From Spiroplasma citri (GTDB taxonomy: Bacteria > Bacillota_I > Bacilli_A > Mycoplasmatales > Mycoplasmataceae): a stretch of 64,000 nucleotides of DNA. The notes below the pieces were generated by a model. The model was not told the DNA's origin. It made no database searches and was given only the letters and a program-made list of their open reading frames with translations. The position numbers and the translations under genes are program-made. Every line of letters starts with the position of its first letter. Within the stretch, counting starts at the first letter, position 1. Positions 1 through 64,000 of this stretch are shown piece after piece. The stretch covers positions 868,001 through 932,000 of the forward strand of contig NZ_CP013197.1 of assembly GCF_001886855.1 (NCBI RefSeq), written 5' to 3'.

Positions 1-197
1 TTTCAAAAAATTTCTTTTTCAGTAGTCTGTTGTGTTGCTAATAATAAACTTTCATACCATCAACTTAATGCTGTTTCATCTACTATTCCAAGTTCAATAG
101 TTGTTGTAATTGTATTTTCACTATATTCAATGCCACTATTTGTTCAAACTTCTAATGTCAATGTTGTTTTTGTTTCTTTTATTTTAATAAGTCACAA
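1..197 (-). CDS. Hypothetical protein, 3' part cut by window edge
   Basis: An open frame on the minus strand runs off the left edge of the window. It has in-frame TGA codons that would read as Trp, and residues such as EVWTNSGIEYSENT and SWWYESLLLATQQ. A stop lies just upstream, so the start must be non-ATG; TTG at 197-195 is a candidate but has no clear ribosome binding site. It lies downstream of parE on the same strand, where Mollicutes often have parC, but the residues do not look like ParC. I do not recognise it. Confidence 0.35.
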
Positions 198-286
198 CTG
201 AAAATTTTGATATTAACTAAGAGTTAGATTGATTTGATTTAGTTTATTAATTATTTTTTTGATTGCTTGTAACATTGTTGGCCTAT

Positions 287-2224
287 TTAATTAATGATTG
301 CTTGAAAATCATCTTCTAAAGTAAACTTAACATTTTCATCAATTCAATATTTTCGTTTTTTAGCATCATCTCCCATTAAGGTTACAATCCGTCTTTCAGC
401 CATAACGGCATCATCAATTGTTACTAAAATTAATTGACGAGTTTGAGGATTCATTGTTGTTTCTCATAATTGTTCTGCATTCATTTCTCCTAACCCTTTA
501 TAACGTTGTAATTCAAATTTACCATGAAATTGACTTAATTTATTTTTTAATTCTGTTTCATCTCATGCATATTCAATATGTTTATTTTTGGTGCTAGTAA
601 TCTTAAATAAAGGTGGCAAAGCAAGATAAACACGATGATTTTCAATTAATGGTCGCATATAACGATAAAAAAATGTTAATAGTAAAGTTTGAATATGTGC
701 TCCATCAGTATCTGCATCGGTCATAATAATTACTTTACCATAGTTGGCATCATTAATGTCAAAACCATTCCCCACTCCTGCACCAATGGCATTAATCATT
801 ACATTAATTTCTTCATTATTCATTAAATCTTGAAGTTTTGCTTTTTCAGCATTAATTACTTTCCCTCGTAATGGTAAAATTGCCTGAAAACGACGATCAC
901 GTCCTAATTTGGCACTTCCCCCAGCAGAATCTCCTTCAACTAAAAAAATCTCATTATTAAATTTATTTCGATTTTGAGCAGGGGTTAATTTTCCTGTTAA
1001 TAAACGATCACTATTACCCCGTTTTTTGCTATTGCGCGCTGCTTCACGTGCTTTCCGAGCTTCTTCACGAACATTACGAGCTAATAATGCTTTTTCAATA
1101 ATAGTGTAAGCATTTGTTTTATTTTCTGTTAATCAAAATCCAAATTGTTTTGATACAATCGTTTCAACTGCAACCCGAGCTTCATAAGTTCCTAATTTTC
1201 CTTTGGTTTGTCCTTCATATTGAATTAAATTTTCAGGAATTTTTACTGAAACAATAGTCGTTAGTCCTTCACGTGTATCAACTGAATCAAGATTTTTATC
1301 TTTTTCTTTTAACAATCCTTCTTTCCGAGCATAATCATTAATTACTTTTGTTAATCCTGTTCGGAATCCAACAACATGGCTACCACCTTCACTTGTTTTA
1401 ACATTATTTGCAAAACTAAGTAAATTTTCATTAAATTCAGTTGAATATTGTAATGCTATTTCAACTTCGATTTGTTTTTCTACTCCTTTTAACATAATAA
1501 TTGGAGTAATACTTTTTTTATCTTCATTCATATAAGTAATGAACTCTTCTAAACCATTATTAAATAAATATGATACTTTTTTATCAGTTCGTTGGTCAGT
1601 CAATGTTAACTTAACCCCGCTATTTAAAAATGCTGATTCACGAATTCGTTCTGAAATTGTTGAAAAAGAAAAATCAATTACTTTAAAAATCTTATGATCA
1701 GGTAAAAAAGTAACTGTTGTTCCCGTTTTCGTTGTTGTTCCAATTTTTGTTAATGGTTCTTTAACTTGACCACCATTTGCGAATTTAATACTTCAAACTT
1801 TGTGATCACGATAAATTGTGACATCAAAAGTGGCCGATAAAGCGTTAACAACTGAAGAACCAACACCATGTAGTCCGCCTGCTGTTTTATAACCATCACC
1901 ACCAAATTTTCCACCAGCATGTAAAACTGAAAAAATTACTTCTGGGGTTGATTTTCCAGATGAATGAACTCCAGTTGGAACACCACGCCCATTATCTGCC
2001 ACCATAATAGCATTATTCTTATAAATAATAATATCAATTTCATTACAATAACCAGCTAATGCCTCATCAATTGAATTATCAATAATTTCTCAAACTAAAT
2101 GATGTAATCCACGAACATCAGTTGACCCAATATACATTCCTGGACGTTTTCGAACTGCATCTAGTCCTTCTAAAATCTGAATTGATGATTCATCATACTT
2201 TAATGTTTTATCTTCAATACTCAT
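287..2224 (-). CDS. parE: DNA topoisomerase IV subunit B (ParE)
   Basis: This is the ATPase subunit of the type IIA topoisomerase that decatenates replicated chromosomes. The 645-codon frame has the expected ParE length. It opens with the GyrB/ParE N-terminus ending [16 protein letters not shown], then the GHKL ATP-binding motifs [11 protein letters not shown] and [15 protein letters not shown]. The TOPRIM acidic motif [11 protein letters not shown] appears near the C-terminal third. It starts with ATG and ends in TAA at 289-287, with TGA read as Trp. It could be confused with GyrB, but the divergent plsY neighbour is the usual ParE context in Mollicutes. The gene looks intact. Confidence 0.95.
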
Positions 2225-2320
2225 ATCCTCTATCATTCCTTTTAAATATAATTTTCACTATTATTATTTTATATTATAATGCTTTTATTTACAATTATTT
2301 ACTAAATTATTTCTAATTGC

Positions 2321-2347
2321 TATATAATAATAAAAGAGAGGTGACCG
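2321..2347 (+). promoter_or_regulatory. Extended -10 and RBS of plsY
   Basis: A TATAAT-like box sits in 2321-2330, and a GAGAGGTG ribosome binding site precedes the plsY ATG. The 125-base gap between the divergent parE and plsY starts is the only room for both promoters. No convincing -35 is visible. Confidence 0.4.
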
Positions 2348-2348
2348 A

Positions 2349-3152
2349 ATGACATTATATGGATATTTAGGAAAAGCTATTACAGCAATAATTGGATACT
2401 TAATTGGTTCTTTTAGTTGGTCAATTTTTATTAGTAAAAAAATTTATAAAATTGATGTGCGTGATTATCATTCTAAAAATGCCGGAGCCACAAATACTAG
2501 TCGTGTTTTAGGTAAAAAATGAGGTTTTGCCATCATGTTTTTAGATATGCTAAAAGTTACTATTACAATGTTTATTGCCTTTGGTATTAGTTGTATTAAT
2601 ATTAATGGTGTTAATTTTGGTTCAACTAGTTATTATATTCCAGCTTTTTTTGTTTTAATTGGTCATTCTTATCCAATTTATTATAAATTTAAAGGTGGAA
2701 AAACAGTTTCGTCTTTTTTAGGTTTATTATGAATGACTAATCCATATTATTTTTTAATTGCTACAGTTGTTTGATGAAGTACAATTTTTATTTGAAAACG
2801 AGTTTCTGTTTCTTCAATTTTAGCAGCACTATTTACAGGAGCATTATGTTGAATCCCACAATTAAGTGGCATTGATATTATCAATTTTAATGGTGATTTA
2901 CTTCAAAATTCTCACCTTGTTTGAGTGAATTACTTACATTATGTTAATTATGATAATTACTGCGATAGTTTAGCTTTAATTAATATTATTATTACTTTAA
3001 GTGCTATTTTCTTAATCTTAAAACATCATCAAAATATTACTCGTTTATTAAAAGGAGCCGAAAAGCCTTATGATTTTAAAGGGAAATCTGATTTAGAAAA
3101 TGGTAATCTTTCAAAACACAATAAAATAAAAAACACTAATAATTACCCATAG
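2349..3152 (+). CDS. plsY: Acyl-phosphate glycerol-3-phosphate acyltransferase PlsY
   Basis: PlsY is a membrane enzyme that moves the acyl group from acyl-phosphate to glycerol-3-phosphate, the first step of phosphatidic acid synthesis. The 267-residue frame starts at ATG after GAGAGGTG. It shows the family motifs: [15 protein letters not shown] in the first membrane segment, [17 protein letters not shown], and [21 protein letters not shown]. Several hydrophobic segments span the rest. The C-terminal charged tail ([18 protein letters not shown]) is longer than in Firmicute PlsY. It is divergent from parE and followed by a strong terminator. Confidence 0.93.
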
Positions 3153-3173
3153 TTTTAAGTACTTAATAAGTTA

Positions 3174-3218
3174 AATGAAAAATGCTTTCATTCTAAAGAA
3201 ATGAAAGCATTTTTCATT
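3174..3218 (+). terminator. Strong bidirectional hairpin terminator
   Basis: An almost perfect 19-bp stem (AATGAAAAATGCTTTCATT and its complement) with a 6-base loop is followed by T-rich sequence. It closes plsY. The symmetric A and T flanks mean it could also stop transcription from the minus-strand remnant on its right. Confidence 0.85.
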
Positions 3219-3245
3219 TTTAAAATTTTTGTTTATTAACAAAAC

Positions 3246-3880
3246 TTAAGCTACCTTAAATTCAATTATCTGTAAAAAGTTATAATTACCATCATTAATA
3301 TTGGTTTCACCCTTGTTTGGATTAAACATAAAACTATAAAAAAAGTTGCTATACGATAAGTAAACATTGTTTGAAATGAGTGAGTATGTCTTAGTATCAT
3401 TATTTCATGAATAAAATAATTGAAAAGTTATAGATTTTTCATTTTCAATTCAATTAATTTTATTGTTAAATTTACTTATATTGTACTTGTACTCATAAGA
3501 AAACTTTGTATTTCAGTCTAATGACTTCCAATAAAAGCTAAAAAAATATTTCAAAAATGTGTTAAAGTTGTCTAATATTTGGTTCTGTTTATACTTCGTT
3601 CTAATTTTTTTAACAATTTCATCAAAGTTAACTTGATTCATATTAAAAACAAGACGATTATTTTCATTATATGTTTCTAATTGATAATAATGCCAAAAAC
3701 CCATTATTGTTTTTGCAAATATGATTAAGTCATTATCAAATTTATTTTTTTTCTCTCAATATTGTTATTGGTGCTTTTAATTCAATATTGAAACTTAAAA
3801 TTTTAAGTGGGAGATTCTCAATAATAAAGTTATTCAAGAAATTGAAAGATTTTAATGTTGCTTGTATATAACACTCATTA
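3246..3880 (-). pseudogene. Truncated and frameshifted hypothetical protein
   Basis: The minus-strand coding signal uses TGA as Trp. The C-terminal half runs from about 3765 to the TAA at 3248-3246 and contains GFWHYYQLETYNENNR and FLKYFFSFYWKSLDWN. The N-terminal piece (for example FNFLNNFIIENLPLKILSFN) is in another frame; the break is in a run of eight A about 3757-3764. The 5' end is lost where the SpV1-A prophage begins. The family is not recognised. The gene was probably a host or phage gene destroyed by the viral insertion. Confidence 0.6.
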
Positions 3881-3937
3881 TGAAGGCATCATGTAATCGA
3901 AGTGCAACAAATCAATTCTGAAAGGAGTTGATTTTTT

Positions 3938-4051
3938 ATTGAAAAGAAACATTATTTTATTTTGCGGTCCTTAGTAACTAAGTATGGAAAAGATATTGTT
4001 ATTAATACTGTAAATAAGATAGTAATTAATAATTTAAAAGAAAATGAATAA
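3938..4051 (+). CDS. Small SpV1 leader protein, 37 aa
   Basis: This is the homologue of the 36-residue proteins at 22209 and 45734, which share a core like YFILxxLVKKYGKDNVINTVNKI. Here the usual ATG is absent. The frame can begin at ATT (3938), 10 bases after an AAAGGAG site, or at an upstream non-ATG codon. The protein ends KEIVINNLKENE-like at TAA 4049-4051. Its function is unknown; its constant place upstream of the capsid gene argues for a viral role. The odd start is either real non-canonical initiation or decay. Confidence 0.55.
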   Translation: MEKKHYFILRSLVTKYGKDIVINTVNKIVINNLKENE

Positions 4052-4155
4052 ATTATCCGCGTAATTTATTAGCGGTAATTTATTCAATATTGTTTATTTT
4101 GAGCGTAGCGAACACGCGGAGCGTGACGCGATATTTTTTAGAAAGGAGATGTATT

Positions 4156-4305
4156 ATGCCAACTTGATTAACGACAATATTTAGTGTTGTTATTATATTA
4201 AGTATTTTTACTTATATTGGTTTATCAATTTACCAAAAAATTAAACAAATTCGAGGAAAGAAAAAAGATAAAAAAGAAATTGAAAGAAAGGAGAGTAATA
4301 AATAA
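4156..4305 (+). CDS. SpV1 small membrane protein, 49 aa
   Basis: The protein starts [18 protein letters not shown], a single N-terminal membrane segment, followed by a very basic tail ([18 protein letters not shown]). An AAAGGAGATG ribosome site precedes the ATG. Its stop overlaps the start of the capsid gene by one base (TAATG), so translation is probably coupled. Near-identical homologues lie at 22435 and 45493. A small membrane-bound, DNA-facing virion or assembly protein is plausible but unproven. Confidence 0.8.
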
Positions 4306-4556
4306 TGTTAGGTATGTATTTAACAACAGCGTTTAATTTTTTAACAGCACCTACACCTAAAACTATGACTAAGGGTATGACTGGTATTTGAACTGGTTTA
4401 TCTAGTGCATTATGAAAAGTTAAAGAAGGTATAACAAATATTTTACCTGAGATAATGGTTTTCTTAGGTGAAGCGTGAATTATATTAATTCCATTTGCTA
4501 TATTTTGTATTATTAAAATTTTAAACTTTTTCCGTGTTATGGTTAAAGGATTTTAA
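4305..4556 (+). CDS. SpV1 major capsid protein (B protein)
   Basis: An 83-residue protein with the layout of a filamentous-virus coat: a short N-terminal region, a central amphipathic part (KVKEGITNILPEIMVFLGEAW), then a hydrophobic membrane segment (IILIPFAIFCIIKILNFF) and a basic end. It sits where the SpV1 coat gene is expected, just before the main intergenic region. Homologues in this window are at 22584 (intact) and 45344 (frameshifted). TGA encodes all its Trp residues. Identification as the coat protein rests on knowledge of the SpV1 gene order and the protein's architecture. Confidence 0.85.
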
Positions 4557-4640
4557 TATTTATTATAATCGATTATATATCTTAGTTAAGGCACACTAGC
4601 TTTTATGTGAATTAAATAAATAATTTTGTTGTTTATTTTT

Positions 4641-4950
4641 GCACTATACACTGTTTACAAATTTATTTTTTAATAAACTTTATTACTATCGTTAATATTG
4701 GGATAATAAATAAATATCCCTATTATACATATAAATTTAACTATATTTTCTATAGTTGATAACTCTATATTGTTTATTATTCATAATATTGAGTCTGTTA
4801 TGAAAAATATTTTTTTAGTAGGATTTAATAAAAATAAGAATATTTCTATTAAGGGTCATACTAGTAATAGATTTGGGAAATAAATTTTTATAATATTTTT
4901 TATAAATACACCTACTTTTTTTAAAAAACTTGTAAACAGTATATAGTGTA
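4641..4950. repeat. Imperfect 20-bp inverted repeat, SpV1-A
   Basis: GCACTATACACTGTTTACAA at 4641-4660 pairs with the complement at 4930-4950, with about two mismatches. SpV1-B has the equivalent pair at 22925-22944 and 23009-23029, with a much shorter interval. Confidence 0.75.
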
Positions 4951-4979
4951 AAAATATCAACTTAATTATATTTAAGGTA

Positions 4980-5248
4980 TTATTATGGTTTTCTCTCTGT
5001 ATAAAAATATTTATAAATTTGTTAATTTATTAAAAATTCAAATAATAAATTTAAAAGTTATTATTAAAATTATTATTAGTGAAATAATTGTTTTAATTGG
5101 TGATACCATTCATGATAATCAAAAAATAGATGGTATCACATTTGTAAAAAATGAATTTATTAAATAGAAAAATGAATTTATTATTTCTTCGATATTTTAT
5201 TTCTTCTTTCTATTTAAAATAATTTATACAGAGAGAAAACCATAATAA
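4980..5248. repeat. 269-bp element with perfect 26-bp inverted ends
   Basis: The left end, TTATTATGGTTTTCTCTCTG followed by TATAAA (4980-5005), is the exact complement of 5223-5248. An internal stem pairs GATACCATT with TGGTATC near 5103-5136. The same element recurs at 23059-23327 with a single base difference across its length. SpV1-C keeps only an internal part near 44970-45062. It resembles a MITE or a structured viral cis-element. Confidence 0.85.
4985..5167 (+). CDS. Doubtful small ORF, 60 aa
   Basis: This frame begins inside the left inverted repeat (MVFSLYKNIYKFVN) and ends inside the 269-bp element. It is identical in SpV1-B at 23064-23246, but the DNA itself is conserved there, so this says little about coding. 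There is a hydrophobic stretch (IIKIIISEIIVLI) and no good ribosome site. It may simply be an open frame inside a structural DNA element. Confidence 0.3.
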   Translation: MVFSLYKNIYKFVNLLKIQIINLKVIIKIIISEIIVLIGDTIHDNQKIDGITFVKNEFIK

Positions 5249-5344
5249 TATCAACTTAATTATAAACTTATGATTTTATATTTTAATAACTATTGTTAAA
5301 AATTAAATAGTATTTTTCAGTGTGCCAATTTTTATTATTTTTAT

Positions 5345-5500
5345 ATTTAACATTGTTTATTAACATTGTTTATTAAACATTAAATAAACAATATATTAGC
5401 ATTATGTATAACATTGTTAATAATCAGTGTTTATTACAATTAAAAAACATTATATAAACATTATTTATAACATTGTTTATTAAACAAATATTTAGTTAGG
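5345..5500. repeat. Iteron-like AACATTGTTTATTA repeats
   Basis: Several direct and inverted copies of motifs such as AACATTGTTTATTAA and AACATTATTTATAA sit just upstream of the 119-residue membrane protein gene. Equivalent blocks occur at about 23425-23575, 44755-44895 and 56265-56350. Such arrays often bind replication or regulatory proteins; that use here is inference. Confidence 0.6.
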
Positions 5501-5510
5501 AGATTATCTT

Positions 5511-5870
5511 ATGGATATAAAATTTAAAACAACTAAGGAATGTAAAAAATTAAAGAGAGATTTTATTATTAGGAATTTTGTTTTTGGTTTTGTTTATTTT
5601 CAATTTTTCATTGTTCTTATTGAAATTATTGTAGGTCTTGTTTTGTTTTCAAATAGAGAAATAATTGTTGGTATTTTACTTTTTTCTTTATTTTTATTTT
5701 TAATATTTATTCTTTTATTTTTTATAATTCAATGTCATATATGCGAAATTAAAGAATATAAAGTTATGTTGTTAAAGAAAAGAATGTTACCGTTAGAAAA
5801 TATAATTGGAGGATTAGGAAAAGGCACAATGTTAAGACCAGTAAGACGAGGAGATGATAAAATTGAGTAA
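5511..5870 (+). CDS. SpV1 membrane protein, 119 aa
   Basis: The protein begins [18 protein letters not shown], then has two or three long hydrophobic segments ([20 protein letters not shown] and [17 protein letters not shown]), and ends with a charged cytoplasmic tail ([10 protein letters not shown]). A TTAGGAG site precedes the ATG. SpV1-C has a near-identical copy at 44369-44728; SpV1-B carries a different, frameshifted version at 23591. The end overlaps the next gene. The function is unknown; it may anchor assembly at the membrane. Confidence 0.75.
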
Positions 5871-6303
5871 TTTTGTTAAGAAAAATCATAATGTAGAAAA
5901 TTATTTTATTAGTAAGGAATTTATCCCTTTTACAACAGAAAAAGCAAGTTTTATTAATTTACCTAATCATAATCGTCATATTGGTTTTTGATTGAGTAAT
6001 AAGTTTATTTATCCGAGTGAAAAACATTTGGAACAAATAGCAATCGGTTTGATTTATGATAATTCTTACCCTATTGTAAAATATGATGAAAATTTAAAGC
6101 GAAATATTTGAAAATATTTAACTGAAACAGAATTAATCAATTTATATAATCAATATAAACAAAATTATTTTACTAAAATGAAAAAAGCGTTATTTTCAAG
6201 TGAACCTAAAAAAGTAAAAGCAAATAATAACAATAATAATTTAACAAATTGAAGTGTTGAAAAAGAACAAGAATTAATTAATGATTTGAAAGACTTAAAT
6301 TAA
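5863..6303 (+). CDS. Conserved SpV1 protein, 146 aa
   Basis: A soluble, charged protein beginning at TTG (5863), 9 bases after an AGGAG site, with an alternative ATG nine bases earlier. The TTG is conserved at 23918 and 44048. Recognisable stretches are [37 protein letters not shown] and a polyAsn linker before the acidic C-terminus. It is the longest soluble conserved protein in the virus apart from the ATPase and adhesin. An ssDNA-binding role would fit a filamentous virus, but no motif shows it. Confidence 0.75.
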
Positions 6304-6453
6304 ATGAGTTTATATGATTATTGAGTTCAATTTGTTAGTTATATTATTGGTGCAAATGCCCCTGAGTTTTTATATGTTATATCTTTTGTGTTATTTGTTG
6401 TTTTATTTTTTGGAATGTTTTTTAAACTTATTCAAAAAATATGGAGTTTTTAA
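6304..6453 (+). CDS. SpV1 small membrane protein, 49 aa
   Basis: The ATG immediately follows the previous stop (TAAATG). The sequence is MSLYDYWVQFVSYIIGANAP followed by one membrane segment (FVLFVVLFFGMFFKLIQK). Intact homologues are at 24359 and 43252, in the same place between the 146-residue protein and the 67-residue protein. It resembles a minor virion cap protein of filamentous viruses in size and topology; this is inference. Confidence 0.75.
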
Positions 6454-6455
6454 AA

Positions 6456-6659
6456 ATGCAAAATGATTGAATTAAATTAAAAGAGTTTTTTATTCATATA
6501 TTTTTGTTTATCGATAAAACGAATGTTGAAAGTATTACAATGTGGAATTTAACGCAAAATGAATATTTAACCTTGATGGTTGGTGTTTGAGTTGTGATTT
6601 TGTTTTTAACTTGGTTTTTCTTGTGAATGGTTTTTAAGATAGTTGGGTATTTTAAATAA
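6456..6659 (+). CDS. SpV1 small membrane protein, 67 aa
   Basis: The protein starts MQNDWIKLKEFFIHIFLFID, has a polar middle (KTNVESITMWNLTQNEY) and ends with a C-terminal membrane segment (VWVVILFLTWFFLWMVF). It lies 3 bases after the previous stop and overlaps the ATPase start by one base. Homologues at 24511 and 43100 are intact. Probably a minor structural or assembly protein. Confidence 0.75.
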
Positions 6660-7672
6660 TGAAAAAATTTATATTTTTCTTTAAAAACTATTGTTATATT
6701 AGTGGTTCAATGCTTTTGTTTAGTTTAATTGATTTATTACTTTGGTTAATTTCTTTGTATTGTGTTGGTTTAGTATTTTGAATATTATTTGCTTTGCAAT
6801 GTGTATATTTTGTGTGATGATTGTGAAAAAATATTTTTTATCAGTTAAATTCTTTTGGGTTAGTAAATTTTGTTTGAGATAATCCGTTATCGGTAATTAT
6901 TGGTAAGTTAGGAACTGGTAAAACATTACTTTTAACTTATTTATCGCAAACTATGAAATTATTGACAGATGAAATTTATAGTAATTATCCCTTAGAAGAT
7001 GATAAAGTTAAAGTTTTAACATTTAAAAATTTAGATTTTACTGATAGAACAAAACCCGTTCCCCTAGATGATAGTGTTATTTTATTTGATGAAAGTTATT
7101 TATATATTGACGGAACTAGTCCTCACGATGAGAAAAAAGTTCATAGTGGTAAAATACCGTGAATTGTTTTAGCGAGACATTTTGGACATCGTGCGTTGTT
7201 TACTGCTCAGCGTGAGGGTATGATTTGAAATAATATTCGCCAGTTAGCAAGTGGAATTATTATTCCAATTTCATTGAAAAAACCCGTTGCTAAAAAAGGA
7301 TTTAATTTTTTTAATCGTTTCTTTATTATGCGAATTGGGATTTTCCAAGATATAACGGATTATGAAATTTGAAAAACAAAATCAGTAGAACGAACAGTAG
7401 AAGGTAAAAGAGCAAAACATAAGTCGGATGTTGGGTTAGGAATTCGGTTTTTTAAAATAATAATTCCCCTTGAATTTGCTAATAAGTATGATAGTGAATG
7501 GTTAAAGTTTGTACGTGATTTAAAGAATGACGAAATTGTTAATGAAAAATTTTATTATTGATCGGAAATCACAAAATTAAGCGTTAAAGAACGATTGGAG
7601 TTATTTGATATTGATATTTTGAAAAAGAATTTAAAACCTAAAAAAGAGAAAGGAAATAGTAAAGATGATTAA
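6659..7672 (+). CDS. Zot-like assembly ATPase (SpV1 ORF2 type)
   Basis: The 337-residue protein has two N-terminal membrane segments (about residues 15-60). A P-loop domain follows, with Walker A GKLGTGKT and Walker B SVILFDESYLYIDG. Between and after these come the typical Zot/pI-like region (FTAQREGMIWNNIRQLASG) and a basic C-terminus. In filamentous viruses the pI/Zot ATPase powers virion extrusion through the membrane. This is the only intact copy in the window: SpV1-B (24714) and SpV1-C (42897) are frameshifted, and a second, divergent relative lies at 26495. Start ATG overlaps the upstream stop. Confidence 0.85.
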
Positions 7673-8042
7673 TTTATTAGTTGAAAATAATAATAGTAAT
7701 TGAGACAAGATTTTTAGTTTTGTTTTTGATATATTTTTGTTTATTTTTGATGTAATTTGAAATACAAAATTACCGATGACAAATACGTCAATTGCTTATT
7801 TTTTAATCTTTTTTATGGTTATTAAGTTATCGATTTATGCAATTCACGGGACATCAACACAATATAATAATTTAGGTTCGACAGTTAATAATGGTGTTTC
7901 GCAAGTATATTCGTCAACTGTACGAAAAGGTATTAATGTTGGTAAAAATGTTTATCAAAATAGTAATAAGCAGCAAGTTAAACGAGAAATTAAGCGTCAA
8001 AATGTTAGACAACAAGCAAAATTTAAAAGAGGTGTTAAGTAA
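7665..8042 (+). CDS. SpV1 membrane protein with basic tail, 125 aa
   Basis: It overlaps the ATPase end (GATGATTAA). The N-terminus [17 protein letters not shown] leads into two hydrophobic segments, then [20 protein letters not shown] and a Lys/Arg/Gln-rich tail ([19 protein letters not shown]). The copy at 41513-41890 matches it, while SpV1-B at 25722 swaps the tail for an unrelated basic one. The basic tail could contact DNA; function unknown. Confidence 0.75.
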
Positions 8043-8278
8043 TGATTAAATTAGTTTTATTGGTGGCGGCGATTGCGATATTTGGAACTGGTTTTATTAC
8101 TGTTATTATTAATCAATTTACATCAGCAAAAAATATTATTATGGATTTATATAATTCTGATACTTGGTTGATTTGATTATTTGGTAGAATGGCAGTTTTG
8201 TTTAGTCATCCGTTAATGTTAACAATATCGAGTTTATATATTGTTGGGTTTATTGTTTCAAAAACATTGTATAGTTAG
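8042..8278 (+). CDS. SpV1 membrane protein, 78 aa
   Basis: A one-base overlap with the previous gene (TAATG). Two hydrophobic segments ([20 protein letters not shown] and [16 protein letters not shown]) flank a loop with [16 protein letters not shown]. It is the most conserved small gene of the virus here, with copies at 20466, 26126 and 41513-41277. Likely structural. Confidence 0.75.
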
Positions 8279-8289
8279 GAGTTGAGTTT

Positions 8290-10464
8290 ATGAAAAAATC
8301 GTTATCTTTATTTGCCATATTTATTTTAACTTTTTTGGGTTTGGTTATTCCATTTATTACTTTAACGGCGTTTAGACCCTTAAATGAGGAGCAATATACG
8401 CTTAAACAAGAAAGTAGTACTGGTAAAGGTATTAATGAAACTGATTTTATTAATACAATGTTTTTACGCAGTAGTTTTTTTGAAAATTGATCGGAGACAA
8501 ATTATTTTATTAATCGAACTTTAAAAACATCAAAAAATTTATTGTTTAATGATAAATGGTATTTAGATTTTTTACAAGATAGTTATTCCACCGGAGTTGT
8601 TTATGATAAACCAGATGAAGTATTTTTGGGTTATTATCAACAATGACATAGTTTAAAAAATAGGTATATGGTTGAAAAATTTTATGATGTTAAAAGGGAG
8701 AATTTTTTGGATGATTTAACTGATTTTATTTATGCCTTTGCTGTAAAATATAAGATGTTTAATGTATCGAAAGAAATTGTGGAAAATGTTGACCGCTATA
8801 AAGAAAATCATTATCCAAGAGTTAAGTTAAAAGTAGATAATTGAAAATTAATTGATAGAGATAATTTTGTAAAAGAAAATAATGAAAAAAATAATAAATG
8901 ATATATTTTAATTGCTAAACAAATGCAAAGTGATAATTTTTCTATTATAAAATTTAATTTTTCAAATGAACTAATTTGAAAAGTTGGAGAACATAGAGGA
9001 CATAGAATTAATAATCGTTGATATGTTTATATTAATTCACTATATCGTTGAGATGGCGTTGGTGAACCACAATTACCAACTATTGACAAAAACACTGGTG
9101 AAATTACTGACTGAAATAGTTATCAACAAACTCGCGTAAAAGAATTTATTGATTTATCTTTATATTCTGTTTTGCAAGAAAATATTAGAGTTCAGCAAGG
9201 TGGTAGTGCGGATTATGAAAATCCGAATAAGGTTGGTACAAAGCGGATAATTTTTGATTTTGAGACGGTTGATGAATTGGATGTTAAAAATATTAAAAAA
9301 ACAATTTATCGGATGATTTTGACTGTTGATGAAGCAAATTTAATTATTTCTGGTAGTTTAGAGTTAAATAATATTAATAATGATGATTTAAGTTTTAATT
9401 TTAGTTTTATGCGAACGGGAATGGGTGAAGTTTTTAATTTTAATGGTTCAATTTATTCATCATTAAATAGTAAAGATTTAAAATATTATCAACAGTTTAG
9501 CGGTCAGTTTGATTTATCTAAGTTTTTACAGTCGTTTTTTGCAAGTGCTTTGGTGCCAGTGTTTCAAAATCGTAGTTCGTTTATTGAAAATGGATATATT
9601 GATAATTTACAGTATGATACTGTTTTAGTTAACTTTTTTGCGTTGAAATTACAAAATTTTAATAATATTTTGTTGAGTGAAAATATTAACGATAAATTAC
9701 AATTTGATAAATTATTAAATAGTATGTTTAAGATTTCACAGAAATTTTATACTAATTATTTACGTACGATTTTTGATTTAGAGAATAACACTTATGTTCA
9801 AGGTTATAATAAAAAATATGGTTTATTAGTAAATAATGGTTTTAAAATTTACCCACGATATTTTTATTTTTCTGATAAATATAAGCAATTAGATATTAAA
9901 TTATATTCATCATTTAAAAATCGGTTTTATACGATTAATAATTATGGTAGTGTTTTTAATTATGATTTTTCGGTTGCTAATAATTATGATATTAAGTCAA
10001 ATTCCGGTTATGTTTTTGGCGGTGATTTACAAAATAAATATGGTTTGCAATATAAAAAAATTGAAGAACAAAAAATCGGTTATAATGTTTTTGAATTGCA
10101 AGCACAAAAAGAGAATGATATGTACCGATATTATGATTTTAATTTTGGAATTTATAACTGACAAGAGATTAATAATGGTGGGTTGTTCCCCGATAAACAA
10201 TGATGACAAGTGCAATATGTAACGCCAGAGGGTTGATGAGATTTTGGTGCTCATATTAAAAATGCTGTGATTTGAATTGTCAATACTATTCCCGGTGTTA
10301 AACAAGTTAATGAATTAGCTAGTGGTGTTGGTAAGGTTTTTGAAACAGTATATAGTTTTTTTAGTCAAATATTTGAGGTATGAAAATTTAATCCCGCATT
10401 GTATAGTACAATAACAAATATCTTTTTATTAATTATTTTTATGAAATTTGTGCGATTAATATAA
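8290..10464 (+). CDS. SpV1 adsorption/receptor-binding protein (ORF1 type), 724 aa
   Basis: The longest viral gene, preceded by TTAGGAG. The N-terminal signal segment (LFAIFILTFLGLVIPFITL) is followed by a large exported part and a C-terminal membrane anchor (FLLIIFMKFVRLI), the topology of filamentous-phage pIII proteins. Residues about 183-276 (bases 8839-9116) form a variable domain that differs completely from the equivalent domain in SpV1-C but is almost identical to the antisense lipoprotein at 10476-10934. The flanking framework is conserved between viruses. In-frame TGA codons include pairs such as QWWQ and GWWDF. Role in host attachment and release is inferred from topology and position. 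Confidence 0.8.
8839..9116. repeat. Variable-domain cassette, inverted copy at 10499-10776
   Basis: About 278 bases within the adsorption gene recur in inverted orientation inside the lipoprotein gene at 10499-10776. I count about three differences, nearly all near the 3' framework end. The match begins at AATTGAAAATTAATTGATAG and ends at ATTACTGACTGAAA. Such identity inside one virus, against no DNA similarity to the same cassette in SpV1-C, points to recent copying. Confidence 0.9.
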
Positions 10465-10492
10465 AAAAGGAACTGTTATTCAGTTCCTTTTT
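10465..10492. terminator. Bidirectional terminator between adhesin and lipoprotein
   Basis: The stem AAAGGAACTG/CAGTTCCTTT, with loop TTATT, is followed by T-rich sequence on both strands. It ends the + strand viral operon and the - strand lipoprotein gene, whose stop codon lies in the loop. SpV1-C has the same arrangement at about 39098-39128. Confidence 0.8.
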
Positions 10493-10934
10493 GTTTTTTT
10501 CAGTCAGTAATTTCACCGGTTTTTTTGTCAATAGTTGGTAATTGTGGTTCACCAACGCCATCTCAACGATATAGTGAATTAATATAAACATATCAACGAT
10601 TATTAATTCTATGTCCTCTATGTTCTCCAACTTTTCAAATTAGCTCATTTGAAAAATTAAATTTTATAATAGAAAAATTATCACTTTGCATTTGTTTAGC
10701 AATTAAAATATATCATTTATTATTTTTTTCATTATTTTCTTTTACAAAATTATCTCTATCAATTAATTTTCAATTACTACCTTCTGGTGGTTTTTGTGGA
10801 TTATATGATGGTTTTGGTGTCGGTTTATTTTCTTCATTATTATTTGGTTTTTTAGATTTTTCACAACTGATTAGTGTTGTTGTGCTTGTTGCGGTTAATC
10901 CAATTGCTCCTATTATGCTAAGTCATTTTTTCAT
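10476..10934 (-). CDS. Phage-encoded lipoprotein with adhesin-matched domain (allele 1)
   Basis: A 152-residue lipoprotein: signal MKKWLSIIGAIGLTATS with lipobox LISC, a Lys/Asn/Pro-rich linker (KPTPKPSYNPQKPPEG), then a domain starting NWKLIDRDNF and ending GEPQLPTIDKKTGEITDW. That domain is nearly identical to residues inside the adsorption protein of the same virus. The gene faces the viral operon and shares its terminator; an AAGGAGC site precedes the ATG. SpV1-C has the same gene with a different domain that matches its own adhesin. Lipidation at the cell surface plus domain mimicry suggests receptor blocking or superinfection exclusion; this is inference. Confidence 0.8.
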
Positions 10935-11054
10935 ACATATATATTGCTCCTTTTTATTTTTTTATATATAATTGATTTTATCACATATCAATTATATATC
11001 AATTATTCGTATTAAATATTAATTTTATAAGTTAATGAAAGGTATATAAATGTT

Positions 11055-12012
11055 ATGTATAGTCATTTAAGTTTTATGGATAAAGTTAAATTAGAACAAT
11101 TATTATTATCAAAAATTTTTTTAAAAAAGAATGGTGAGCAGAATATTTCTGCAATTGCTAAATATTTGAATAGACATCGTAGTACTATTTTACGAGAAAT
11201 TAAGCGTTTTAAAACTATTGATGAATATAGTGCTTATAAGTCAGATAAAATGTATTATGAGAAAAGAAAAAAGAATAATAAAAGATTTAAGTTTACAGAA
11301 GAACAATTAAATTTTATTCATCTGAGATTTAATGTTTATCATGATTCACCATCAGAACTTATTTATCGTTATTTTTTAAAATTTAAAGTTAAATTTCCCG
11401 TTTGTGTTAAAACATTGTATAAATGAATTCGTTTAGGTTTTTATGGTTTTTTAAAACAGAATTTACGACACCATGGTAAAAAATACAAAAGAAAAGGAAA
11501 ATCTGATAATCGTGGTAAATTAACTGATTTTAAGTCAATTTGAGATATTGATAATAAAGTTTCTAATGTTGGATGACTTGAAATGGATACAGTGGTTGGT
11601 AAAGACCATAAATCTGCTATTTTAGTTTTAGTAGAACAATTAAGTAAAAAATATTTTGCAATAAAATTAGAAAATTATACTGCTAGGGAAGTTGAGAAAA
11701 AGTTTAAAGATATTATTAAGATATTATTATAAAGGAATAATAACAGATAGAGGGAAAGAATTTAGTAAATGAAGAGAAATGGAAATATTTGCTGAAACAC
11801 AAGTATATTTTTGTGATGCTGGTTCACCACAACAAAAACCTTTAATTGAATATATGAATAGTGAATTAAGACATTGATTTCCTAAGGGAACTGATTTTAA
11901 TAAAGTTAGTCAAAAACAAATAGATTGAGTAGTTAATGTTATAAATGATAAACTCCGACCGTGTTTAAATTGAATAAGTGCAAAAGAAGTATTTTTACAG
12001 AATATTAAATAA
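11055..12012 (+). pseudogene. IS30-family transposase, one frameshift
   Basis: The N-terminus has the IS30 helix-turn-helix (SFMDKVKLEQLLLSK, then ISAIAKYLNRHRSTILREIK). Catalytic acidic motifs follow: WLEMDTVVGKDHK, then ITDRGKEF, then KPLIEYMNSELR. The first frame stops at TAA 11730-11732; the rest is open in the frame shifted by +1 until TAA 12010-12012. The break lies between the first and second catalytic Asp. It may be simple decay or a programmed frameshift. IS30-type transposases are known in some SpV1 genomes and are thought to integrate them. A C-terminal relic of the same gene lies at 29317. Confidence 0.8.
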
Positions 12013-12345
12013 ATTTATTAATTAAAATTTAATAAATTGTTTTTTAGTGTGTTTAAATGTGTGTAAAATAAAAGAAAAATTAAAGTATTTTTAATTTTTT
12101 TAAATTTATGGTTGATTTTTGTAATTTTTATTATATTATTTAATTAATAAAGATTTGTTGCATTTCATTTTACATAATTCATATTTATAAAATATTTTAA
12201 TTTTTAAAAAAAAGAGTTGCATTTGTTAAAAATGATGTTATCATCAAATTAACAAGAGAAAAAATTTTCTGCTTGAATTTACATAATACAAAAAAAGAAA
12301 GCACCCCTGTGCTTTTAACAATTTAATTGTTTGTTAAAATATTTA
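12013..12345. other. SpV1-A right end, non-coding
   Basis: AT-rich sequence without a gene. The first 40 bases (TTATTAATTAAAATTTAATA then a TTTTTTAGTGTGTTTAA motif) recur as a complement beside the SpV1-C transposase at about 37290-37335, so they belong to the virus. Bases 12208-12285 (GAGTTGCATTTGTTAAAAAT onward) recur at 29578-29652. The host terminator follows at 12296-12317. Confidence 0.6.
12296..12317 (-). terminator. Terminator of the minus-strand membrane protein
   Basis: The short stem AAAGCAC/GTGCTTT with a CCCCT loop is followed on the minus strand by a T run. It lies 30 bases after the stop of the gene at 12346. Confidence 0.65.
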
Positions 12346-13170
12346 TTAAGAATTTTTTGATTGTTGATGATGTTTGGCAACTTTTAATATACTAAAATGA
12401 TATAAACCACCAAAAGCAGTAATAATCCCTGAAATTAAGACAATAGCAATTATAAATCAAACAATGCCAGGTAAACCTTGTGCTTTTGGATTTGTAATTT
12501 GTAAGAAGAAATATTGATAGGCAATCTTTAAATGCATTCCACTATATTCACATAATATTCCTTTGATAACTCCATAAACACCATATAAAATTGGATAAAT
12601 AAAATATCATCCTAATTTTTGTTGATAAAATTGTTTTGTTGAAACTAGCGGTGATTGTTTAGCAAAGATAACAATATAAATAATTGTTAATATTGGTACA
12701 ATAACATGCAAAATAATTTGCTCCGTTCATTGTAGTGGACCTCACATTAAATCTTTATTTTTTAAGATTCCTGGTAATAATACAAAATTGTAAATTAAAC
12801 AAGTAACTGTAATATACACAGCAACTGATAATGAAAAATATGTTTTTAATGGTTTAATGATTCCTTCTTGACGATGACAAATAATTGCAATTACAAATCA
12901 AATTAGGACTAAAAAATTTGATTGCGTAGTAAAAAATGAAATTCATCATATTGTATAGCCAGCATAATTTCAATGACTAATTGCTTCTGTTTGATCATAA
13001 ACAGCTCATAAATATGTCACTTGGTTATTACTATCCGTAACAATCATTTTGTCTAAATGCAGTAAATTAGTTAAATAATTAGTTAGTAACCCAAATAAAG
13101 CAACCAATGCAATAATTATTTTGAATCAAAACCGTCAATCACGACAATAATATTTGATAAATTTATACAT
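12346..13170 (-). CDS. Multi-pass membrane protein, Pr6Pr-like
   Basis: A 274-residue integral membrane protein with about seven hydrophobic segments, starting MYKFIKYYCRDWRFWFK. Features such as FFTTQSNFLVLIWF, QWTEQIILHVIVPI and PLVSTKQFYQQKLGWYFIYP followed by LYGVYGVIKG match the Pr6Pr / FAR-17a-like membrane family found in Mollicutes and Firmicutes. No catalytic function is established for that family. AGAAAGAGGG provides a ribosome site. It stands between the SpV1-A prophage and the nadD-mtnN operon and looks intact. Confidence 0.75.
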
Positions 13171-13227
13171 TAAATCCCTCTTTCTATTTAATAACATTGT
13201 TTAAATTATATCTTAATTTTAAATTTT

Positions 13228-13908
13228 TTATTCTTTATTATTAAATAATTTTGTCAAAATTAAATCAGAAATTAAAATTCCTGCTTGTGATAAATTTTGT
13301 TTAAATTGTGTTGTTGAACTTTTTTTAGTTGCTTGTAAATAATCTGTAATAATTTTAATACTAACAATTGGAATTTGATACTTTAAGGAAACTTGAAAAA
13401 AAGCACAACCTTCCATATCCACCACATCAATTTTATTCTTAAATTTAGTATTAATATGATTAAAATATTCTAGTTTATCAATAAAAATATCACTGCTCCC
13501 TAAAAATGCTGGTTGAATGTTAGGTATTTTTGATGTAATTGTAGTTACTAATTTTTTATCACTATAATAACTAGGCAATTCACCTGGAATTTGCCCCATT
13601 GTATAACCAAATTCTTGTGCATCAGCAAAAGTATAGTAAGCTTCAGTAATCACTAAAACTGATAATGGTTTAAAACTTGACTTTAAAGTCCCAACTGTGC
13701 CAATATTATAAACTGTTTTAATTGCATAATCTTTAAGTAAGATTGTTAAAGTCATTGCAGCATTTACTAAACCAATCTTGCTAATTGCAAATAATCAATT
13801 ACCTTTTTGATATAATTCAATCTGTGAGTATTTACCAATTACTGTTGGTTTTAAAGCATTTAAAATTGTTATTAACTCTTCTTTCATTGCACTAATAATT
13901 AAATTCAT
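13228..13908 (-). CDS. mtnN: 5'-methylthioadenosine/S-adenosylhomocysteine nucleosidase
   Basis: A 226-residue nucleoside phosphorylase-like enzyme that cleaves adenine from methylthioadenosine and S-adenosylhomocysteine. The N-terminus MNLIISAMKEELITIL is the usual start. IYNIGTVG-type glycine loop, AYYTFADAQEFGY, DMEGCAFFQVS (with the substrate-binding Met-Glu pair) and IKIITDYLQ (catalytic Asp) are all present. It begins 5 bases after the nadD-yqeK stop on the same strand, so they form an operon. The length is normal and the gene looks intact. Confidence 0.93.
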
Positions 13909-13912
13909 TACG

Positions 13913-15010
13913 TTATTTATCCTCTTTTCATTGTTGATAAGTTAATTGTATGTTTTTACCTAAATGTTCAAGACCTTGCTTATCTACTGCTCGTTCAAAT
14001 TGGATTATTAATAATTCTTGAAACGCTTTTATTAAATCTTTTTGTGCTAATGTTCGATAATAATCAACTTTCGGATAATTTCGTTCACTACTAATTTTAT
14101 CCGCAACAAAAATTAGCATTTCAAACAATGTCATTTGTGGATGGCCAACAGTATGTAATTTAACTGCTGTTAAAATATCCTCATCAGTAAATAATAAATC
14201 ATATTTTAAATGACAATAAGCTGTATAAGCATGCCAAGTAGGAATTGGCTCTGATAAAAAAGTTGGTAAGTATTTTGTTAGATATGCTTTTTGTTTTTGT
14301 TTTGACCATTGTTTCGTAATATCATGATATGTTCCAGCAATTAAAGCTTTTTGCGGGTTTAATTTATGAATCAATGCTAATTCTTGGGCTTTTTGCCCAA
14401 CATTTAAACAATGTTGATATCGTTCCTTATCCATATTTTGTCCCAATCGTTCTGGTAAATATAATAAATTATTATTAATATACTTAGTAATACTTGGCAA
14501 TTGCAATGAAATGTTTTTTCCTTCTCGTAACATTGTTGATGATAAATGTAAATTATTATGAAATGGAATTACTATTGCTTGATATTGTTTTAAAATTGCT
14601 TGTTCAATTGGTTCATTTCGTTGAAAAACAATAAAAGTTTGCATTCTTGTTAATTCAATAATATTGTTTCATTTATTTAACGATGCTAGTTGGTCAGAAC
14701 CAATCATAAAATAAAATTGATAATGTGGAAATTGGCCTTGCAATTTTAAAACAGTATCATATGTTATACTAGGTTTTGTATTTTCTAATTCAATTAAATT
14801 AATCTTAACATACGATAAACCAGCAACTGCTAAAGTAATCATTGCAACACGATCAGTGGAAGAAGATAATTTTCGTGTTTTAAAAGGATTCTGATTTGTT
14901 GGAATAATTCAGATTTCATCAATATCTGTTTTTGTTTTAACAAGATTAATCATTGTTAAATGGTCAGTATGAAATGGGTCAAAACTACCACCAAATAATG
15001 CTATCTTCAT
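13913..15010 (-). CDS. nadD: NadD nicotinate-nucleotide adenylyltransferase fused to HD-domain YqeK
   Basis: A 365-residue fusion typical of Mollicutes. The N-terminal half has the nucleotidyltransferase signature FGGSFDPFHTDHLTMI, then IIPTNQNPFK and the second motif near HLSSTMLREGKN. It makes nicotinate adenine dinucleotide in NAD synthesis. From about residue 195 an HD hydrolase domain begins (RYQHCLNVGQKAQELA, GTYHDITKQW, HTVGHPQMTLFEMLIFVADKISSER), resembling YqeK, a diadenosine tetraphosphate hydrolase. The start ATG is preceded by AGGAAAA. It is the first gene of the operon with mtnN. Confidence 0.9.
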
Positions 15011-15061
15011 TTATTTTTCCTCCCAATCTAAAAAATACAGCACATAAAAACAAAACAAAAA

Positions 15062-15775
15062 TTATTCATCTTTATTTTTAATTCCTAATTCAACTAAAAC
15101 ACCCTCCACAGTATCACGCACAACTTGTTGAAATTGTTTTACAGATAATGTAATTGTAACATTCTCTTTTTCACTTAAATTATTAGAAGTCTTTTTTGGT
15201 AAGTTTTGTTTTAAAGTATTAATTTCACTTTTATCCCCAGCAATTGTAATTTTATTTTTTTTTACTCTTTTTGACGAATTTTCTGCTAATGGTTCACCAT
15301 TAGGCTCACCATTATGCGCTAATTCTAATTTATCATCATCACGATGAGAAATCTTAATTCGATCCATAATATATGCCATTCGGTCATTAAAATTCCGTTC
15401 TTTAATTCGATTTAGCATTTGTTGAAACTCATTTGGTTGAACTTGAGAACTATCACGTAATTTTTTTAATTGCTCTAAGCGTTCTAATAAATTTTCATGT
15501 TCATTAACATTATGTTCTTCTTTATATTTATTAATTTGATGACGTGAATTTTGAACAAGACTATCAATACTATTAGTATCCTCTTGAGTTGTTTTAATCT
15601 CAGAATTTTCTAAATTATTTATTATAACCCTTTTTGATTGTGACAATTTAAAGTCAATTGTTTCATCACTAAAATTAGCTCCACTAAACCCTTCAATTTC
15701 ATCATCAAAAGCACTCGCTGTTTCTAAATTTACTATTTTTTGTTCAGTTTTTTTTCGTCTTCATCATTTAAACAT
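15062..15775 (-). CDS. Hypothetical charged protein, 237 aa
   Basis: A hydrophilic, probably largely disordered protein starting MFKWWRRKKTEQKIVNLE. It has a coiled-coil-like centre (ENLLERLEQLKKLRD, FQQMLNRIKERNFNDRM) and a C-terminal motif FQQVVRDTVEGVLVELGIK. No membrane segment. It lies about 50 bases upstream of nadD on the same strand, so it may be the operon's first gene. The aromatic and basic N-terminus could bind a membrane or partner. I do not recognise the family. Confidence 0.7.
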
Positions 15776-15861
15776 ATCTTTGCCTCTAATTCCATATACA
15801 TTATTATATAATAAATTATTAAAATTTCTGTCAATATCTAGCTAAAATTTCGTAAATTTAT

Positions 15862-16695
15862 TTAATTGATAATTGTTTCATAGTATATCTTTCAGTTCAT
15901 GGATGATTTGATTTGGGTTTATGAGCTTTAGATTTTGGTAATGTTTTTTCTGTATTTTTAACTGTTGAAATATATTCTAATAGATTATAAATTTTGTTTT
16001 CATACTTAAGATACAATGTTTTAGTAAAGGTGTCTTTTTCTTCGTTTTTACTATTATTTTTTTTGATAAGTAAAAATTGTTCGCTTATATGTATAAAATG
16101 TCATAGGAATACCATAGTTTTTTAAAATTTGATATAAAACATTAATAAAAATTTAAGGTTTCTTGATAATCAAAATATAATCCAACAACTGTATTTGTTG
16201 CATCATCAATAACACCATGTAAAAATATTTTAGGATGATTTATTCCTAGTCATAAATGTTCACTAGCATCAGGTTATAATAATTCCCCAAAATATTTGCG
16301 GCGTTCTCTTAAAGTATGTGATTTATCTTTTTTTCTTAATTTCTGTTTTCTAGGAGATTTTATTTAATTTAGAGACATTAAGTTGTACAAAAGTGAATAA
16401 GAAATTTTTATTTTTTCATTTTCAATTAATTTTTCTTTAAAATGTATAAAATTAAAATCAATATATTTAGTTTTGTAAAGATTAAGAATATTTTCACAAA
16501 TTTCTGGTTTTGTTTTGTTATATGCTGTTATACCACGTGAATGATGGCAAAGGAGGTCATATTTTGTGTATCATAAATTTTCATTAATTGTTCAATTCTA
16601 CGAATAGACAAATCTAAAATTTTAGCAGCACGTTTTTTTTGTTATTTCATTTTAATAACTTTTCTAATAGTTTTATATTTATGTTTTTCTGTCAT
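15862..16695 (-). pseudogene. Decayed IS1202/ISNCY-type transposase
   Basis: Fragments in several frames form a recognisable transposase: an N-terminal HTH region (MTEKHKYKTIRKVIK then KKRAAKILDLSIRRIEQLM), a middle part (KSPRKQKLRKKDKSHTLRER then LWLGINHPKIFLHGVIDDATN), and a part resembling the second catalytic region (YGIPMTFYTYKRTIFTYQKK). The expected catalytic Asp of the TDNRT-type motif has become Tyr. The last part of the catalytic domain is missing and there are many stops. It is a dead insertion sequence between two host loci. Confidence 0.65.
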
Positions 16696-16850
16696 TGTTA
16701 ATTTTCTTTCCATAGTTATCAGCAAATTAATAATATAAATAATTGCGAAATTTTTGCTAGATAACTATTACGAAATTATTACAAGATAAGGACATAAATT
16801 ATTAAAATTTCTTGCAGTTTTTTGCAACAATGTTAAAATAATATTGTAAT

Positions 16851-16930
16851 TGACAGAGGTAACTTACAAAACATAAGTTTGAGAAATACTCTTAGAACCT
16901 GATCTAGTTAACACTAGCGTAGGGAGTTCA
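16851..16930 (+). promoter_or_regulatory. TPP (thiamine pyrophosphate) riboswitch
   Basis: The sequence contains the THI-box core: TTGAGAAATACTC, then ACCTGATCTAGTTAACACTAG (read with its GCGTAGGGAG tail). The pairing CTAG/CTAG of the P4 arm and the CTGAGA-like loop are in the right order and spacing. It lies about 90 bases upstream of the thiT-like gene, where it would lower expression when thiamine pyrophosphate is plentiful. Confidence 0.92.
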
Positions 16931-17022
16931 AATTCGTTATTTATTTAATTTAATAAATTTAATTTGATGCTCACTTTCACAGAAGTTAATTACAAAATTA
17001 TTTGTGTAAGGAAATTTTTTAT

Positions 17023-18048
17023 ATGGCCACAACCGCAATTTTTAAGTTTAAGTTAAACCAACAAAAAATTATTTTATGATATAATAAAGTAACTATTTTT
17101 ATCATCATTAGTTTATATCTTGGTATTATAATAAATCTTAGTATTTTACCATTATCAACATTAAGTAAATTATTCCATTTAAATAATGACCAAAATTTTA
17201 AAAATATATGATTTTTTTGTTTAGCGGTTTGTGGATTTGGTTTAATATTTAGTATCATATCCGCAATAAGTGTTTGATTAACAAATTATGAAGAATATAT
17301 TAATTATAAGTTTCAGTTTATTATTTTAAATATTATTAGTTTAAATTTTCTTAATTTAATTAGTAATCTTATTATTTATAGTTATGAAACAAAAGTTAGT
17401 GATTTATTATTTACTAATGTTATAAAACGAAAACGATTTTTAATTAATTTAGGAATTTGAAAATGAAAAACATTTGATATTGTTATTATTGGAATGTTTG
17501 CAGCAGTAACCTTAGCATTAGCATATTTAGAAACCCTGCTGCCAATTTTACCCCATGGGGGTGGGATTGCTCTAAAATATATTCCTCTTACAATAATTGC
17601 TTTTTTTCATTCCGCTTTAGCTGGTTTTTTTGTTGGAAGCATTAGTGCCTTAATGTCCCTGTTATTTATTCCCTCTGGTTTTATTGTTTCACCTTGATCA
17701 TATTTGTTGGATTATTTTATTCCAATGATTATTCCAATGATTGCTGGCTTTATGCGGTTTAAAGTTAACAATGATAAAAAAAATATTACATATGTTAATT
17801 ATATTATTATTTGTTTTAGCATCATTGGTTTAATTGCTTTATCACAAATATTAGGTGGTGTTATCATTTGAACCACATTATTTCCTGCTTCTGTTTGACC
17901 AGGGTATTCTAATTGATTATATGCAATTGTTTATAATTTTATTCATAGTTTTCTTTTTACCTATCCAATCATGCAAATTGTAATACCCCTTGCCTTGCGC
18001 GGTTTAGCTCCAGTGTTTTGACAACGTTATTTAAAATATGATAATTAA
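17023..18048 (+). CDS. thiT: ThiT-like thiamine ECF transporter substrate-binding subunit, long N-terminus
   Basis: The C-terminal half (about residues 160-341) matches the ThiT family: LETLLPILPHGGGIALKYIP, the following HSALAGFFVGSISALMSLL, and a conserved SYLLDYFIPM segment with the family Asp-Tyr. ThiT binds thiamine and works with an ECF energising module. A TPP riboswitch directly upstream supports the substrate. At 341 residues it is far longer than usual ThiT (about 190): an extra N-terminal part has three or so membrane segments of unknown role. The start is ATG 17023 after GTAAGGA. Terminator follows at 18103. Confidence 0.85.
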
Positions 18049-18102
18049 GGTTGCATAAAAAAGTAGGGTATAAAAATATAAAGAAATTAAATAAGAATAA
18101 TT

Positions 18103-18130
18103 AAACCATTTACAAAAATGGTTTTTTTTA
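18103..18130 (+). terminator. Terminator after thiT
   Basis: AAACCATTTACAAAAATGGT hairpin followed by eight T. A mobile-element junction (ATTTGAAAAAACC) starts exactly at the end of the T run, as at 57112 and 63163. Confidence 0.8.
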
Positions 18131-18169
18131 TTTGAAAAAACCTAAAATAACTAATTGATTCAAAACAAG

Positions 18170-18330
18170 GATAGTATCTTTATATATTTATAATTTTTAA
18201 AATAATAAAAAGTTGTTTCCTTTCTGAAAAAAAACAATATTAAATTAAGAAATTAATAAATAATTTATCTACTAACTTAGTAAAGGTGTTGTCCTTGTTT
18301 TGTTTCACTTAGTTATATTAATAAATCAAT
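18170..18330. repeat. Inverted repeat ends of the 700-bp module
   Basis: CAAAACAAGGATAGTATCTTT near 18171 pairs imperfectly with AAAGGTGTTGTCCTTGTTTTG near 18280. The same pair is present in inverted orientation at about 56945-57080. It precedes the small Cys-containing ORF in both places. Confidence 0.6.
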
Positions 18331-18359
18331 CGTTAAATGTTAGATTGGAAAAACTAAAA

Positions 18360-18479
18360 ATGGAAAAAATTAATATTATGATTAAATGCAGTAAATGCGG
18401 AATACCAAAGCGAGTTCATAAAGTTAAAAATCGCGAAAAAACAGAATGATTTGAAGATATTTATTATAGTCAATATTAA
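18360..18479 (+). CDS. Tiny CxxC protein, 39 aa
   Basis: MEKINIMIKCSKCGIPKRVH, then a basic/aromatic tail ending EDIYYSQY. It has one CxxC pair (CSKC), so it may hold zinc only as a dimer. A near-identical frame is at 56758-56877. Conservation of the protein in two rearranged places suggests it is a real viral or plasmid gene, perhaps regulatory. Confidence 0.55.
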
Positions 18480-18494
18480 ATTTGATTTATAAAA

Positions 18495-18769
18495 ATGAAA
18501 AATATTAAACAACAAAAAATATGTGATGTTATTAATTGTTATAAATTTAATTGTTATAAATTAATTGTTATAAATTATCATCATTTATCACCGAAGAATT
18601 TGAAACAAATAAAATTTTATAAACTTGTGAAAATCACAAAGATTTATTAAATCAAATTAAATATACAAACAAAGAAAAAATTTGATTTTATAATAATTTG
18701 GAAAATTCAAGGATAGTTGCTGATTGAAAAACTGGGTATTTAAAAATCTTTTTTAGTAAAATTAAATAA
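18495..18769 (+). pseudogene. Broken copy of the 81-aa phage protein
   Basis: It matches the intact gene at 56497-56742 (start MKIIKQQKICDVINCYK, end YLKIFFSKIK). An internal duplication of the stretch around TTGTTATAAATTAATTG plus small changes shift the frame. The tail is still readable (DWKTGYLKIFFSKIK). Confidence 0.65.
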
Positions 18770-18865
18770 TTCTAATATAACAAGATGAATAACTCATCTA
18801 TGGCATACTAGTTATGTTATTTGATTTATTAATTTTAATTTTATATTTCTTTTATTAAACTTGTT

Positions 18866-20038
18866 AATTACTATTTAATGATGAATAAATTGAACCATTA
18901 AAATTAAAAACTTCACCGATTCCCGTTCGGATAAAACTAAAATTAAAACTTAAATCATCATTATTAATATTATTTAATTCCAAACTACCAAAAATAATTA
19001 AATTTGCCTCATCAACAGTTAAAATCATCCGATAAATTGATTTTTTAATATTTTTAACACCCAATTCATCAACCGTCTCAAAATCAAAAATTATCCGCTT
19101 TGTACCAACCTTATTCGAATTTTCATAATCCGCACTACCACCTTACTGAACTCTAATATTTTCCTGCAAAACAGAATATAAAGATAAATCAATAAATTCT
19201 TTTATGCGAGTTTGTTGATAACTATTTCAATCAGTAATTTAACCAGTACTTTCATTAAATTCTATTTTTTTAGGTTTATTTGTATTATCTCAACGATAAA
19301 TTGATTTTATAGAAGAAAGTCAAGCGCCTGTCATTCTAGGAGCAGACTCATCATATTTAAAAAACATTGATTGTCATATTCAATGTGAACTATTTCCTCT
19401 TTTTCAAATAATAAAATATCATTTATCATTATATTTTTCAAATTCTTTTTGTATATTATTTAAAGAACTATCAATTAATTTTCAATTATCTTGGTTTAAC
19501 TTAACTCTTGGATAATGATTTTCTTTATAACGATCAATATTCTCCACAATTTTTTTCGATACATCAAACATCTTATATTTTACAGCAAAGGCATAAATAA
19601 AATCAGTTAAATCATTCAAAAAATTCTCTTTTTTAACATCATAAAATTTTTCAACCATATACCGTTTTTTTAAACTATGTCATTGTTGATAATAACCCAA
19701 AAATACTTCATCTGGTTTATCATAAACAACTCAGGTGGAATAACTATCTTGTAAAAAAATCCAAATACCATTTATCATTAAACGATAATTTTTTTGATGT
19801 TTTTAAAGTTGGATTAATAAAATAATTTGTTTCCGACCAATTTTCAAAAAAAACTACTGCGTAAAAACATCGTATTAATAAAATCAGTTTCATTAATACC
19901 TTTATCAGTACTTATTCTCTTGTTTAAGCATATAATGCTCCTCATTTAAAGGTCTAAACGCCGTTAAAGTAATAAATGGAATAACCAAACCTAAAAAAAT
20001 AAAATAAATATGGCAAATAAAGATAACGATTTTTTCAT
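18866..20038 (-). pseudogene. SpV1 adsorption protein fragment with a third variable domain
   Basis: The start ATG is at 20038 (signal-segment coding), with frame breaks near 19915 and 19760 and a nonsense TAA where other copies have GAA in GEITDW. The gene is cut after NFNGSIYSSLNSN (about 18868). The variable domain at 19218-19500 (NWKLIDSSLNNIQKEF to SIYRWDNTNKPKKIEF) differs from those of SpV1-A and SpV1-C, while both flanks are the same framework. No lipoprotein partner survives here. Confidence 0.8.
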
Positions 20039-20049
20039 AAACTCAACCC

Positions 20050-20187
20050 CTAACTATACAATGTTTTTGAAACAATAAACCCAGCAATATATAAACTCGA
20101 TATTGTTAACATTAACGGATGACTAAACAAAAATGCCATTCTGCCAAATAATCAAATCAACCAAGTATCAGAATTATATAAATCCAT
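20050..20187 (-). pseudogene. Fragment of SpV1 78-aa membrane protein
   Basis: The minus-strand C-terminal part ([16 protein letters not shown] to FIVSKTLYS) stops at an inversion point near 20188, where plus-strand viral sequence begins. Its orientation is opposite to the complete copy 280 bases downstream. Confidence 0.7.
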
Positions 20188-20191
20188 AAAT

Positions 20192-20466
20192 ACATCGATT
20201 GCTTATTTTTTAGTCTTTTTATGGTTATTAAGTTATCTATTTATGTAATTCATGGCACATCAACACAATATAATATTTTAGGTTCAACAGTTAATAATGG
20301 TGTTTCGCAAGTATATTCGTCAACTGTACGAAAAGGTATTAATGTTGGTAAAAATGTTTATCAAAATAGTAATAAGCAGCAAGTTAAAAAAGAACTTAAA
20401 CGACAAAATATTAGATATCAAGCAAAAAATATTAGAAGTATTAAATTTAAAGAAGATAAAAAATAA
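20192..20466 (+). pseudogene. 5'-truncated SpV1 125-aa membrane protein
   Basis: The frame picks up inside the second membrane segment and continues through [18 protein letters not shown] to a basic tail (VKKELKRQNIRYQAKN) that differs from the other copies. The N-terminal half was lost at the inversion point. A shortened protein from the internal ATG at 20221 is possible. Confidence 0.65.
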
Positions 20467-20702
20467 TGATTAAATTAGCTTTATTGGTTGCGGCAATCGC
20501 GATATTTGGAACTGGTTTTATTACTGTTCTTATTAATCAATTTACATCGGCAAAAAATATTATTATGCATTTATATAATTCTGATACTTGGTTGATTTGA
20601 TTATTTGGCAGAATGGCAGTTTTGTTTAGTCATCCGTTAATGTTAACAATATCGAGTTTATATATTGTTGGGTTTATTGTTTCAAAAACATTGTATAGTT
20701 AG
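20466..20702 (+). CDS. SpV1 membrane protein, 78 aa (debris copy)
   Basis: An intact copy of the two-segment membrane protein ([17 protein letters not shown] start, SKTLYS end), overlapping the upstream stop by one base. Differences from the 8042 copy are few (for example Val to Leu and Asp to His). Confidence 0.7.
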
Positions 20703-20713
20703 GAGTTGAGTTT

Positions 20714-20911
20714 ATGAAAATTAAAATTTTAAAGTTTTTAAAAGAAAAATGATGAGAAATATTAGTATATATTTTAGTTGTTGGTTTTGGTTTTTCTTTA
20801 TTTATTGGATCAATTTACGATAAATGAGTTTGGTATTTTATTCTGATATATGTTAGTTGCAAATTTGTATTTTTGATTTGAGTTAGTTTGATGTATTTTA
20901 TTTATAATTAA
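20714..20911 (+). CDS. Small membrane protein, 65 aa
   Basis: It starts MKIKILKFLKEKWWEILVY after TTAGGAG and contains two hydrophobic segments. It sits where the adsorption gene normally starts, and a truncated adsorption start (MRKPLSLFLIFILTF) follows at 20942-20989. So this SpV1 lineage had an extra gene absent from SpV1-A, -B and -C. Function unknown. Confidence 0.55.
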
Positions 20912-20941
20912 TTTTAAAAAGAAGAAAGGTGGTAAAGAATA

Positions 20942-20989
20942 ATGCGTAAGCCATTATCTTTATTTTTAATATTTATTTTAACTTTTTAA
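20942..20989 (+). pseudogene. Adsorption protein signal-peptide stub
   Basis: Only the first 15 residues of an adsorption protein remain (MRKPLSLFLIFILTF) before the sequence runs into the ulaA fragment. This marks the viral/host border. Confidence 0.6.
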
Positions 20990-21384
20990 ATATATTTATA
21001 AGATGTAATGCATGCTAATACAATATTTAATAACATCGCACAAATCATAATTAATGCTCCAGCTAAGACAATTTTTGGTAAACTATTTAAAAATAATCCT
21101 GAAATAACATCATTACTAGCAATAATGCCATTAATTCCAAATAATAAATTAAAAGCATTTCCTAATTTACCAACAACACCAACTAAAATCCCAGCTCCCC
21201 CACTAATAATTAAAAACCCAATGGTTGTTTTAATCGTTGCGGAAATTGTTTCGGTAAATTTCTTGCGTTGTAATAAACAACCAACAAGGGCAAATAAACC
21301 AATCAAGATTGCTGGTGTGCCAATAAATTCTTTAAAAAAATTTAGAACATAATGCCCAGTTGTTAAAGATAAAAAAATCAACAT
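20986..21384 (-). pseudogene. ulaA: Truncated ascorbate-type PTS IIC component (UlaA)
   Basis: The N-terminal 132 residues of a UlaA/SgaT-family sugar permease: YVLNFFKEFIGTPAILIGLF, then TIKTTIGFLIISGGAGILVG, then LLFGINGIIASNDV. The full protein has over 400 residues; coding ends at ITSYKYI followed by stop where viral debris starts. The start ATG at 21384 is preceded by AAGGAGGG. Transport through this protein must be lost. The missing C-terminal part is not elsewhere in the window. Confidence 0.8.
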
Positions 21385-21674
21385 TTTTATCCCTCCTTAC
21401 TAATTATTATCTTTGTAGTATTAAGATAACGAAGGCTCTTCTAACACCTTAAATCAACATAACATATGTAACATATGTCTATTCTGATTTTATTTTTTTC
21501 TTTCTTCTTTGCAATTTGTTTTCTTTCTTTTGATAATAACGGGTGGAATTGTAAATTTTTTGCAAATTTATGCAAAAGTATTCGTAATGGTAATAATTTG
21601 ATAAAACAAAAACACATGTTAGATTATTAATCTAACATGTGTTTCATTATTGGCAAAAGATATTAAATACAGCC
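21385..21674. other. Intergenic region between ulaA remnant and yneF
   Basis: It holds the likely ulaA promoter region, pyrimidine-rich sequence around 21490-21530, and the hairpin terminator at 21610-21646. No gene is seen. Confidence 0.6.
21610..21646. terminator. Hairpin terminator
   Basis: AACACATGTTAGATTATTAATCTAACATGTGTTT: a 15-bp perfect stem with a four-base loop and T-rich flanks. It serves yneF (minus strand) and may stop traffic from the other side. Confidence 0.85.
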
Positions 21675-21890
21675 TTATTTTGCACGTTTCATTGAATTCA
21701 TAACCTTTTTAATATCTGCTTCTGATGGTTTACGTCCCATTTGCATATACATTGCCCGAATTTGTTTTTCAGTAATTGGGGGATTATCACGTAATTGTTT
21801 TTGCACATTTTTTTTGGTAATTAAAAATCCTAAAACCCCACCAATAACTAAACAACCAATCCCAATAATAAGTCCTGCTCATCAAGGCAT
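21675..21890 (-). CDS. yneF: YneF family protein (UPF0154)
   Basis: A 71-residue protein with one N-terminal membrane segment (WWAGLIIGIGCLVIGGVLGF) and the family's conserved C-terminal part (NPPITEKQIRAMYMQMGRKP then SEADIKKVMNSMKRA). This small membrane protein is widespread in Firmicutes and Mollicutes; its role is not known. An AGGAGG site precedes the ATG. It is monocistronic with its own terminator. Confidence 0.9.
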
Positions 21891-22120
21891 TCTTGTTGTC
21901 CTCCTTTTTTCAATATGTAATAAGTAATTATTAGCATAATTCCTATAGTATTTTAACATATTTTTTAAAATAAGTCTTATTTTCGTGGTTTTTAAAAATC
22001 TGCTTTTCTTCTATTACATTTAGTATCGATAGCAATGATATTATCATTTAAATTTGTTCCATCTTGTGGGCATCGTGTACGATGAAGCGGCAAAAAAACA
22101 ACTCTTGTTAAAGGGTTGTT
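21891..22120. other. Intergenic, remnant with hairpin before SpV1-B
   Basis: No complete gene. A minus-strand stretch reads like a broken Cys-containing peptide (RTRCPQDGTNLNDNIIAIDTK) but I cannot place it. The hairpin AACAACTCTTGTTAAAGGGTTGTT ends at 22121, where the viral terminal sequence TGTAGAAACC begins. Confidence 0.5.
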
Positions 22121-22208
22121 TGTAGAAACCACACACATTTTGTATTTTTGGTTTTTACAGTTTTGAACTAAAAATTTTTATAATATTTTTAATTAAGGAG
22201 TTGAAATT

Positions 22209-22319
22209 ATGCAAACAAAGCAATATTTTATTTTGCAGCCGCTAGTGAAAAAGTATGGTAAAGATAATGTTATTAATACTGTTAATAAGATTGCAAAAGA
22301 TATTGAAATTAAAAAGTAA
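22209..22319 (+). CDS. Small SpV1 leader protein, 36 aa
   Basis: MQTKQYFILQPLVKKYGKDN with a Lys/Ile-rich end, after TTAAGGAG. It is the clear-start version of the protein at 3938 and matches 45624-45734. First gene of the virus next to the left end; function unknown. Confidence 0.7.
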   Translation: MQTKQYFILQPLVKKYGKDNVINTVNKIAKDIEIKK

Positions 22320-22434
22320 AAGAATAAATTATTCCGTGTAATTTATTAGCGGATAATTTATTCAATAGTGTTTTTAATGGAGCAAAGCGAGTTTGCAAAT
22401 TTCAATTTTTTAGTTTTTAGAAAGGAGATGTAAT

Positions 22435-22584
22435 ATGCCAACTTGATTAACGAAAATATTTAGTGTTGTTATTATATTAGGGATTTTTGCTTGAATTGGT
22501 TTATCAATTTATCAAAAAATTAAACAAATTCGAGGAAAGAAAAAAGAAAAAAAAGAAATTGAAAGAAAGGAGAGTAATAAATAA
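22435..22584 (+). CDS. SpV1 small membrane protein, 49 aa
   Basis: [20 protein letters not shown] followed by a basic tail, translationally coupled to the capsid gene (TAATG). It differs from the 4156 copy by a handful of residues. Confidence 0.8.
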
Positions 22585-22835
22585 TGTTAGGTATGTATTT
22601 AACAACAGCGTTTAATTTTTTAACAGCACCTACACCTAAAACTATGACTGAGGGTATGACTGGTATTTGAACGGGTTTGACTAGTACATTATGAAAAGTT
22701 AAAGAAGGTATAACAAATATTTTACCTGAGATAATGGTTTTTTTAGGTGAAGCGTGAATTATATTAATTCCATTTGCTATATTTTGTATTATTAAAATCT
22801 TAAACTTTTTCCGTGTTATGGTTAAAGGATTTTAG
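22584..22835 (+). CDS. SpV1 major capsid protein (B protein)
   Basis: An intact 83-residue coat protein nearly identical to the one at 4305; differences include Lys to Glu after KTMT and Ser-Ser-Ala to Thr-Ser-Thr in the WTGLxxxLW stretch. Stop is TAG. Same position before the intergenic cassette. Confidence 0.85.
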
Positions 22836-22872
22836 TATTTATATTTATTATTTATCATGTATTTTAACTGTG

Positions 22873-23404
22873 GCACACTAGTTTTTATATGTGATTTGAT
22901 TAAATAATTTTTTTGTTTATTTTTGCACTATACACTGTCTACAAATTTATTTTTAAATAAATTTAATTATTTTGGTTATTATTGATAATGTTAACAAGAT
23001 GAAAAAACTTGTAGGCAGTATATAGTGTAAAAATATCAATTTAATTATATTTAAGGTATTATTATGGTTTTCTCTCTGTATAAAAATATTTATAAATTTG
23101 TTAATTTATTAAAAATTCAAATAATAAATTTAAAAGTTATTATTAAAATTATTATTAGTGAAATAATTGTTTTAATTGGTGATACCATTCATGATAATCA
23201 AAAAATAGATGGTATCACATTTGTAAAAAATGAATTTATTAAATAGAAAAATGAATTTATTATTTCTTCGATATTTTATTTCTCCTTTCTATTTAAAATA
23301 ATTTATACAGAGAGAAAACCATAATAATATCAACTTAATTATAAATTTATGATTTTATATTTTAATAACTATTGTTAAAAATTAAATAGTATTTTTCAGT
23401 GTGC
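22873..23404 (+). other. SpV1-B non-coding cassette
   Basis: Bounded by GGCACACTAG at 22873 and CAGTGTGCC near 23398, as in SpV1-A. It holds the 20-bp inverted repeat (22925-22944 and 23009-23029) and the 269-bp inverted-end element, but lacks about 200 bases of the SpV1-A spacer. Iteron-like repeats follow at 23425-23575. Confidence 0.55.
23059..23327. repeat. 269-bp element with perfect 26-bp inverted ends
   Basis: Same element as 4980-5248 with one substitution (TTCTTC to TTCTCC near 23282). The open frame at 23064-23246 encodes the same 60 residues. Stronger conservation than the flanking spacer suggests function or recent movement. Confidence 0.85.
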
Positions 23405-23590
23405 CAATTTTTATTATTTTATATATTTAACAATGTTTATTAACAGTGTTTATTAAACATTAAATAAACAATATATTAGCATTATTTATAACATTGTTAA
23501 TAATCAGTGTTTATTGCAATAAATAAACATTATATAAACATTATTTATAACATTTTTTATTAAACAAATATTTAGTTAGGAGACTATATT

Positions 23591-23925
23591 ATGGATATGA
23601 AATTTAAAACAACTAAGGAATATAAAAAAATAAAGAGAGATTTTATTAAAGATATTTTTTTATTAAGTTTAATTGTTTTTTTGGTATATTGTTAGTTTTT
23701 GTTTTTTTAAGTTCTTTTATTTATTTTTCAATATTGAGTTGAAATGATAAAGATTTTCCACACTTTGTATTTGCAATTATTATGTCTGTATATGCTTTTA
23801 TAGGTATTATTTTTGTGATTATTATGTATATAAAATATATTTTTGAAATTAAGGTAGAATTTGATGTTGAAAAAGAAAAATTAAATCAATATTGACAAAT
23901 TGAAGGAGTTGATAAAATTGAGTAA
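23591..23925 (+). pseudogene. Frameshifted SpV1 membrane protein
   Basis: It starts like the 119-residue protein ([18 protein letters not shown]) but continues with a different membrane part: FLLSLIVFLVYC, then after a frame break near 23690, ILSWNDKDFPHFVFAII and a second membrane segment, ending QIEGVDKIE. The break is in a T-rich run. It appears to be a divergent allele. Confidence 0.65.
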
Positions 23926-24358
23926 TTTTGTTAAGAAAAATCAGAATGTAGAAAATTATTTTATTAGTAAGGAATTTATCCCTTTTACAACAGATAAAGC
24001 AAGTTTTATTAATTTACCCAATCATAATCGTCATATTGGTTTTTGATTGAGTAATAAGTTTATTTATCCGAGTGAAAAACATTCGGAACAAGTAGCAATC
24101 GGTTTGATTTATGATAATTCTTACCCTATTGTAAAATATGATGAAAATTTAAAACGCCATATTTGAAAGTATTTAACTGGAACAGAATTAATCAATTTAT
24201 ATAATCAATATAAACAAAATTATTTTACTAAAATGAAAAAAGCGTTATTTTTAAGTGAGCCTAAAAAAGTAAAAGCAAGTAATAACAATAATAATTTAAC
24301 AAATTGAAGTGTTGAAAAAGAACAAGAATTAATTAATGATTTGAAAGACTTAAATTAA
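23918..24358 (+). CDS. Conserved SpV1 protein, 146 aa
   Basis: Intact relative of the 5863 protein (starts [18 protein letters not shown] at TTG), with a few substitutions such as His for Asn in KRHIWKYL. The TTG lies 9 bases after AAGGAG. Confidence 0.75.
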
Positions 24359-24508
24359 ATGATTTTATATGATTATTGAGTTCAATTTGTTAGTTATATT
24401 ATTGGTGCAAATGCCCCTGAGTTTTTATATTTTATATCGTTTGTGTTATTTATTGTTTTGTTTTTTGGAATGTTTTTTAAACTTATTCAAAAAATGTGGA
24501 GTTTTTAA
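24359..24508 (+). CDS. SpV1 small membrane protein, 49 aa
   Basis: MILYDYWVQFVSYIIGANAP with one membrane segment; start directly follows the previous stop. Matches 6304-6453. Confidence 0.75.
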
Positions 24509-24510
24509 AA

Positions 24511-24714
24511 ATGCAAAATGATTGAATTAAATTAAAAGAGTTTTTCATTCATGTCTTTTTGTTTATAGATAAAACGAATGTTGAAAGTATTACAATGTGG
24601 AATTTAACGCAAAATGAATATTTAACTTTAATGGTTGGTGTTTGAATTGTGATTTTGTTTTTAACTTGGTTTTTCTTGTGAATGGTTTTTAAAATAGTTG
24701 GGTATTTTAAATAA
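24511..24714 (+). CDS. SpV1 small membrane protein, 67 aa
   Basis: MQNDWIKLKEFFIHVFLFID with a C-terminal membrane segment. Intact, almost identical to 6456-6659, overlapping the next start by one base. Confidence 0.75.
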
Positions 24715-25715
24715 TGAAAAAATTTATATTTTTCTTTAAAAACTATTGTTATATTAGTGGTTCAATGCTTTTGTTTAGTTTAATTGATTTATTACTTTGG
24801 ATAATTTCTTTGTATTGTGTTGGTTTAGTATTTTGAATATTATTTGCTTTGCAATGTGTATATTTTGTGTGATGATTGTGAAAAATATTTTTTATCAGTT
24901 AAACGCTTTTCGGTTAGTAAATTTTGTTTGAGATAATCCGTTATCAGTTATTATTGGGAAGTTAGGGGCCGGTAAAGCATTACTTTTAACTTATTTATCG
25001 CAAACTATGAAATTATTAACAGATGAAATTTATAGTAATTATCCGTTAGAAGATGATAAAGTTAAAGTTTTAACATTTAAAAATTTAGATTTTACCGATA
25101 GAACAAAACCGGTTCCCCCCAGATGATAGTGTTATTTTATTTGATGAAAGTTATTTATATATTGACGGAACTAGTCCTCACGATGAGAAAAAAAGTTCAT
25201 AGTGGTAAAATACCGTGAATTGTTTTAGCGAGACATTTTGGTAATCGTGCGTTGTTTACTGCTCAGCGTGAGGGTATGATTTGAAATAATATTCGCCAGT
25301 TAGCAAGTGGGATTATTATTCCAATTTCATTGAAAAAACCCGTTGCTAAAAAAGGATTTAATTTTTTTAATCGTTTCTTTATTATGCGAATTGGGATTTT
25401 CCAAGATATAACGGATTATGAAATTTGAAAAACAAAATCAGTAGAACGAACAGCAGAAGGTAAAAGAGCAAAACATAAGTCAGATGTTGGGTTAGGAATT
25501 CGGTTTTTTAAAATAATAATTCCCCTTGAATTCGCTAATAAGTATGATAGTCAATGGTTAAAGTTTGTGCGTGATTTAAAGAATGACGAAATTGTTAATA
25601 AAAAAGAATATTATTGGTCAGAAATTACAAAGTTAAGTGTTAAAGAACGATTAAAATTGTTTGATATTGATATTTTGAAAAAGAATTTAAAACCTAAAAA
25701 AAGAGAAAGGAAATA
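24714..25715 (+). pseudogene. Broken Zot-like ATPase
   Basis: Compared with the intact gene at 6659, it has a lost A in the run after the second membrane segment (about 24885), an extra C near 25120, an extra A near 25195 and an extra A near 25700. The Walker A motif is also changed to GKLGAGKA, losing the catalytic Thr. Together these make it non-functional, so the virus would need another ATPase in trans. Confidence 0.85.
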
Positions 25716-25721
25716 GTAAAG

Positions 25722-26126
25722 ATGATTAATTTATTAGTTGAAAATAATAATAGTAATTGAGACAAGATTTTTAGTTTTGTTTTTGATATATTTTTGTTTA
25801 TTTTTGATGTAATTTGAAATACAAAGTTACCGATGACAAATACGTCAATTGCTTATTTTTTAATCTTTTTTATGGTTATTAAGTTATCGATTTATGCAAT
25901 TCACGGGACATCAACACAATATAATAATTTAGGTTCAACAGTTAATAATGGTGTTTCACAAGTATATTCGTCAACTGTACGCGGTGTTTCTGATACTAAA
26001 CAAGGTATGCAAAAACATATTAAAGAGCGTAAACAATTTAAAATTAATCGTAATAAAAAACAATTATCAAGTTTAGCAAAACAAGCAAAAACAAGAGAAC
26101 AAGGATATAGGAGAGTGCATAAGTAA
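25722..26126 (+). CDS. SpV1 membrane protein with divergent basic tail, 134 aa
   Basis: The first 95 or so residues match 7665-8042 ([17 protein letters not shown] onward). After VYSSTVR the tail switches to [20 protein letters not shown] and a Lys-rich end. The sharp switch from near identity to none suggests recombination within the gene. Intact reading frame. Confidence 0.72.
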
Positions 26127-26362
26127 TGATTAAATTAGTTTTATTGGTGGCGGCGATTGCGATATTTGGAACTGGTTTTATTACTGTTATTATTAATCAA
26201 TTTACATCAGCAAAAAATATTATTATGGATTTATATAATTTTGATACTTGGTTGATTTGATTATTTGGCAGAATGGCAATTTTATTTAGTCATCCGTTAA
26301 TGTTAACAATATCAAGTTTATATATTATTGGGTTTATTGTTTCAAAAACATTGTATAGTTAG
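26126..26362 (+). CDS. SpV1 membrane protein, 78 aa
   Basis: Intact copy of the two-segment protein at 8042, overlapping the previous stop by one base. Substitutions include Ser to Phe in LYNFDTWL. Confidence 0.75.
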
Positions 26363-26373
26363 GAGTTAAGTTT

Positions 26374-26495
26374 ATGAAAAAATCGTTATCTTTATTTGCC
26401 ATATTTATTTTAATTTTTTTAGGTTGGTTATTCCATTTATTACTTTAACGGCGTTTAGACCCTTAAATGAGGAGCATTATATGCTTAAACAAGAG
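26374..26495 (+). pseudogene. Adsorption protein N-terminal stub
   Basis: It encodes MKKSLSLFAIFILIFLGW then shifts frame (two T lost near 26424), with the framework still readable to the LKQE codons. At about 26495 it joins an unrelated ATPase fragment, marking the mosaic junction of SpV1-B. Confidence 0.75.
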
Positions 26496-27197
26496 TTTAT
26501 TATTTATCGCAAATTGCTAAATTTGATAATGTTTATTCTAATTATTTTATTGATGATGAAAAAATTGGAGTTTTAGGTTTAAATCATTTAGATTTTAAAA
26601 ATAAAAATTATAAGATACCACCAAACGATAGTTTAATTTTATTTGATGAAATATTTTTGTATATGAATGGTGCGAAACCCGAAGAAAACAATAAAAAGTT
26701 TAGTGGTTTAATTCCATATTTTTTGTTATGTCGTCAGTTTGATAATAATATTATTTTTGCCGGACAACGAATTAATCAGAATTGAGTGGAATATAGAGCA
26801 ATTACTAATATGATTATTGTTCCTATGCAATGTATTCCACCTAGTATATTTTTTCCTTATTTTAAAATGAAGATAGGTTTTTTTTGATGATTTAGATGAT
26901 TATTTAGTATGAAAAACTGAAACGGTTAAACGAACAGCAAACGGAAAAAGAGTTCGTAAAAAATCTAATAAAGATATTGGTATTAATTTTGTTAAGATAA
27001 CAATTCCTTTATCTATTGCAATGCAATATGATAATAAATATTTAAAATTTGTGCGTGATTTAAAAAATGATAAAGTACCAAGTTATACTAAACAAAATTG
27101 ACCTAGTATTGTTAAAAAAGATATTACGCTTAATGAATTACGAGAGATGGGGGTGGAACATTTATTAAAGAATTTGGGAGAGTTAGAAAATGATTAA
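26495..27197 (+). pseudogene. Second, divergent Zot-like ATPase, truncated and frameshifted
   Basis: The 5' end with Walker A is missing. The remaining part has a Walker B-like stretch (NDSLILFDEIFLYMNG), then FAGQRINQNWVEYRAITN, and after a frame break in a T run near 26885, DDLDDYLVWKTETVKRT and FVKITIPLSIAMQYDNKYL. The architecture parallels the first ATPase, but sequence identity is low. It comes from another plectrovirus lineage. Confidence 0.75.
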
Positions 27198-27552
27198 TTT
27201 ACTTGCTAATGATGTATGAAATGGTGCCATTAATGTTGTAGTTGATATTTTTATGAAAATAATGGATTGAATGTGAGCATTAAAATTGCCGGGTACAAAT
27301 ATTCCTTTATTTGTAATTTGAGTAATTGGTGGTGTTATAAATGTTATCTTTTTGTTAGTTAATAGTTCTCGTGGTTTAAGTTCAGTTTCTCGTGCAAGTT
27401 TAGAAGCAAGTTCTAATATTGCCAAAGGTGTTAAGGGTACTGTTTCATTTTCATATAAATCTGGTAAAAAAGTTGGTAATTATGTTGGTACTCGTTCAGC
27501 AAATAAAAAGGCAAGAATGTCAGCAAAAATAAATAAGGAGAATGATAAATAA
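27190..27552 (+). CDS. Plectrovirus membrane protein, second lineage, 120 aa
   Basis: The positional counterpart of the 125-residue protein: MINLLANDVWNGAINVVVDI, two hydrophobic segments (LFVIWVIGGVINVIFLLVN), then a Ser-rich linker and Lys/Arg-rich tail (SANKKARMSAKINKEN). It overlaps the ATPase fragment end and the next start. Intact. Confidence 0.7.
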
Positions 27553-27791
27553 TGTTAAAATTAATATTTTTCTTTGTTATTGGTTTAACCGTTGGTTTTG
27601 GTTTTATTGCTAATATTGTTGTGGCAACAGATTTAGGTTTTTCAACTGTTAAGCATTATTGGGAGTCTGCTAATGATTTTTATAAATTAGTAGCACAGTT
27701 ATTTATTATTGCAACACACCCTATTTTCCAGTTATATATGGCGTTTGCAATTATTATTATGGGTATTAAAAAAATTATTTTTATTGTTTAG
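27552..27791 (+). CDS. Plectrovirus membrane protein, second lineage, 79 aa
   Basis: The counterpart of the 78-residue protein: hydrophobic start MLKLIFFFVIGLTVGFGFIA and a C-terminal segment (LYMAFAIIIMGIKKIIF), with HPIFQ in the loop where the other lineage has SHPLML. Overlaps the preceding stop by one base. Confidence 0.7.
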   Translation: MLKLIFFFVIGLTVGFGFIANIVVATDLGFSTVKHYWESANDFYKLVAQLFIIATHPIFQLYMAFAIIIMGIKKIIFIV

Positions 27792-27803
27792 GGGGTTAAA
27801 ACA

Positions 27804-29203
27804 ATGCGAAAACGATTATTAGATATATTTATTATTTTTTATTTAATATTTGGTTGAATATTTCTTTTTTGTAGTGTTACAGCTGTAAATTATATTAGTA
27901 ATGTTTGTAAATTAGAAACAAGAAATAATGATAATTTTAGTGATTTGACTTATGCAAAAGCAAATGAATATGATTTTCAGTCTACTTTAATGTTGCGACA
28001 AGACTATTTTATGCAAGGTTTAGACCCTAGTAATTATGCATTTAGTTTTGGTGTTGAAACTTCTTTTATTCCAAATGTAAGTGCTGATAAAAATGATAGT
28101 AATTATTGATTTAATATAATTAAAAATACTGCTTGAAGTTATTTATTAAGTTGAAACCCAAAAGATATTTCTAAGGGTTTTTTGGGTAAATTAATTATTA
28201 ATTATGAAACCCCAAATAAATTGTTAGATATTTTTATTTATAAAAACAATATAAAATATGAATTTACTTTTAATTGAGAAATTATACAATATTTATTTAT
28301 GCCAATTATTGCCAATCAAAGTTATAAACATTTTGATATGAATTATTTAGTTTTAAATTTTAATTATAAAGAATTGATTAATATGGATATTCTTAAAAAA
28401 TCTAACAGTAATTATTTTGTTAATGATGTTAAACAAAATTTTTATTCGTTGGATAATTTATTTCAAGTTTTAGATTATTTTTATTCTAATGTTTTAAGAG
28501 TTATATTTGATATTTCGAATTTTAGAGAATGTATTTATTTTACATCTAATGGTAATTTAGGTTTTGTTTTTTTGTAAAAAATGGTTTTTTATTATATCCA
28601 AAATCAATGGTTTTTAATATTTTAAGATTTCCTGATACAAATATTTATTATTTAAAACCACAAGTGCAATTGTATAATGCTTATACGATAAATAGTACTA
28701 ATGATTATTTTTCTTATTATTCAAATTGAGATTATAAGACTGATATTTTACCTTCTAATAATGATAAATATACTCAATCAATAAAATTATTAGATATGAA
28801 AGATAGGTCAAAATATCAAGGTTTTAATTTAATTAGATTTAATACAACCAGATTAACAGAAGATAAGTCTATTTCAATTAATGGTTTTAATTTTAGTCTT
28901 TATAATGCTACTGATTGAAGTGGTGAACTTAATGATGGAAAAATTTGACAATTACCTTATAAAAAAGGTGCTTGATACCGTTTAGATATTCATATTGAAA
29001 ATGCGGCAATTTGGATTGTAAATAATTTGCCTGGTATGAAAGAAATTTATAAATTTGTTAATGGGATAGTACATGTGTTTAGTAATGTTTCTGAATTGTT
29101 TAATAATATTGGTAATTTGTTTGCTTTTGATATTACATTTAAAATTATGTTAAGTTCTATTTTAATTTTAGCAATGGTTAACGGACTTTTACGCTATTTT
29201 TAA
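27804..29203 (+). pseudogene. Second-lineage adsorption protein, one frameshift
   Basis: A signal/anchor segment (IFIIFYLIFGWIFLFCSVTA), a long exported part with SFGVETSFIPNVSADKND and YFYSNVLRVIFDISNFRE, then a one-base break in a T run (28566-28574). The downstream frame continues VKNGFLLYPKSMVFNILRF and ends with a C-terminal anchor after KIMLSSILILAMVNGLLRYF. Both halves align in order with the SpV1-A protein (for example YLRTIFDLENN and VNNGFKIYPR). If the T run is a sequencing error the protein would be about 465 residues. It lacks the SpV1-A type variable domain. Confidence 0.75.
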
Positions 29204-29231
29204 TAGTAAAAATAATGTTGTTGGTAAAAAA

Positions 29232-29316
29232 AGTAAGGTGGTGTGGTGGTTTATCCACGCACCACCTTACTTAAAGGGGTAAAAGTCGCGGAGCGACTTA
29301 GGGGCGAAGCCCCTTT
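29232..29316. repeat. Three consecutive GC-rich hairpins
   Basis: AGTAAGGTGGTG pairs with CACCACCTTACTT around a GTGGTTTATCCACG core, then AAGTCGCGGAGCGACTT, then AGGGGCGAAGCCCCT. They lie directly after the second-lineage adsorption gene. They are far richer in GC than the surroundings. They could terminate transcription, or act as a viral packaging or origin signal. Confidence 0.75.
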
Positions 29317-29487
29317 CCTTGATTGAATATATGAATAGTGAATTAAGAAATTGATTTCCTAAAGGCACAGATTTTAATAAAGTTAGTCAAAAATAAATAG
29401 ATTGAGTAGTTAATGTAATAAATGATAAACTCCGACCGTGTTTAAATTGAATAAGTGCAAAAGAAATGTTTTTACAGAATATTTAAA
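29317..29487 (+). pseudogene. IS30 transposase C-terminal relic
   Basis: It matches the last 56 residues of the 11055 transposase (LIEYMNSELRNWFPKGTDFN then WVVNVINDKLRPCLNWISAK), with one internal stop in place of Gln. All upstream parts are missing. Confidence 0.8.
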
Positions 29488-29666
29488 GAAATTTATTAAT
29501 TAAAATTTAATAAATGCTTTTTTAGTATGATTAAATATGGTTAAATTAGATATTAATAAAATATTTTATTTTTTTTAAAAAAGAGTTGCATTTGTTAAAA
29601 ATGATGTTATTATCAAATTAACAAGAGAAAAAGTTTGCTGCTTGAATTTACAGGATTCCTATTTTA
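29488..29666. other. SpV1-B right end, non-coding
   Basis: Bases 29578-29652 repeat the right end of SpV1-A (12208-12285: AGAGTTGCATTTGTTAAAAA onward). The aspS stop is only about 15 bases further, so the insertion removed any aspS terminator. Confidence 0.65.
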
Positions 29667-31399
<1,733 letters not shown>

Positions 31400-31400
<1 letters not shown>

Positions 31401-32656
31401 TATTTCTTCTCCTTACTTAAAAATGAAATAATCTTTTCAAACTTAACTTCTTGTTCTTTTCCCGTTTGTTGGTTTTTAATTTTCAAAACATTTTTTTTCA
31501 ATTCTTTATCACCAATAATAATAGCATTTTTCGCTTTTAATCGTTCTAATGATTTAAATTGGGCTTTAACACTCCGTGTTAAATAATCACAATCAGCACG
31601 AAAACCACTTGCTCGTAGTAATAACAACAACGAAGCAGCAAAATGGCGAGCATGATCGGATAAACAAATTAAATAAGCATCAAGATAAGGCTCATCAGCT
31701 AGTACAATATCATTCGTAGCTAAAGTTAATAACAATCGTTCTAACCCTAAGGCAAATCCTACCGCTGGATAATCTAAACTTGGTTCAAACGTATGAACTA
31801 ATTGATCATAACAGCCTCCCCCTAATAAGGTTAATTCTCGGTTTTGATCCTCAATCACAATTTCAAAAACAATGCCAGTGTAATAATCTAATCCACGTAC
31901 TAATTGGGCATCTAAGCTAAAAGGAATTCCTAATTTAGTTAACAACTTTTGAATTGCCACAAATTCTTCATTTTCTGTTGGGATTAAATAATCATAAATT
32001 TTTGGAGCATTACCAAATTTATCATGATCAATTTTACAATCTAATACTCGTAATGGATTCTTTTGTAACCGAATTTTACAATCAGCACATAATGTTTGGT
32101 CTTGGAAGAAAGCTGTTAACACGCCAAGATACTTTGTGCGTGCTTCACCAACCATTAAATAATTTAGTTTTAATGTTAAGTTTGTTAATCCAAGAGTTTT
32201 TAATAAATTATACCCAAGTAAAATTACTTCAACATCTAATAAATAATTCTTAGCTCCGACCACTTCAACCCCAAACTGATTAAACTGACGTAAACGACCA
32301 TGTTGAGGTCGTTCATAACGAAACATATTCCCAAGGTAAAACAACTTTAACGGTAATTCATATTTCCCATATAGTTTATCTTCAATAATGCTGCGAATAA
32401 CAGGTGCTGTTCCTTCTGGGCGTAAAACAAATGCTCGTTCTTTTTTATCTAATAATTCAAACATTTCTTTGCTAACAATATCGGTTTCTGCTCCTACTGA
32501 ACGGACAAATAAATCTTTTGCTTCAAAAATTGGCGTTCTAATTTCATGATAGTTATATTGCATAGCAAGACTACGCAACATTAATTCTAGGGCACTTAAT
32601 TCACTTGCTTTTTCATAATAAAGATCTTCAGTTCCTCGTGGTTTTTGAATATTCAT
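31400..32656 (-). CDS. hisS: Histidyl-tRNA synthetase
   Basis: Class II synthetase for tRNA-His, 418 residues. It starts MNIQKPRGTEDLYYEKASEL. It shows motif 1 (HEIRTPIFEAKDLFVRSVG), motif 2 (FRYERPQHGRLRQFNQFGVE), the histidine-specific signature LVRGLDYYTGIVFEI and motif 3 (AVGFALGLERL), then the anticodon-binding domain. It is preceded by a T-box leader and translationally coupled to aspS. Intact. Confidence 0.96.
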
Positions 32657-32675
32657 AACTAACTTCCCTTCTAAA

Positions 32676-32905
32676 TAAAAAACTAAAAGATTGCTTAGGA
32701 ACGAAAAATCGAGGTGCCATCCTATTTCATTATCTTTTAGTTAATGAGCTTACTTATCAAAATTTATTAAATTTTATCTTCATGTTGTCATCACGCTTTA
32801 AAATTACAATAGTTTCCACCATCCACTATTTCTCTGTTAAATTATTGTCAACAATAATCTCTTTCAATTAAAATTATACCTATTTTTCAAGAAAAGTAAA
32901 ATAAA
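32676..32905 (-). promoter_or_regulatory. T-box leader of hisS-aspS
   Basis: On the minus strand the leader contains the T-box-like core AGGATGGCACCTCG followed by CGTTCCT and a T-rich stretch, so a terminator and antiterminator can be drawn (CTAAAAGAT pairs with ATCTTTTAG). An upstream AGTGGATGGTGG region belongs to stem I. T-box RNAs sense uncharged tRNA; tRNA-His is the expected ligand for the first gene. The specifier codon was not placed with certainty. Confidence 0.85.
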
Positions 32906-32974
32906 TTACCAAATTAAATTAAATAATACAAAAAGGGTTAAGGAGGAACTTAATCCTTTTTACCATTTAAAGTA

Positions 32975-33721
32975 TTAAACATCTTCTTTATAATATTTAT
33001 TTCATGCTGCAATATCATCATTTTCATTCTTATTAACTGGTTCTAATGTTGGTCGTTTTTCTAATTCAATTTCATCTTCAACATTATTATTTTTTTTCCG
33101 CGAATCAATGATAAATTCTTTATCCGGTGGTGTTCGATTTTGTAACGCTTGAATTTGCATTCTAATTCGTGACATCGTTAATTTTTTATCTTTAAATTCA
33201 ATCATTCATTGAATTGGTAATATTAATGGATCAAGTTTTTCCGCATTACGAATAATCATTAATAGCATATTAATAAATTTGCCAAATCCTTCTTCACCTT
33301 TTCAATGTTCCGTTTCTAATGGATCATACATTAATTGATTTTTAACTAAATCATAATTTGAAGCATGTGCTTCAGTAATTTTTTCTGATCATTCTGTTTC
33401 AGAAATTAAATAAAAATTAGTTGATAAACTACAATTAAATAAATGTTGTTGATTTTTAAATAATGAGAAATTAAACTTATCAACAATAATGGCACTAATA
33501 CTAATTGTTAAGCCAGTTAAATCAGTTACTTCTTTCATTCACTGAAAGATTGCTTGAACATAACGAAGAATAAATTTTAATTTTCCTGACGAATAAAGAA
33601 TTGTTTTTCAACTTTCATAATCAAACTGATATTCTGCATCATGTCGTACTTCACGAATATTTTCATCAGGTTCTAATGCTAAAAAGTCTTCAACTGATAA
33701 AATAATCATATCTTTTTTCAT
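32975..33721 (-). CDS. Conserved hypothetical protein, 248 aa
   Basis: A soluble protein starting MKKDMIILSVEDFLALEPDE, with VQAIFQWMKEVTDLTGLTIS, HLFNCSLSTNFYLISETEW and a charged C-terminus (RKKNNNVEDEIELEKRP). TGA codes several Trp. No motif I recognise. It is upstream of the T-box and separately transcribed. The high-quality open frame and host-like composition argue that it is a chromosomal Spiroplasma gene. Confidence 0.65.
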
Positions 33722-33977
33722 ATGGTTTTTTTCTCCTAGATGGCCTATCTCATTGACACATTTTCTATTTAATTATATCACAAAACTAGGGAGAAAACTA
33801 GTTTATCACCAGCTCAGTTTTGCTCCGAAGGGATGAAATAATCCTTATGAAAATCAATTTAAAACTTCCCTTATCTCAGTTTTATATTGTTTTAAATAAA
33901 TCTATTAAATATATATGTTAGTATTAAATATGTTAGTATTAAAGTATTAGAGTTTAACTAAATAGAAAGAGAAAAAA

Positions 33978-34166
33978 ATGAAAAATAAAACATACAAATA
34001 TATTAGATTAAATATTTTAGATGATATTAATGATTTTCTTAATCAAGTTCAACCCGAAAATTTTCGTATTGTAACAATTGATTCAACCCGAAAGGTTTGA
34101 GGTATTTTTCAAAAAGGATATGCTGTTTTTTATTGAAGTGAGCAAAACCCAATTCCAAGAATCTAA
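33978..34166 (+). CDS. Hypothetical protein, 62 aa
   Basis: MKNKTYKYIRLNILDDINDF then VQPENFRIVTIDSTRKVWG and a C-terminus ending SEQNPIPRI. An AGAAAGAG site precedes the ATG, and tandem TATGTTAGTATTAAA repeats lie just upstream (about 33913-33945). The 3' part meets an IS30 relic on the opposite strand near 34150, so the original end may be altered. Not recognised. Confidence 0.5.
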
Positions 34167-34828
34167 CAAAAATATTTTTAATCGTTTTAACAACTTCTTC
34201 GGCTGTTTGTTCTCTTAATTTTTCAGCAATAGTAAATTTAGTTAATTCTTCTGTAAAAGTAAGAACAGCAGATTTATGGTCAGCTCCAACAATACAATCC
34301 ATTTGAAATCAACCAAATTCATATCTATCATGTTTTGCTTCTTCAATAGTTCTGTAATTTGATAATTTACCTCGATTATCAGTACTATTTTTTGTTTTTC
34401 GCTTCTTTCACTTAAAATAAAGATATTTTTTATCCATATTAAATAATCCTAAATAAATATATTTATAAAGTGTTTTAAAACACATTGGAAATTTTTCGCC
34501 AAATTCAATCTCATACATTTTACAAATTGTTTCAGGTGTACTATGTAAAGTATTAAAATTTTTGTTTAATCACTTAATCTGTTTAACTGTTAAAGTAATA
34601 TGTTTTTTAGAATTTTTTCTATTTTTAAGATATTGTTTTTGTAATTTTAAAGGATCATATTCTTTAAATTTTTTAAGTTCACGTCGAATTGTTTCCTTAT
34701 CTCTTCCCATAAACCGTGCTATCTTTGAGTAATTAATTTTACCATTTTTGTTTATTATATAATTCTGATCTAGATAATTCCTTTAATATAATTTTTTCAT
34801 TAATACTTAAATGTTTAAATTTTCTCAT
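34150..34828 (-). pseudogene. IS30-family transposase, 3'-truncated and frameshifted
   Basis: A different IS30 lineage from the SpV1-A one: RKFKHLSINEKIILKELS, then after a frame break NYSKIARFMGRDKETIRREL (HTH), KMYEIEFGEKFPMCFKTLYK and the first catalytic region FQMDCIVGADHKSAVLTF. Sequence stops after FVRFLELG before the second catalytic Asp. Dead element. Confidence 0.75.
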
Positions 34829-35157
34829 ATCCAAAAGCTCTCTTTCCGAAAATAGTTTTAGCATAAAAAATAAAATTTTAGAAATTTATTGACATTTTTA
34901 TATAAAGTGTTATATTTAAATTATATTTATAAAAGTTTAATGGATTTTCCAAAGCTCTAAAAACTTGTTTATAAATTACAAAATTAAGACTTGAAGAGGT
35001 CTTTTTTTTAATTGTAAAATAAACATAATAAAAATAATATTAAGTTCTTTAATACATTTTGCTACGTTTTTAGTTCTTGATAATTTTGTTTATTACTCTT
35101 TTATTTAACCATATTGTTTAAATAATAGCAATTTTAATATGCAAAAAGGAGTAAAAA
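34829..35157. other. AT-rich intergenic region
   Basis: No gene seen. It contains a hairpin with T run (34986-35009, AAGACTTGAAGAGGTCTT then T) and an AAAAGGAG site serving the next ORF. Confidence 0.5.
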
Positions 35158-35496
35158 ATGGTAACTTTTAAGACTATTTCGGGTAAAACTAAGGAGTTTT
35201 TACGAAAAAAAGCGGACAAATTGAGTAATAAAAGAGCATATTTATACTATTTAAAACTACCATTTGATAATTGACAAGATGAAGTCGATACAAAAACCGC
35301 TTATTTTATTAAAGATACAATAAATCAATTAGAAATAGAATTGGAATTGGCTTTATTAAATGACAAATATGACGGGGGGGAGAAAATATATGTTGAGAAA
35401 TATGTTAAAGATACAAATATAAATAATGCTAATATTGTTATTAATTTTGATAATGTTGATTTACCTAAAATAAATGAGGTGATTAAAGATGCTTAA
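35158..35496 (+). CDS. Phage-type protein upstream of terminase, 112 aa
   Basis: MVTFKTISGKTKEFLRKKAD and ELELALLNDKYDGGEKIYVE; ends in FDNVDLPKINEVIKDA. It starts after AAAAGGAG. It overlaps the following terminase-like frame by 8 bases, the usual place of a terminase small subunit; no DNA-binding motif is obvious, so this assignment is positional only. Confidence 0.55.
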
Positions 35497-36140
35497 ACAT
35501 TTTTTACATTTAGATGAAATTCCAAGATGATTTTTGATGAATATAATGAAATAGGAAGTCGTTATAGTGCTAAAACTTTTATGATAAAAGATAATGTAGT
35601 TGGCAAATGCTGTGCTATATCATTATTGGTGGGTAAGCCAATATTTATTATTGCTGTTATGAAAATGAATAAAGATATTAGAAATGGAGTATTTAAAAAT
35701 ATTCAAAATACTCTTAATGATATGAATATTAATTATAAAGTTAATTTATCTGAGAATTCTTTTACATTAGATAATGGTACTTATATTATTTGTAAAGGTT
35801 TACATTCACAAACAAAAAGAGAAAAATTAAAAGCTTTTGCTGATTTAAATAAATATGAATTTGCTATTGAATGAAGAGAAGAAGCAGACCAATTAACAAA
35901 AGATGATATGAGTGAATAAAATATGCTATTCGTGGTGCTAAAAGAAAATTTATTATTAATTCATCTAATCCTGAATCATTACACCGTTATATTATTAAAT
36001 ATTGTAATGAAATAATGTTATTTAATGAACAAATATTATTATCTAAATATCCTGATCAAATAGGTAAATTTAAAATTAATTATTATGAAAAGAATAAAAA
36101 ACTTACTAAAACAGTAATAATACATTATTCTAGTTGAAGC
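35489..36140 (+). pseudogene. Phage terminase large subunit, N-terminal part, frameshifted
   Basis: The first residues (MLKHFLHLDEIPRW) are separated by a frame break from FDEYNEIGSRYSAKTFMIKD, an ATPase-like loop. Typical terminase features follow: KPIFIIAVMKMNKDIRNGVF, KGLHSQTKREKLKAFADLNK, then FAIEWREEADQLTKDDM (Walker B-like region). Another break occurs at 35916 (an A missing after AGTGAA), after which IKYAIRGAKRKFIINSSNPE continues. The nuclease domain is gone; near 36137 the frame passes into a different phage gene. Confidence 0.7.
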
Positions 36141-37177
36141 CCTATTAAATCAGGACAAATTAATAAAAGAGTATATCAACCACGAGATTTATTATTTTCA
36201 GATGAATTAAGTGGTATGCCTGATACTTTATTAACTAATTCTAATCCTGCTAATGTTTTATATAATTTACAAGGATTAAAACCATCTAATCAAACTACTT
36301 ATGGAGAATGAACTAATATTTTTAATGCATTAGCAGATCCATTAGCAAAGAAAAATGCTGAAGGTGTATTAGGAAGTGATTTAATTGCTACTAGAGCAAC
36401 AAATCCTAATAAAACACCTTTTTGAGATAGTGGATTACAATTTAAACCTAAAGGTGCTTATGATACGAAACAAATTCGTAAATTTATTTATCAAGACCCA
36501 GAATATAAAAAGCCCCTTTTGGTGTTGCATCATTTGATTATTCACAATTAAAATTTTCATCATTTCATGATGTATTAAATGCTAATCGTTATACACATTC
36601 ATCAATTTCATTATTACCTTGAGATGTTAATGAATTTACTAAATTTAGTCTTAATAATTTACCTATTGTTGGTAAAATAATTTCATTTTTTGATTTAGGT
36701 TTACCAGTTAAATTAATGAGTCAAAAAAATACGCAATTAATACCAAAAATAGCACAATTAAATGCTTTTATTGATTATTTAAGTTATGAAATTATTCAAA
36801 ATAGTTTATGAAAAGAAAATAGTGCTGGAATTGGTAATATTCCTTATGATATGTTTCGTAATGAAACAGAAGATCAAGTTGGTGGTTTAATTGGAAGTAA
36901 TTCATTAACATTTGGTTGTATGCTTAAATTAACAGATAAAATTAAAACACATTTAAAACACATTATTATTCTGCAACTGGTCAAGATTTAGGTACAAAAG
37001 TTTATTCTACTATTGATTTAGGGCAAAATAGAATTAATGTTAATGGTGGTAATGATGAAATTGTAATATTATCACAAGATTTTCAAGCATTAGATAAAGA
37101 TACACCATTAACTAATTTAGATAATAAATTAGATTTTAATCCGACAGCAGATGGGACATTAGAAAGTTATGTTATTT
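36141..37177 (+). pseudogene. Phage structural-type protein remnant
   Basis: Continuous in frame with the terminase remnant: SPIKSGQINKRVYQPRDLLF, ANVLYNLQGLKPSNQTTYGE, then after a break near 36515 FGVASFDYSQLKFSSFHDVL and IGNIPYDMFRNETEDQVGG, and after another near 36960 YYSATGQDLGTKVYSTIDLG. The composition suggests a virion or head-associated protein but I do not recognise the family. The SpV1-C left end (37178) cuts the frame after TLESYVI. Confidence 0.55.
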
Positions 37178-37199
37178 TGTAGTATACCACACACATTTT
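37178..37199. repeat. Terminal inverted repeat of SpV1-C, left
   Basis: TGTAGTATACCACACACATT(TT) here matches the complement of 45802-45822 (TGTAGAAACCACATACATTT(T)). SpV1-B begins with TGTAGAAACCACACACATTT at 22121. The TGT...ACA-type ends suit an IS481/IS3-family enzyme. Confidence 0.8.
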
Positions 37200-37441
37200 A
37201 AAGATTACAAGAAAATAACAAAAATAATAAAAATATTTATTTATAATAAAAAAATATCATAAAATAAATAAATAAAAAATATAAAATTAAACACACTAAA
37301 AAATAATTTATTAAATTTTAATTAATAAATACATATTTTATTATTTTAATAACATATTTTATGAGTTAATTTACATATTATTAATTAATTAAAATATAAT
37401 AAACTTATTTAGTTTAAACACAAAAACTTAATAATTTAAAA
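37200..37441. other. Subterminal non-coding region of SpV1-C
   Basis: AT-rich, no gene. The part at about 37290-37335 is the complement of the block after the IS30 gene in SpV1-A (TTATTAATTAAAATTTAATA), showing a shared viral end despite different transposases. Confidence 0.6.
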
Positions 37442-38527
37442 TTATTTAATTAAACTTAAACTATTCAAAAAATTAAATGGTGTCTGAAAATTTAAAGACT
37501 TATGTACTCTTTCAAAATTATAAAAATAATAATCATTTAATTTATTCTGTAAACTAACTGCATTTAATATTTTTTCTTCAAATACAAATAATTTAGTATA
37601 ATTTTGATGAAATCTTTCAATCTTACCGTTTGACTGTGGAGAGCGAACTGGTGTTGTTTGATGCAAAATATCTTTATCTGTTAAAAATTGAGTAAAATTA
37701 GTCTTTTTAACACTAATTTTTTGATTATTCCGATAATTATTAATAAATTCAGAACCGTTATCAGTTCTAATCCGTGTTATTATAATACCAAATATATTTT
37801 TAAAATCACTAATTGCTTTTTTAACAGCAGCAATAGCATTATCAGTACTTAATTTATCATAAACATATCCTAATGCTAATCTTGTTTTTTCATCAATAAA
37901 ATCATAAACATAATACTTTTTATCAACTGGAAATTTACTTGGTACAAAATATTTAGCGTCCATCTGTAACAAACCCATTTCTTTAACTTCATATCTTGGA
38001 TGTTGTTTTTTAATTTCTTTAATTTTATTTTTTATTTTTAATCATCTTTCATCTTTTTTAAGTCAACGAAAAAATGTTTTTAAATTTTTTGGTGCTTTAT
38101 TTTTTAATTCTTCTCCATGAATTCCTTTTTTTAAATTATAAAACAAAGATAAAACACCACCAGCATGTTTATTACAATATTCAAAATATAAATCACAAAT
38201 AATTTTGCGAATATCATCACTATATTGATAATTAATATTATTAGGAATTGTTGACTTTAATAATAATTCAGCAAAATCATTATTTTTATATGCAATTAAA
38301 ATTTTATTCGCTCAATAATAAAAAGTTGAAAACTTATTTTTAAAATATTTTTTAATTAAATCTTTCAACAAAAAATTACCATTATAATAATCATTACACA
38401 AATTAATATATGAAAATATTTTTTGTTTTATTCTTTTATAATATTTATTTTTATAATTTTTACTTAAAAAATTCTTTAATTTTGCTTGTAAATCAAACAA
38501 ATTAAAATTATTAATAATATATTTCAT
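37442..38527 (-). CDS. IS481/IS3-type DDE transposase of SpV1-C
   Basis: A single open frame of 361 residues. The N-terminal 180 residues are basic and probably bind DNA. The integrase core follows: MGLLQMDAKYFVPSKFPVDK (first Asp), IITRIRTDNGSEFINNY (second Asp), and TTPVRSPQSNGKIERFHQNY (catalytic Glu). The absence of an orfA/orfB frameshift is more like IS481 than classical IS3. It lies just inside the left terminal repeat and probably mediates viral integration. This is the only apparently intact transposase in the window. Confidence 0.85.
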
Positions 38528-38643
38528 TAATTTACACCTACCATCAAAAATATATAAAATTAATATTTAATACGAATAATTGATATATAATTGATATGTG
38601 ATAAAATCAATTATATATAAAAAAATAAAAAGGAGCAATCTAT

Positions 38644-39111
38644 ATGAAAAAATGACTTAGCATAATAATAGTAACAATCGGATTAACCGCAACAAGCACA
38701 ACAACATTAATCAGTTGTAAAAAAGAAAATAATAATAAAAACGGTGGAGGAGATAATAAACCAGAACCATCATATAATCCACAACAACCTAATACACAAC
38801 AACCGCCCAAAGATAGTAATTGAAAATTAATTACTGATTACAATTCTTTTGAAAATAATGTTGATAATAAATATTATTTTGTTGAGTGAAAAAATACAAG
38901 TAATGAATGAAAAATTGGTAAGTTTAAACACGATACATCTGGTGTAAAGAAAATAGGAGAGGTAATTTATGTTCATAGTATAAAATATTATGCTAAAAAT
39001 AATAACCTTAAAGGTCTTTATCTTTGAGATGGTGTGGGTGAGCCGCAAATTCCAACTATTAATCCTAATACTGGTGAAATTACTGACTGAAAAGAACAAA
39101 AAAGGAACTAA
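38644..39111 (+). CDS. Phage-encoded lipoprotein with adhesin-matched domain (allele 2)
   Basis: A 155-residue lipoprotein: signal MKKWLSIIIVTIGLTATST with lipobox LISC, a Pro/Asn/Gln linker, then NWKLITDYNSFENNVDNKYY to GEPQIPTINPNTGEITDW. The domain core is identical to that in the SpV1-C adsorption gene on the opposite strand (40440-40718), while the 3' framework (about the last 20 codons) differs. The signal and linker are shared with the SpV1-A lipoprotein, but its domain is different. AAAAGGAGC precedes the ATG. Confidence 0.82.
38815..39090. repeat. Variable-domain cassette, inverted copy at 40440-40718
   Basis: Bases encoding the domain core match the complement of the adsorption gene segment exactly over roughly 210 bases. 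Mismatches are confined to the last 50 or so bases (framework). This is the SpV1-C counterpart of 8839-9116/10499-10776. Confidence 0.9.
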
Positions 39112-39128
39112 ATAACAGTTCCTTTTTT
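39098..39128. terminator. Bidirectional terminator, lipoprotein/adhesin
   Basis: AAAAGGAACT/AGTTCCTTTT stem with loop AAATAAC; the lipoprotein stop codon lies in the loop, and the adsorption gene stop abuts the other side. Confidence 0.75.
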
Positions 39129-41265
39129 ATATTAATCGCACAAATTTCATAAAAATAATTAATAAAAAGATATTTGTTATTGTACTATACAATGCGGGAT
39201 TAAATTTTCATACTTCAAATATTTGACTAAAAAAACTATATACTGTTTCAAAAACCTTACCAACACCACTCGCTAACTCATTAACTTGTTTAACACCAGG
39301 AATAGTATTGACAATTCAAATCACCGCACTTCTAATATGAGCACCAAAATCTCATCAACCCTCTGGCGTTACATATTGCACTTGTCATCATTGTTTATCG
39401 GGAAACAACCCAACATTATTAATCTCTTGTCAGTTATAAATTCCAAAATTAAAATCATAATATCGGTACATATCATTCTCTTTTTGTTCTTGCAATTCAA
39501 AAACATTATAACCGATTTTTTGTTCTTCAATTTTTTTATATTGCAAACCATATTTATTTTGTAAATCACCGCCAAAAACATAACCCGAATTTGACTTAAT
39601 ATTATAATTATTAGCAACCGAAAAATCATAATTAAAAACACTACCATAATTATTAATCGTATAAAAACTGTTTATATTTATCTGAAAAATAAAAATATCG
39701 TGGGTAAATTTTAAAACCATTATTTACTAATAAACCATATTTTTTATTATAACCTTGAACATAAGTATTATTCTCTAAATCAAAAATCGTACGTAAATAA
39801 TTAGTATAAAATTTCTGTGAAATCTTAAACATACTATTTAATAATTTATCAAATTGTAATTTATCGTTAATATTTTCACTCAACAAAATATTATTAAAAT
39901 TTTGTAATTTCAAAGCAAAAAAGTTAACTAAAACAGTATCATACTGTAAATTATTAATATATCCATTTTCAATAAACGAACTACGATTTTGAAACACTGG
40001 CACCAAAGCACTTGCAAAAAACGACTGTAAAAACTTAGATAAATCAAACTGACCGCTAAACTGTTGATAATATTTTAAATCTTTACTATTTAATGATGCA
40101 TAAATTGAACCATTAAAATTAAAAACCTCACCCATTCCCATTCGCATAAAACTAAAATTAAAACTTAAATCATCATTATTAATATTATTTAACTCTAAAC
40201 TACCAGAAATAATTAAATTTGCTTCATCAACAGTTAAAATCATCCGATAAATTGCTTTTTTAATATTTTTAACATCCAATTCATCAACCGTCTCAAAATC
40301 AAAAATTATCCGCTTTGTTCCAACCTTATTCGGATTTTCATAATCAGCACTTCCGCCTTGCTGAACCCTAGTATTTTCTAGCAAAACAGAATATAAAGAT
40401 AAACTAATAAATTCTTTTACGCGAGTTTGTTGATAACTATTTCAATCAGTAATTTCACCAGTGTTTTTATCAATAGTAGGTATTTGTGGCTCACCATTAC
40501 CATCTCAACGATAAAGACCTTTAAGGTTATTATTTTTAGCATAATATTTTATACTATGAACATAAATTACCTCTCCTATTTTCTTTACACCAGATGTATC
40601 GTGTTTAAACTTACCAATTTTTCATTCATTACTTGTATTTTTTCACTCAACAAAATAATATTTATTATCAACATTATTTTCAAAAGAATTGTAATCAGTA
40701 ATTAATTTTCAATTATCTTGGTTTAACTTAACTCTTGGATAATGATTTTCTTTATAACGGTCAACATTTTCCACAATTTCTTTCGATACATCAAACATCT
40801 TATATTTTACAGCAAAAGAATAAATAAAATCAGTTAAATCATCCAAAAAATTCTCCTTTTTAACATCATAAAATTTTTCAACCATATACTGATTTTTTAA
40901 ACTATGTCATTGTTGATAATAATTTAAAAATGTTTCACTAGGTTTATCATAAACAACTCCCGTAGAATAACTATCTTGTAAAAAATCCAAATACCATTTA
41001 TCATTAAATGATAATTTTTTTGATGTTTTTAAAGTTGGATTAATAAAATAATTTGTCTCCGACCAATTTTCAAAAAAACTACTGCGTAAAAACATTGTAT
41101 TAATAAAATCAGTTTCATTAATACCTTTACCAGTAATAATTCTTCTTGTTTAAGCGTATAATGCTCCTCATTTAAGGGTCTAAACGCCGTTAAAGTAATA
41201 AATGGAATAACCAAACCCAAAAAACTTAAAATAAATATGGCAAATAAAGATAACGATTTTTTCAT
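39127..41265 (-). pseudogene. SpV1-C adsorption protein, two frameshifts
   Basis: The signal region MKKSLSLFAIFILSFLGLV is intact, then an insertion near 41140 shifts the frame. The middle part (from FLRSSFFENWSETNYFINP through the variable domain to FYFSDKYKQFLYD) is open in the second frame. A deletion near 39665 removes about 30 bases relative to SpV1-A and shifts again; the C-terminal part with the anchor IFLLIIFMKFVRLI is open in the third. The variable domain at 40440-40718 matches the facing lipoprotein. Confidence 0.82.
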
Positions 41266-41276
41266 AAACTTAACTC

Positions 41277-41513
41277 CTAACTATACAATGTTTTTGAAAC
41301 AATAAACCCAACAATATATAAACTTGATATCGTTAACATTAACGGATGACTAAACAAAACTGCCATTCTACCAAATAATCAAATCAACCAATTATCAGAA
41401 TTATATAAATCCATAATAATATTTTTTGCCGATGTAAATTGATTAATAATAACAGTAATAAAACCAGTTCCAAATATCGCAATCGCCGCCACCAATAAAA
41501 CTAATTTAATCAT
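41277..41513 (-). CDS. SpV1 membrane protein, 78 aa
   Basis: Intact counterpart of 8042-8278 ([20 protein letters not shown] start). Overlaps the previous stop by one base. TAG stop followed by the TTAGGAG site of the adsorption gene. Confidence 0.75.
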
Positions 41514-41890
41514 TACTTAACACCTCTTTTAAATTTTGCTTGTTGTCTAACATTTTGACGCTTAATTTCTCGTTTAACTTGCTGCTTATTACTATTTTGA
41601 TAAACATTTTTACCAACATTAATACCTTTTCGTACAGTTGACGAATATACTTGCGAAACACCATTATTAACTGTCGAACCTAAATTATTATATTGTGTTG
41701 ATGTCCCGTGAATTGCATAAATCGATAACTTAATAACCATAAAAAAGATTAAAAAATAAGCAATTGACGTATTTGTCATCGGTAATTTTGTATTTCAAAT
41801 TACATCAAAAATAAACAAAAATATATCAAAAACAAAACTAAAAATCTTGTCTCAATTACTATTATTATTTTCAACTAATAAATTAATCAT
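41513..41890 (-). CDS. SpV1 membrane protein with basic tail, 125 aa
   Basis: Residue-for-residue close to the 7665-8042 product, including the tail [19 protein letters not shown]. Overlaps the end of the ATPase frame. Intact. Confidence 0.75.
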
Positions 41891-42897
41891 CTTTACTATT
41901 TCCTTTCTCTTTTTTAGGTTTTAAATTCTTTTTCAAAATATCAATATCAAATAACTCCAATCGTTCTTTAACGCTTAATTTTGTGATTTCCGATCAATAA
42001 TAAAATTTTTCATTAACAATTTCATCATTCTTTAAATCACGTACAAACTTTAACCATTCACTATCATACTTATTAGCAAATTCAAGGGGAATTATTATTT
42101 TAAAAAACCGAATTCCTAACTCAACATCCGACTTATGTTTTGCTCTTTTACCTTCTACTGTTCGTTCTACTGATTTTGTTTTTCAAATTTCATAATCCGT
42201 TATATCTTGGAAAATCCCAATTCGCATAATAAAGAAACGATTAAAAAAAATTAAATCCTTTTTTAGCAACGGGTTTTTTCAATGAAATTGGAATAATAAT
42301 TCCACTTGCTAACTGGCGAATATTATTTCAAATCATACCCTCACGCTGAGCAGTAAACAACGCACGATGTCCAAAATGTCTCGCTAAAACAATTCACGGT
42401 ATTTTACCACTATGAACTTTTTTTTCATCGTGAGGACTAGTTCCGTCAATATATAAATAACTTTCATCAAATAAAATAACACTATCATCTAGGGGAACGG
42501 GTTTTGTTCTATCAGTAAAATCTAAATTTTTAAATGTTAAAACTTTAACCTTATCATCTTCTAACGGATAATTACTATAAATTTCATCTGTCAATAATTT
42601 CATAGTTTGCGACAAATAAGTTAAAAGTAATGTTTTACCAGTTCCTAACTTACCAATAATTACCGATAACGGATTATCTCAAACAAAATTTACTAACCCA
42701 AAAGAATTTAACTGATAAAAAATATTTTTTCACAATCATCACACAAAATAAACACACTGCAAAGCAAATAATATTCAAAATACTAAACCAACACAATACA
42801 AAGAAATTAACCAAAGTAATAAATCAATTAAACTAAACAAAAGCATTGAACCACTAATATAACAATAGTTTTTAAAGAAAAATATAAATTTTTTCAT
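41883..42897 (-). pseudogene. Zot-like ATPase, one frameshift
   Basis: The first 215 or so residues are open and include an intact Walker A (GKLGTGKT) and Walker B (SVILFDESYLYIDG). An eighth T in the run at about 42243-42250 (seven in SpV1-A) shifts the frame and removes the C-terminal third. A single-base sequence error is an alternative explanation. Confidence 0.8.
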
Positions 42898-43100
42898 TAT
42901 TTAAAATACCCAACTATCTTAAAAACCATTCACAAGAAAAACCAAGTTAAAAACAAAATCACAACTCAAACACCAACCATCAAGGTTAAATATTCATTTT
43001 GCGTTAAATTCCACATTGTAATACTTTCAACATTCGTTTTATCGATAAACAAAAATATATGAATAAAAAACTCTTTTAATTTAATTCAATCATTTTGCAT
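42897..43100 (-). CDS. SpV1 small membrane protein, 67 aa
   Basis: Intact counterpart of 6456-6659 (MQNDWIKLKEFFIHIFLFID), overlapping the ATPase start by one base. Confidence 0.75.
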
Positions 43101-43102
43101 TT

Positions 43103-43252
43103 TTAAAAACTCCATATTTTTTGAATAAGTTTAAAAAACATTCCAAAAAATAAAACAACAAATAACACAAAGGATATAACATATAAAAACTCAGGGGCAT
43201 TTGCACCAATAATATAACTAACAAATTGAACTCAATAATTATATAAACTCAT
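43103..43252 (-). CDS. SpV1 small membrane protein, 49 aa
   Basis: MSLYNYWVQFVSYIIGANAP with one membrane segment, as at 6304. Here its start overlaps the end of an extra upstream gene (43239-43610) instead of the 146-residue gene. Confidence 0.75.
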
Positions 43253-43610
43253 AATAAAAACCTCCATATTTATCATATTCATATGCATTTTTATAATCAA
43301 AACGAAACATACTAAGTTTAACGGGTTTTTTATAAAATTGTTCATCTAAAATTTCACAAAATTCGTAAGACAAGGATTTTTTAAATTTTTTATAACATTT
43401 CTTACACAAAAATTTAACTTTATATTCGCCACCAAACTTTCTAAAATAAACTTGTGCCTTTATAAATTGATTAGAACAACCAAATAATTTAAAATAATTT
43501 TCATTTGAATTATAAATAATATAACCATTATCACATAATTTATAACCTTTATTTTTTTCGTACTTTATTCTATTTTCTCTTTGTTCTTCTTTTGTTGATT
43601 TAACTTCCAT
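43239..43610 (-). CDS. SpV1-C-specific Cys-containing protein, 123 aa
   Basis: It begins MEVKSTKEEQRENRIKYEKN after a GAGGA site (an upstream ATG at 43625 is less well placed). It contains four or five Cys, including CKKC in VKFLCKKCYKKFKKS, so it may bind zinc. The Lys-rich composition suggests a nucleic-acid or protein contact. SpV1-A and SpV1-B lack it at this place. It is an accessory gene inserted between two conserved genes; function unknown. Confidence 0.65.
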   Translation of the reverse strand: MEVKSTKEEQRENRIKYEKNKGYKLCDNGYIIYNSNENYFKLFGCSNQFIKAQVYFRKFGGEYKVKFLCKKCYKKFKKSLSYEFCEILDEQFYKKPVKLSMFRFDYKNAYEYDKYGGFYYEFI

Positions 43611-43634
43611 TTTATAATTCCTCACAGTCTTTAA

Positions 43635-44048
43635 TTAATTGTTCTTTTTTTCAACACTTAAATTTGTGAAATTATTATTGTTATTATTTGCTTTTACTTT
43701 TTTAGGTTCACTTGAAAATAACGCTTTTTTCATTTTAGTAAAATAATTTTGTTTATATTGATTATATAAATTGATTAATTCTGTTCCAGTTAAATATTTT
43801 CAAATATTTCGCTTTAAATTTTCATCATATTTTACAATAGGGTAAGAATTATCATAAATCAAACCGATTGCTACTTGTTCCAAATGTTTTTCACTCGGAT
43901 AAATAAACTTATTACTCAATCAAAAACCAATATGACGATTATGATTAGGTAAATTAATAAAACTTGCTTTTTCTGTTGTAAAAGGGATAAATTCCTTACT
44001 AATAAAATAATTTTCTACATTATGATTTTTCTTAACAAAATTACTCAA
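43635..44048 (-). CDS. Conserved SpV1 protein, variant C-terminus, 137 aa
   Basis: Starts at TTG like the 5863 protein ([18 protein letters not shown]). Most of the body is the same, but a one-base change after NLSVEKK makes it end about ten residues early. The altered end coincides with insertion of the accessory gene just downstream. Confidence 0.7.
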
Positions 44049-44376
44049 TTTTATCAACTTCTTTCTTTAATTGTTTTTTAAATCCTTTATTTAAATCTAT
44101 ATGTTCCAAAATAGTTGGTACAATTGCCAAAATTACAGAAACAAACCATAAAACTAATGCCAAAATAAAAATTTCTTTATTGTTATTATTTATATTTAAA
44201 ATAAAAACATAAACTAACACAACTGAACTTATAAAAAGAAAAATATATAAAAATCAAGCAACAAAATTAACTAAAATATATCATTTTTTTAATTTTTTAT
44301 ATTCCTTAATTGTTTTAAATTCCTTACTAATAAAATAATTTTCTACATTCTGATTTTTCTTAACAAAATTACTCAA
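44041..44376 (-). CDS. Chimeric SpV1 membrane protein, 111 aa
   Basis: The first 20 or so residues ([23 protein letters not shown] start) come from the 146-residue protein. They are joined in frame to a membrane protein of the 119-residue type ([20 protein letters not shown], two hydrophobic segments, end KKEVDKIE). The same border sequences on both sides show an unequal recombination that duplicated the unit. It is open and may be expressed. Confidence 0.6.
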
Positions 44377-44728
44377 TTTTATCAACTCCTCGTCTTACTG
44401 GTCTTAACATTGTGCCTTTTCCTAATCCTCCAATTATATTTTCTAACGGTAACATTCTTTTCTTTAACAACATAACTTTATATTCTTTAATTTCGCATAT
44501 ATGACATTGAATTATAAAAAATAAAAGAATAAATATTAAAAATAAAAATAAAGAAAAAAGTAAAATACCAACAATTATTTCTCTATTTGAAAACAAAACA
44601 AGACCTACAATAATTTCAATAAGAACAATGAAAAATTGAAAATAAACAAAACCAAAAACAAAATTCCTAATAATAAAATCTCTCTTTAATTTTTTACATT
44701 CCTTAGTTGTTTTAAATTTCATATCCAT
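44369..44728 (-). CDS. SpV1 membrane protein, 119 aa
   Basis: Nearly identical to 5511-5870 ([18 protein letters not shown] start, [10 protein letters not shown] end). Upstream lie the iteron-like repeats at about 44755-44895. Overlaps the chimeric gene start. Confidence 0.75.
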
Positions 44729-44734
44729 AAGATA

Positions 44735-45091
44735 ATCTCCTAACTAAATATTTGTTTAATAAACAATGTTATAAATAATGTTTATATAATGTTTTTTAAT
44801 TGTAATAAACACTGATTATTAACAATGTTATACATAATGCTAATATATTGTTTATTTAATGTTTAATAAAAACTGTTAATAAGCATTGTTAAATATAAAA
44901 ATAATAAAAATTGGCACACTGAAAATAACTATTAAGAACTTTAATAGTAAATATAATAAGTTCATTTTTCTATTTAATAAATTCATTTTTTACAAATGTG
45001 ATAGCATCTATTTTTTGATTATCATGAATGGTATCACCAATTAAAACAATTATTTCACTAAAAATTCCTAGTGTGCCTTAGATAATAAATA
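44735..45091. other. SpV1-C non-coding cassette, shortened
   Basis: Contains the iteron-like AACAATGTT/TTTATT repeats and the border motifs GGCACACTG (about 44916) and AGTGTGCC (about 45070). Only an internal part of the 269-bp element survives; its inverted ends and the 20-bp inverted repeat are missing. If these are needed for replication or packaging, SpV1-C is defective. Confidence 0.6.
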
Positions 45092-45344
45092 TTAAAATCC
45101 TTTAACCATAACACGGAAAAAGTTTAAGATTTTAATAATACAAAATATAGCAAATGGAATTAATATAATTCACGCTTCACCTAAAAAAACCATTATCTCA
45201 AGTAAAATATTTGTTATACCTTCTTTAACTTTTCATAATGCACTAGTCAAACCCGTTCAAATACCAGTCATACCCTCAGACATAGTTTTAGGTGTAGGTG
45301 CTGTTAAAAAATTAAACGCTGTTGTTAAATACAATACCTAACAT
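45092..45344 (-). pseudogene. SpV1 capsid gene with early frameshift
   Basis: One extra base in the fourth codon region (GGTATTGTATTT instead of GGTATGTATTT) stops the normal frame after ten codons. The rest of the capsid frame is intact, and a TTG inside the insertion could restart it. Probably inactivating. Confidence 0.75.
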
Positions 45345-45355
45345 TATTTATTACT

Positions 45356-45493
45356 CTACTTTCTTTCAATTTCTTTTTTATCTTTTTTCTTTCCTCGAAT
45401 TTGTTTAATTTTTTGGTAAATTAATAAACCAAAATAAAGAAAAATTGCTAATACAATAACAACACTAAATATTGTCGTTAATCAAGTTGGCAT
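45356..45493 (-). CDS. SpV1 small membrane protein, 45 aa
   Basis: [20 protein letters not shown] with the basic tail, ending four residues early at TAG compared with 4156 and so no longer overlapping the capsid start. Confidence 0.7.
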
Positions 45494-45499
45494 AATACA

Positions 45500-45590
45500 T
45501 CTCCTTTCTAAAAACTAAAAAATTGAAATTTGCAAACTCGCTCCGCTCGTTGTCGCTTCGCTCCATTAAAAACACTACTGAATAAATTAT
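45500..45590. repeat. GC-rich palindromic island upstream of capsid operon
   Basis: GCAAACTCGCTCCGCTCGTTG and the following CGCTTCGCTCC form short stems. SpV1-A has a different GC-rich palindromic island in the same place (4098-4130, with GCGTAGCG and CGCGGAGCGTGACGCG). SpV1-B keeps a shortened version (about 22380-22400). Confidence 0.55.
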
Positions 45591-45623
45591 CCGCTAATAA
45601 ATTACGCGGAATAATTTATTCTT

Positions 45624-45734
45624 TTACTTTTTAATTTCAATATCTTTTGCAATCTTATTAACAGTATTAATAACATTATCTTTACCATACTTTTTCACTA
45701 GGGACCGCAAAATAAAATATTGCTTTGTTTGCAT
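45624..45734 (-). CDS. Small SpV1 leader protein, 36 aa
   Basis: MQTKQYFILRSLVKKYGKDN with the same end as at 22209. First gene inside the right terminal repeat of SpV1-C, after GAGGAG. Confidence 0.7.
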   Translation of the reverse strand: MQTKQYFILRSLVKKYGKDNVINTVNKIAKDIEIKK

Positions 45735-45801
45735 AATTTCAACTCCTCAATTAAAAATATTAAAAAAATTTACTTTCCAAAACTGTAAAAACCAAAAATA
45801 C

Positions 45802-45822
45802 AAAATGTATGTGGTTTCTACA
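45802..45822. repeat. Terminal inverted repeat of SpV1-C, right
   Basis: Complement of the left repeat at 37178-37199. Host/phage recT sequence resumes directly after it, so this is the insertion border. No obvious matching target duplication is seen on the two sides. Confidence 0.8.
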
Positions 45823-45827
45823 GAATA

Positions 45828-46111
45828 TAACCCTTATAACCAATTTGCAACTGTCCTTTTCAATTATATGGAACAATATAGGCATATCCTAAGTTAGGAT
45901 CTAACGGTAAATCTAATAACATTGCTTTTACACAAGCAGATAAAACACTCATTAAATTTATTTTTTCTTTATCAAATAAACTGGGATTATTATTATAAAT
46001 TGTTAAGATATTTTTACGAAATAAATTAATTTCTTTCTGATTTGTTAATTTTTCATTAATTCAATTATTAACTTTTGAATTATTTAATATTAATTCAATT
46101 TTATTATTCAT
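45828..46111 (-). pseudogene. RecT N-terminal fragment (duplicate copy)
   Basis: Encodes the first 95 or so residues of the same RecT as at 50206 (MNNKIELILNNSKVNNWINE, then LPLDPNLGYAYIVPYNWKGQ) and is cut by the SpV1-C right end. Unlike the copy at 49353-50206 it has the correct frame through the GYAY stretch. Confidence 0.8.
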
Positions 46112-46112
46112 T

Positions 46113-46244
46113 TTATTTTTTCTCCTTTTTTATTTTTCACAAATAACACGAATAGCAATTATATTTATGTAATTTTGTAAAAAAGCATAATTTTATATTT
46201 TTACATTTTAAAAAATGATTACGATATTTATTACATTTTTTCAT
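46113..46244 (-). CDS. Small Cys-rich phage protein, 43 aa (duplicate)
   Basis: Starts MKKCNKYRNHFLKCKNIKLC and contains NCYSCYLW; five or six Cys suggest a zinc site. Identical in the copy at 50208-50339. Overlaps the next gene and is followed directly by recT. Function unknown. Confidence 0.6.
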
Positions 46245-46461
46245 TATATTTTTTTCTTTCTAAAATTAGATCTAACTTATCATCTTTACAAATAACTAAA
46301 TTATTTTCCCCATAATTTTTTTTAAAATATTCTCATTCCCAAGTTGAATTAATATTGACATCTTCAACATCAATACCAGTTATATATTCACCAAAATAAG
46401 TTTTACATGGTCGTTTACCTTTTTCAGAACGATAACATAAAATATATTTATTATTTTTCAT
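46231..46461 (-). CDS. Small phage protein, 76 aa (duplicate)
   Basis: MKNNKYILCYRSEKGKRPCK, then YITGIDVEDVNINSTWEWEY and a Lys-rich end. Copy at 50326-50556 differs by two or three residues. Lies between ssb and recT in the phage recombination operon. Confidence 0.6.
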
Positions 46462-46463
46462 AT

Positions 46464-46629
46464 TTAATCTCATAAAATCGCATCATCATTATTTTCAAAT
46501 GATTTATTTGCTTCTATTTCTTCTAAACGAATATTTCTTGTTGCTGATTGGGTCTGATTTATTTTTGTGGGTGTTATGGGAGGTGTACTATTTTTTAAAT
46601 TATTATTAGTTTGTAAAAATTGACAACTA
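46464..46629 (-). pseudogene. SSB C-terminal fragment (duplicate)
   Basis: Only the last 55 codons of the SSB gene are present (QFLQTNNNLKNSTPPITPTK to ENNDDAILWD). The junction to the truncated terminase gene falls in TAGTTGTCAATTTTTAC at about 46629. Confidence 0.75.
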
Positions 46630-47194
46630 ATAGTGGTTGAAAAAAAGAATTATTATGTATAAACTCTATTTTATCTCGCTTAACTTTTAAAATTTTATTT
46701 AAGTTAGGATTAATAAAAATCATTCGTCGCATTTCTTCATAAACTCTTTTTGCTTGATCTCGTTTGGTTGCAATAGAATAAAGTTCGGCATTTGCTTCAT
46801 TATCTAAAATTAAACTTTTTAAAGCGATTGCAGAAGCAAGGGCGGTTTTTCCATTTCCTCTTCCAACAATTAAGAGTGCTTCTTTAAATCTTCTTAAATT
46901 TGTTTTTTTATCATAAAAACCATATAATGCTTCTAAAAATGCTTTTTGCCATAATTCTAATTTAAAATTTTGTTTATTATATTCTCCAGTTGTATGAAAG
47001 CAAGATTTTTCAATAAAGCTAATTGTTTTATTTGCTTCTTTGTGATTAAAATAATAATCTTTATTTGATTTTAATTCTTTTACTAATGTGGAAACAATTT
47101 TTTTAATTTTTATTCCAACTTTATTTTTATTTGAGTTTTTATTTATTCATTCATAATATAGTTCTAAATTTGTTTTTTCATTATTTGCTTGCAT
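46630..47194 (-). pseudogene. Terminase large subunit, truncated
   Basis: Begins MQANNEKTNLELYYEWINKN directly after the small-subunit stop. It has FKLELWQKAFLEALYGFYDK, Walker A LIVGRGNGKTALASAIALKS and ELYSIATKRDQAKRVYEEMR, typical of HK97-type terminases. It ends after FIHNNSFFQPLL at the duplication junction, so Walker B and the nuclease domain are missing. Not the same lineage as the terminase at 35489. Confidence 0.85.
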
Positions 47195-47196
47195 TC

Positions 47197-47679
47197 TTAT
47201 TTTTCCTCTGAATTATCATATAAATTATTAAAATTAAAAGTATCGGAATTATCTTTTTGATTAGCTATTTTTATTCATTGTTCTATTATTTCATATCCAG
47301 CTTTATAATCTTTATATGCTTGTCCATAAGAAATTAAAGCGGGGTGTCTTACTTCTTTTGGTTTTCCGCGATTATTATCGGTTTCAGAAAATAATTTACC
47401 GTCATTAATTAAGGTTTGGATTTCATTATTAATGTTATTTAAAGTTAATTTAAGGGTACAAAATTCTTCTAAAAAATCAAGTTTAATAATATCTAAAATA
47501 ACATTTTTTTCTTTTAAAAATCGTTTATATTTATTTATTAATTTTTCTTTATCTTTTTGTCAATTTAAAAGGTTTTTTTGTTGGTTTAAGTTATTGTTTT
47601 CTTTTGTTAAAATGCTTTCATTTTTTGTTAAATTTTGGTTATTTTTTGCTTGTTTTTTGCTATTTTTTAACTCATTCAT
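47197..47679 (-). CDS. Phage terminase small subunit, P27 type
   Basis: A 160-residue protein: a Lys/Asn-rich coiled N-terminus, then IIKLDFLEEFCTLKLTLNNI and RGKPKEVRHPALISYGQAYK, the arrangement of P27-family small terminases, which recognise phage DNA for packaging. Starts at ATG 47679 and is followed directly by the large subunit. Confidence 0.75.
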
Positions 47680-47949
47680 TTATAAAAACTCCTTTATTTA
47701 CGGGGTTTTTTATTATTTTTAGTATAAAAGTGTGGTTTTTTTTAAAATTAAAAAAAGTGTACACGGAACCCCACCATCACGGAACCCTATAAGTCCTTAT
47801 TTTAAAGGACTTATAGGGGGGTATATAAGTAAAATAAAATTAATATTTATATAACTAATTACACCGTGATGATACCGTCATTAAAAATATTTGTCAAATA
47901 AAAAACAACAAAATTAATTGTTGTTTGATTAAATTAATTTTTTATAAAA
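47680..47949. other. Intergenic with strong hairpin
   Basis: No gene. The stem CCCTATAAGTCCTT/AAGGACTTATAGGG with loop ATTTTA lies at about 47785-47820, near a TACACGGAACCCCACCATCACGG stretch (split by two similar CACGGAACCC motifs). It separates the terminase genes from the secreted protein gene. Confidence 0.55.
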
Positions 47950-48534
47950 TTAAATATTTTTTACAAAATTTATTGTTTCTTCCGGATTTATAAATAATTT
48001 AATTTTATTATTATTATTTGTAAAACCTTCCATTCTAAATAGCATATTTAAATAAAAATTATTATTTTTTTTAACAAAACATAAATTATAAATAATTTCT
48101 ACTTCATAATTTCGGTTTGGTTTATATTTATAAAATTTTAAATTAGAATTATTTTCGTTTTTATCTAAAAGAGAAATATAATTATAATATTCATTAGGTT
48201 TTAACGCCTTAACTATATATGTATCTTGGTTTAATTCTTTATCAAAAACAGATAAAGACATATTAAAATTTTTAAAATAAAAACCGTTAAAATTTTCTTT
48301 TAATTCTTTCAAAGAATTAATATTTAATTTTTCTGTAAGGTTTAATTCACAGTTAAATAATATTTCATCTTCTAAAATTTGTTGTTTAATAAAAAATTCT
48401 TTTTTATTAAAATTAATATTAATATTTTCACAAGTATAAATATTATTTGAGGAACTTGGCATCATTGCCATTAATGGTGTTACTCCAGCAGTTAATAATG
48501 TAAATGAACTTAATAATCCTATTTTTTTTTTCAT
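47950..48534 (-). CDS. Secreted protein with signal peptide, 194 aa
   Basis: Starts MKKKIGLLSSFTLLTAGVTP (signal peptide; no lipobox Cys seen near residues 20-25, cleavage expected around PLMAM). The mature part contains two Cys (IYTCENININF and LFNCELNL), KNFNMSLSVFDKELNQDTYI and a C-terminal FINPEETINFVKNI. It lies inside the phage gene block. It may be a lysogenic-conversion surface protein; not recognised. Confidence 0.6.
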   Translation of the reverse strand: MKKKIGLLSSFTLLTAGVTPLMAMMPSSSNNIYTCENININFNKKEFFIKQQILEDEILFNCELNLTEKLNINSLKELKENFNGFYFKNFNMSLSVFDKELNQDTYIVKALKPNEYYNYISLLDKNENNSNLKFYKYKPNRNYEVEIIYNLCFVKKNNNFYLNMLFRMEGFTNNNNKIKLFINPEETINFVKNI

Positions 48535-48705
48535 ATATATCATTCCTTTCTTTTATAAAAATAGAAATAATAGGCTTATTTTCCTTATTATTCCCATAAA
48601 TTTAAAAAGAATTGATATGATATCAAAATTTGATACAATAATTTACAAAAAAACAAGGAATTTAAGCATTTTGTGTTTCTAAGATATAAAATTATATTTC
48701 TATTT

Positions 48706-48864
48706 TTATAAATTAATCTTATCATACTTATTTTTTATACATTTAAAATGTCCATTATAAAGTAATTGATTTTCATTTTCATTAATTTTTAATAATCCTG
48801 CTTGAGTAAAAATAATTGGTATTTCTTTATTATAATATCCTATTATTATTTTATAACTATTCAT
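48706..48864 (-). CDS. Small hypothetical protein, 52 aa
   Basis: MNSYKIIIGYYNKEIPIIFT to NGHFKCIKNKYDKINL, after AAGGAAG. Follows a methylase relic on the same strand. Not recognised. Confidence 0.45.
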   Translation of the reverse strand: MNSYKIIIGYYNKEIPIIFTQAGLLKINENENQLLYNGHFKCIKNKYDKINL

Positions 48865-48881
48865 TTTTTTCACTTCCTTTG

Positions 48882-48994
48882 TTAATTTTTCTTTTCTGTT
48901 TTAAACATTTTTATAAAAATCTTTTTTAATACATCAATAACAATGCTATTGCCAGCTTGTTTATAAAGTTGTGTTTCTGAAACAATTTTATTTT
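48882..48994 (-). pseudogene. C-5 cytosine methyltransferase C-terminal relic
   Basis: The last 35 or so residues (VSETQLYKQAGNSIVIDVL) match the conserved C-terminal end of Dcm-type enzymes (motif X, QAGNSI). All catalytic parts are missing. It directly follows the HNH gene stop. Confidence 0.7.
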
Positions 48995-49348
48995 TTATTC
49001 TTCTTTATCGATTATTTTTACTTTGCCAGTTTTTTCGTCAATTATGACATTATCGCGATATCCTTTTTCGGTTTTGTGTTCTTTATTGTGGCATTTCATG
49101 CATAATAGTTCTAAATTTTTTCATGCAAAAAGTTTATCAATGTTTCAATTAATAAAATCTTGATCGGTAATATATTCTTTGTGGTGAACAATAACACCAT
49201 TAACTATATATCTCTTTTGATAACATCGTTCACATATTCCCATTTTGCTATTAAAATAATCGTTTCTTATTTTTACTCATTTTTTATTGCGATAAAATTT
49301 ATGTCTAATTGGACGATTTTTATCATAATCTTTTCAATTATTTTTCAT
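48995..49348 (-). CDS. HNH endonuclease
   Basis: A 117-residue protein with CERC near residue 38 and an HNH core: VHHKEYITDQDFINWN, then LELLCMKCHNKEHKTEKGYR. Two CxxC pairs probably bind structural zinc. Small HNH proteins near terminases take part in phage DNA packaging or act as homing nucleases. Start at ATG 49348, just after recT. Confidence 0.8.
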
Positions 49349-49352
49349 TTTC

Positions 49353-50206
49353 TTAATCAGAAAACATTTCATTAACAGCTTTAGCAATTTCTTCATCATC
49401 ATTTATTTCATTACTGCTAAATTCTTGTTCTAAATTTAGATTTAGTTCATCTTTTTTGTTATTTAATTCAATAACATTCTTATCTTCTTTATTTTTTATG
49501 TTAGGATTATCACTAAACTCTTTGCTGTTATTAATAATTATTGCTTGATCATGTTGATAGGCTTCTTGCATTTCAACTGACATAATACCTCATTTTCTTA
49601 AAAGTTGGGTTAATACTGTTTTAAGTGCCATTCCCTCATAACTTCCAGCCGTAAATTTTCCGTAAGTTTGATAATTCTTAGAATATGTTTTAAAATTATT
49701 TTCGCATTTTTCTTTACTTCAATATAAAGTTTTTTTATAACCATTTAGTAGTTTAAAAAACGCAACATATCCGATTGTTTCTTTTTTTGTTCGTTCATTT
49801 TCGTTGGTTATTCATTTAAAATTGTATTCTTGTTCTAATTCGTCAAAATTTAATAATTCACCTTGTTTTACTTCTATTGCGTTTATTGTTAAATATTTTC
49901 CTGTTCGGATTGCTAACTGAATATAACCCTTATAACCAATTTGCAACTGTCCTTTTCCATTATATGGAACAATATAGGCTATCCTAAGTTAGGATCTAAC
50001 GGTAAATCTAATAACATTGCTTTTACACAAGCAGATAAAACACTCATTAAATTTATTTTTTCTTTATCAAATAAACTGGGATTATTATTATAAATTGTTA
50101 AGATATTTTTACGAAATAAATTAATTTCTTTCTGATTTGTTAATTTTTCATTAATTCAATTATTAACTTTTGAATTATTTAATATTAATTCAATTTTATT
50201 ATTCAT
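49353..50206 (-). pseudogene. recT: Phage recombinase RecT, one-base deletion
   Basis: ssDNA-annealing protein that pairs with a 5'-3' exonuclease in phage recombination. The N-terminus MNNKIELILNNSKVNNWINE, the mid stretch QLQIGYKGYI (read after the break), TIGYVAFFKLLNGYKKTLYW and TAGSYEGMALKTVLTQLLRK are characteristic. One base is missing in the PNLGYAY codons near 49971 (present in the 45884 copy), which introduces an early stop. The C-terminal tail is acidic (NDDEEIAKAVNEMFSD). Confidence 0.82.
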
Positions 50207-50207
50207 T

Positions 50208-50339
50208 TTATTTTTTCTCCTTTTTTATTTTTCACAAATAACACGAATAGCAATTATATTTATGTAATTTTGTAAAAAAGCATAATTTTATATTTTTACA
50301 TTTTAAAAAATGATTACGATATTTATTACATTTTTTCAT
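50208..50339 (-). CDS. Small Cys-rich phage protein, 43 aa
   Basis: Same as 46113-46244; one base separates it from the recT start region and it overlaps the gene before. A zinc-binding role is suggested only by its Cys content. Confidence 0.6.
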
Positions 50340-50556
50340 TATATTTTTTTCTTTCTAAAATTAGATCTAACTTATCATCTTTACAAATAACTAAATTATT
50401 TTCCCCATAATTTTTTTTAAAATATTCTCATTCCCAAGTTGAATTAATATTGACATCTTCAACATCAATACCAGTTATATATTCACCAAAATAAATTTTA
50501 CATGGTCGTTTACCTTTTTCAGAACGATAACATAAAATATATTTATTAGTTTCCAT
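50326..50556 (-). CDS. Small phage protein, 76 aa
   Basis: METNKYILCYRSEKGKRPCK; differs from 46231-46461 at the start (ETN for KNN) and one Ile for Thr. Lies between ssb and recT. Confidence 0.6.
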
Positions 50557-50558
50557 AT

Positions 50559-50993
50559 TTAATCTCATAAAATCGCATCATCATTATTTTCAAATGATTT
50601 ATTTGCTTCTATTTCTTCTAAACGAATATTTCTTGTTGCTGATTGGGTCTGATTTATTTTTGTGGGTGTTATGGGAGGTGTACTATTTTTTAAATTATTA
50701 TTAGTTTGTAAAAATTGACAACTATAAACTCTTACCGTTCACTGTATTTTATTTTCTTTGTCTTTAAAAGACTGTAAAATACCTGTAATTGCAATTTGAC
50801 TACCTTTTTGACAATATTACTGTAATACACTTGCTTGTTTATTTCAAACTTGAGAAGGAATAAAATCAGTTTCTTTTTGGGTTGAATGTGGTCTTGTTAC
50901 TGTTAATTGAAACATGGCATATTCTTTACCATTTTGTGTTCTTTTAATTTCAATATCTTTTGTTGTTCTACCAATGGCAATAAATTGATTCAT
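50559..50993 (-). pseudogene. ssb: Phage single-stranded DNA-binding protein, nonsense codon
   Basis: MNQFIAIGRTTKDIEIKRTQ, then FQLTVTRPHSTQKETDFIPS and QIAITGILQSFKDKENKIQW, an OB-fold SSB. A TAA at about 50821 (after VWNKQASVLQ) interrupts an otherwise open frame. The C-terminal tail (ENNDDAILWD) resembles the acidic tip of SSBs. It is part of the exonuclease/RecT/SSB set. Confidence 0.8.
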
Positions 50994-51007
50994 ACTAATA
51001 TTCCTTT

Positions 51008-51094
51008 CTAGTGTTTTGGTTTTTTATTTTCTTTGTTGCATTTAAAACAATAACCTCAATATTTTAATTTGGGACAATATTTTTTAATTTTCAT
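51008..51094 (-). CDS. Tiny Cys-containing ORF, 28 aa
   Basis: MKIKKYCPKLKYWGYCFKCN then a Lys-rich end; three Cys with CFKC. Starts inside the end of the exonuclease gene and stops before the ssb ribosome site. Possibly a leader peptide; uncertain. Confidence 0.4.
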
Positions 51095-51803
51095 AGTTTC
51101 TTTTCTCGTTATTAGAATTATTTTTTAAAAATGTATGCATTATTTCTTGTCATTCTAACTTTAATTGATTGGTAATATTGAAACGATTTATATTAACACC
51201 ATTTTCGTTAATTATTCAAATTTCACCAATATTACTAGTAAAAATATTATTTTTTTCAAGTAAATAATTATATGCTGTAATTTGTATTTTTGCTTTATTA
51301 ATTTTTTCAGCATTAAAGTATTTTCAAGTTTTAAAATCAACAACAATAGCTTTGTTATTTTCATAATAAATTAAATCGGGAGTGCCACACACTTTTCCGT
51401 CTGATAAGGGTATTTCAAACATAATAATTGATTTAATAAAATCGTTTTTTATTCTATTAAAAAAATTATAGAATAACTCAATTATTTTTAAACTTTCTTT
51501 TATTGTTGATATTTTTTTACTATTTTTAATAATTGTTTTATAATCTTTTCTATTTTCTGTTTGGAAAATTGCATCATATAAAATCCGTGAAATAAACTCA
51601 TGAATAATTTTTCCTCTTTCTGTTGCATTTTTAAAAAGTTCATTATTTTTCATTAATTTATCATATTGAATTTCAGTATTATTAAAATAACTAATAATAG
51701 CGGTAATGCTGGGGAAAATAATATTATCTATAAAATAAGAGTGGTTATCTTTTTCAAAATTTACATTATATTTTAATTTAATATTATTACTAATAAATTG
51801 CAT
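51084..51803 (-). CDS. PD-(D/E)XK exonuclease (RecB/Cas4-like), phage type
   Basis: A 239-residue nuclease: HSYFIDNIIFPSITAIISYF, TERGKIIHEFISRILYD (the conserved GxxxHxxIE-like segment), then the catalytic core CGTPDLIYYENNKAIVVDFK followed by TWKY, giving Asp...(D)xK. IQITAYNYLLEKNNI matches the QxxxY motif. It supplies the 5'-3' end resection for RecT annealing. Upstream of ssb and recT in the same operon. Intact. Confidence 0.8.
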
Positions 51804-51808
51804 TATCT

Positions 51809-52486
51809 TTAAAAATGATGTTTCTTTTCATATAATATTTCTAAACCATTAATATTTGGAATTTCATTATTATTTTCTTTAATTGCTTTTTTAATCGCTT
51901 CTTCATCAATAGTTTTAATAATAAATTTTTCTGGCACTTTTTCAATATCAATAATATTTATTTTTAAATCTCATCTTGTTTTTAAACCTTTAACTTTTAT
52001 GTCTTCTTTATTCAAAATTTCAGAAATTAAATTATTTTCTTTATTATTATTTAATTCTTTTAATTGATTTTCAGCCGCATTCATTCAATTAATTTGTTTA
52101 GTCAATATTTCAATTTGAATAACATCTGTTTCTAATTTTTCAAAAGATTTAGTAATGTATCTATACAAACTATCAATTATTTTAAGTTCTGATCAATTAT
52201 TAACAATTGGAGTTATTATTTTTTTAATTGTAGATTTTAATAATATTTTTAATTCAGTACCATAATCTGCATCACTTTTGTTATTAACTTGAAAATTGTT
52301 AATATTTTTAATTAAATTATTCAAATTTTTTAAATCATTATCAATATTTTTTAAAAATAATAAATTATTTGCCACACATTTTTTTAATGTTGAGATAATA
52401 AATTCATCTTTATTTTTAAAATCATCTAAATCTTTATTTGTTTTAATAATTTGATTTATTTGATTTTCGCTTTTTATTACATCCAT
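51809..52486 (-). CDS. DUF1351-like phage protein
   Basis: A 225-residue protein rich in coiled coil (NIDNDLKNLNNLIKNINNFQ, LETDVIQIEILTKQINWMNA). It ends with a pattern typical of DUF1351: LKTRWDLKINIIDIEKVPEK then IKKAIKENNNEIPNINGLEI. Such proteins accompany RecT-type systems in Gram-positive phages and have no established activity. Five bases separate it from the exonuclease start. Confidence 0.7.
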
Positions 52487-52797
52487 TATTTTTCCTCCTT
52501 ACTAGGTAATTTGTAATATTTAGAATTATCTTTTAATTGTCAAGTTCAATAATCTTTATGTTCATTGTTATGGCAAATTTCATCTGCTTGTCAACTTGTT
52601 TCACAATCTTCATCATAATCAACATTTCCCCATCGACATTGAAAATAAAAATCTTCTTTAAATAATTGTTGTTGTTTTAATTCATCAAGTTCTTTACCTA
52701 AATTTTGATTAAAATAATGTGCCATTTCTAATTGTTCTTTAAGTGCTTCATTTTCTTCTTTAACTTTGTTAAATTTAATTGATTCTGTTATATTCAT
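52486..52797 (-). CDS. Phage hypothetical protein, 103 aa
   Basis: MNITESIKFNKVKEENEALK, a coiled-coil half, then CRWGNVDYDEDCETSWQADE and HNNEHKDYWTWQLKDNSKYY. Overlaps both neighbours (TAATG junctions), so it is translated with them. Not recognised. Confidence 0.6.
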
Positions 52798-53030
52798 TAT
52801 TCATCCGCCTCAATAACAGTTAATTGTTCTAATTGTTCTTTTGTGATTTTAATATCTTTTAAATCGGCCCAACGTAAATCAGCTTCTTTTAAAACAGCAC
52901 CTCGTAAAACAGCACAACGTAAATTAACACATCGTAAATCTAATTTTTCACTTTCTAAATATTTACTGATTTTATTTTGTTCAACACTAACTCCTGTTAA
53001 ATCTTTTATCATTTCGTGTAATGTTTTCAT
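52797..53030 (-). CDS. Pentapeptide-repeat protein, 77 aa
   Basis: MKTLHEMIKDLTGVSVEQNK precedes four or five A(D/N)LxX-type repeats (LDLRCVNLRCAVLRGAVLKE then ADLRWADL). The short solenoid could mimic DNA as other pentapeptide proteins do; that is inference. A paralogue with the same N-terminus, truncated after two repeats, is at 61142-61282. Confidence 0.65.
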   Translation of the reverse strand: MKTLHEMIKDLTGVSVEQNKISKYLESEKLDLRCVNLRCAVLRGAVLKEADLRWADLKDIKITKEQLEQLTVIEADE

Positions 53031-53031
53031 T

Positions 53032-53205
53032 TTATAATTCCTCCTTATTTTTAATATTTTTAATTCCTTGATAACTATTAAAGTAATATTTATGATTTCT
53101 AATTTTAAATTTATTAATTGTTTCTAATGGTTTATTTTCGATATCATAATCTGAGAAATCAAAATAACCAGCACAATAATTACAATGTGAAATAAACTTA
53201 CTCAT
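53032..53205 (-). CDS. Small phage protein, 57 aa
   Basis: MSKFISHCNYCAGYFDFSDY with CNYC, then basic residues ending KNIKNKEEL. Start chosen at the ATG after GGAGGAAAT rather than the upstream in-frame ATG. Possible zinc knuckle. Confidence 0.5.
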   Translation of the reverse strand: MSKFISHCNYCAGYFDFSDYDIENKPLETINKFKIRNHKYYFNSYQGIKNIKNKEEL

Positions 53206-53207
53206 TA

Positions 53208-53591
53208 TTAAATTTCCTCCCCACATGTATGACAATTCAAATAAGAAAAATTATTTTTGAGATATTTTACATAATCACATATCATTTCAAATTCACCCTC
53301 TATATTGATAAGTATTGACCATTGTTTTGATTTAGAATATTTACATTCTTGACAATGATCACAATCACATTCAATTCTTTGTTCTAAATCACAATAATCA
53401 TTAATTCTAAATTTATCTTTATATTTTGTATTAAATTCTTCTTTTGTCATATTAAAAATTTCCTCCAAATTCTTTTCTGCAATTAAAGTATCAATATAGT
53501 CATAAGCACTTTCTTCTGAATGACATTCTTCTAATGCTTCATTAAATAAATCTTCTTCTGTGTAAACTTTGCCATCTTCATCTTTTCACAT
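53208..53591 (-). CDS. Cys-rich phage protein, 127 aa
   Basis: MWKDEDGKVYTEEDLFNEAL (second codon is TGA = Trp), an acidic N-terminal half, then IECDCDHCQECKYSKSKQW and a C-terminal CHTCGEEI. Seven or more Cys suggest one or two zinc sites. Another ATG at 53450 with GGAGG could give an 80-residue form. Not recognised. Confidence 0.55.
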
Positions 53592-53644
53592 ATTATTTAT
53601 GCTCTTTACAAATTTCATTTATTCTTTTTCGTAATTCACATTTT

Positions 53645-53839
53645 TTACATTTTTGATAAATTCTTAAATAGTTGATTTCACAATGGATTATTTACAACTT
53701 CATCTATTGCTTTTTTAATATCTTCGTCACTTTTTTCTCAAATAGTATCAATGTCAGTTTGACTGGTTTTAAATTTTGCTTCTTCTAATTTTTTATCTAA
53801 ATAATTATCAATATCTTTTTTTGCAACATATTTTTTCAT
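53645..53839 (-). CDS. Small phage protein, 64 aa
   Basis: MKKYVAKKDIDNYLDKKLEE to VNNPLWNQLFKNLSKM. Acidic, helical-looking, no motif. Tightly packed between neighbours on the same strand. Confidence 0.5.
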
Positions 53840-53840
53840 A

Positions 53841-54176
53841 TTATTTATTTTCCTTTAATATAAGTTCTAATAATTTAATAGTTTTTTTATTATTTTCAAT
53901 AATTTCAGTATATGGTTTACACCTATTTAATTCTTTTTTAAGATATCCGTTAATATTTTCAGTGTTTTTTTCCACATTTTTTATTCGCTCCTTTATTGAT
54001 ACATAGTCGTCGCTACTTAATATTTGTAACAAGAAATTACCATCATTATCAATAATATTAATAACAGCATCTTTATCTTGTTCCTGGAATGAAATTTTAT
54101 AGCAGTATTCATCATCTAATTTATTAATAATTTCTTTTTGAAATTCTGTTAATTGTAAATTTTTAATTTCTTTCAT
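53841..54176 (-). CDS. Phage hypothetical protein, 111 aa
   Basis: MKEIKNLQLTEFQKEIINKL, then FQEQDKDAVINIIDNDGNFL and a coiled-coil C-terminus. The ATG at 54176 follows AAGGAGATAAATA; an in-frame ATG at 54209 overlaps the previous gene and is less likely. Confidence 0.55.
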   Translation of the reverse strand: MKEIKNLQLTEFQKEIINKLDDEYCYKISFQEQDKDAVINIIDNDGNFLLQILSSDDYVSIKERIKNVEKNTENINGYLKKELNRCKPYTEIIENNKKTIKLLELILKENK

Positions 54177-54177
54177 A

Positions 54178-54345
54178 TTATTTATCTCCTTGTCATTTAA
54201 TATTTTCATTTTCTAAATCAATAATGGTTGTTTGAGAACAACTTTTATTGTTAGCAGTATATTTTGCTTCTTCTAATGTATAAAATAATTCAGTATCTAT
54301 TCCAGTAAATGAACTATTTGTTATTAATAAATATCTTTTTTCCAT
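54178..54345 (-). CDS. Small phage protein, 55 aa
   Basis: MEKRYLLITNSSFTGIDTEL to NENIKWQGDK, with TGA for Trp near the end. Its 3' end supplies the ribosome site of the next gene. Confidence 0.5.
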
Positions 54346-54358
54346 AATTTAATTACTC

Positions 54359-54478
54359 CTAATTTTTTTTAGTATTTAATGCTCAATGTTCATCAGTAAT
54401 TTCATCTTTTGAAACTAGATAACTTCTAAGCATTAATTCATTTATTTTGTTGATAGTTTTTTTATTTAACTTTTTCAT
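54359..54478 (-). CDS. Small phage protein, 39 aa
   Basis: MKKLNKKTINKINELMLRSY to ITDEHWALNTKKN, after a TAAGGAGG site that overlaps the upstream gene end. Confidence 0.45.
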
Positions 54479-54480
54479 CT

Positions 54481-55020
54481 TTACCTCCTTAAATTTCCTT
54501 GGTTAATTTTTTTTATTATTTTGATACTTAATAAATAAAAAGTTGGTAAGCATATTGTGTTTACAATTAAAACTCCGATTATTATTTGTTCTATATTTAA
54601 AATTTCGAGATTTAATCAAAAAAGTATAAAATCAATTGGAAAATAAATTATTAAATTTATTAATAATAGTAGGATAATTTTTCAGAAATTATGACATTTT
54701 ATTAAATAAATAATCCTTAATAAAATTGCTAATAAACCAGTTCCTAAATTTCAACATAATGATCCTAGCGTAAAACCCCATAATGATAAATCAACTAATA
54801 AATGACCAACAAAACCAATAAATAAACATCAATATCAATTTAAAATAAAAGTACTAATAAAAACTGGGATTAAAAATAATGGAATTGATGTTCTTAAAAT
54901 AATTTGTATTCGCATTACTTGGGATAATACAACCATCATCGCAATTAAAACTGCTATATAATTTATGTTTTTAATTAATAAAAAATAATTATTGTTTTTG
55001 CATTTTTTTATATTTAGCAT
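54481..55020 (-). CDS. ECF transporter S-component-like membrane protein, 179 aa
   Basis: Six hydrophobic segments. RTSIPLFLIPVFISTFILNW, then YWCLFIGFVGHLLVDLSLWG and SLCWNLGTGLLAILLRII resemble the ECF-type riboflavin/unknown S-component family (PF07155-like: G..GH..D). Such subunits bind a vitamin and join a shared energising module. Its position within a phage operon, in the same direction and with short gaps, is unexpected. Start is ATG 55020, overlapping the upstream gene by 32 bases. Confidence 0.6.
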
Positions 55021-55222
55021 AACTTAGGCCTAATTTTTTAGCTTGTCTTTTATCTTTTTGTTTTTGTTTATATTCTTCATCAATTAAATTAATGTTGTTT
55101 AATAATTCTGTTTTTTGTACGTCAGACAAACCACAATTAGATAATGCAATTAAATAAAGTTTTTGTTTTTCTTGTTCTAATTCTATTTTTTCTAACTTAG
55201 CCAAAATTGAAGCAATATTCAT
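54989..55222 (-). CDS. Phage hypothetical protein, 77 aa
   Basis: MNIASILAKLEKIELEQEKQ, helical and charged, ending KKLGLSYAKYKKMQKQ. After GAAAGGAAAT. Not recognised; may be a small phage regulator. Confidence 0.55.
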   Translation of the reverse strand: MNIASILAKLEKIELEQEKQKLYLIALSNCGLSDVQKTELLNNINLIDEEYKQKQKDKRQAKKLGLSYAKYKKMQKQ

Positions 55223-55240
55223 TTTTTTATTTCCTTTCTC

Positions 55241-55757
55241 TTAAAATTCAAATTTAAACTGAATATTTTTTAATCTTTTTTTAATTATTTTGTAATATTC
55301 ATTATTTATTTCACAACCCAATCACTTTCGATTTAACTGTTCACAAGCATAAGCTGTTGTACCACTTCCTAAAAAACAATCTAAAATTAAATCATTTTCT
55401 TTGCTATATTTACTAATTAATCGATTAAATATATATAATGGTTTTTCTGTTGGGTGTCTCGTTAATTTTTTTCCGATTGAATAATTAAAAATTGTTTTTT
55501 TACTTTCATAATCATTTTTATAATTCGGAATTCGATGTTTTTTAGAATAAATTATCATACAATATTCTTTATCTTGATAAATATGATTATTAGTTGGCAT
55601 TGGATTTGTTTTGTTTCAAAGAATAAAATCATAAAGCATATCTTTTTTACGAACTCAATCTAAATAATCAATAATTTGTTGTCTATTCATTCAAATTAAC
55701 ATAAATTTAGTTTTTGAAATTCGATAAAACTCATCTAAATAAGTATTTATCTATTTA
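55241..55757 (-). pseudogene. DNA N4/N6 methyltransferase, C-terminal fragment
   Basis: Contains FYRISKTKFMLIWMNRQQI, ILWNKTNPMPTNNHIYQDKE, the target-recognition part, RHPTEKPLYIFNRLISKYS and the SAM-binding motif LILDCFLGSGTTAYACEQLN. The N-terminal part with DPPY is missing here; a matching N-terminal fragment with LILTDPPYLY is at 61996-62154. Viral debris begins just upstream. Confidence 0.8.
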
Positions 55758-55808
55758 ATATATAATCTTAAAACTTTGTATATTATTTAAAACTTTTTTG
55801 GGAATATT

Positions 55809-56250
55809 TTAATTTAAACTTTTTAAGTCTTTAATTAATTGTTCTTCTTTTTCAATACTTCAATTTGTTAAATTATTATTGTTATTATTTGCTTTTACTT
55901 TTTTAGGTTCACTTGAAAATAATGCTTCTTTCATATTAGTAAAGTAATTTTGTTTATATTGATTATATAAATTAATTAATTCCGTTCCAGTTAAATATTT
56001 TCAAATATTTCGCTTTAAATTTTCATCATATTTTACAATAGGGTAAGAATTATCATAAATCAAACCGATTGCTACTTGTTCCAAATGTTTTTCACTCGGA
56101 TAAATAAACTTATTACTCAATCAAAAACCAATATGACGATTATGATTAGGTAAATTAATAAAACTTGCTTTTTCTGTTGCAAAAGGTATAAATTCCTTAC
56201 TAAATAAAACAATTATCTATATTCTTATTTTTCTTAACAAAATTACTCAA
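55809..56250 (-). pseudogene. Conserved SpV1 protein, frameshifted
   Basis: TTG start ([16 protein letters not shown]) then an extra T near 56203 shifts the frame; the remainder is open ([20 protein letters not shown] to KEEQLIKDLKSLN). The downstream viral genes are missing. Confidence 0.75.
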
Positions 56251-56264
56251 TTTTATCAAAATCT

Positions 56265-56350
56265 CATAACTAAATATTTGTTTAATAAACATTGTTATAT
56301 TTAATGTTTATCTATTGTTTATTTAATGTTTAATAAACATTGTTATTAAC
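56265..56350. repeat. Iteron-like repeats, debris copy
   Basis: AACATTGTTATATTTAATG, TTTAATGTTTAATAAACATTG and related motifs, as upstream of the membrane-protein gene in the complete viruses. Confidence 0.5.
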
Positions 56351-56496
56351 ATTATTAAAAATATAAAATAGTAAAAATTGGCACACTGAAAAATACTATT
56401 AACAAGTTTAATAAAAGAAATATAAAATTAAAATTAATAAATCTAATAGCATAACTAGTGTGCCATAGATGAGTTATTCATCTTGTTATATTAGAA

Positions 56497-56742
56497 TTAT
56501 TTAATTTTACTAAAAAAGATTTTTAAATACCCAGTTTTTCAATCAAACTCTATCCTTGAATTTTCCAAATTATTATAAAGTCAAATTTTTTCTTTGTTTA
56601 TATACTTAATTTGATTTAATAAAACTTTGTGATTTTGACAAGTTCATAAAATTTTATTTGTTTCAAATTCTTCGGTGATAAATGATGATAATTTATAACA
56701 ATTAATAACATCACATATTTTTTGTTGTTTAATAATTTTCAT
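56497..56742 (-). CDS. Hypothetical phage/plectrovirus protein, 81 aa
   Basis: MKIIKQQKICDVINCYKLSS, then EFETNKILWTCQNHKVLLNQ and a C-terminal FDWKTGYLKIFFSKIK. Three Cys. The frameshifted sister copy is at 18495. Upstream lies the 39-aa CxxC gene; the two may act together. Not recognised. Confidence 0.6.
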
Positions 56743-56757
56743 TTTTATAAATCAAAT

Positions 56758-56877
56758 TTAATATTGACTATAATAAATATCTTCAAATCATTCTGTTTTT
56801 CCACGATGTTTAACTTTATGAACTCGCTTTGGTATTCCGCATTTACTGCATTTAATCATAATATTGATTTTTTCCAT
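56758..56877 (-). CDS. Tiny CxxC protein, 39 aa
   Basis: Matches 18360-18479 apart from His/Gly changes (VKHRGKTEWFEDIYY). A single CSKC pair. 15 bases separate its stop from the next ATG. Confidence 0.55.
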
Positions 56878-57112
56878 TTTTAGTTTCTCCAATCTAATAT
56901 TTAACGATTGATTTATTAATATAACTAAGTGAAACAAAACAAGGACAACACCTTTACTAAGTTAGTATGTGTGTTATTTACTAATTTCTTAATTTAATAC
57001 GGTTTTTTTCAGAAAGGAAACAACTTTTTATTATTTTAAAAATTATAAATATATAAAGATGCTGTCCTTGTTTTGAATCAATTAGTTATTTTGGGTTTTT
57101 TCAAATAAAAAA

Positions 57113-57399
57113 ACAACCCTTTAATAAAAGTTGTTTTGGCGAATTTCATTTTACAATATACAATATAATAAATAATTAAGAAAAATAGTATGTAAGAAAA
57201 GGGAAAATTTAAATTTTCCCTTTTCTTACATTAAATTGTTAAAAATAAGCATATTTTTTATTATTAACTTAAAAATATTGCTAATTCAAAATAATTATGA
57301 TAAAGTAAATATTGTAAATGATTTTAAAAATATCAATACTATTTTTAAAATAAATGACTTTAATTAATCTAATTAAATAATAGGAAAGAAAATTTTGAT
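57113..57399. other. Intergenic with terminator and perfect palindrome
   Basis: A minus-strand hairpin (AACAACTTTTATTAAAGGGTTGTT) sits at 57113-57142 beside the mobile border. The 40-bp perfect palindrome is at 57191-57230. The rest is AT-rich and holds the promoter and AGGAAAG site of the 57400 gene. Confidence 0.6.
57191..57230. repeat. 40-bp perfect palindrome
   Basis: TGTAAGAAAAGGGAAAATTT followed directly by its exact complement, with no loop. It could act as a terminator (T-rich right arm), but a loop-free 20+20 palindrome could also be a protein-binding site or a resolved junction. Confidence 0.85.
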
Positions 57400-57717
57400 A
57401 TGGGTTTTACATTAGAAATGAAAGAAAGTTTGAAAAAAACTTATAAATCAATTAAAAAAGGAATTAATTCATTTTTAAAAAAACTTGGTTTTAATAAAAA
57501 AGATGCAGCTGAATTTACAGATAAATTGCTTAAAGATGGCGGAAAAGAAATAGCAAAACGCCAAGCAATGACAAAAAAACAAGCCCAAATTCATAACCAA
57601 GTTAAAGCACAATCTCCAGAAGTTAATCAAGAAGTTTTCAGAAACTTTATGGATGTTATGAATGAATTACATGAAAAAACACAAGAAAAAACTGAAGAAC
57701 AATCATACGATAGATAA
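57400..57717 (+). CDS. Hypothetical protein, 105 aa
   Basis: MGFTLEMKESLKKTYKSIKK, strongly basic first half, then helical ITKKQAQIH-like and acidic C-terminus (MDVMNELHEKTQEKTEEQ). No membrane segment. A terminator follows. Its + orientation and stand-alone structure make it look like a host or cargo gene between two mobile remnants. Not recognised. Confidence 0.6.
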   Translation: MGFTLEMKESLKKTYKSIKKGINSFLKKLGFNKKDAAEFTDKLLKDGGKEIAKRQAMTKKQAQIHNQVKAQSPEVNQEVFRNFMDVMNELHEKTQEKTEEQSYDR

Positions 57718-57754
57718 TTTAAAAAATTATCCATTGTTTACTATAAAGTTGCCT

Positions 57755-57786
57755 TAATAATCTAGATTATATCTAGATTTTTTTTA
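57755..57786 (+). terminator. Terminator after the 105-aa gene
   Basis: AATCTAGATTATATCTAGATT stem (AATCTAGAT/ATCTAGATT) followed by a T run. Confidence 0.8.
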
Positions 57787-58089
57787 ATTTGTATTGTAAA
57801 GATTCAAGTAGGTAATACCAACCTTGTTAATATGATATTATATCTTTTATTTTAAAATACAATATTTTTTCAAAAAAAATTATTTTTTTAAATATAAGTT
57901 AATGGCTGTATAAATTATTTAAGGGTATTTAATATATTTTAAGAAATTATGGAATAAATAATTTACATAATTAATTTAAAAATACCATGTTTAATTTTAT
58001 TGTCAACAAATTTTTATATTTTTTTAAATTTAATCACAACAAAAAAATGCATTGCATTTTTATTAAAATTATTTAACTTAAAAATAAAA
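57787..58089. other. AT-rich intergenic region
   Basis: No gene seen. Contains AAATGCATTGCATTT (about 58044-58059), a short palindrome, close to the end of the transposase remnant; it may be part of the element end. Confidence 0.4.
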
Positions 58090-59430
58090 TTAATAAAGAT
58101 GTAAGTTTTGTTGTTCAGTTTTATTAAAATTATTATATAAAATACTATTATTTTCTGGTGGTTGCTCTGATTTTTTAAAATCCTTAATATTTTTTCTTAA
58201 TTTTATCATACTAGTATTCAATTTATTTTTAACATTTTTTTCGCTATAAATTCCTTTTTTAGAAAATATACCCTTAGCACAATGTGAAATATCACTCTCC
58301 ATATGACACCCAATATTATTTCATAATGTTTGATTTTTAATACCCTCTTCGTTATTTTTAATTAGGTTAATTGTTTTAATAAAATATTCTTTTTTTGAAT
58401 CGGAAATAAATGGCTTGCTCTCTTTTAAACACTGTAATAATTCCTCATATTTTCCGTTATAAAAATAATAAATAGCATTATCAAATATTTCTTTAATTTC
58501 TGCGGTTTTGCTTTGAAAAGGAAATAAATTTTCAAACCTACTTTTAAGATGAAATTTATCTATTGTATAATGAACTTTGTTATTAGGAAAACGATTTGCA
58601 ATAACTTTTTTAACCCCTTTAATTCAATTTGCTCCATCACCTAAAATCATAATTTCGGTATCATCTTGAATATTATAATTACTTATTATCAAAAGTATTA
58701 ATTTAACAACAAAACGGGTTAATTTTGTTTTTTTAAAATATAAATTGGAATATTATCTATTTCGTAAACACCTAACTTATTTGCAATTACATGTCTTTTT
58801 TCGGTTGATTTTTCTTGATCATATCCAGTGTGAACGGTAGAAATTAAGGTATGTTTTTTAATCTTTTTTCCTTCATATCACACTTTCATTTTTAAGTATG
58901 TTCCATCCACTTGAATATATAAAGTATGCGGAACATTTATTTTGATATTGGTATTATTAATATAATATTTGTCGTTTGTTGTTGCGTTTTTTATAGTATT
59001 TGAAATTGTCATTAAACTAATTTTTGCTTGTTCTAAGGCATCTAAAATATCGCGGTATTTTTTATCATCACTTAAAAACAATAAAATTCTTTTTTTGACG
59101 TCATTCACCAGTCTTTGTCATTTTTTAATTCCTAAAACTTCATCTAAAATAAAAATATATTCTTCTTTCCCTGTTATTGGATTAATTTTATAATATCGTC
59201 GTCTGCAAAATGTTATTTTACCTTATTATTAATATCCATTTAAAGTAATTAATGTTTTTGTTCTTATTTCTTTTACTCGATAATGTTTAAATTTATCATA
59301 TTTTTGAAAATTTTGAAAAATAAGATCATCTCACTTTTCTAACCTATATGAAATTTCTCCAACAACATATCTATTCAAATCTTCATATGTTTTATTAAAA
59401 AAGTTGTCACCATTAATAATTTTAAAGTTG
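58090..59430 (-). pseudogene. ISLre2-type (Mbov_0401-like, UPF0236) transposase, several breaks
   Basis: Pieces in order: YEDLNRYVVGEISYRLEKWD, three consecutive stops near 59222, FCRRRYYKINPITGKEEYIF, LYIQVDGTYLKMKVWYEGKK (catalytic Asp region), then after a frame break near 58735 ILGDGANWIKGVKKVIANRF (second acidic region) and YTIDKFHLKSRFENLF. It ends ISHCAKGIFSKKGIYSEKNV with a Lys/Gln tail. This family is common in Mollicute integrative elements. Dead copy. Confidence 0.8.
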
Positions 59431-59609
59431 TTTCCTTTCCTGATTTAAAAATAAATCATCACACACATTAAAATAAACACCTAAAAAAGCAAGTTATTTT
59501 TAACTTGTTTTTCCAATATTTAATTTTTTTAATATTATTTAATACAATTTTGATACTTTTTTGATAACAAAAATATTATATCTTAATTTAAAATAAAAAA
59601 ACAAGATTT
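59431..59609. other. Intergenic with hairpin
   Basis: AAGCAAGTTATTTTTAACTTGTTTT hairpin near 59488-59512 and AAGATTTTTAATCTTG near 59601-59617 (terminator of the Cys-rich gene). No gene. Confidence 0.5.
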
Positions 59610-59987
59610 TTAATCTTGCTTATAATAATTTTCGTTAAAATAAATTTTTAAATAATATTTAAAATCAGAATCATCATCACTAAAATAAAAAAGACATTCT
59701 TTACAATTATAATAATTTTTATAACAAATGTAGCAACATGGGCTATTACATACAATACATTCATATCCTTTTTTTGCTTTTCTATAACACAACCCTCTTG
59801 CACCAGTAAATTGACATTTTTCATCGTTAACATGTTTATTATATTTTTCTCAAAATATTTCTTTAAAAAATTCATTTTCTTTTTTTATTTGTTCTTCACT
59901 TTTTGGTTTATATTCAAAAAAAGATTTTATTTCTGCTACAATTTTTTCAAATTCAGTTTCAAATTCAGTTTTAGATTCTTTTTCCAC
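59610..59987 (-). CDS. Cys-rich zinc-binding-type protein, 125 aa
   Basis: GTG start after TGGAGGAAAAA. The N-terminal half is acidic and helical (EFEKIVAEIKSFFEYKPKSE). The C-terminal half holds a dense Cys cluster: CQFTGARGLCYRKAKKGYEC, then CNSPCCYICYKNYYNCKEC, a treble-clef or double zinc-ribbon-like pattern. It ends in an acidic/aromatic tail. Its own terminator follows. Not recognised; nucleic acid or protein binding is likely. Confidence 0.6.
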
Positions 59988-60126
59988 TTTTTCCTCCACT
60001 TGTTCTTTTTTTCTTTTAATAACATATTATCAAAAAAAATAAATTTTTATCATTATTCTTTGTATATATTTATATTCATTATATAATTTTTATATAAATA
60101 AAATATCAAGAAAGGACTGGTTTTTT

Positions 60127-60651
60127 ATGAAAAAATGATTAAGTTTTTTAGGAGCAATTACATTACTAGGTACAAGCACAACAAGTTTAGTTGCTTGTAA
60201 TAATATACCACAATATAACGAAGATGAATTACAACAACTAAAAAAAGAAAACCAAATATACACAAATTGCCAAGAAATAAAAGAAAACTTAGAATGAATT
60301 TGCCCTCAAGAAAAACCATTTAATCAAGTTGATAATAAATGATATTATGTAATATGGCGAGAAGATAATTCTGTTAATTGAAAAATTGATAAATTTAAAA
60401 ATAATAGATTAGAATATATTAAAATTAATAAAATTAATGATTATGAAATAGGAGTTTCTAACAATAGAGAAGAAAACCGAGTATTATTCATTTTTAAAGA
60501 AAATAAAGAAATTGTAAGATGAAATTGATGAAATTATAATAATAAAACTTTCTTTAAATCAGTTTATCGTTGAAATTTATATTTCCCACCTTCATCAATC
60601 CCTAATTTAATTATCGATGATAATGGTAATGTAAAAGTTAATAGTGAATAA
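60127..60651 (+). CDS. Orphan phage-type lipoprotein with variable domain (allele 4)
   Basis: A 174-residue lipoprotein with signal MKKWLSFLGAITLLGTSTT and lipobox LVAC, like the SpV1 lipoproteins. After a short linker the domain reads NQVDNKWYYVIWREDNSVNW, KIDKFKNN, then FFKSVYRWNLYFPPSSIPNL and DDNGNVKVNS, the same aromatic pattern and YRW...P...G ending as in the paired lipoproteins. No partner adsorption gene lies nearby. AAGAAAGGAC is the ribosome site, and a terminator follows. Confidence 0.75.
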
Positions 60652-60684
60652 AAAAGCAATTTTTACTAAATTGCTTTTTTAATT
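60650..60684 (+). terminator. Terminator after orphan lipoprotein
   Basis: AAAAAAGCAATTTTTACTAAATTGCTTTTTT hairpin: stem AAAGCAATTT/AAATTGCTTT and T run. Also positioned to end the minus-strand gene at 60688. Confidence 0.8.
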
Positions 60685-60687
60685 TAT

Positions 60688-60900
60688 TTAATTTTCTTTT
60701 TCATCATCTTTTTTAATTATTTTGTTGATATTATTTTCTTTATTTTCATCTAACAAAATACATTCATTATTAATTTTTTCTTTTAATTTTAGCATTAGTT
60801 TATTAATTTCAGTGAATAAAATTGGCAATCCCAATGTTAAACCGTGAACTATTCAATATGCTAATCGTAGAAAAAATAACTTAGTCTTTTTCTTTTTCAT
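60688..60900 (-). CDS. Small protein with possible membrane segment, 70 aa
   Basis: MKKKKTKLFFLRLAYWIVHG then GLPILFTEINKLMLKLKEKI and an acidic tail. Size and layout (one hydrophobic stretch, charged ends) resemble a holin-like or small phage protein, but this is only a guess. Confidence 0.45.
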
Positions 60901-61110
60901 TTTTATTACCATCCTTATTTTTTTGTCTGATATTTATTTTGTTGTTATTAGCCAATTTATTATTTATAATTGTAATAACATCTAATTTCGTATTAATATT
61001 ATTAATTTCAATTTTAAAGTCTTTTATTTTTCCTTTAAAAATAATTTTTTAACTTCAATTTTTAAATTATTACTATATATTTCAATTCAATCTTTTAATT
61101 TTTCTAACAT
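60881..61110 (-). pseudogene. Frameshifted small coiled-coil protein
   Basis: MLEKLKDWIEIYSNNLKIEV, then a one-base break near 61035, then KIKDFKIEINNINTKLDVIT and a Lys/Asn tail. The 3' end overlaps the start of the 70-aa gene, as usual for intact phage operons. Confidence 0.5.
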
Positions 61111-61141
61111 TATTCATCCCCCTCAATAACAGTTAATTGGT

Positions 61142-61282
61142 CTAATTGTTCTTTTGTAATTTAGCACCTTGTAAATTAGCATCTATTAAATCTAATGCTT
61201 CATATTCTAAATAATCACTTATTTTATCTTGTTCAACAGTAACTCCTGTTAAATCTTTAATTAAATCTTGTAATGTTTTCAT
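61142..61282 (-). CDS. Short pentapeptide-repeat protein, 46 aa
   Basis: MKTLQDLIKDLTGVTVEQDK matches the N-terminus of the 52797-53030 protein; only about two repeats (DLIDANLQGAKLQ) remain before a stop, and the sequence after the stop still resembles the longer paralogue's end (LTVIE). Probably shortened by a deletion. Confidence 0.5.
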   Translation of the reverse strand: MKTLQDLIKDLTGVTVEQDKISDYLEYEALDLIDANLQGAKLQKNN

Positions 61283-61375
61283 TTTATAATTTCCTTTCTG
61301 TAAAAAAACATAATATTCCTTTATTGGTTAATATTTTGATATTTAGTAGATAATTTATTTTATTATTTACTTACT

Positions 61376-61412
61376 TCGCCGCCCGCTTCACTTCGGGGGT
61401 GAGCGGGGGCGG
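61376..61412. repeat. GC-rich hairpin
   Basis: CCGCCCGCTTCAC and GGTGAGCGGGGGCGG pair around CTTCGGG. Very high GC for this genome. Confidence 0.6.
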
Positions 61413-61512
61413 ATAGGATATTTTGATAGAGTTTACCGCCACCACCACGGAAATAAACAAAAAAAACAATTTACCCAGTTATTAATTACGCTTTATCCAT
61501 CCCTACACAACT

Positions 61513-61737
61513 TTATATAAAGAAAATAACCTTTTGGAGCTCCTCCCTCTTGTTTTTTAGTGTCCGATATTGTTTTTTTCGGTTTAACAGCACTCTTTTT
61601 ATGAAACAAGCAAAAACACACGCTCTGACATTTCGCAAGTGATTAATCTTGCCGAGAATTAAAGAAATAAATAGAATAGTAAATCCAATCACTTTCACAC
61701 CTTCTTTAAGGCTTCGTGCCATAGATGAGTTATCCAT
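61513..61737 (-). CDS. Doubtful ORF of atypical composition, 74 aa
   Basis: MDNSSMARSLKEGVKVIGFT, then a hydrophobic stretch (ILFISLILG) and a basic part (ACFIKRVLLNRKKQYRTLKN). Base use is less AT-rich than its neighbours, with GC in third positions. It may be foreign DNA or non-coding. Confidence 0.3.
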   Translation of the reverse strand: MDNSSMARSLKEGVKVIGFTILFISLILGKINHLRNVRACVFACFIKRVLLNRKKQYRTLKNKREELQKVIFFI

Positions 61738-61766
61738 CTTTAAGCATCAAAATATTAAGTTTTAGT

Positions 61767-61933
61767 ATTGCATTATTCATCAGATAGTACCTTTTATTTA
61801 AAAATGATATTATTAGCTGTTAAACCGAAAAAATATAATAAATCATAGAAAGGAAATTATAAAAATTAACTAATTAATGGAGAAAATAGGTTAATTTTTA
61901 ATTTTAAAGGTACTATCTGATGAATAATGCAAT
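61767..61933. mobile_element. MITE-like element, 167 bp, perfect 28-bp inverted ends
   Basis: ATTGCATTATTCATCAGATA followed by GTACCTTT at 61767-61794 is the exact complement of 61906-61933. The 111-base interior has no gene. Perfect long terminal repeats around a small non-coding core are typical of non-autonomous transposons. The matching transposase is not in the window. Confidence 0.8.
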
Positions 61934-61995
61934 TAAAAAAATCGCTCTGATAAGCGATTACTTTAATTTGTATTTAATTACTTTATTTATATTTT

Positions 61996-62154
61996 TTATA
62001 AAACCTCAACTTTTTTCTTACTACCTAATTTTTTAACAATATCAGGGTAAAGGTAAGGTGGATCAGTTAATATTAAGTCAATACTTTTATCAGGTATTTT
62101 TTTTAATATTTCTAAACTATCACCTAAATATAATTCACCTAAATTAGTTTTCAT
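61996..62154 (-). pseudogene. DNA methyltransferase N-terminal fragment
   Basis: MKTNLGELYLGDSLEILKKI then SIDLILTDPPYLYPDIVKKL, a beta-class amino-methyltransferase start with the DPPY catalytic motif. Stops after KKKVEVL. A SAM-binding C-terminal fragment on the same strand is at 55241-55757. Starts just before the end of the resolvase gene. Confidence 0.75.
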
Positions 62155-62158
62155 AATA

Positions 62159-62641
62159 TTACCTCTCATAATTAGCAATAATAATGGCATCGCGGAGATG
62201 ATTACTTATTTTTTCATTATTATAAAATCAACCTTTACCATATTGATAAGTTAAATCAGGATCTTTATCATATTTTCATAAACAACTATTATTATATTTA
62301 CTTAAATTTTCCATATTTTTAACAACTGATTTAGTATATTTTGGTGATACTCAATTAATAATTTCATAACGGTCTTTGTCAATTGCACCTAATAACTTTA
62401 ATAAGTCATCTCTATCTTTTGAACCATTATTATTTGTATATAAACAATTTTCTATATAAAGAAAACAATCTTCTTCAATAAGATCAAAATCAATTATAAA
62501 ATCAAGTATATAGTTTGCGTGATTTAATCAAAATTTATCTGTATAAAGAATTTGTTTTTTTAAAATATTATCTTCATACACAACAATACCAGTAGTACCA
62601 GTACCTGATGGGTCAATACCTATTTTTATCAAGTTGCTCAT
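62159..62641 (-). CDS. RuvC-like Holliday junction resolvase, phage type
   Basis: A 160-residue RNase H-fold nuclease: LIKIGIDPSGTGTTGIVVYE (first Asp), DCFLYIENCLYTNNNGSKDR (Glu), and ISNHLRDAIIIANYE (last Asp, in the HxxDA place). Such proteins cut recombination intermediates in phages, matching the RecT upstream. ATG at 62641 overlaps the recT end by 16 bases. Intact. Confidence 0.75.
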
Positions 62642-63163
62642 TCCTCATCATTATTAACTGCTGGTACTACATTTGAGATATCTTCTTCTTTAACGACATT
62701 ATCGTTAGTGTTTGCTATTTCTGGATAAGATGGGGTATTTATATTATTTAATAATGGTTCATCGCTCATTTGCCCTTTATTTTTGGCGACATCAATATCT
62801 TTAAATGAAATATATTCAAAATTACCATCTTCTTTAATTTCTTTTTCATCTAAATCAATATCATATATATCAGTCCCAATTTCTAATGCTAATTTACGAT
62901 ATAATTTTGCTTCAACCATTTCTTTTGGTCATTTATTTCAAGGTGAATATTCACTATTACCACTAGGACTACTATTTCTTAAACGATCAATATCTGCTTT
63001 TCTTAATAAAATACCTTGATAATTTCCATTTTTATCTTTTGCAAAAGCATAAGCACCAATAATTTCATTATAATCACTAGTATTTGCATTAAAATTAATT
63101 TCATGTATTTTAGGACATGAATTTAAACTATCTCATTCAAATTTTTCACCTTGTAAAGTTGTT
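62626..63163 (-). pseudogene. recT: Second RecT, 5'-truncated
   Basis: Preserves the core and C-terminus: GEKFEWDSLNSCPKIHEINF, then IIGAYAFAKDKNGNYQGILL and RKADIDRLRNSSPSGNSEYS, and PWNKWPKEMVEAKLYRKLAL. The acidic tail is long (VVKEEDISNVVPAVNNDEEW). The N-terminal half is absent: the frame is cut at 63163, exactly at a terminator T run. It is a different RecT from that at 49353. Confidence 0.8.
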
Positions 63164-63164
63164 T

Positions 63165-63200
63165 TTCAAATAAAAAAGCAACCCTTTAACAAGAATTGCT
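63165..63200 (-). terminator. Terminator of the PAP2 gene
   Basis: On the minus strand AAAGCAATTCTTGTTAAAGG then GTTGCTTTTTT forms a hairpin with a T run. Phage sequence begins directly after the T run (ATTTGAAAAACAAC). Confidence 0.8.
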
Positions 63201-63266
63201 TTTTTTCCTACTTCATCCTTTATTCTACAATTTTTAAACAATATCATAACAACATAGATAGCATTC

Positions 63267-64000
63267 TTATTTTTTGTAAATAATATTATCACGATGTCAA
63301 TATTTATATTTTTTAGATTTATCAATTTTAGCAGTTCTAACTTTCGCTACAATTCATAAAACTCCATCAATATTAATAAGCAAAGTTGTTTTTTTACCAT
63401 TATTTAATTCAAACATATGATATTTTTTGTTTTGTTTGTTTCAAATTATTGATAAAACTTTATAAATGACATGATCAGTTGCATAAGCGACTCCTTTAAA
63501 GAATGTTAATAAAACTATTAAAGTAAACATTAAATCTGTTAAATAATGTGTTCTTGAAAGAATTTGCATAAATCCCATCATTGCAATATTTGCGATAAAA
63601 AATCCAAATATTAATCATTTTCAATAAGTAATCTTTTGTTTACGTTTTTCATTCATGAAATATAACAAAAAACCATAGACAGGCATTGATGATGAATTCA
63701 TATGACCAGATGGAAAAGCCTTATCACTTCAATGATGCGTTCCTTCGCCCGCTTTACCTAATAAGAAATCTCAATATTCAGCTTTAAAACCTTGAATTTG
63801 TCATCAATCTAAATATTCGGCATTAACAATATTAGTTGGTTTATTTGACCAATTATCTGGTAAATGGTCAATAACATATTGATAATCAACATGAACTCAA
63901 TATGGTCGCCCAAAGAAAGTTTTTAAAAGCGGATCAAAAATAATCCCAAAAAACGCAAATACTACAAATATTTTTAACGCATCAATTCAATAATTATTAG
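63267..64000 (-). CDS. PAP2-family membrane phosphatase, 5' end outside window
   Basis: The visible 244 residues contain the phosphatase signature: KAFPSGHMNSSSMPVYGFLL (PSGH motif) and QILSRTHYLTDLMFTLIVLL (SRxxxxxHxxxD motif). Several membrane segments surround it. Such enzymes remove phosphate from lipids such as phosphatidic acid or undecaprenyl-type compounds. The N-terminal domain lies beyond 64000. Host gene by composition and context, with its own terminator. Confidence 0.85.

Follow-up and report, generated by a model that had tools for sequence, protein, structure and literature searches.

The 16-base string TTTTTTATTTGAAAAA, found at three loci of a 64,000-bp window of the Spiroplasma citri genome (C1:868001–932000), appears from sequence comparison to be the inner edge of a phage left end, a seam between an integration cassette and a phage leader, and not an insertion target. 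The phages concerned carry DDE transposases, and the reading that we favor, with a probability of about 0.78, is that their cassettes have been traded by recombination at the T run located at this edge. An initial annotation of the window had seen mobile borders at the T runs of terminators and had offered two explanations, an integration system aiming at the T run or stem and recombination using the repeated string as homology. The homology idea proved largely right and the targeting idea wrong.

Copies of the 16-mer and borders of the window elements

The string is present in 18 exact copies in the 1.64-Mb S. citri genome (three contigs) and its reversed control in none, and a chance AT-rich motif was rejected on these counts. 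When two mismatches are allowed, its count in the window (13 vs. 10.8 by chance) is at chance level. Seventeen of the 18 copies belong to phage-related elements, in each of which the string lies just within the left end. The remaining one, at C1:461437, belongs to a host locus common to the relatives G011 and G012; with a single non-phage copy once the flanks had been listed genome-wide, the link to phage DNA is not trivial in this genome. According to their flanks, the other copies fall into three classes. Ten, one of them on contig C2, are of type A, with conservation on both sides of the string. Six are of type B, preceded by the AACTCTTGTTAAAGGGTTG hairpin or a close one and followed by CAAC- or other sequence. 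The last one, at 57097, is a hybrid with type B sequence upstream and the type A leader downstream. Counting inexact copies too brings the chromosomal type A left ends to 11 and the type B left ends to 13, and the leader is found without a type A left end at two more loci, 57097 and 728800. Contig C2 (26,182 bases) is a patchwork of C1:717121–706370, contig C3, and C1:752000–742122 at 99.8–99.98% identity, and probably reflects either duplication in the assembly or a molecule that has been rearranged.

Among 39 relatives, 13 have the string, mostly in one or two copies each. G005, of the same genus, has 16 copies (reversed control 2), G032 four, and G001 three. The 24 loci with the string in relatives comprise five type A ends, six type B ends, two host loci, and 11 unrelated ones. 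As the 11 phage ends all come from three genomes of the same genus and as many loci are unrelated, the string is meaningless outside such hosts. Plasmid matches of the source genome are all with S. citri, and its phage matches are with phages of S. citri and S. kunkelii.

The window features are as follows (window positions); MSRO-P1 is a phage of S. poulsonii considered below.

18049–18123, + strand: type A (Mutator/Mbov_0401-type) prophage left end; tip GGTTGCATAAAAAAGTAGGG, about 50 bp, then hairpin
18124–18139, + strand: TTTTTTATTTGAAAAA, seam between integration cassette and phage leader
18140–18868, + strand: type A leader and damaged first ORF, interrupted by SpV1 plectrovirus DNA from 18868
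22069–22121, + strand: further type B left end, GGCATCGTGTACGATGAAGCGGC and hairpin, broken off within the T run
34039–34710, − strand: remnant of an IS30-family transposase, probably on the hybrid element's far side; 93% identity to the MSRO-P1 transposase over 181 aa
35527–36551, + strand: terminase large-subunit fragments adjoining the IS30 transposase, as in MSRO-P1
56497–56742, − strand: first phage ORF of the hybrid element, 81 aa, 58% identity to a 79-aa ORF of MSRO-P1
57097–57112, − strand: TTTTTTATTTGAAAAA of the hybrid, where a type B left end joins the type A leader
57113–57162, − strand: type B (IS30-type) prophage left end, TGTATATTGTAAAATGAAATTCGCC and hairpin
57904–60405, − strand: right end of the neighboring type A element, tip TTTATACAGCC
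62159–62641, − strand: RuvC-like resolvase ORF, 62% to the RuvC-like protein of MSRO-P1
62626–63192, − strand: 5′-truncated recT
63162–63177, − strand: TTTTTTATTTGAAAAA, type B left end fused to phage DNA with the truncated recT
63178–63238, − strand: second IS30-type prophage left end, subtype TTGTAGAATAAAGGATGAAGTAGG, and hairpin; tip within about 8 bp (63231–63238)

At the three loci, the string follows a hairpin exactly where the initial annotation had placed it, and the stems fold. The folds (z of −2.2, −1.3, and −3.0) are weak at two of the places, and none of these hairpins was listed by a strict terminator scan of the window loci. At 18103, an alternative stem spanning the string folds slightly better than the hairpin upstream of it. 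The same phage module does lie downstream of the string at 18139 and 57097 (95.5% identity over 425 bp), and the third place runs into a recT that covers positions 85–168 only of the 198 of the Pfam RecT profile.

The borders of the elements had been misplaced. Eleven chromosomal loci share the hairpin at 18130 together with some 50 bp on its left side, with variable host DNA left of 18049, and the hairpins at 57112 and 63163 are parts of repeated type B left ends. Since the hairpin and its adjacent DNA recur among the copies, the T run is an internal border of the element and not a border with the host. The element–host borders are about 75, 50, and 54–61 bp outside the T run at the three places, and prophage ends are to be marked some 50–75 bp outside TTTTTTATTTGAAAAA, not at the string. 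At the first locus the host border (18048/18049) immediately follows the stop codon of a ThiT-like ORF (17002–18048), and a tip like the one at 18049 makes the circle junction of phage NSRO-P2. A TPP riboswitch (16845–16943; RF00059, 68 bits) lies upstream of the ThiT-like ORF that abuts the prophage end.

Several neighboring features deserve mention. SpV1 was rejected as a carrier of the seam, its matches to this stretch beginning only at 18868. This plectrovirus occupies neighboring stretches of the window but differs from the elements described here: it is filamentous, its own transposase is IS481/IS3-like (below the cut-offs of those families), and it is not at the seam. A 19-pair stem with a T-rich tail, the sole hairpin returned by the strict scan, is located just outside the hybrid left end (57190–57231). 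A broken UPF0236/Mbov_0401 transposase lies at about 58201–59324 in the type A right-end stretch. Directly outside this right end, the sequence at 57780–57903 resembles, by eye, other IS30 transposase genes at their downstream end (ACAAGGTTGGTATTACCTACTTGAATCTTTACAATACAAAT; comparators, the IS30 copies L162 and L163), as if one element had inserted into the end of another. At C1:791993–792091 (L090), one prophage has gone into the end of a second one: a type B left end is located some 35 bp within a type A right end.

Probable exchange of cassettes between phages

The type B left end, found at 13 loci, might have been an independent repeat of some 85 bp, but this was rejected since it proved to be a phage left end: the same end lies next to the IS30 transposase in phage MSRO-P1. 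This transposase scores 197 bits with NF033563 (cut-off 80) and the window fragment 104 bits. The element extending leftwards from 57162 is a hybrid. It combines a first ORF and early genes as in the type A element with terminase fragments and an IS30 transposase fragment; gene order suggests that the remnant at 34039–34710 is part of this element, whose right end was looked for and is missing. Aligned without gaps to the type A copy at 669004, the locus at 57097 is identical at 24 of 60 positions before the seam and at 39 of 40 after it, and the leader is 97.5% identical over 838 bp. A second hybrid, at C1:728775, has a type B left end of a different subtype. Its ungapped counts are 22/60 before and 20/40 after, a poor score because its leader differs by two bases in length at the seam; with gaps, it is 98% identical to the C2 copy over 846 bp. 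If 825.9k–831.7k is one element, it has AAA flanks on both sides, in a context too A-rich for this to carry weight.

Ordinary IS30 copies having the same left end were considered as a source of the cassette hairpin: none of the 14 examined (2.2–2.5 kb each, at most six mismatches) has either hairpin with its T run. Most of the 14 IS30-type transposase genes (L150–L163) adjoin lipoprotein-like genes and, by eye, have the ends TTTACATAATTCA or TTTACAATACAAA. Instead of plain insertion sequences, these may be mobile units of larger size.

The same seam was found in phages of the Spiroplasma phage MaM-2019a group (OL689226, OL689227, and OL689230), which are particle-derived records from S. poulsonii; the accessible part of PMC12453411 reports particles for these related phages. 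MSRO-P1 encodes an IS30 transposase, and NSRO-P1 and NSRO-P2 a UPF0236/Mbov_0401-like (Mutator-type) transposase 57–60% identical to that of the type A element. By blastn, MSRO-P1 matches NSRO-P1 and NSRO-P2 in long stretches of mostly 89–96% identity and shorter ones of 76–85%. Similarity ends between terS and the transposase gene (MSRO-P1 position 17448 or 17520), is absent across the cassette, and returns at 18947 (L094:18947), within the T run. In ungapped comparison, the 60 bases before the string show 22 and 27 identities (19 are expected from composition), and the 40 bases from the string on show 37. The joined ends of these circles read TTTACA-AAA-TGTAAA in MSRO-P1, CGACC-ATTTT-GGTCG in NSRO-P2, and CAACC-ATAAT-GGTCG in NSRO-P1. 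The spacer is thus 3 bp (AAA) in MSRO-P1 and 5 bp (ATTTT and ATAAT) in both Mutator-type records, within 1 bp depending on the placement of the tips. The inverted-repeat arms of NSRO-P2, with tips CGACC/GGTCG, are 24 nt long and 88% complementary. The joined ends together with the seam indicate that transposase, both ends, and hairpin form one cassette, of which two families exist in otherwise similar phages. The S. poulsonii phages have exchanged more than the cassette, since the connector region and some of the early genes fail to align as well. Rfam gave no match on the three phage records up to an E value of 0.1. Behind the first ORF, a conserved stretch of a few hundred bases has no annotated gene (L170 424–737 and L094 19442–19715, 89% identity).

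In the S. citri genome, as among the S. poulsonii phages, two unrelated left ends meet one and the same leader at the string, which supports the proposal of recombination at the repeated string. In a tree of 19–20 leaders, the cassette type changes three times, and at least two changes are forced by strongly supported branches. AU tests, run without the long-branched row L086, rejected all three IS30-type leaders as one clade (P = 2e-94); the two S. citri hybrids as one clade, that is, one event, were not rejected (P = 0.094).

We propose the following scheme. Tailed Spiroplasma phages would integrate by means of a DDE transposase instead of an integrase, and it is the circular phage genome that would transpose. 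In the circle, a cassette of about 1.4–1.8 kb combines the transposase gene with the right and left terminal repeats and with the hairpin and its T run. There are two unrelated cassettes: one has an IS30-family transposase, the other a Mutator-related transposase of the Mbov_0401/UPF0236 family, as known from mycoplasma ICEs. The hairpins of both finish with the same T run and TATTTG, directly followed by the phage leader. This shared T run and TATTTG, with the leader, would provide homology beside the cassette, so that one cassette could replace the other by a crossover at the T run. Such short-homology recombination might be carried out by the RecT- or ERF-type annealing proteins that the phages encode, and we infer in the same way which module moved in the S. 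citri genome. The hairpin may serve to insulate the phage genes from outside transcription. What the sequences themselves establish is the make-up of the two cassettes with their ends, the 9-bp duplication flanking one type A element, and the T-run seam in S. citri and S. poulsonii phages.

A serious rival grants that cassettes are exchanged and denies that the T run is a hot spot. Selection for transposase binding and insulation would keep the left end with its hairpin, and random breaks would be filtered to the inner edge. It overlaps with exchange at the T run and differs in mechanism only. Behind the 13 type B left ends, we distinguished about nine different kinds of sequence (by eye, some supported by alignments), as random breaks would leave, and at least three of the joints look like deletions, needing no special homology: recT at 931153, a start behind the first ORF at 843148, and the break within the T run at 890095. 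However, the unrelated cassettes share the T run and TATTTG, leader identity begins inside this stretch in three comparisons, and selection acting on each end alone leaves a common terminal stretch unexplained. We lean against filtering while according it real weight.

Chance, or the plain common descent of one prophage family with the joint at 57112 as a one-off rearrangement, appears very improbable. Most S. citri copies do look damaged, and hybrids are only 2 of the 14 leader copies (C2 included), but the reversed control has no match in the source genome, the joint recurs in the particle-derived MSRO-P1 and at C1:728775, and a single clade of the three IS30-type leaders is rejected as reported above.

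Beyond exchange at the T run lies a broader reading, which we find rather doubtful: that integrase-free phages draw on a pool of interchangeable DDE cassettes, with the bidirectional hairpin and T run as a standard joint and annealing recombinases as the means of trading. Equally tentatively, one cassette of this pool would be borrowed from, or shared with, mycoplasma ICEs, the other would be of IS30 type, and tyrosine and serine integrases would have been given up.

Integration and gene content of type A prophages

Type A left ends (11 chromosomal ones and that of contig C2) are conserved on both sides of the 16-mer and vary only beyond the tip. The variable flank starts outside the motif GRNNG(T/C)ATAAAA, about 70–75 bp left of TTTTTTATTTGAAAAA. 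The far ends finish with AATAATTTATAC and four to five tip bases, followed by unrelated sequence. In the element at C1:1014.2k–981.3k, both ends are present, and outside them is a 9-bp duplication, GATACTTTA. This insertion sits inside a coding sequence with the motif GMGDTLTG, by which we take the gene to be that of NAD(P)HX dehydratase. The initial annotation had suggested looking for empty sites in related strains. For this insertion, the joined flanks match 11 of 14 genomes of the genus, S. citri source included; five of the 13 congeners match all 128 bases unbroken, five match partly, and three have no match. In the source genome, the flank pieces correspond to query bases 1–51 and 43–128, an overlap of exactly 9. 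When the 11 type A left ends were compared by eye with 13 right ends or right-end fragments (a 14th hit, without tip, was dropped), only one had a matching 9-bp partner, which indicates that most type A copies are rearranged or truncated.

That an integration system aims at host terminator T runs or stems was suggested by the strings sitting behind hairpins, and 2 of the 11 type A flanks do have a weak stem with a T-rich tail within 55 bases of the tip, on the opposite strand; the idea is refuted for type A ends and, with type B flanks judged by eye only, has a negligible probability, as each copy of the element brings along the hairpin at the string as its own DNA, no run of six T occurs within the 20 bases next to the tip in any of the 11 type A left-end flanks, and the one intact insertion is inside a gene.

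Ten proteins were scanned of the 45 ORFs listed in this 33-kb element. They include TerL, portal, HK97 protease/capsid, major tail (tail tube), tape measure, Dit-like, and tail proteins, together with an exonuclease and an SMC/AAA ATPase. In PHROGs, eight of the ten match families with an assigned phage function; of the other two, one matches only families of unknown function and the transposase one weak tail family. No type IV secretion or conjugation gene was found among the ten. By its gene content the element is a siphophage-type prophage. Its final gene encodes a 440-aa transposase of the Mbov_0401 family (NF046004, 287.3 bits, cut-off 162), which also matches UPF0236 (75.7 bits, cut-off 24.3) and, below the cut-off of 200, ISLre2 (NF033529, 103 bits). 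The Mbov_0401 family is widely distributed in the genus, occurring in 11 of 14 genomes (source included), and its presence on phages may therefore be widespread. When genome contigs, in a set that may omit near kin of the source, were scanned with the first ORF, seven loci came up, all in S. phoeniceum P40; five have type A left ends and two have no seam in the 1020 bases checked. The same scan of viral contigs found no relative.

Relation to known mobile elements

Mutator-type transposases have been described in ICEs, transposons, and IS elements with duplications of 8 or 9 bp (Guerillot et al. 2014; accessible part of PMC3942029). According to the same part of this source, the p-MULT 5 branch was found in Mycoplasma only, and all but one of the delimited elements carry type IV secretion genes. 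The Mbov_0401 family (NF046004) probably corresponds to p-MULT 5, judging from their common origin in mycoplasma ICEs. The type A transposase scores over the family cut-off, is the last gene before the right end, and is associated in one element with a 9-bp duplication; the inverted repeats of 18–39 bp ending in C are also shared, the 24-nt arms of NSRO-P2 being within this range. The cargo of type A differs in being a tailed phage, with no conjugation gene among the 10 of 45 ORFs tested. The spacer in the phage circles counts 5 bp, give or take one with the placement of the tips, and 6–10 bp between the repeats are reported for Mutator-type circles in the part of PMC3942029 consulted. The Mutator-type transposase of mycoplasma ICEs is now placed on a tailed prophage.

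For the IS30 family, the accessible part of PMC9333248 describes joined ends with a short spacer and a 2-bp target duplication in Escherichia coli IS30. The type B elements resemble this family in having a transposase over the curated cut-off; in MSRO-P1, the TGTAAA...TTTACA ends have 3 bp between them when joined. The type B elements differ in that an entire phage genome separates the left end from the transposase and in that this end includes the hairpin and T run.

Mu-type phages are tailed phages that integrate by DDE transposition. They have other transposases and duplication lengths, and exchange between two families of cassettes is a feature of the Spiroplasma phages. Phages are known to exchange integration modules in the case of integrases; the present case would involve two DDE-transposase systems that are unrelated, and one crossover is located to within a few bases. 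The MaM-2019a phages are among the closest to the elements of the window: they share the leader and the kind of hairpin–T-run seam, a related first ORF (MSRO-P1 and NSRO-P2), the RecT/RuvC region, and, in MSRO-P1, the IS30 transposase of the hybrid element. They differ from the type A element, of about 33 kb with HK97-type siphophage genes, in being 19–20 kb long with P22/T4-like head and packaging genes according to the depositors' notes.

The S. poulsonii particle phages and their annotated transposases are already public (GenBank records). What may be new, within the literature searched, is the seam, together with the type A siphophage and the 9-bp duplication. Neither the seam nor a Mutator-type phage transposase was found in the accessible parts of this literature, which includes PMC12453411, PMC8140453, PMC3942029, PMC9333248, PMC7466169, PMC13375240, and PMC11004492; Ramirez et al. 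2023 (Curr Microbiol), on the MaM particles, is outside it. Genome rearrangements in this host group have so far been attributed mostly to SpV1. In the parts available, plectrovirus prophages are the main topic of the S. citri genome paper (PMC8140453), and a review of mycoplasma islands treats prophages and ICEs separately (PMC7466169).

The leader contains an inverted repeat, 18143–18182 with 18281–18320 in the window and 18973–18997 with 19133–19157 in L094, the arms being 98–135 nt apart. Its 18-bp core is paired in each of the 157 cells of nine aligned sequences, with three pairs changed on both sides (nine cells). In 500 shuffles, none reached the cell count or the covariation score, and 291 reached the count of three pairs. 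This repeat is a candidate operator, origin, or leader-RNA stem.
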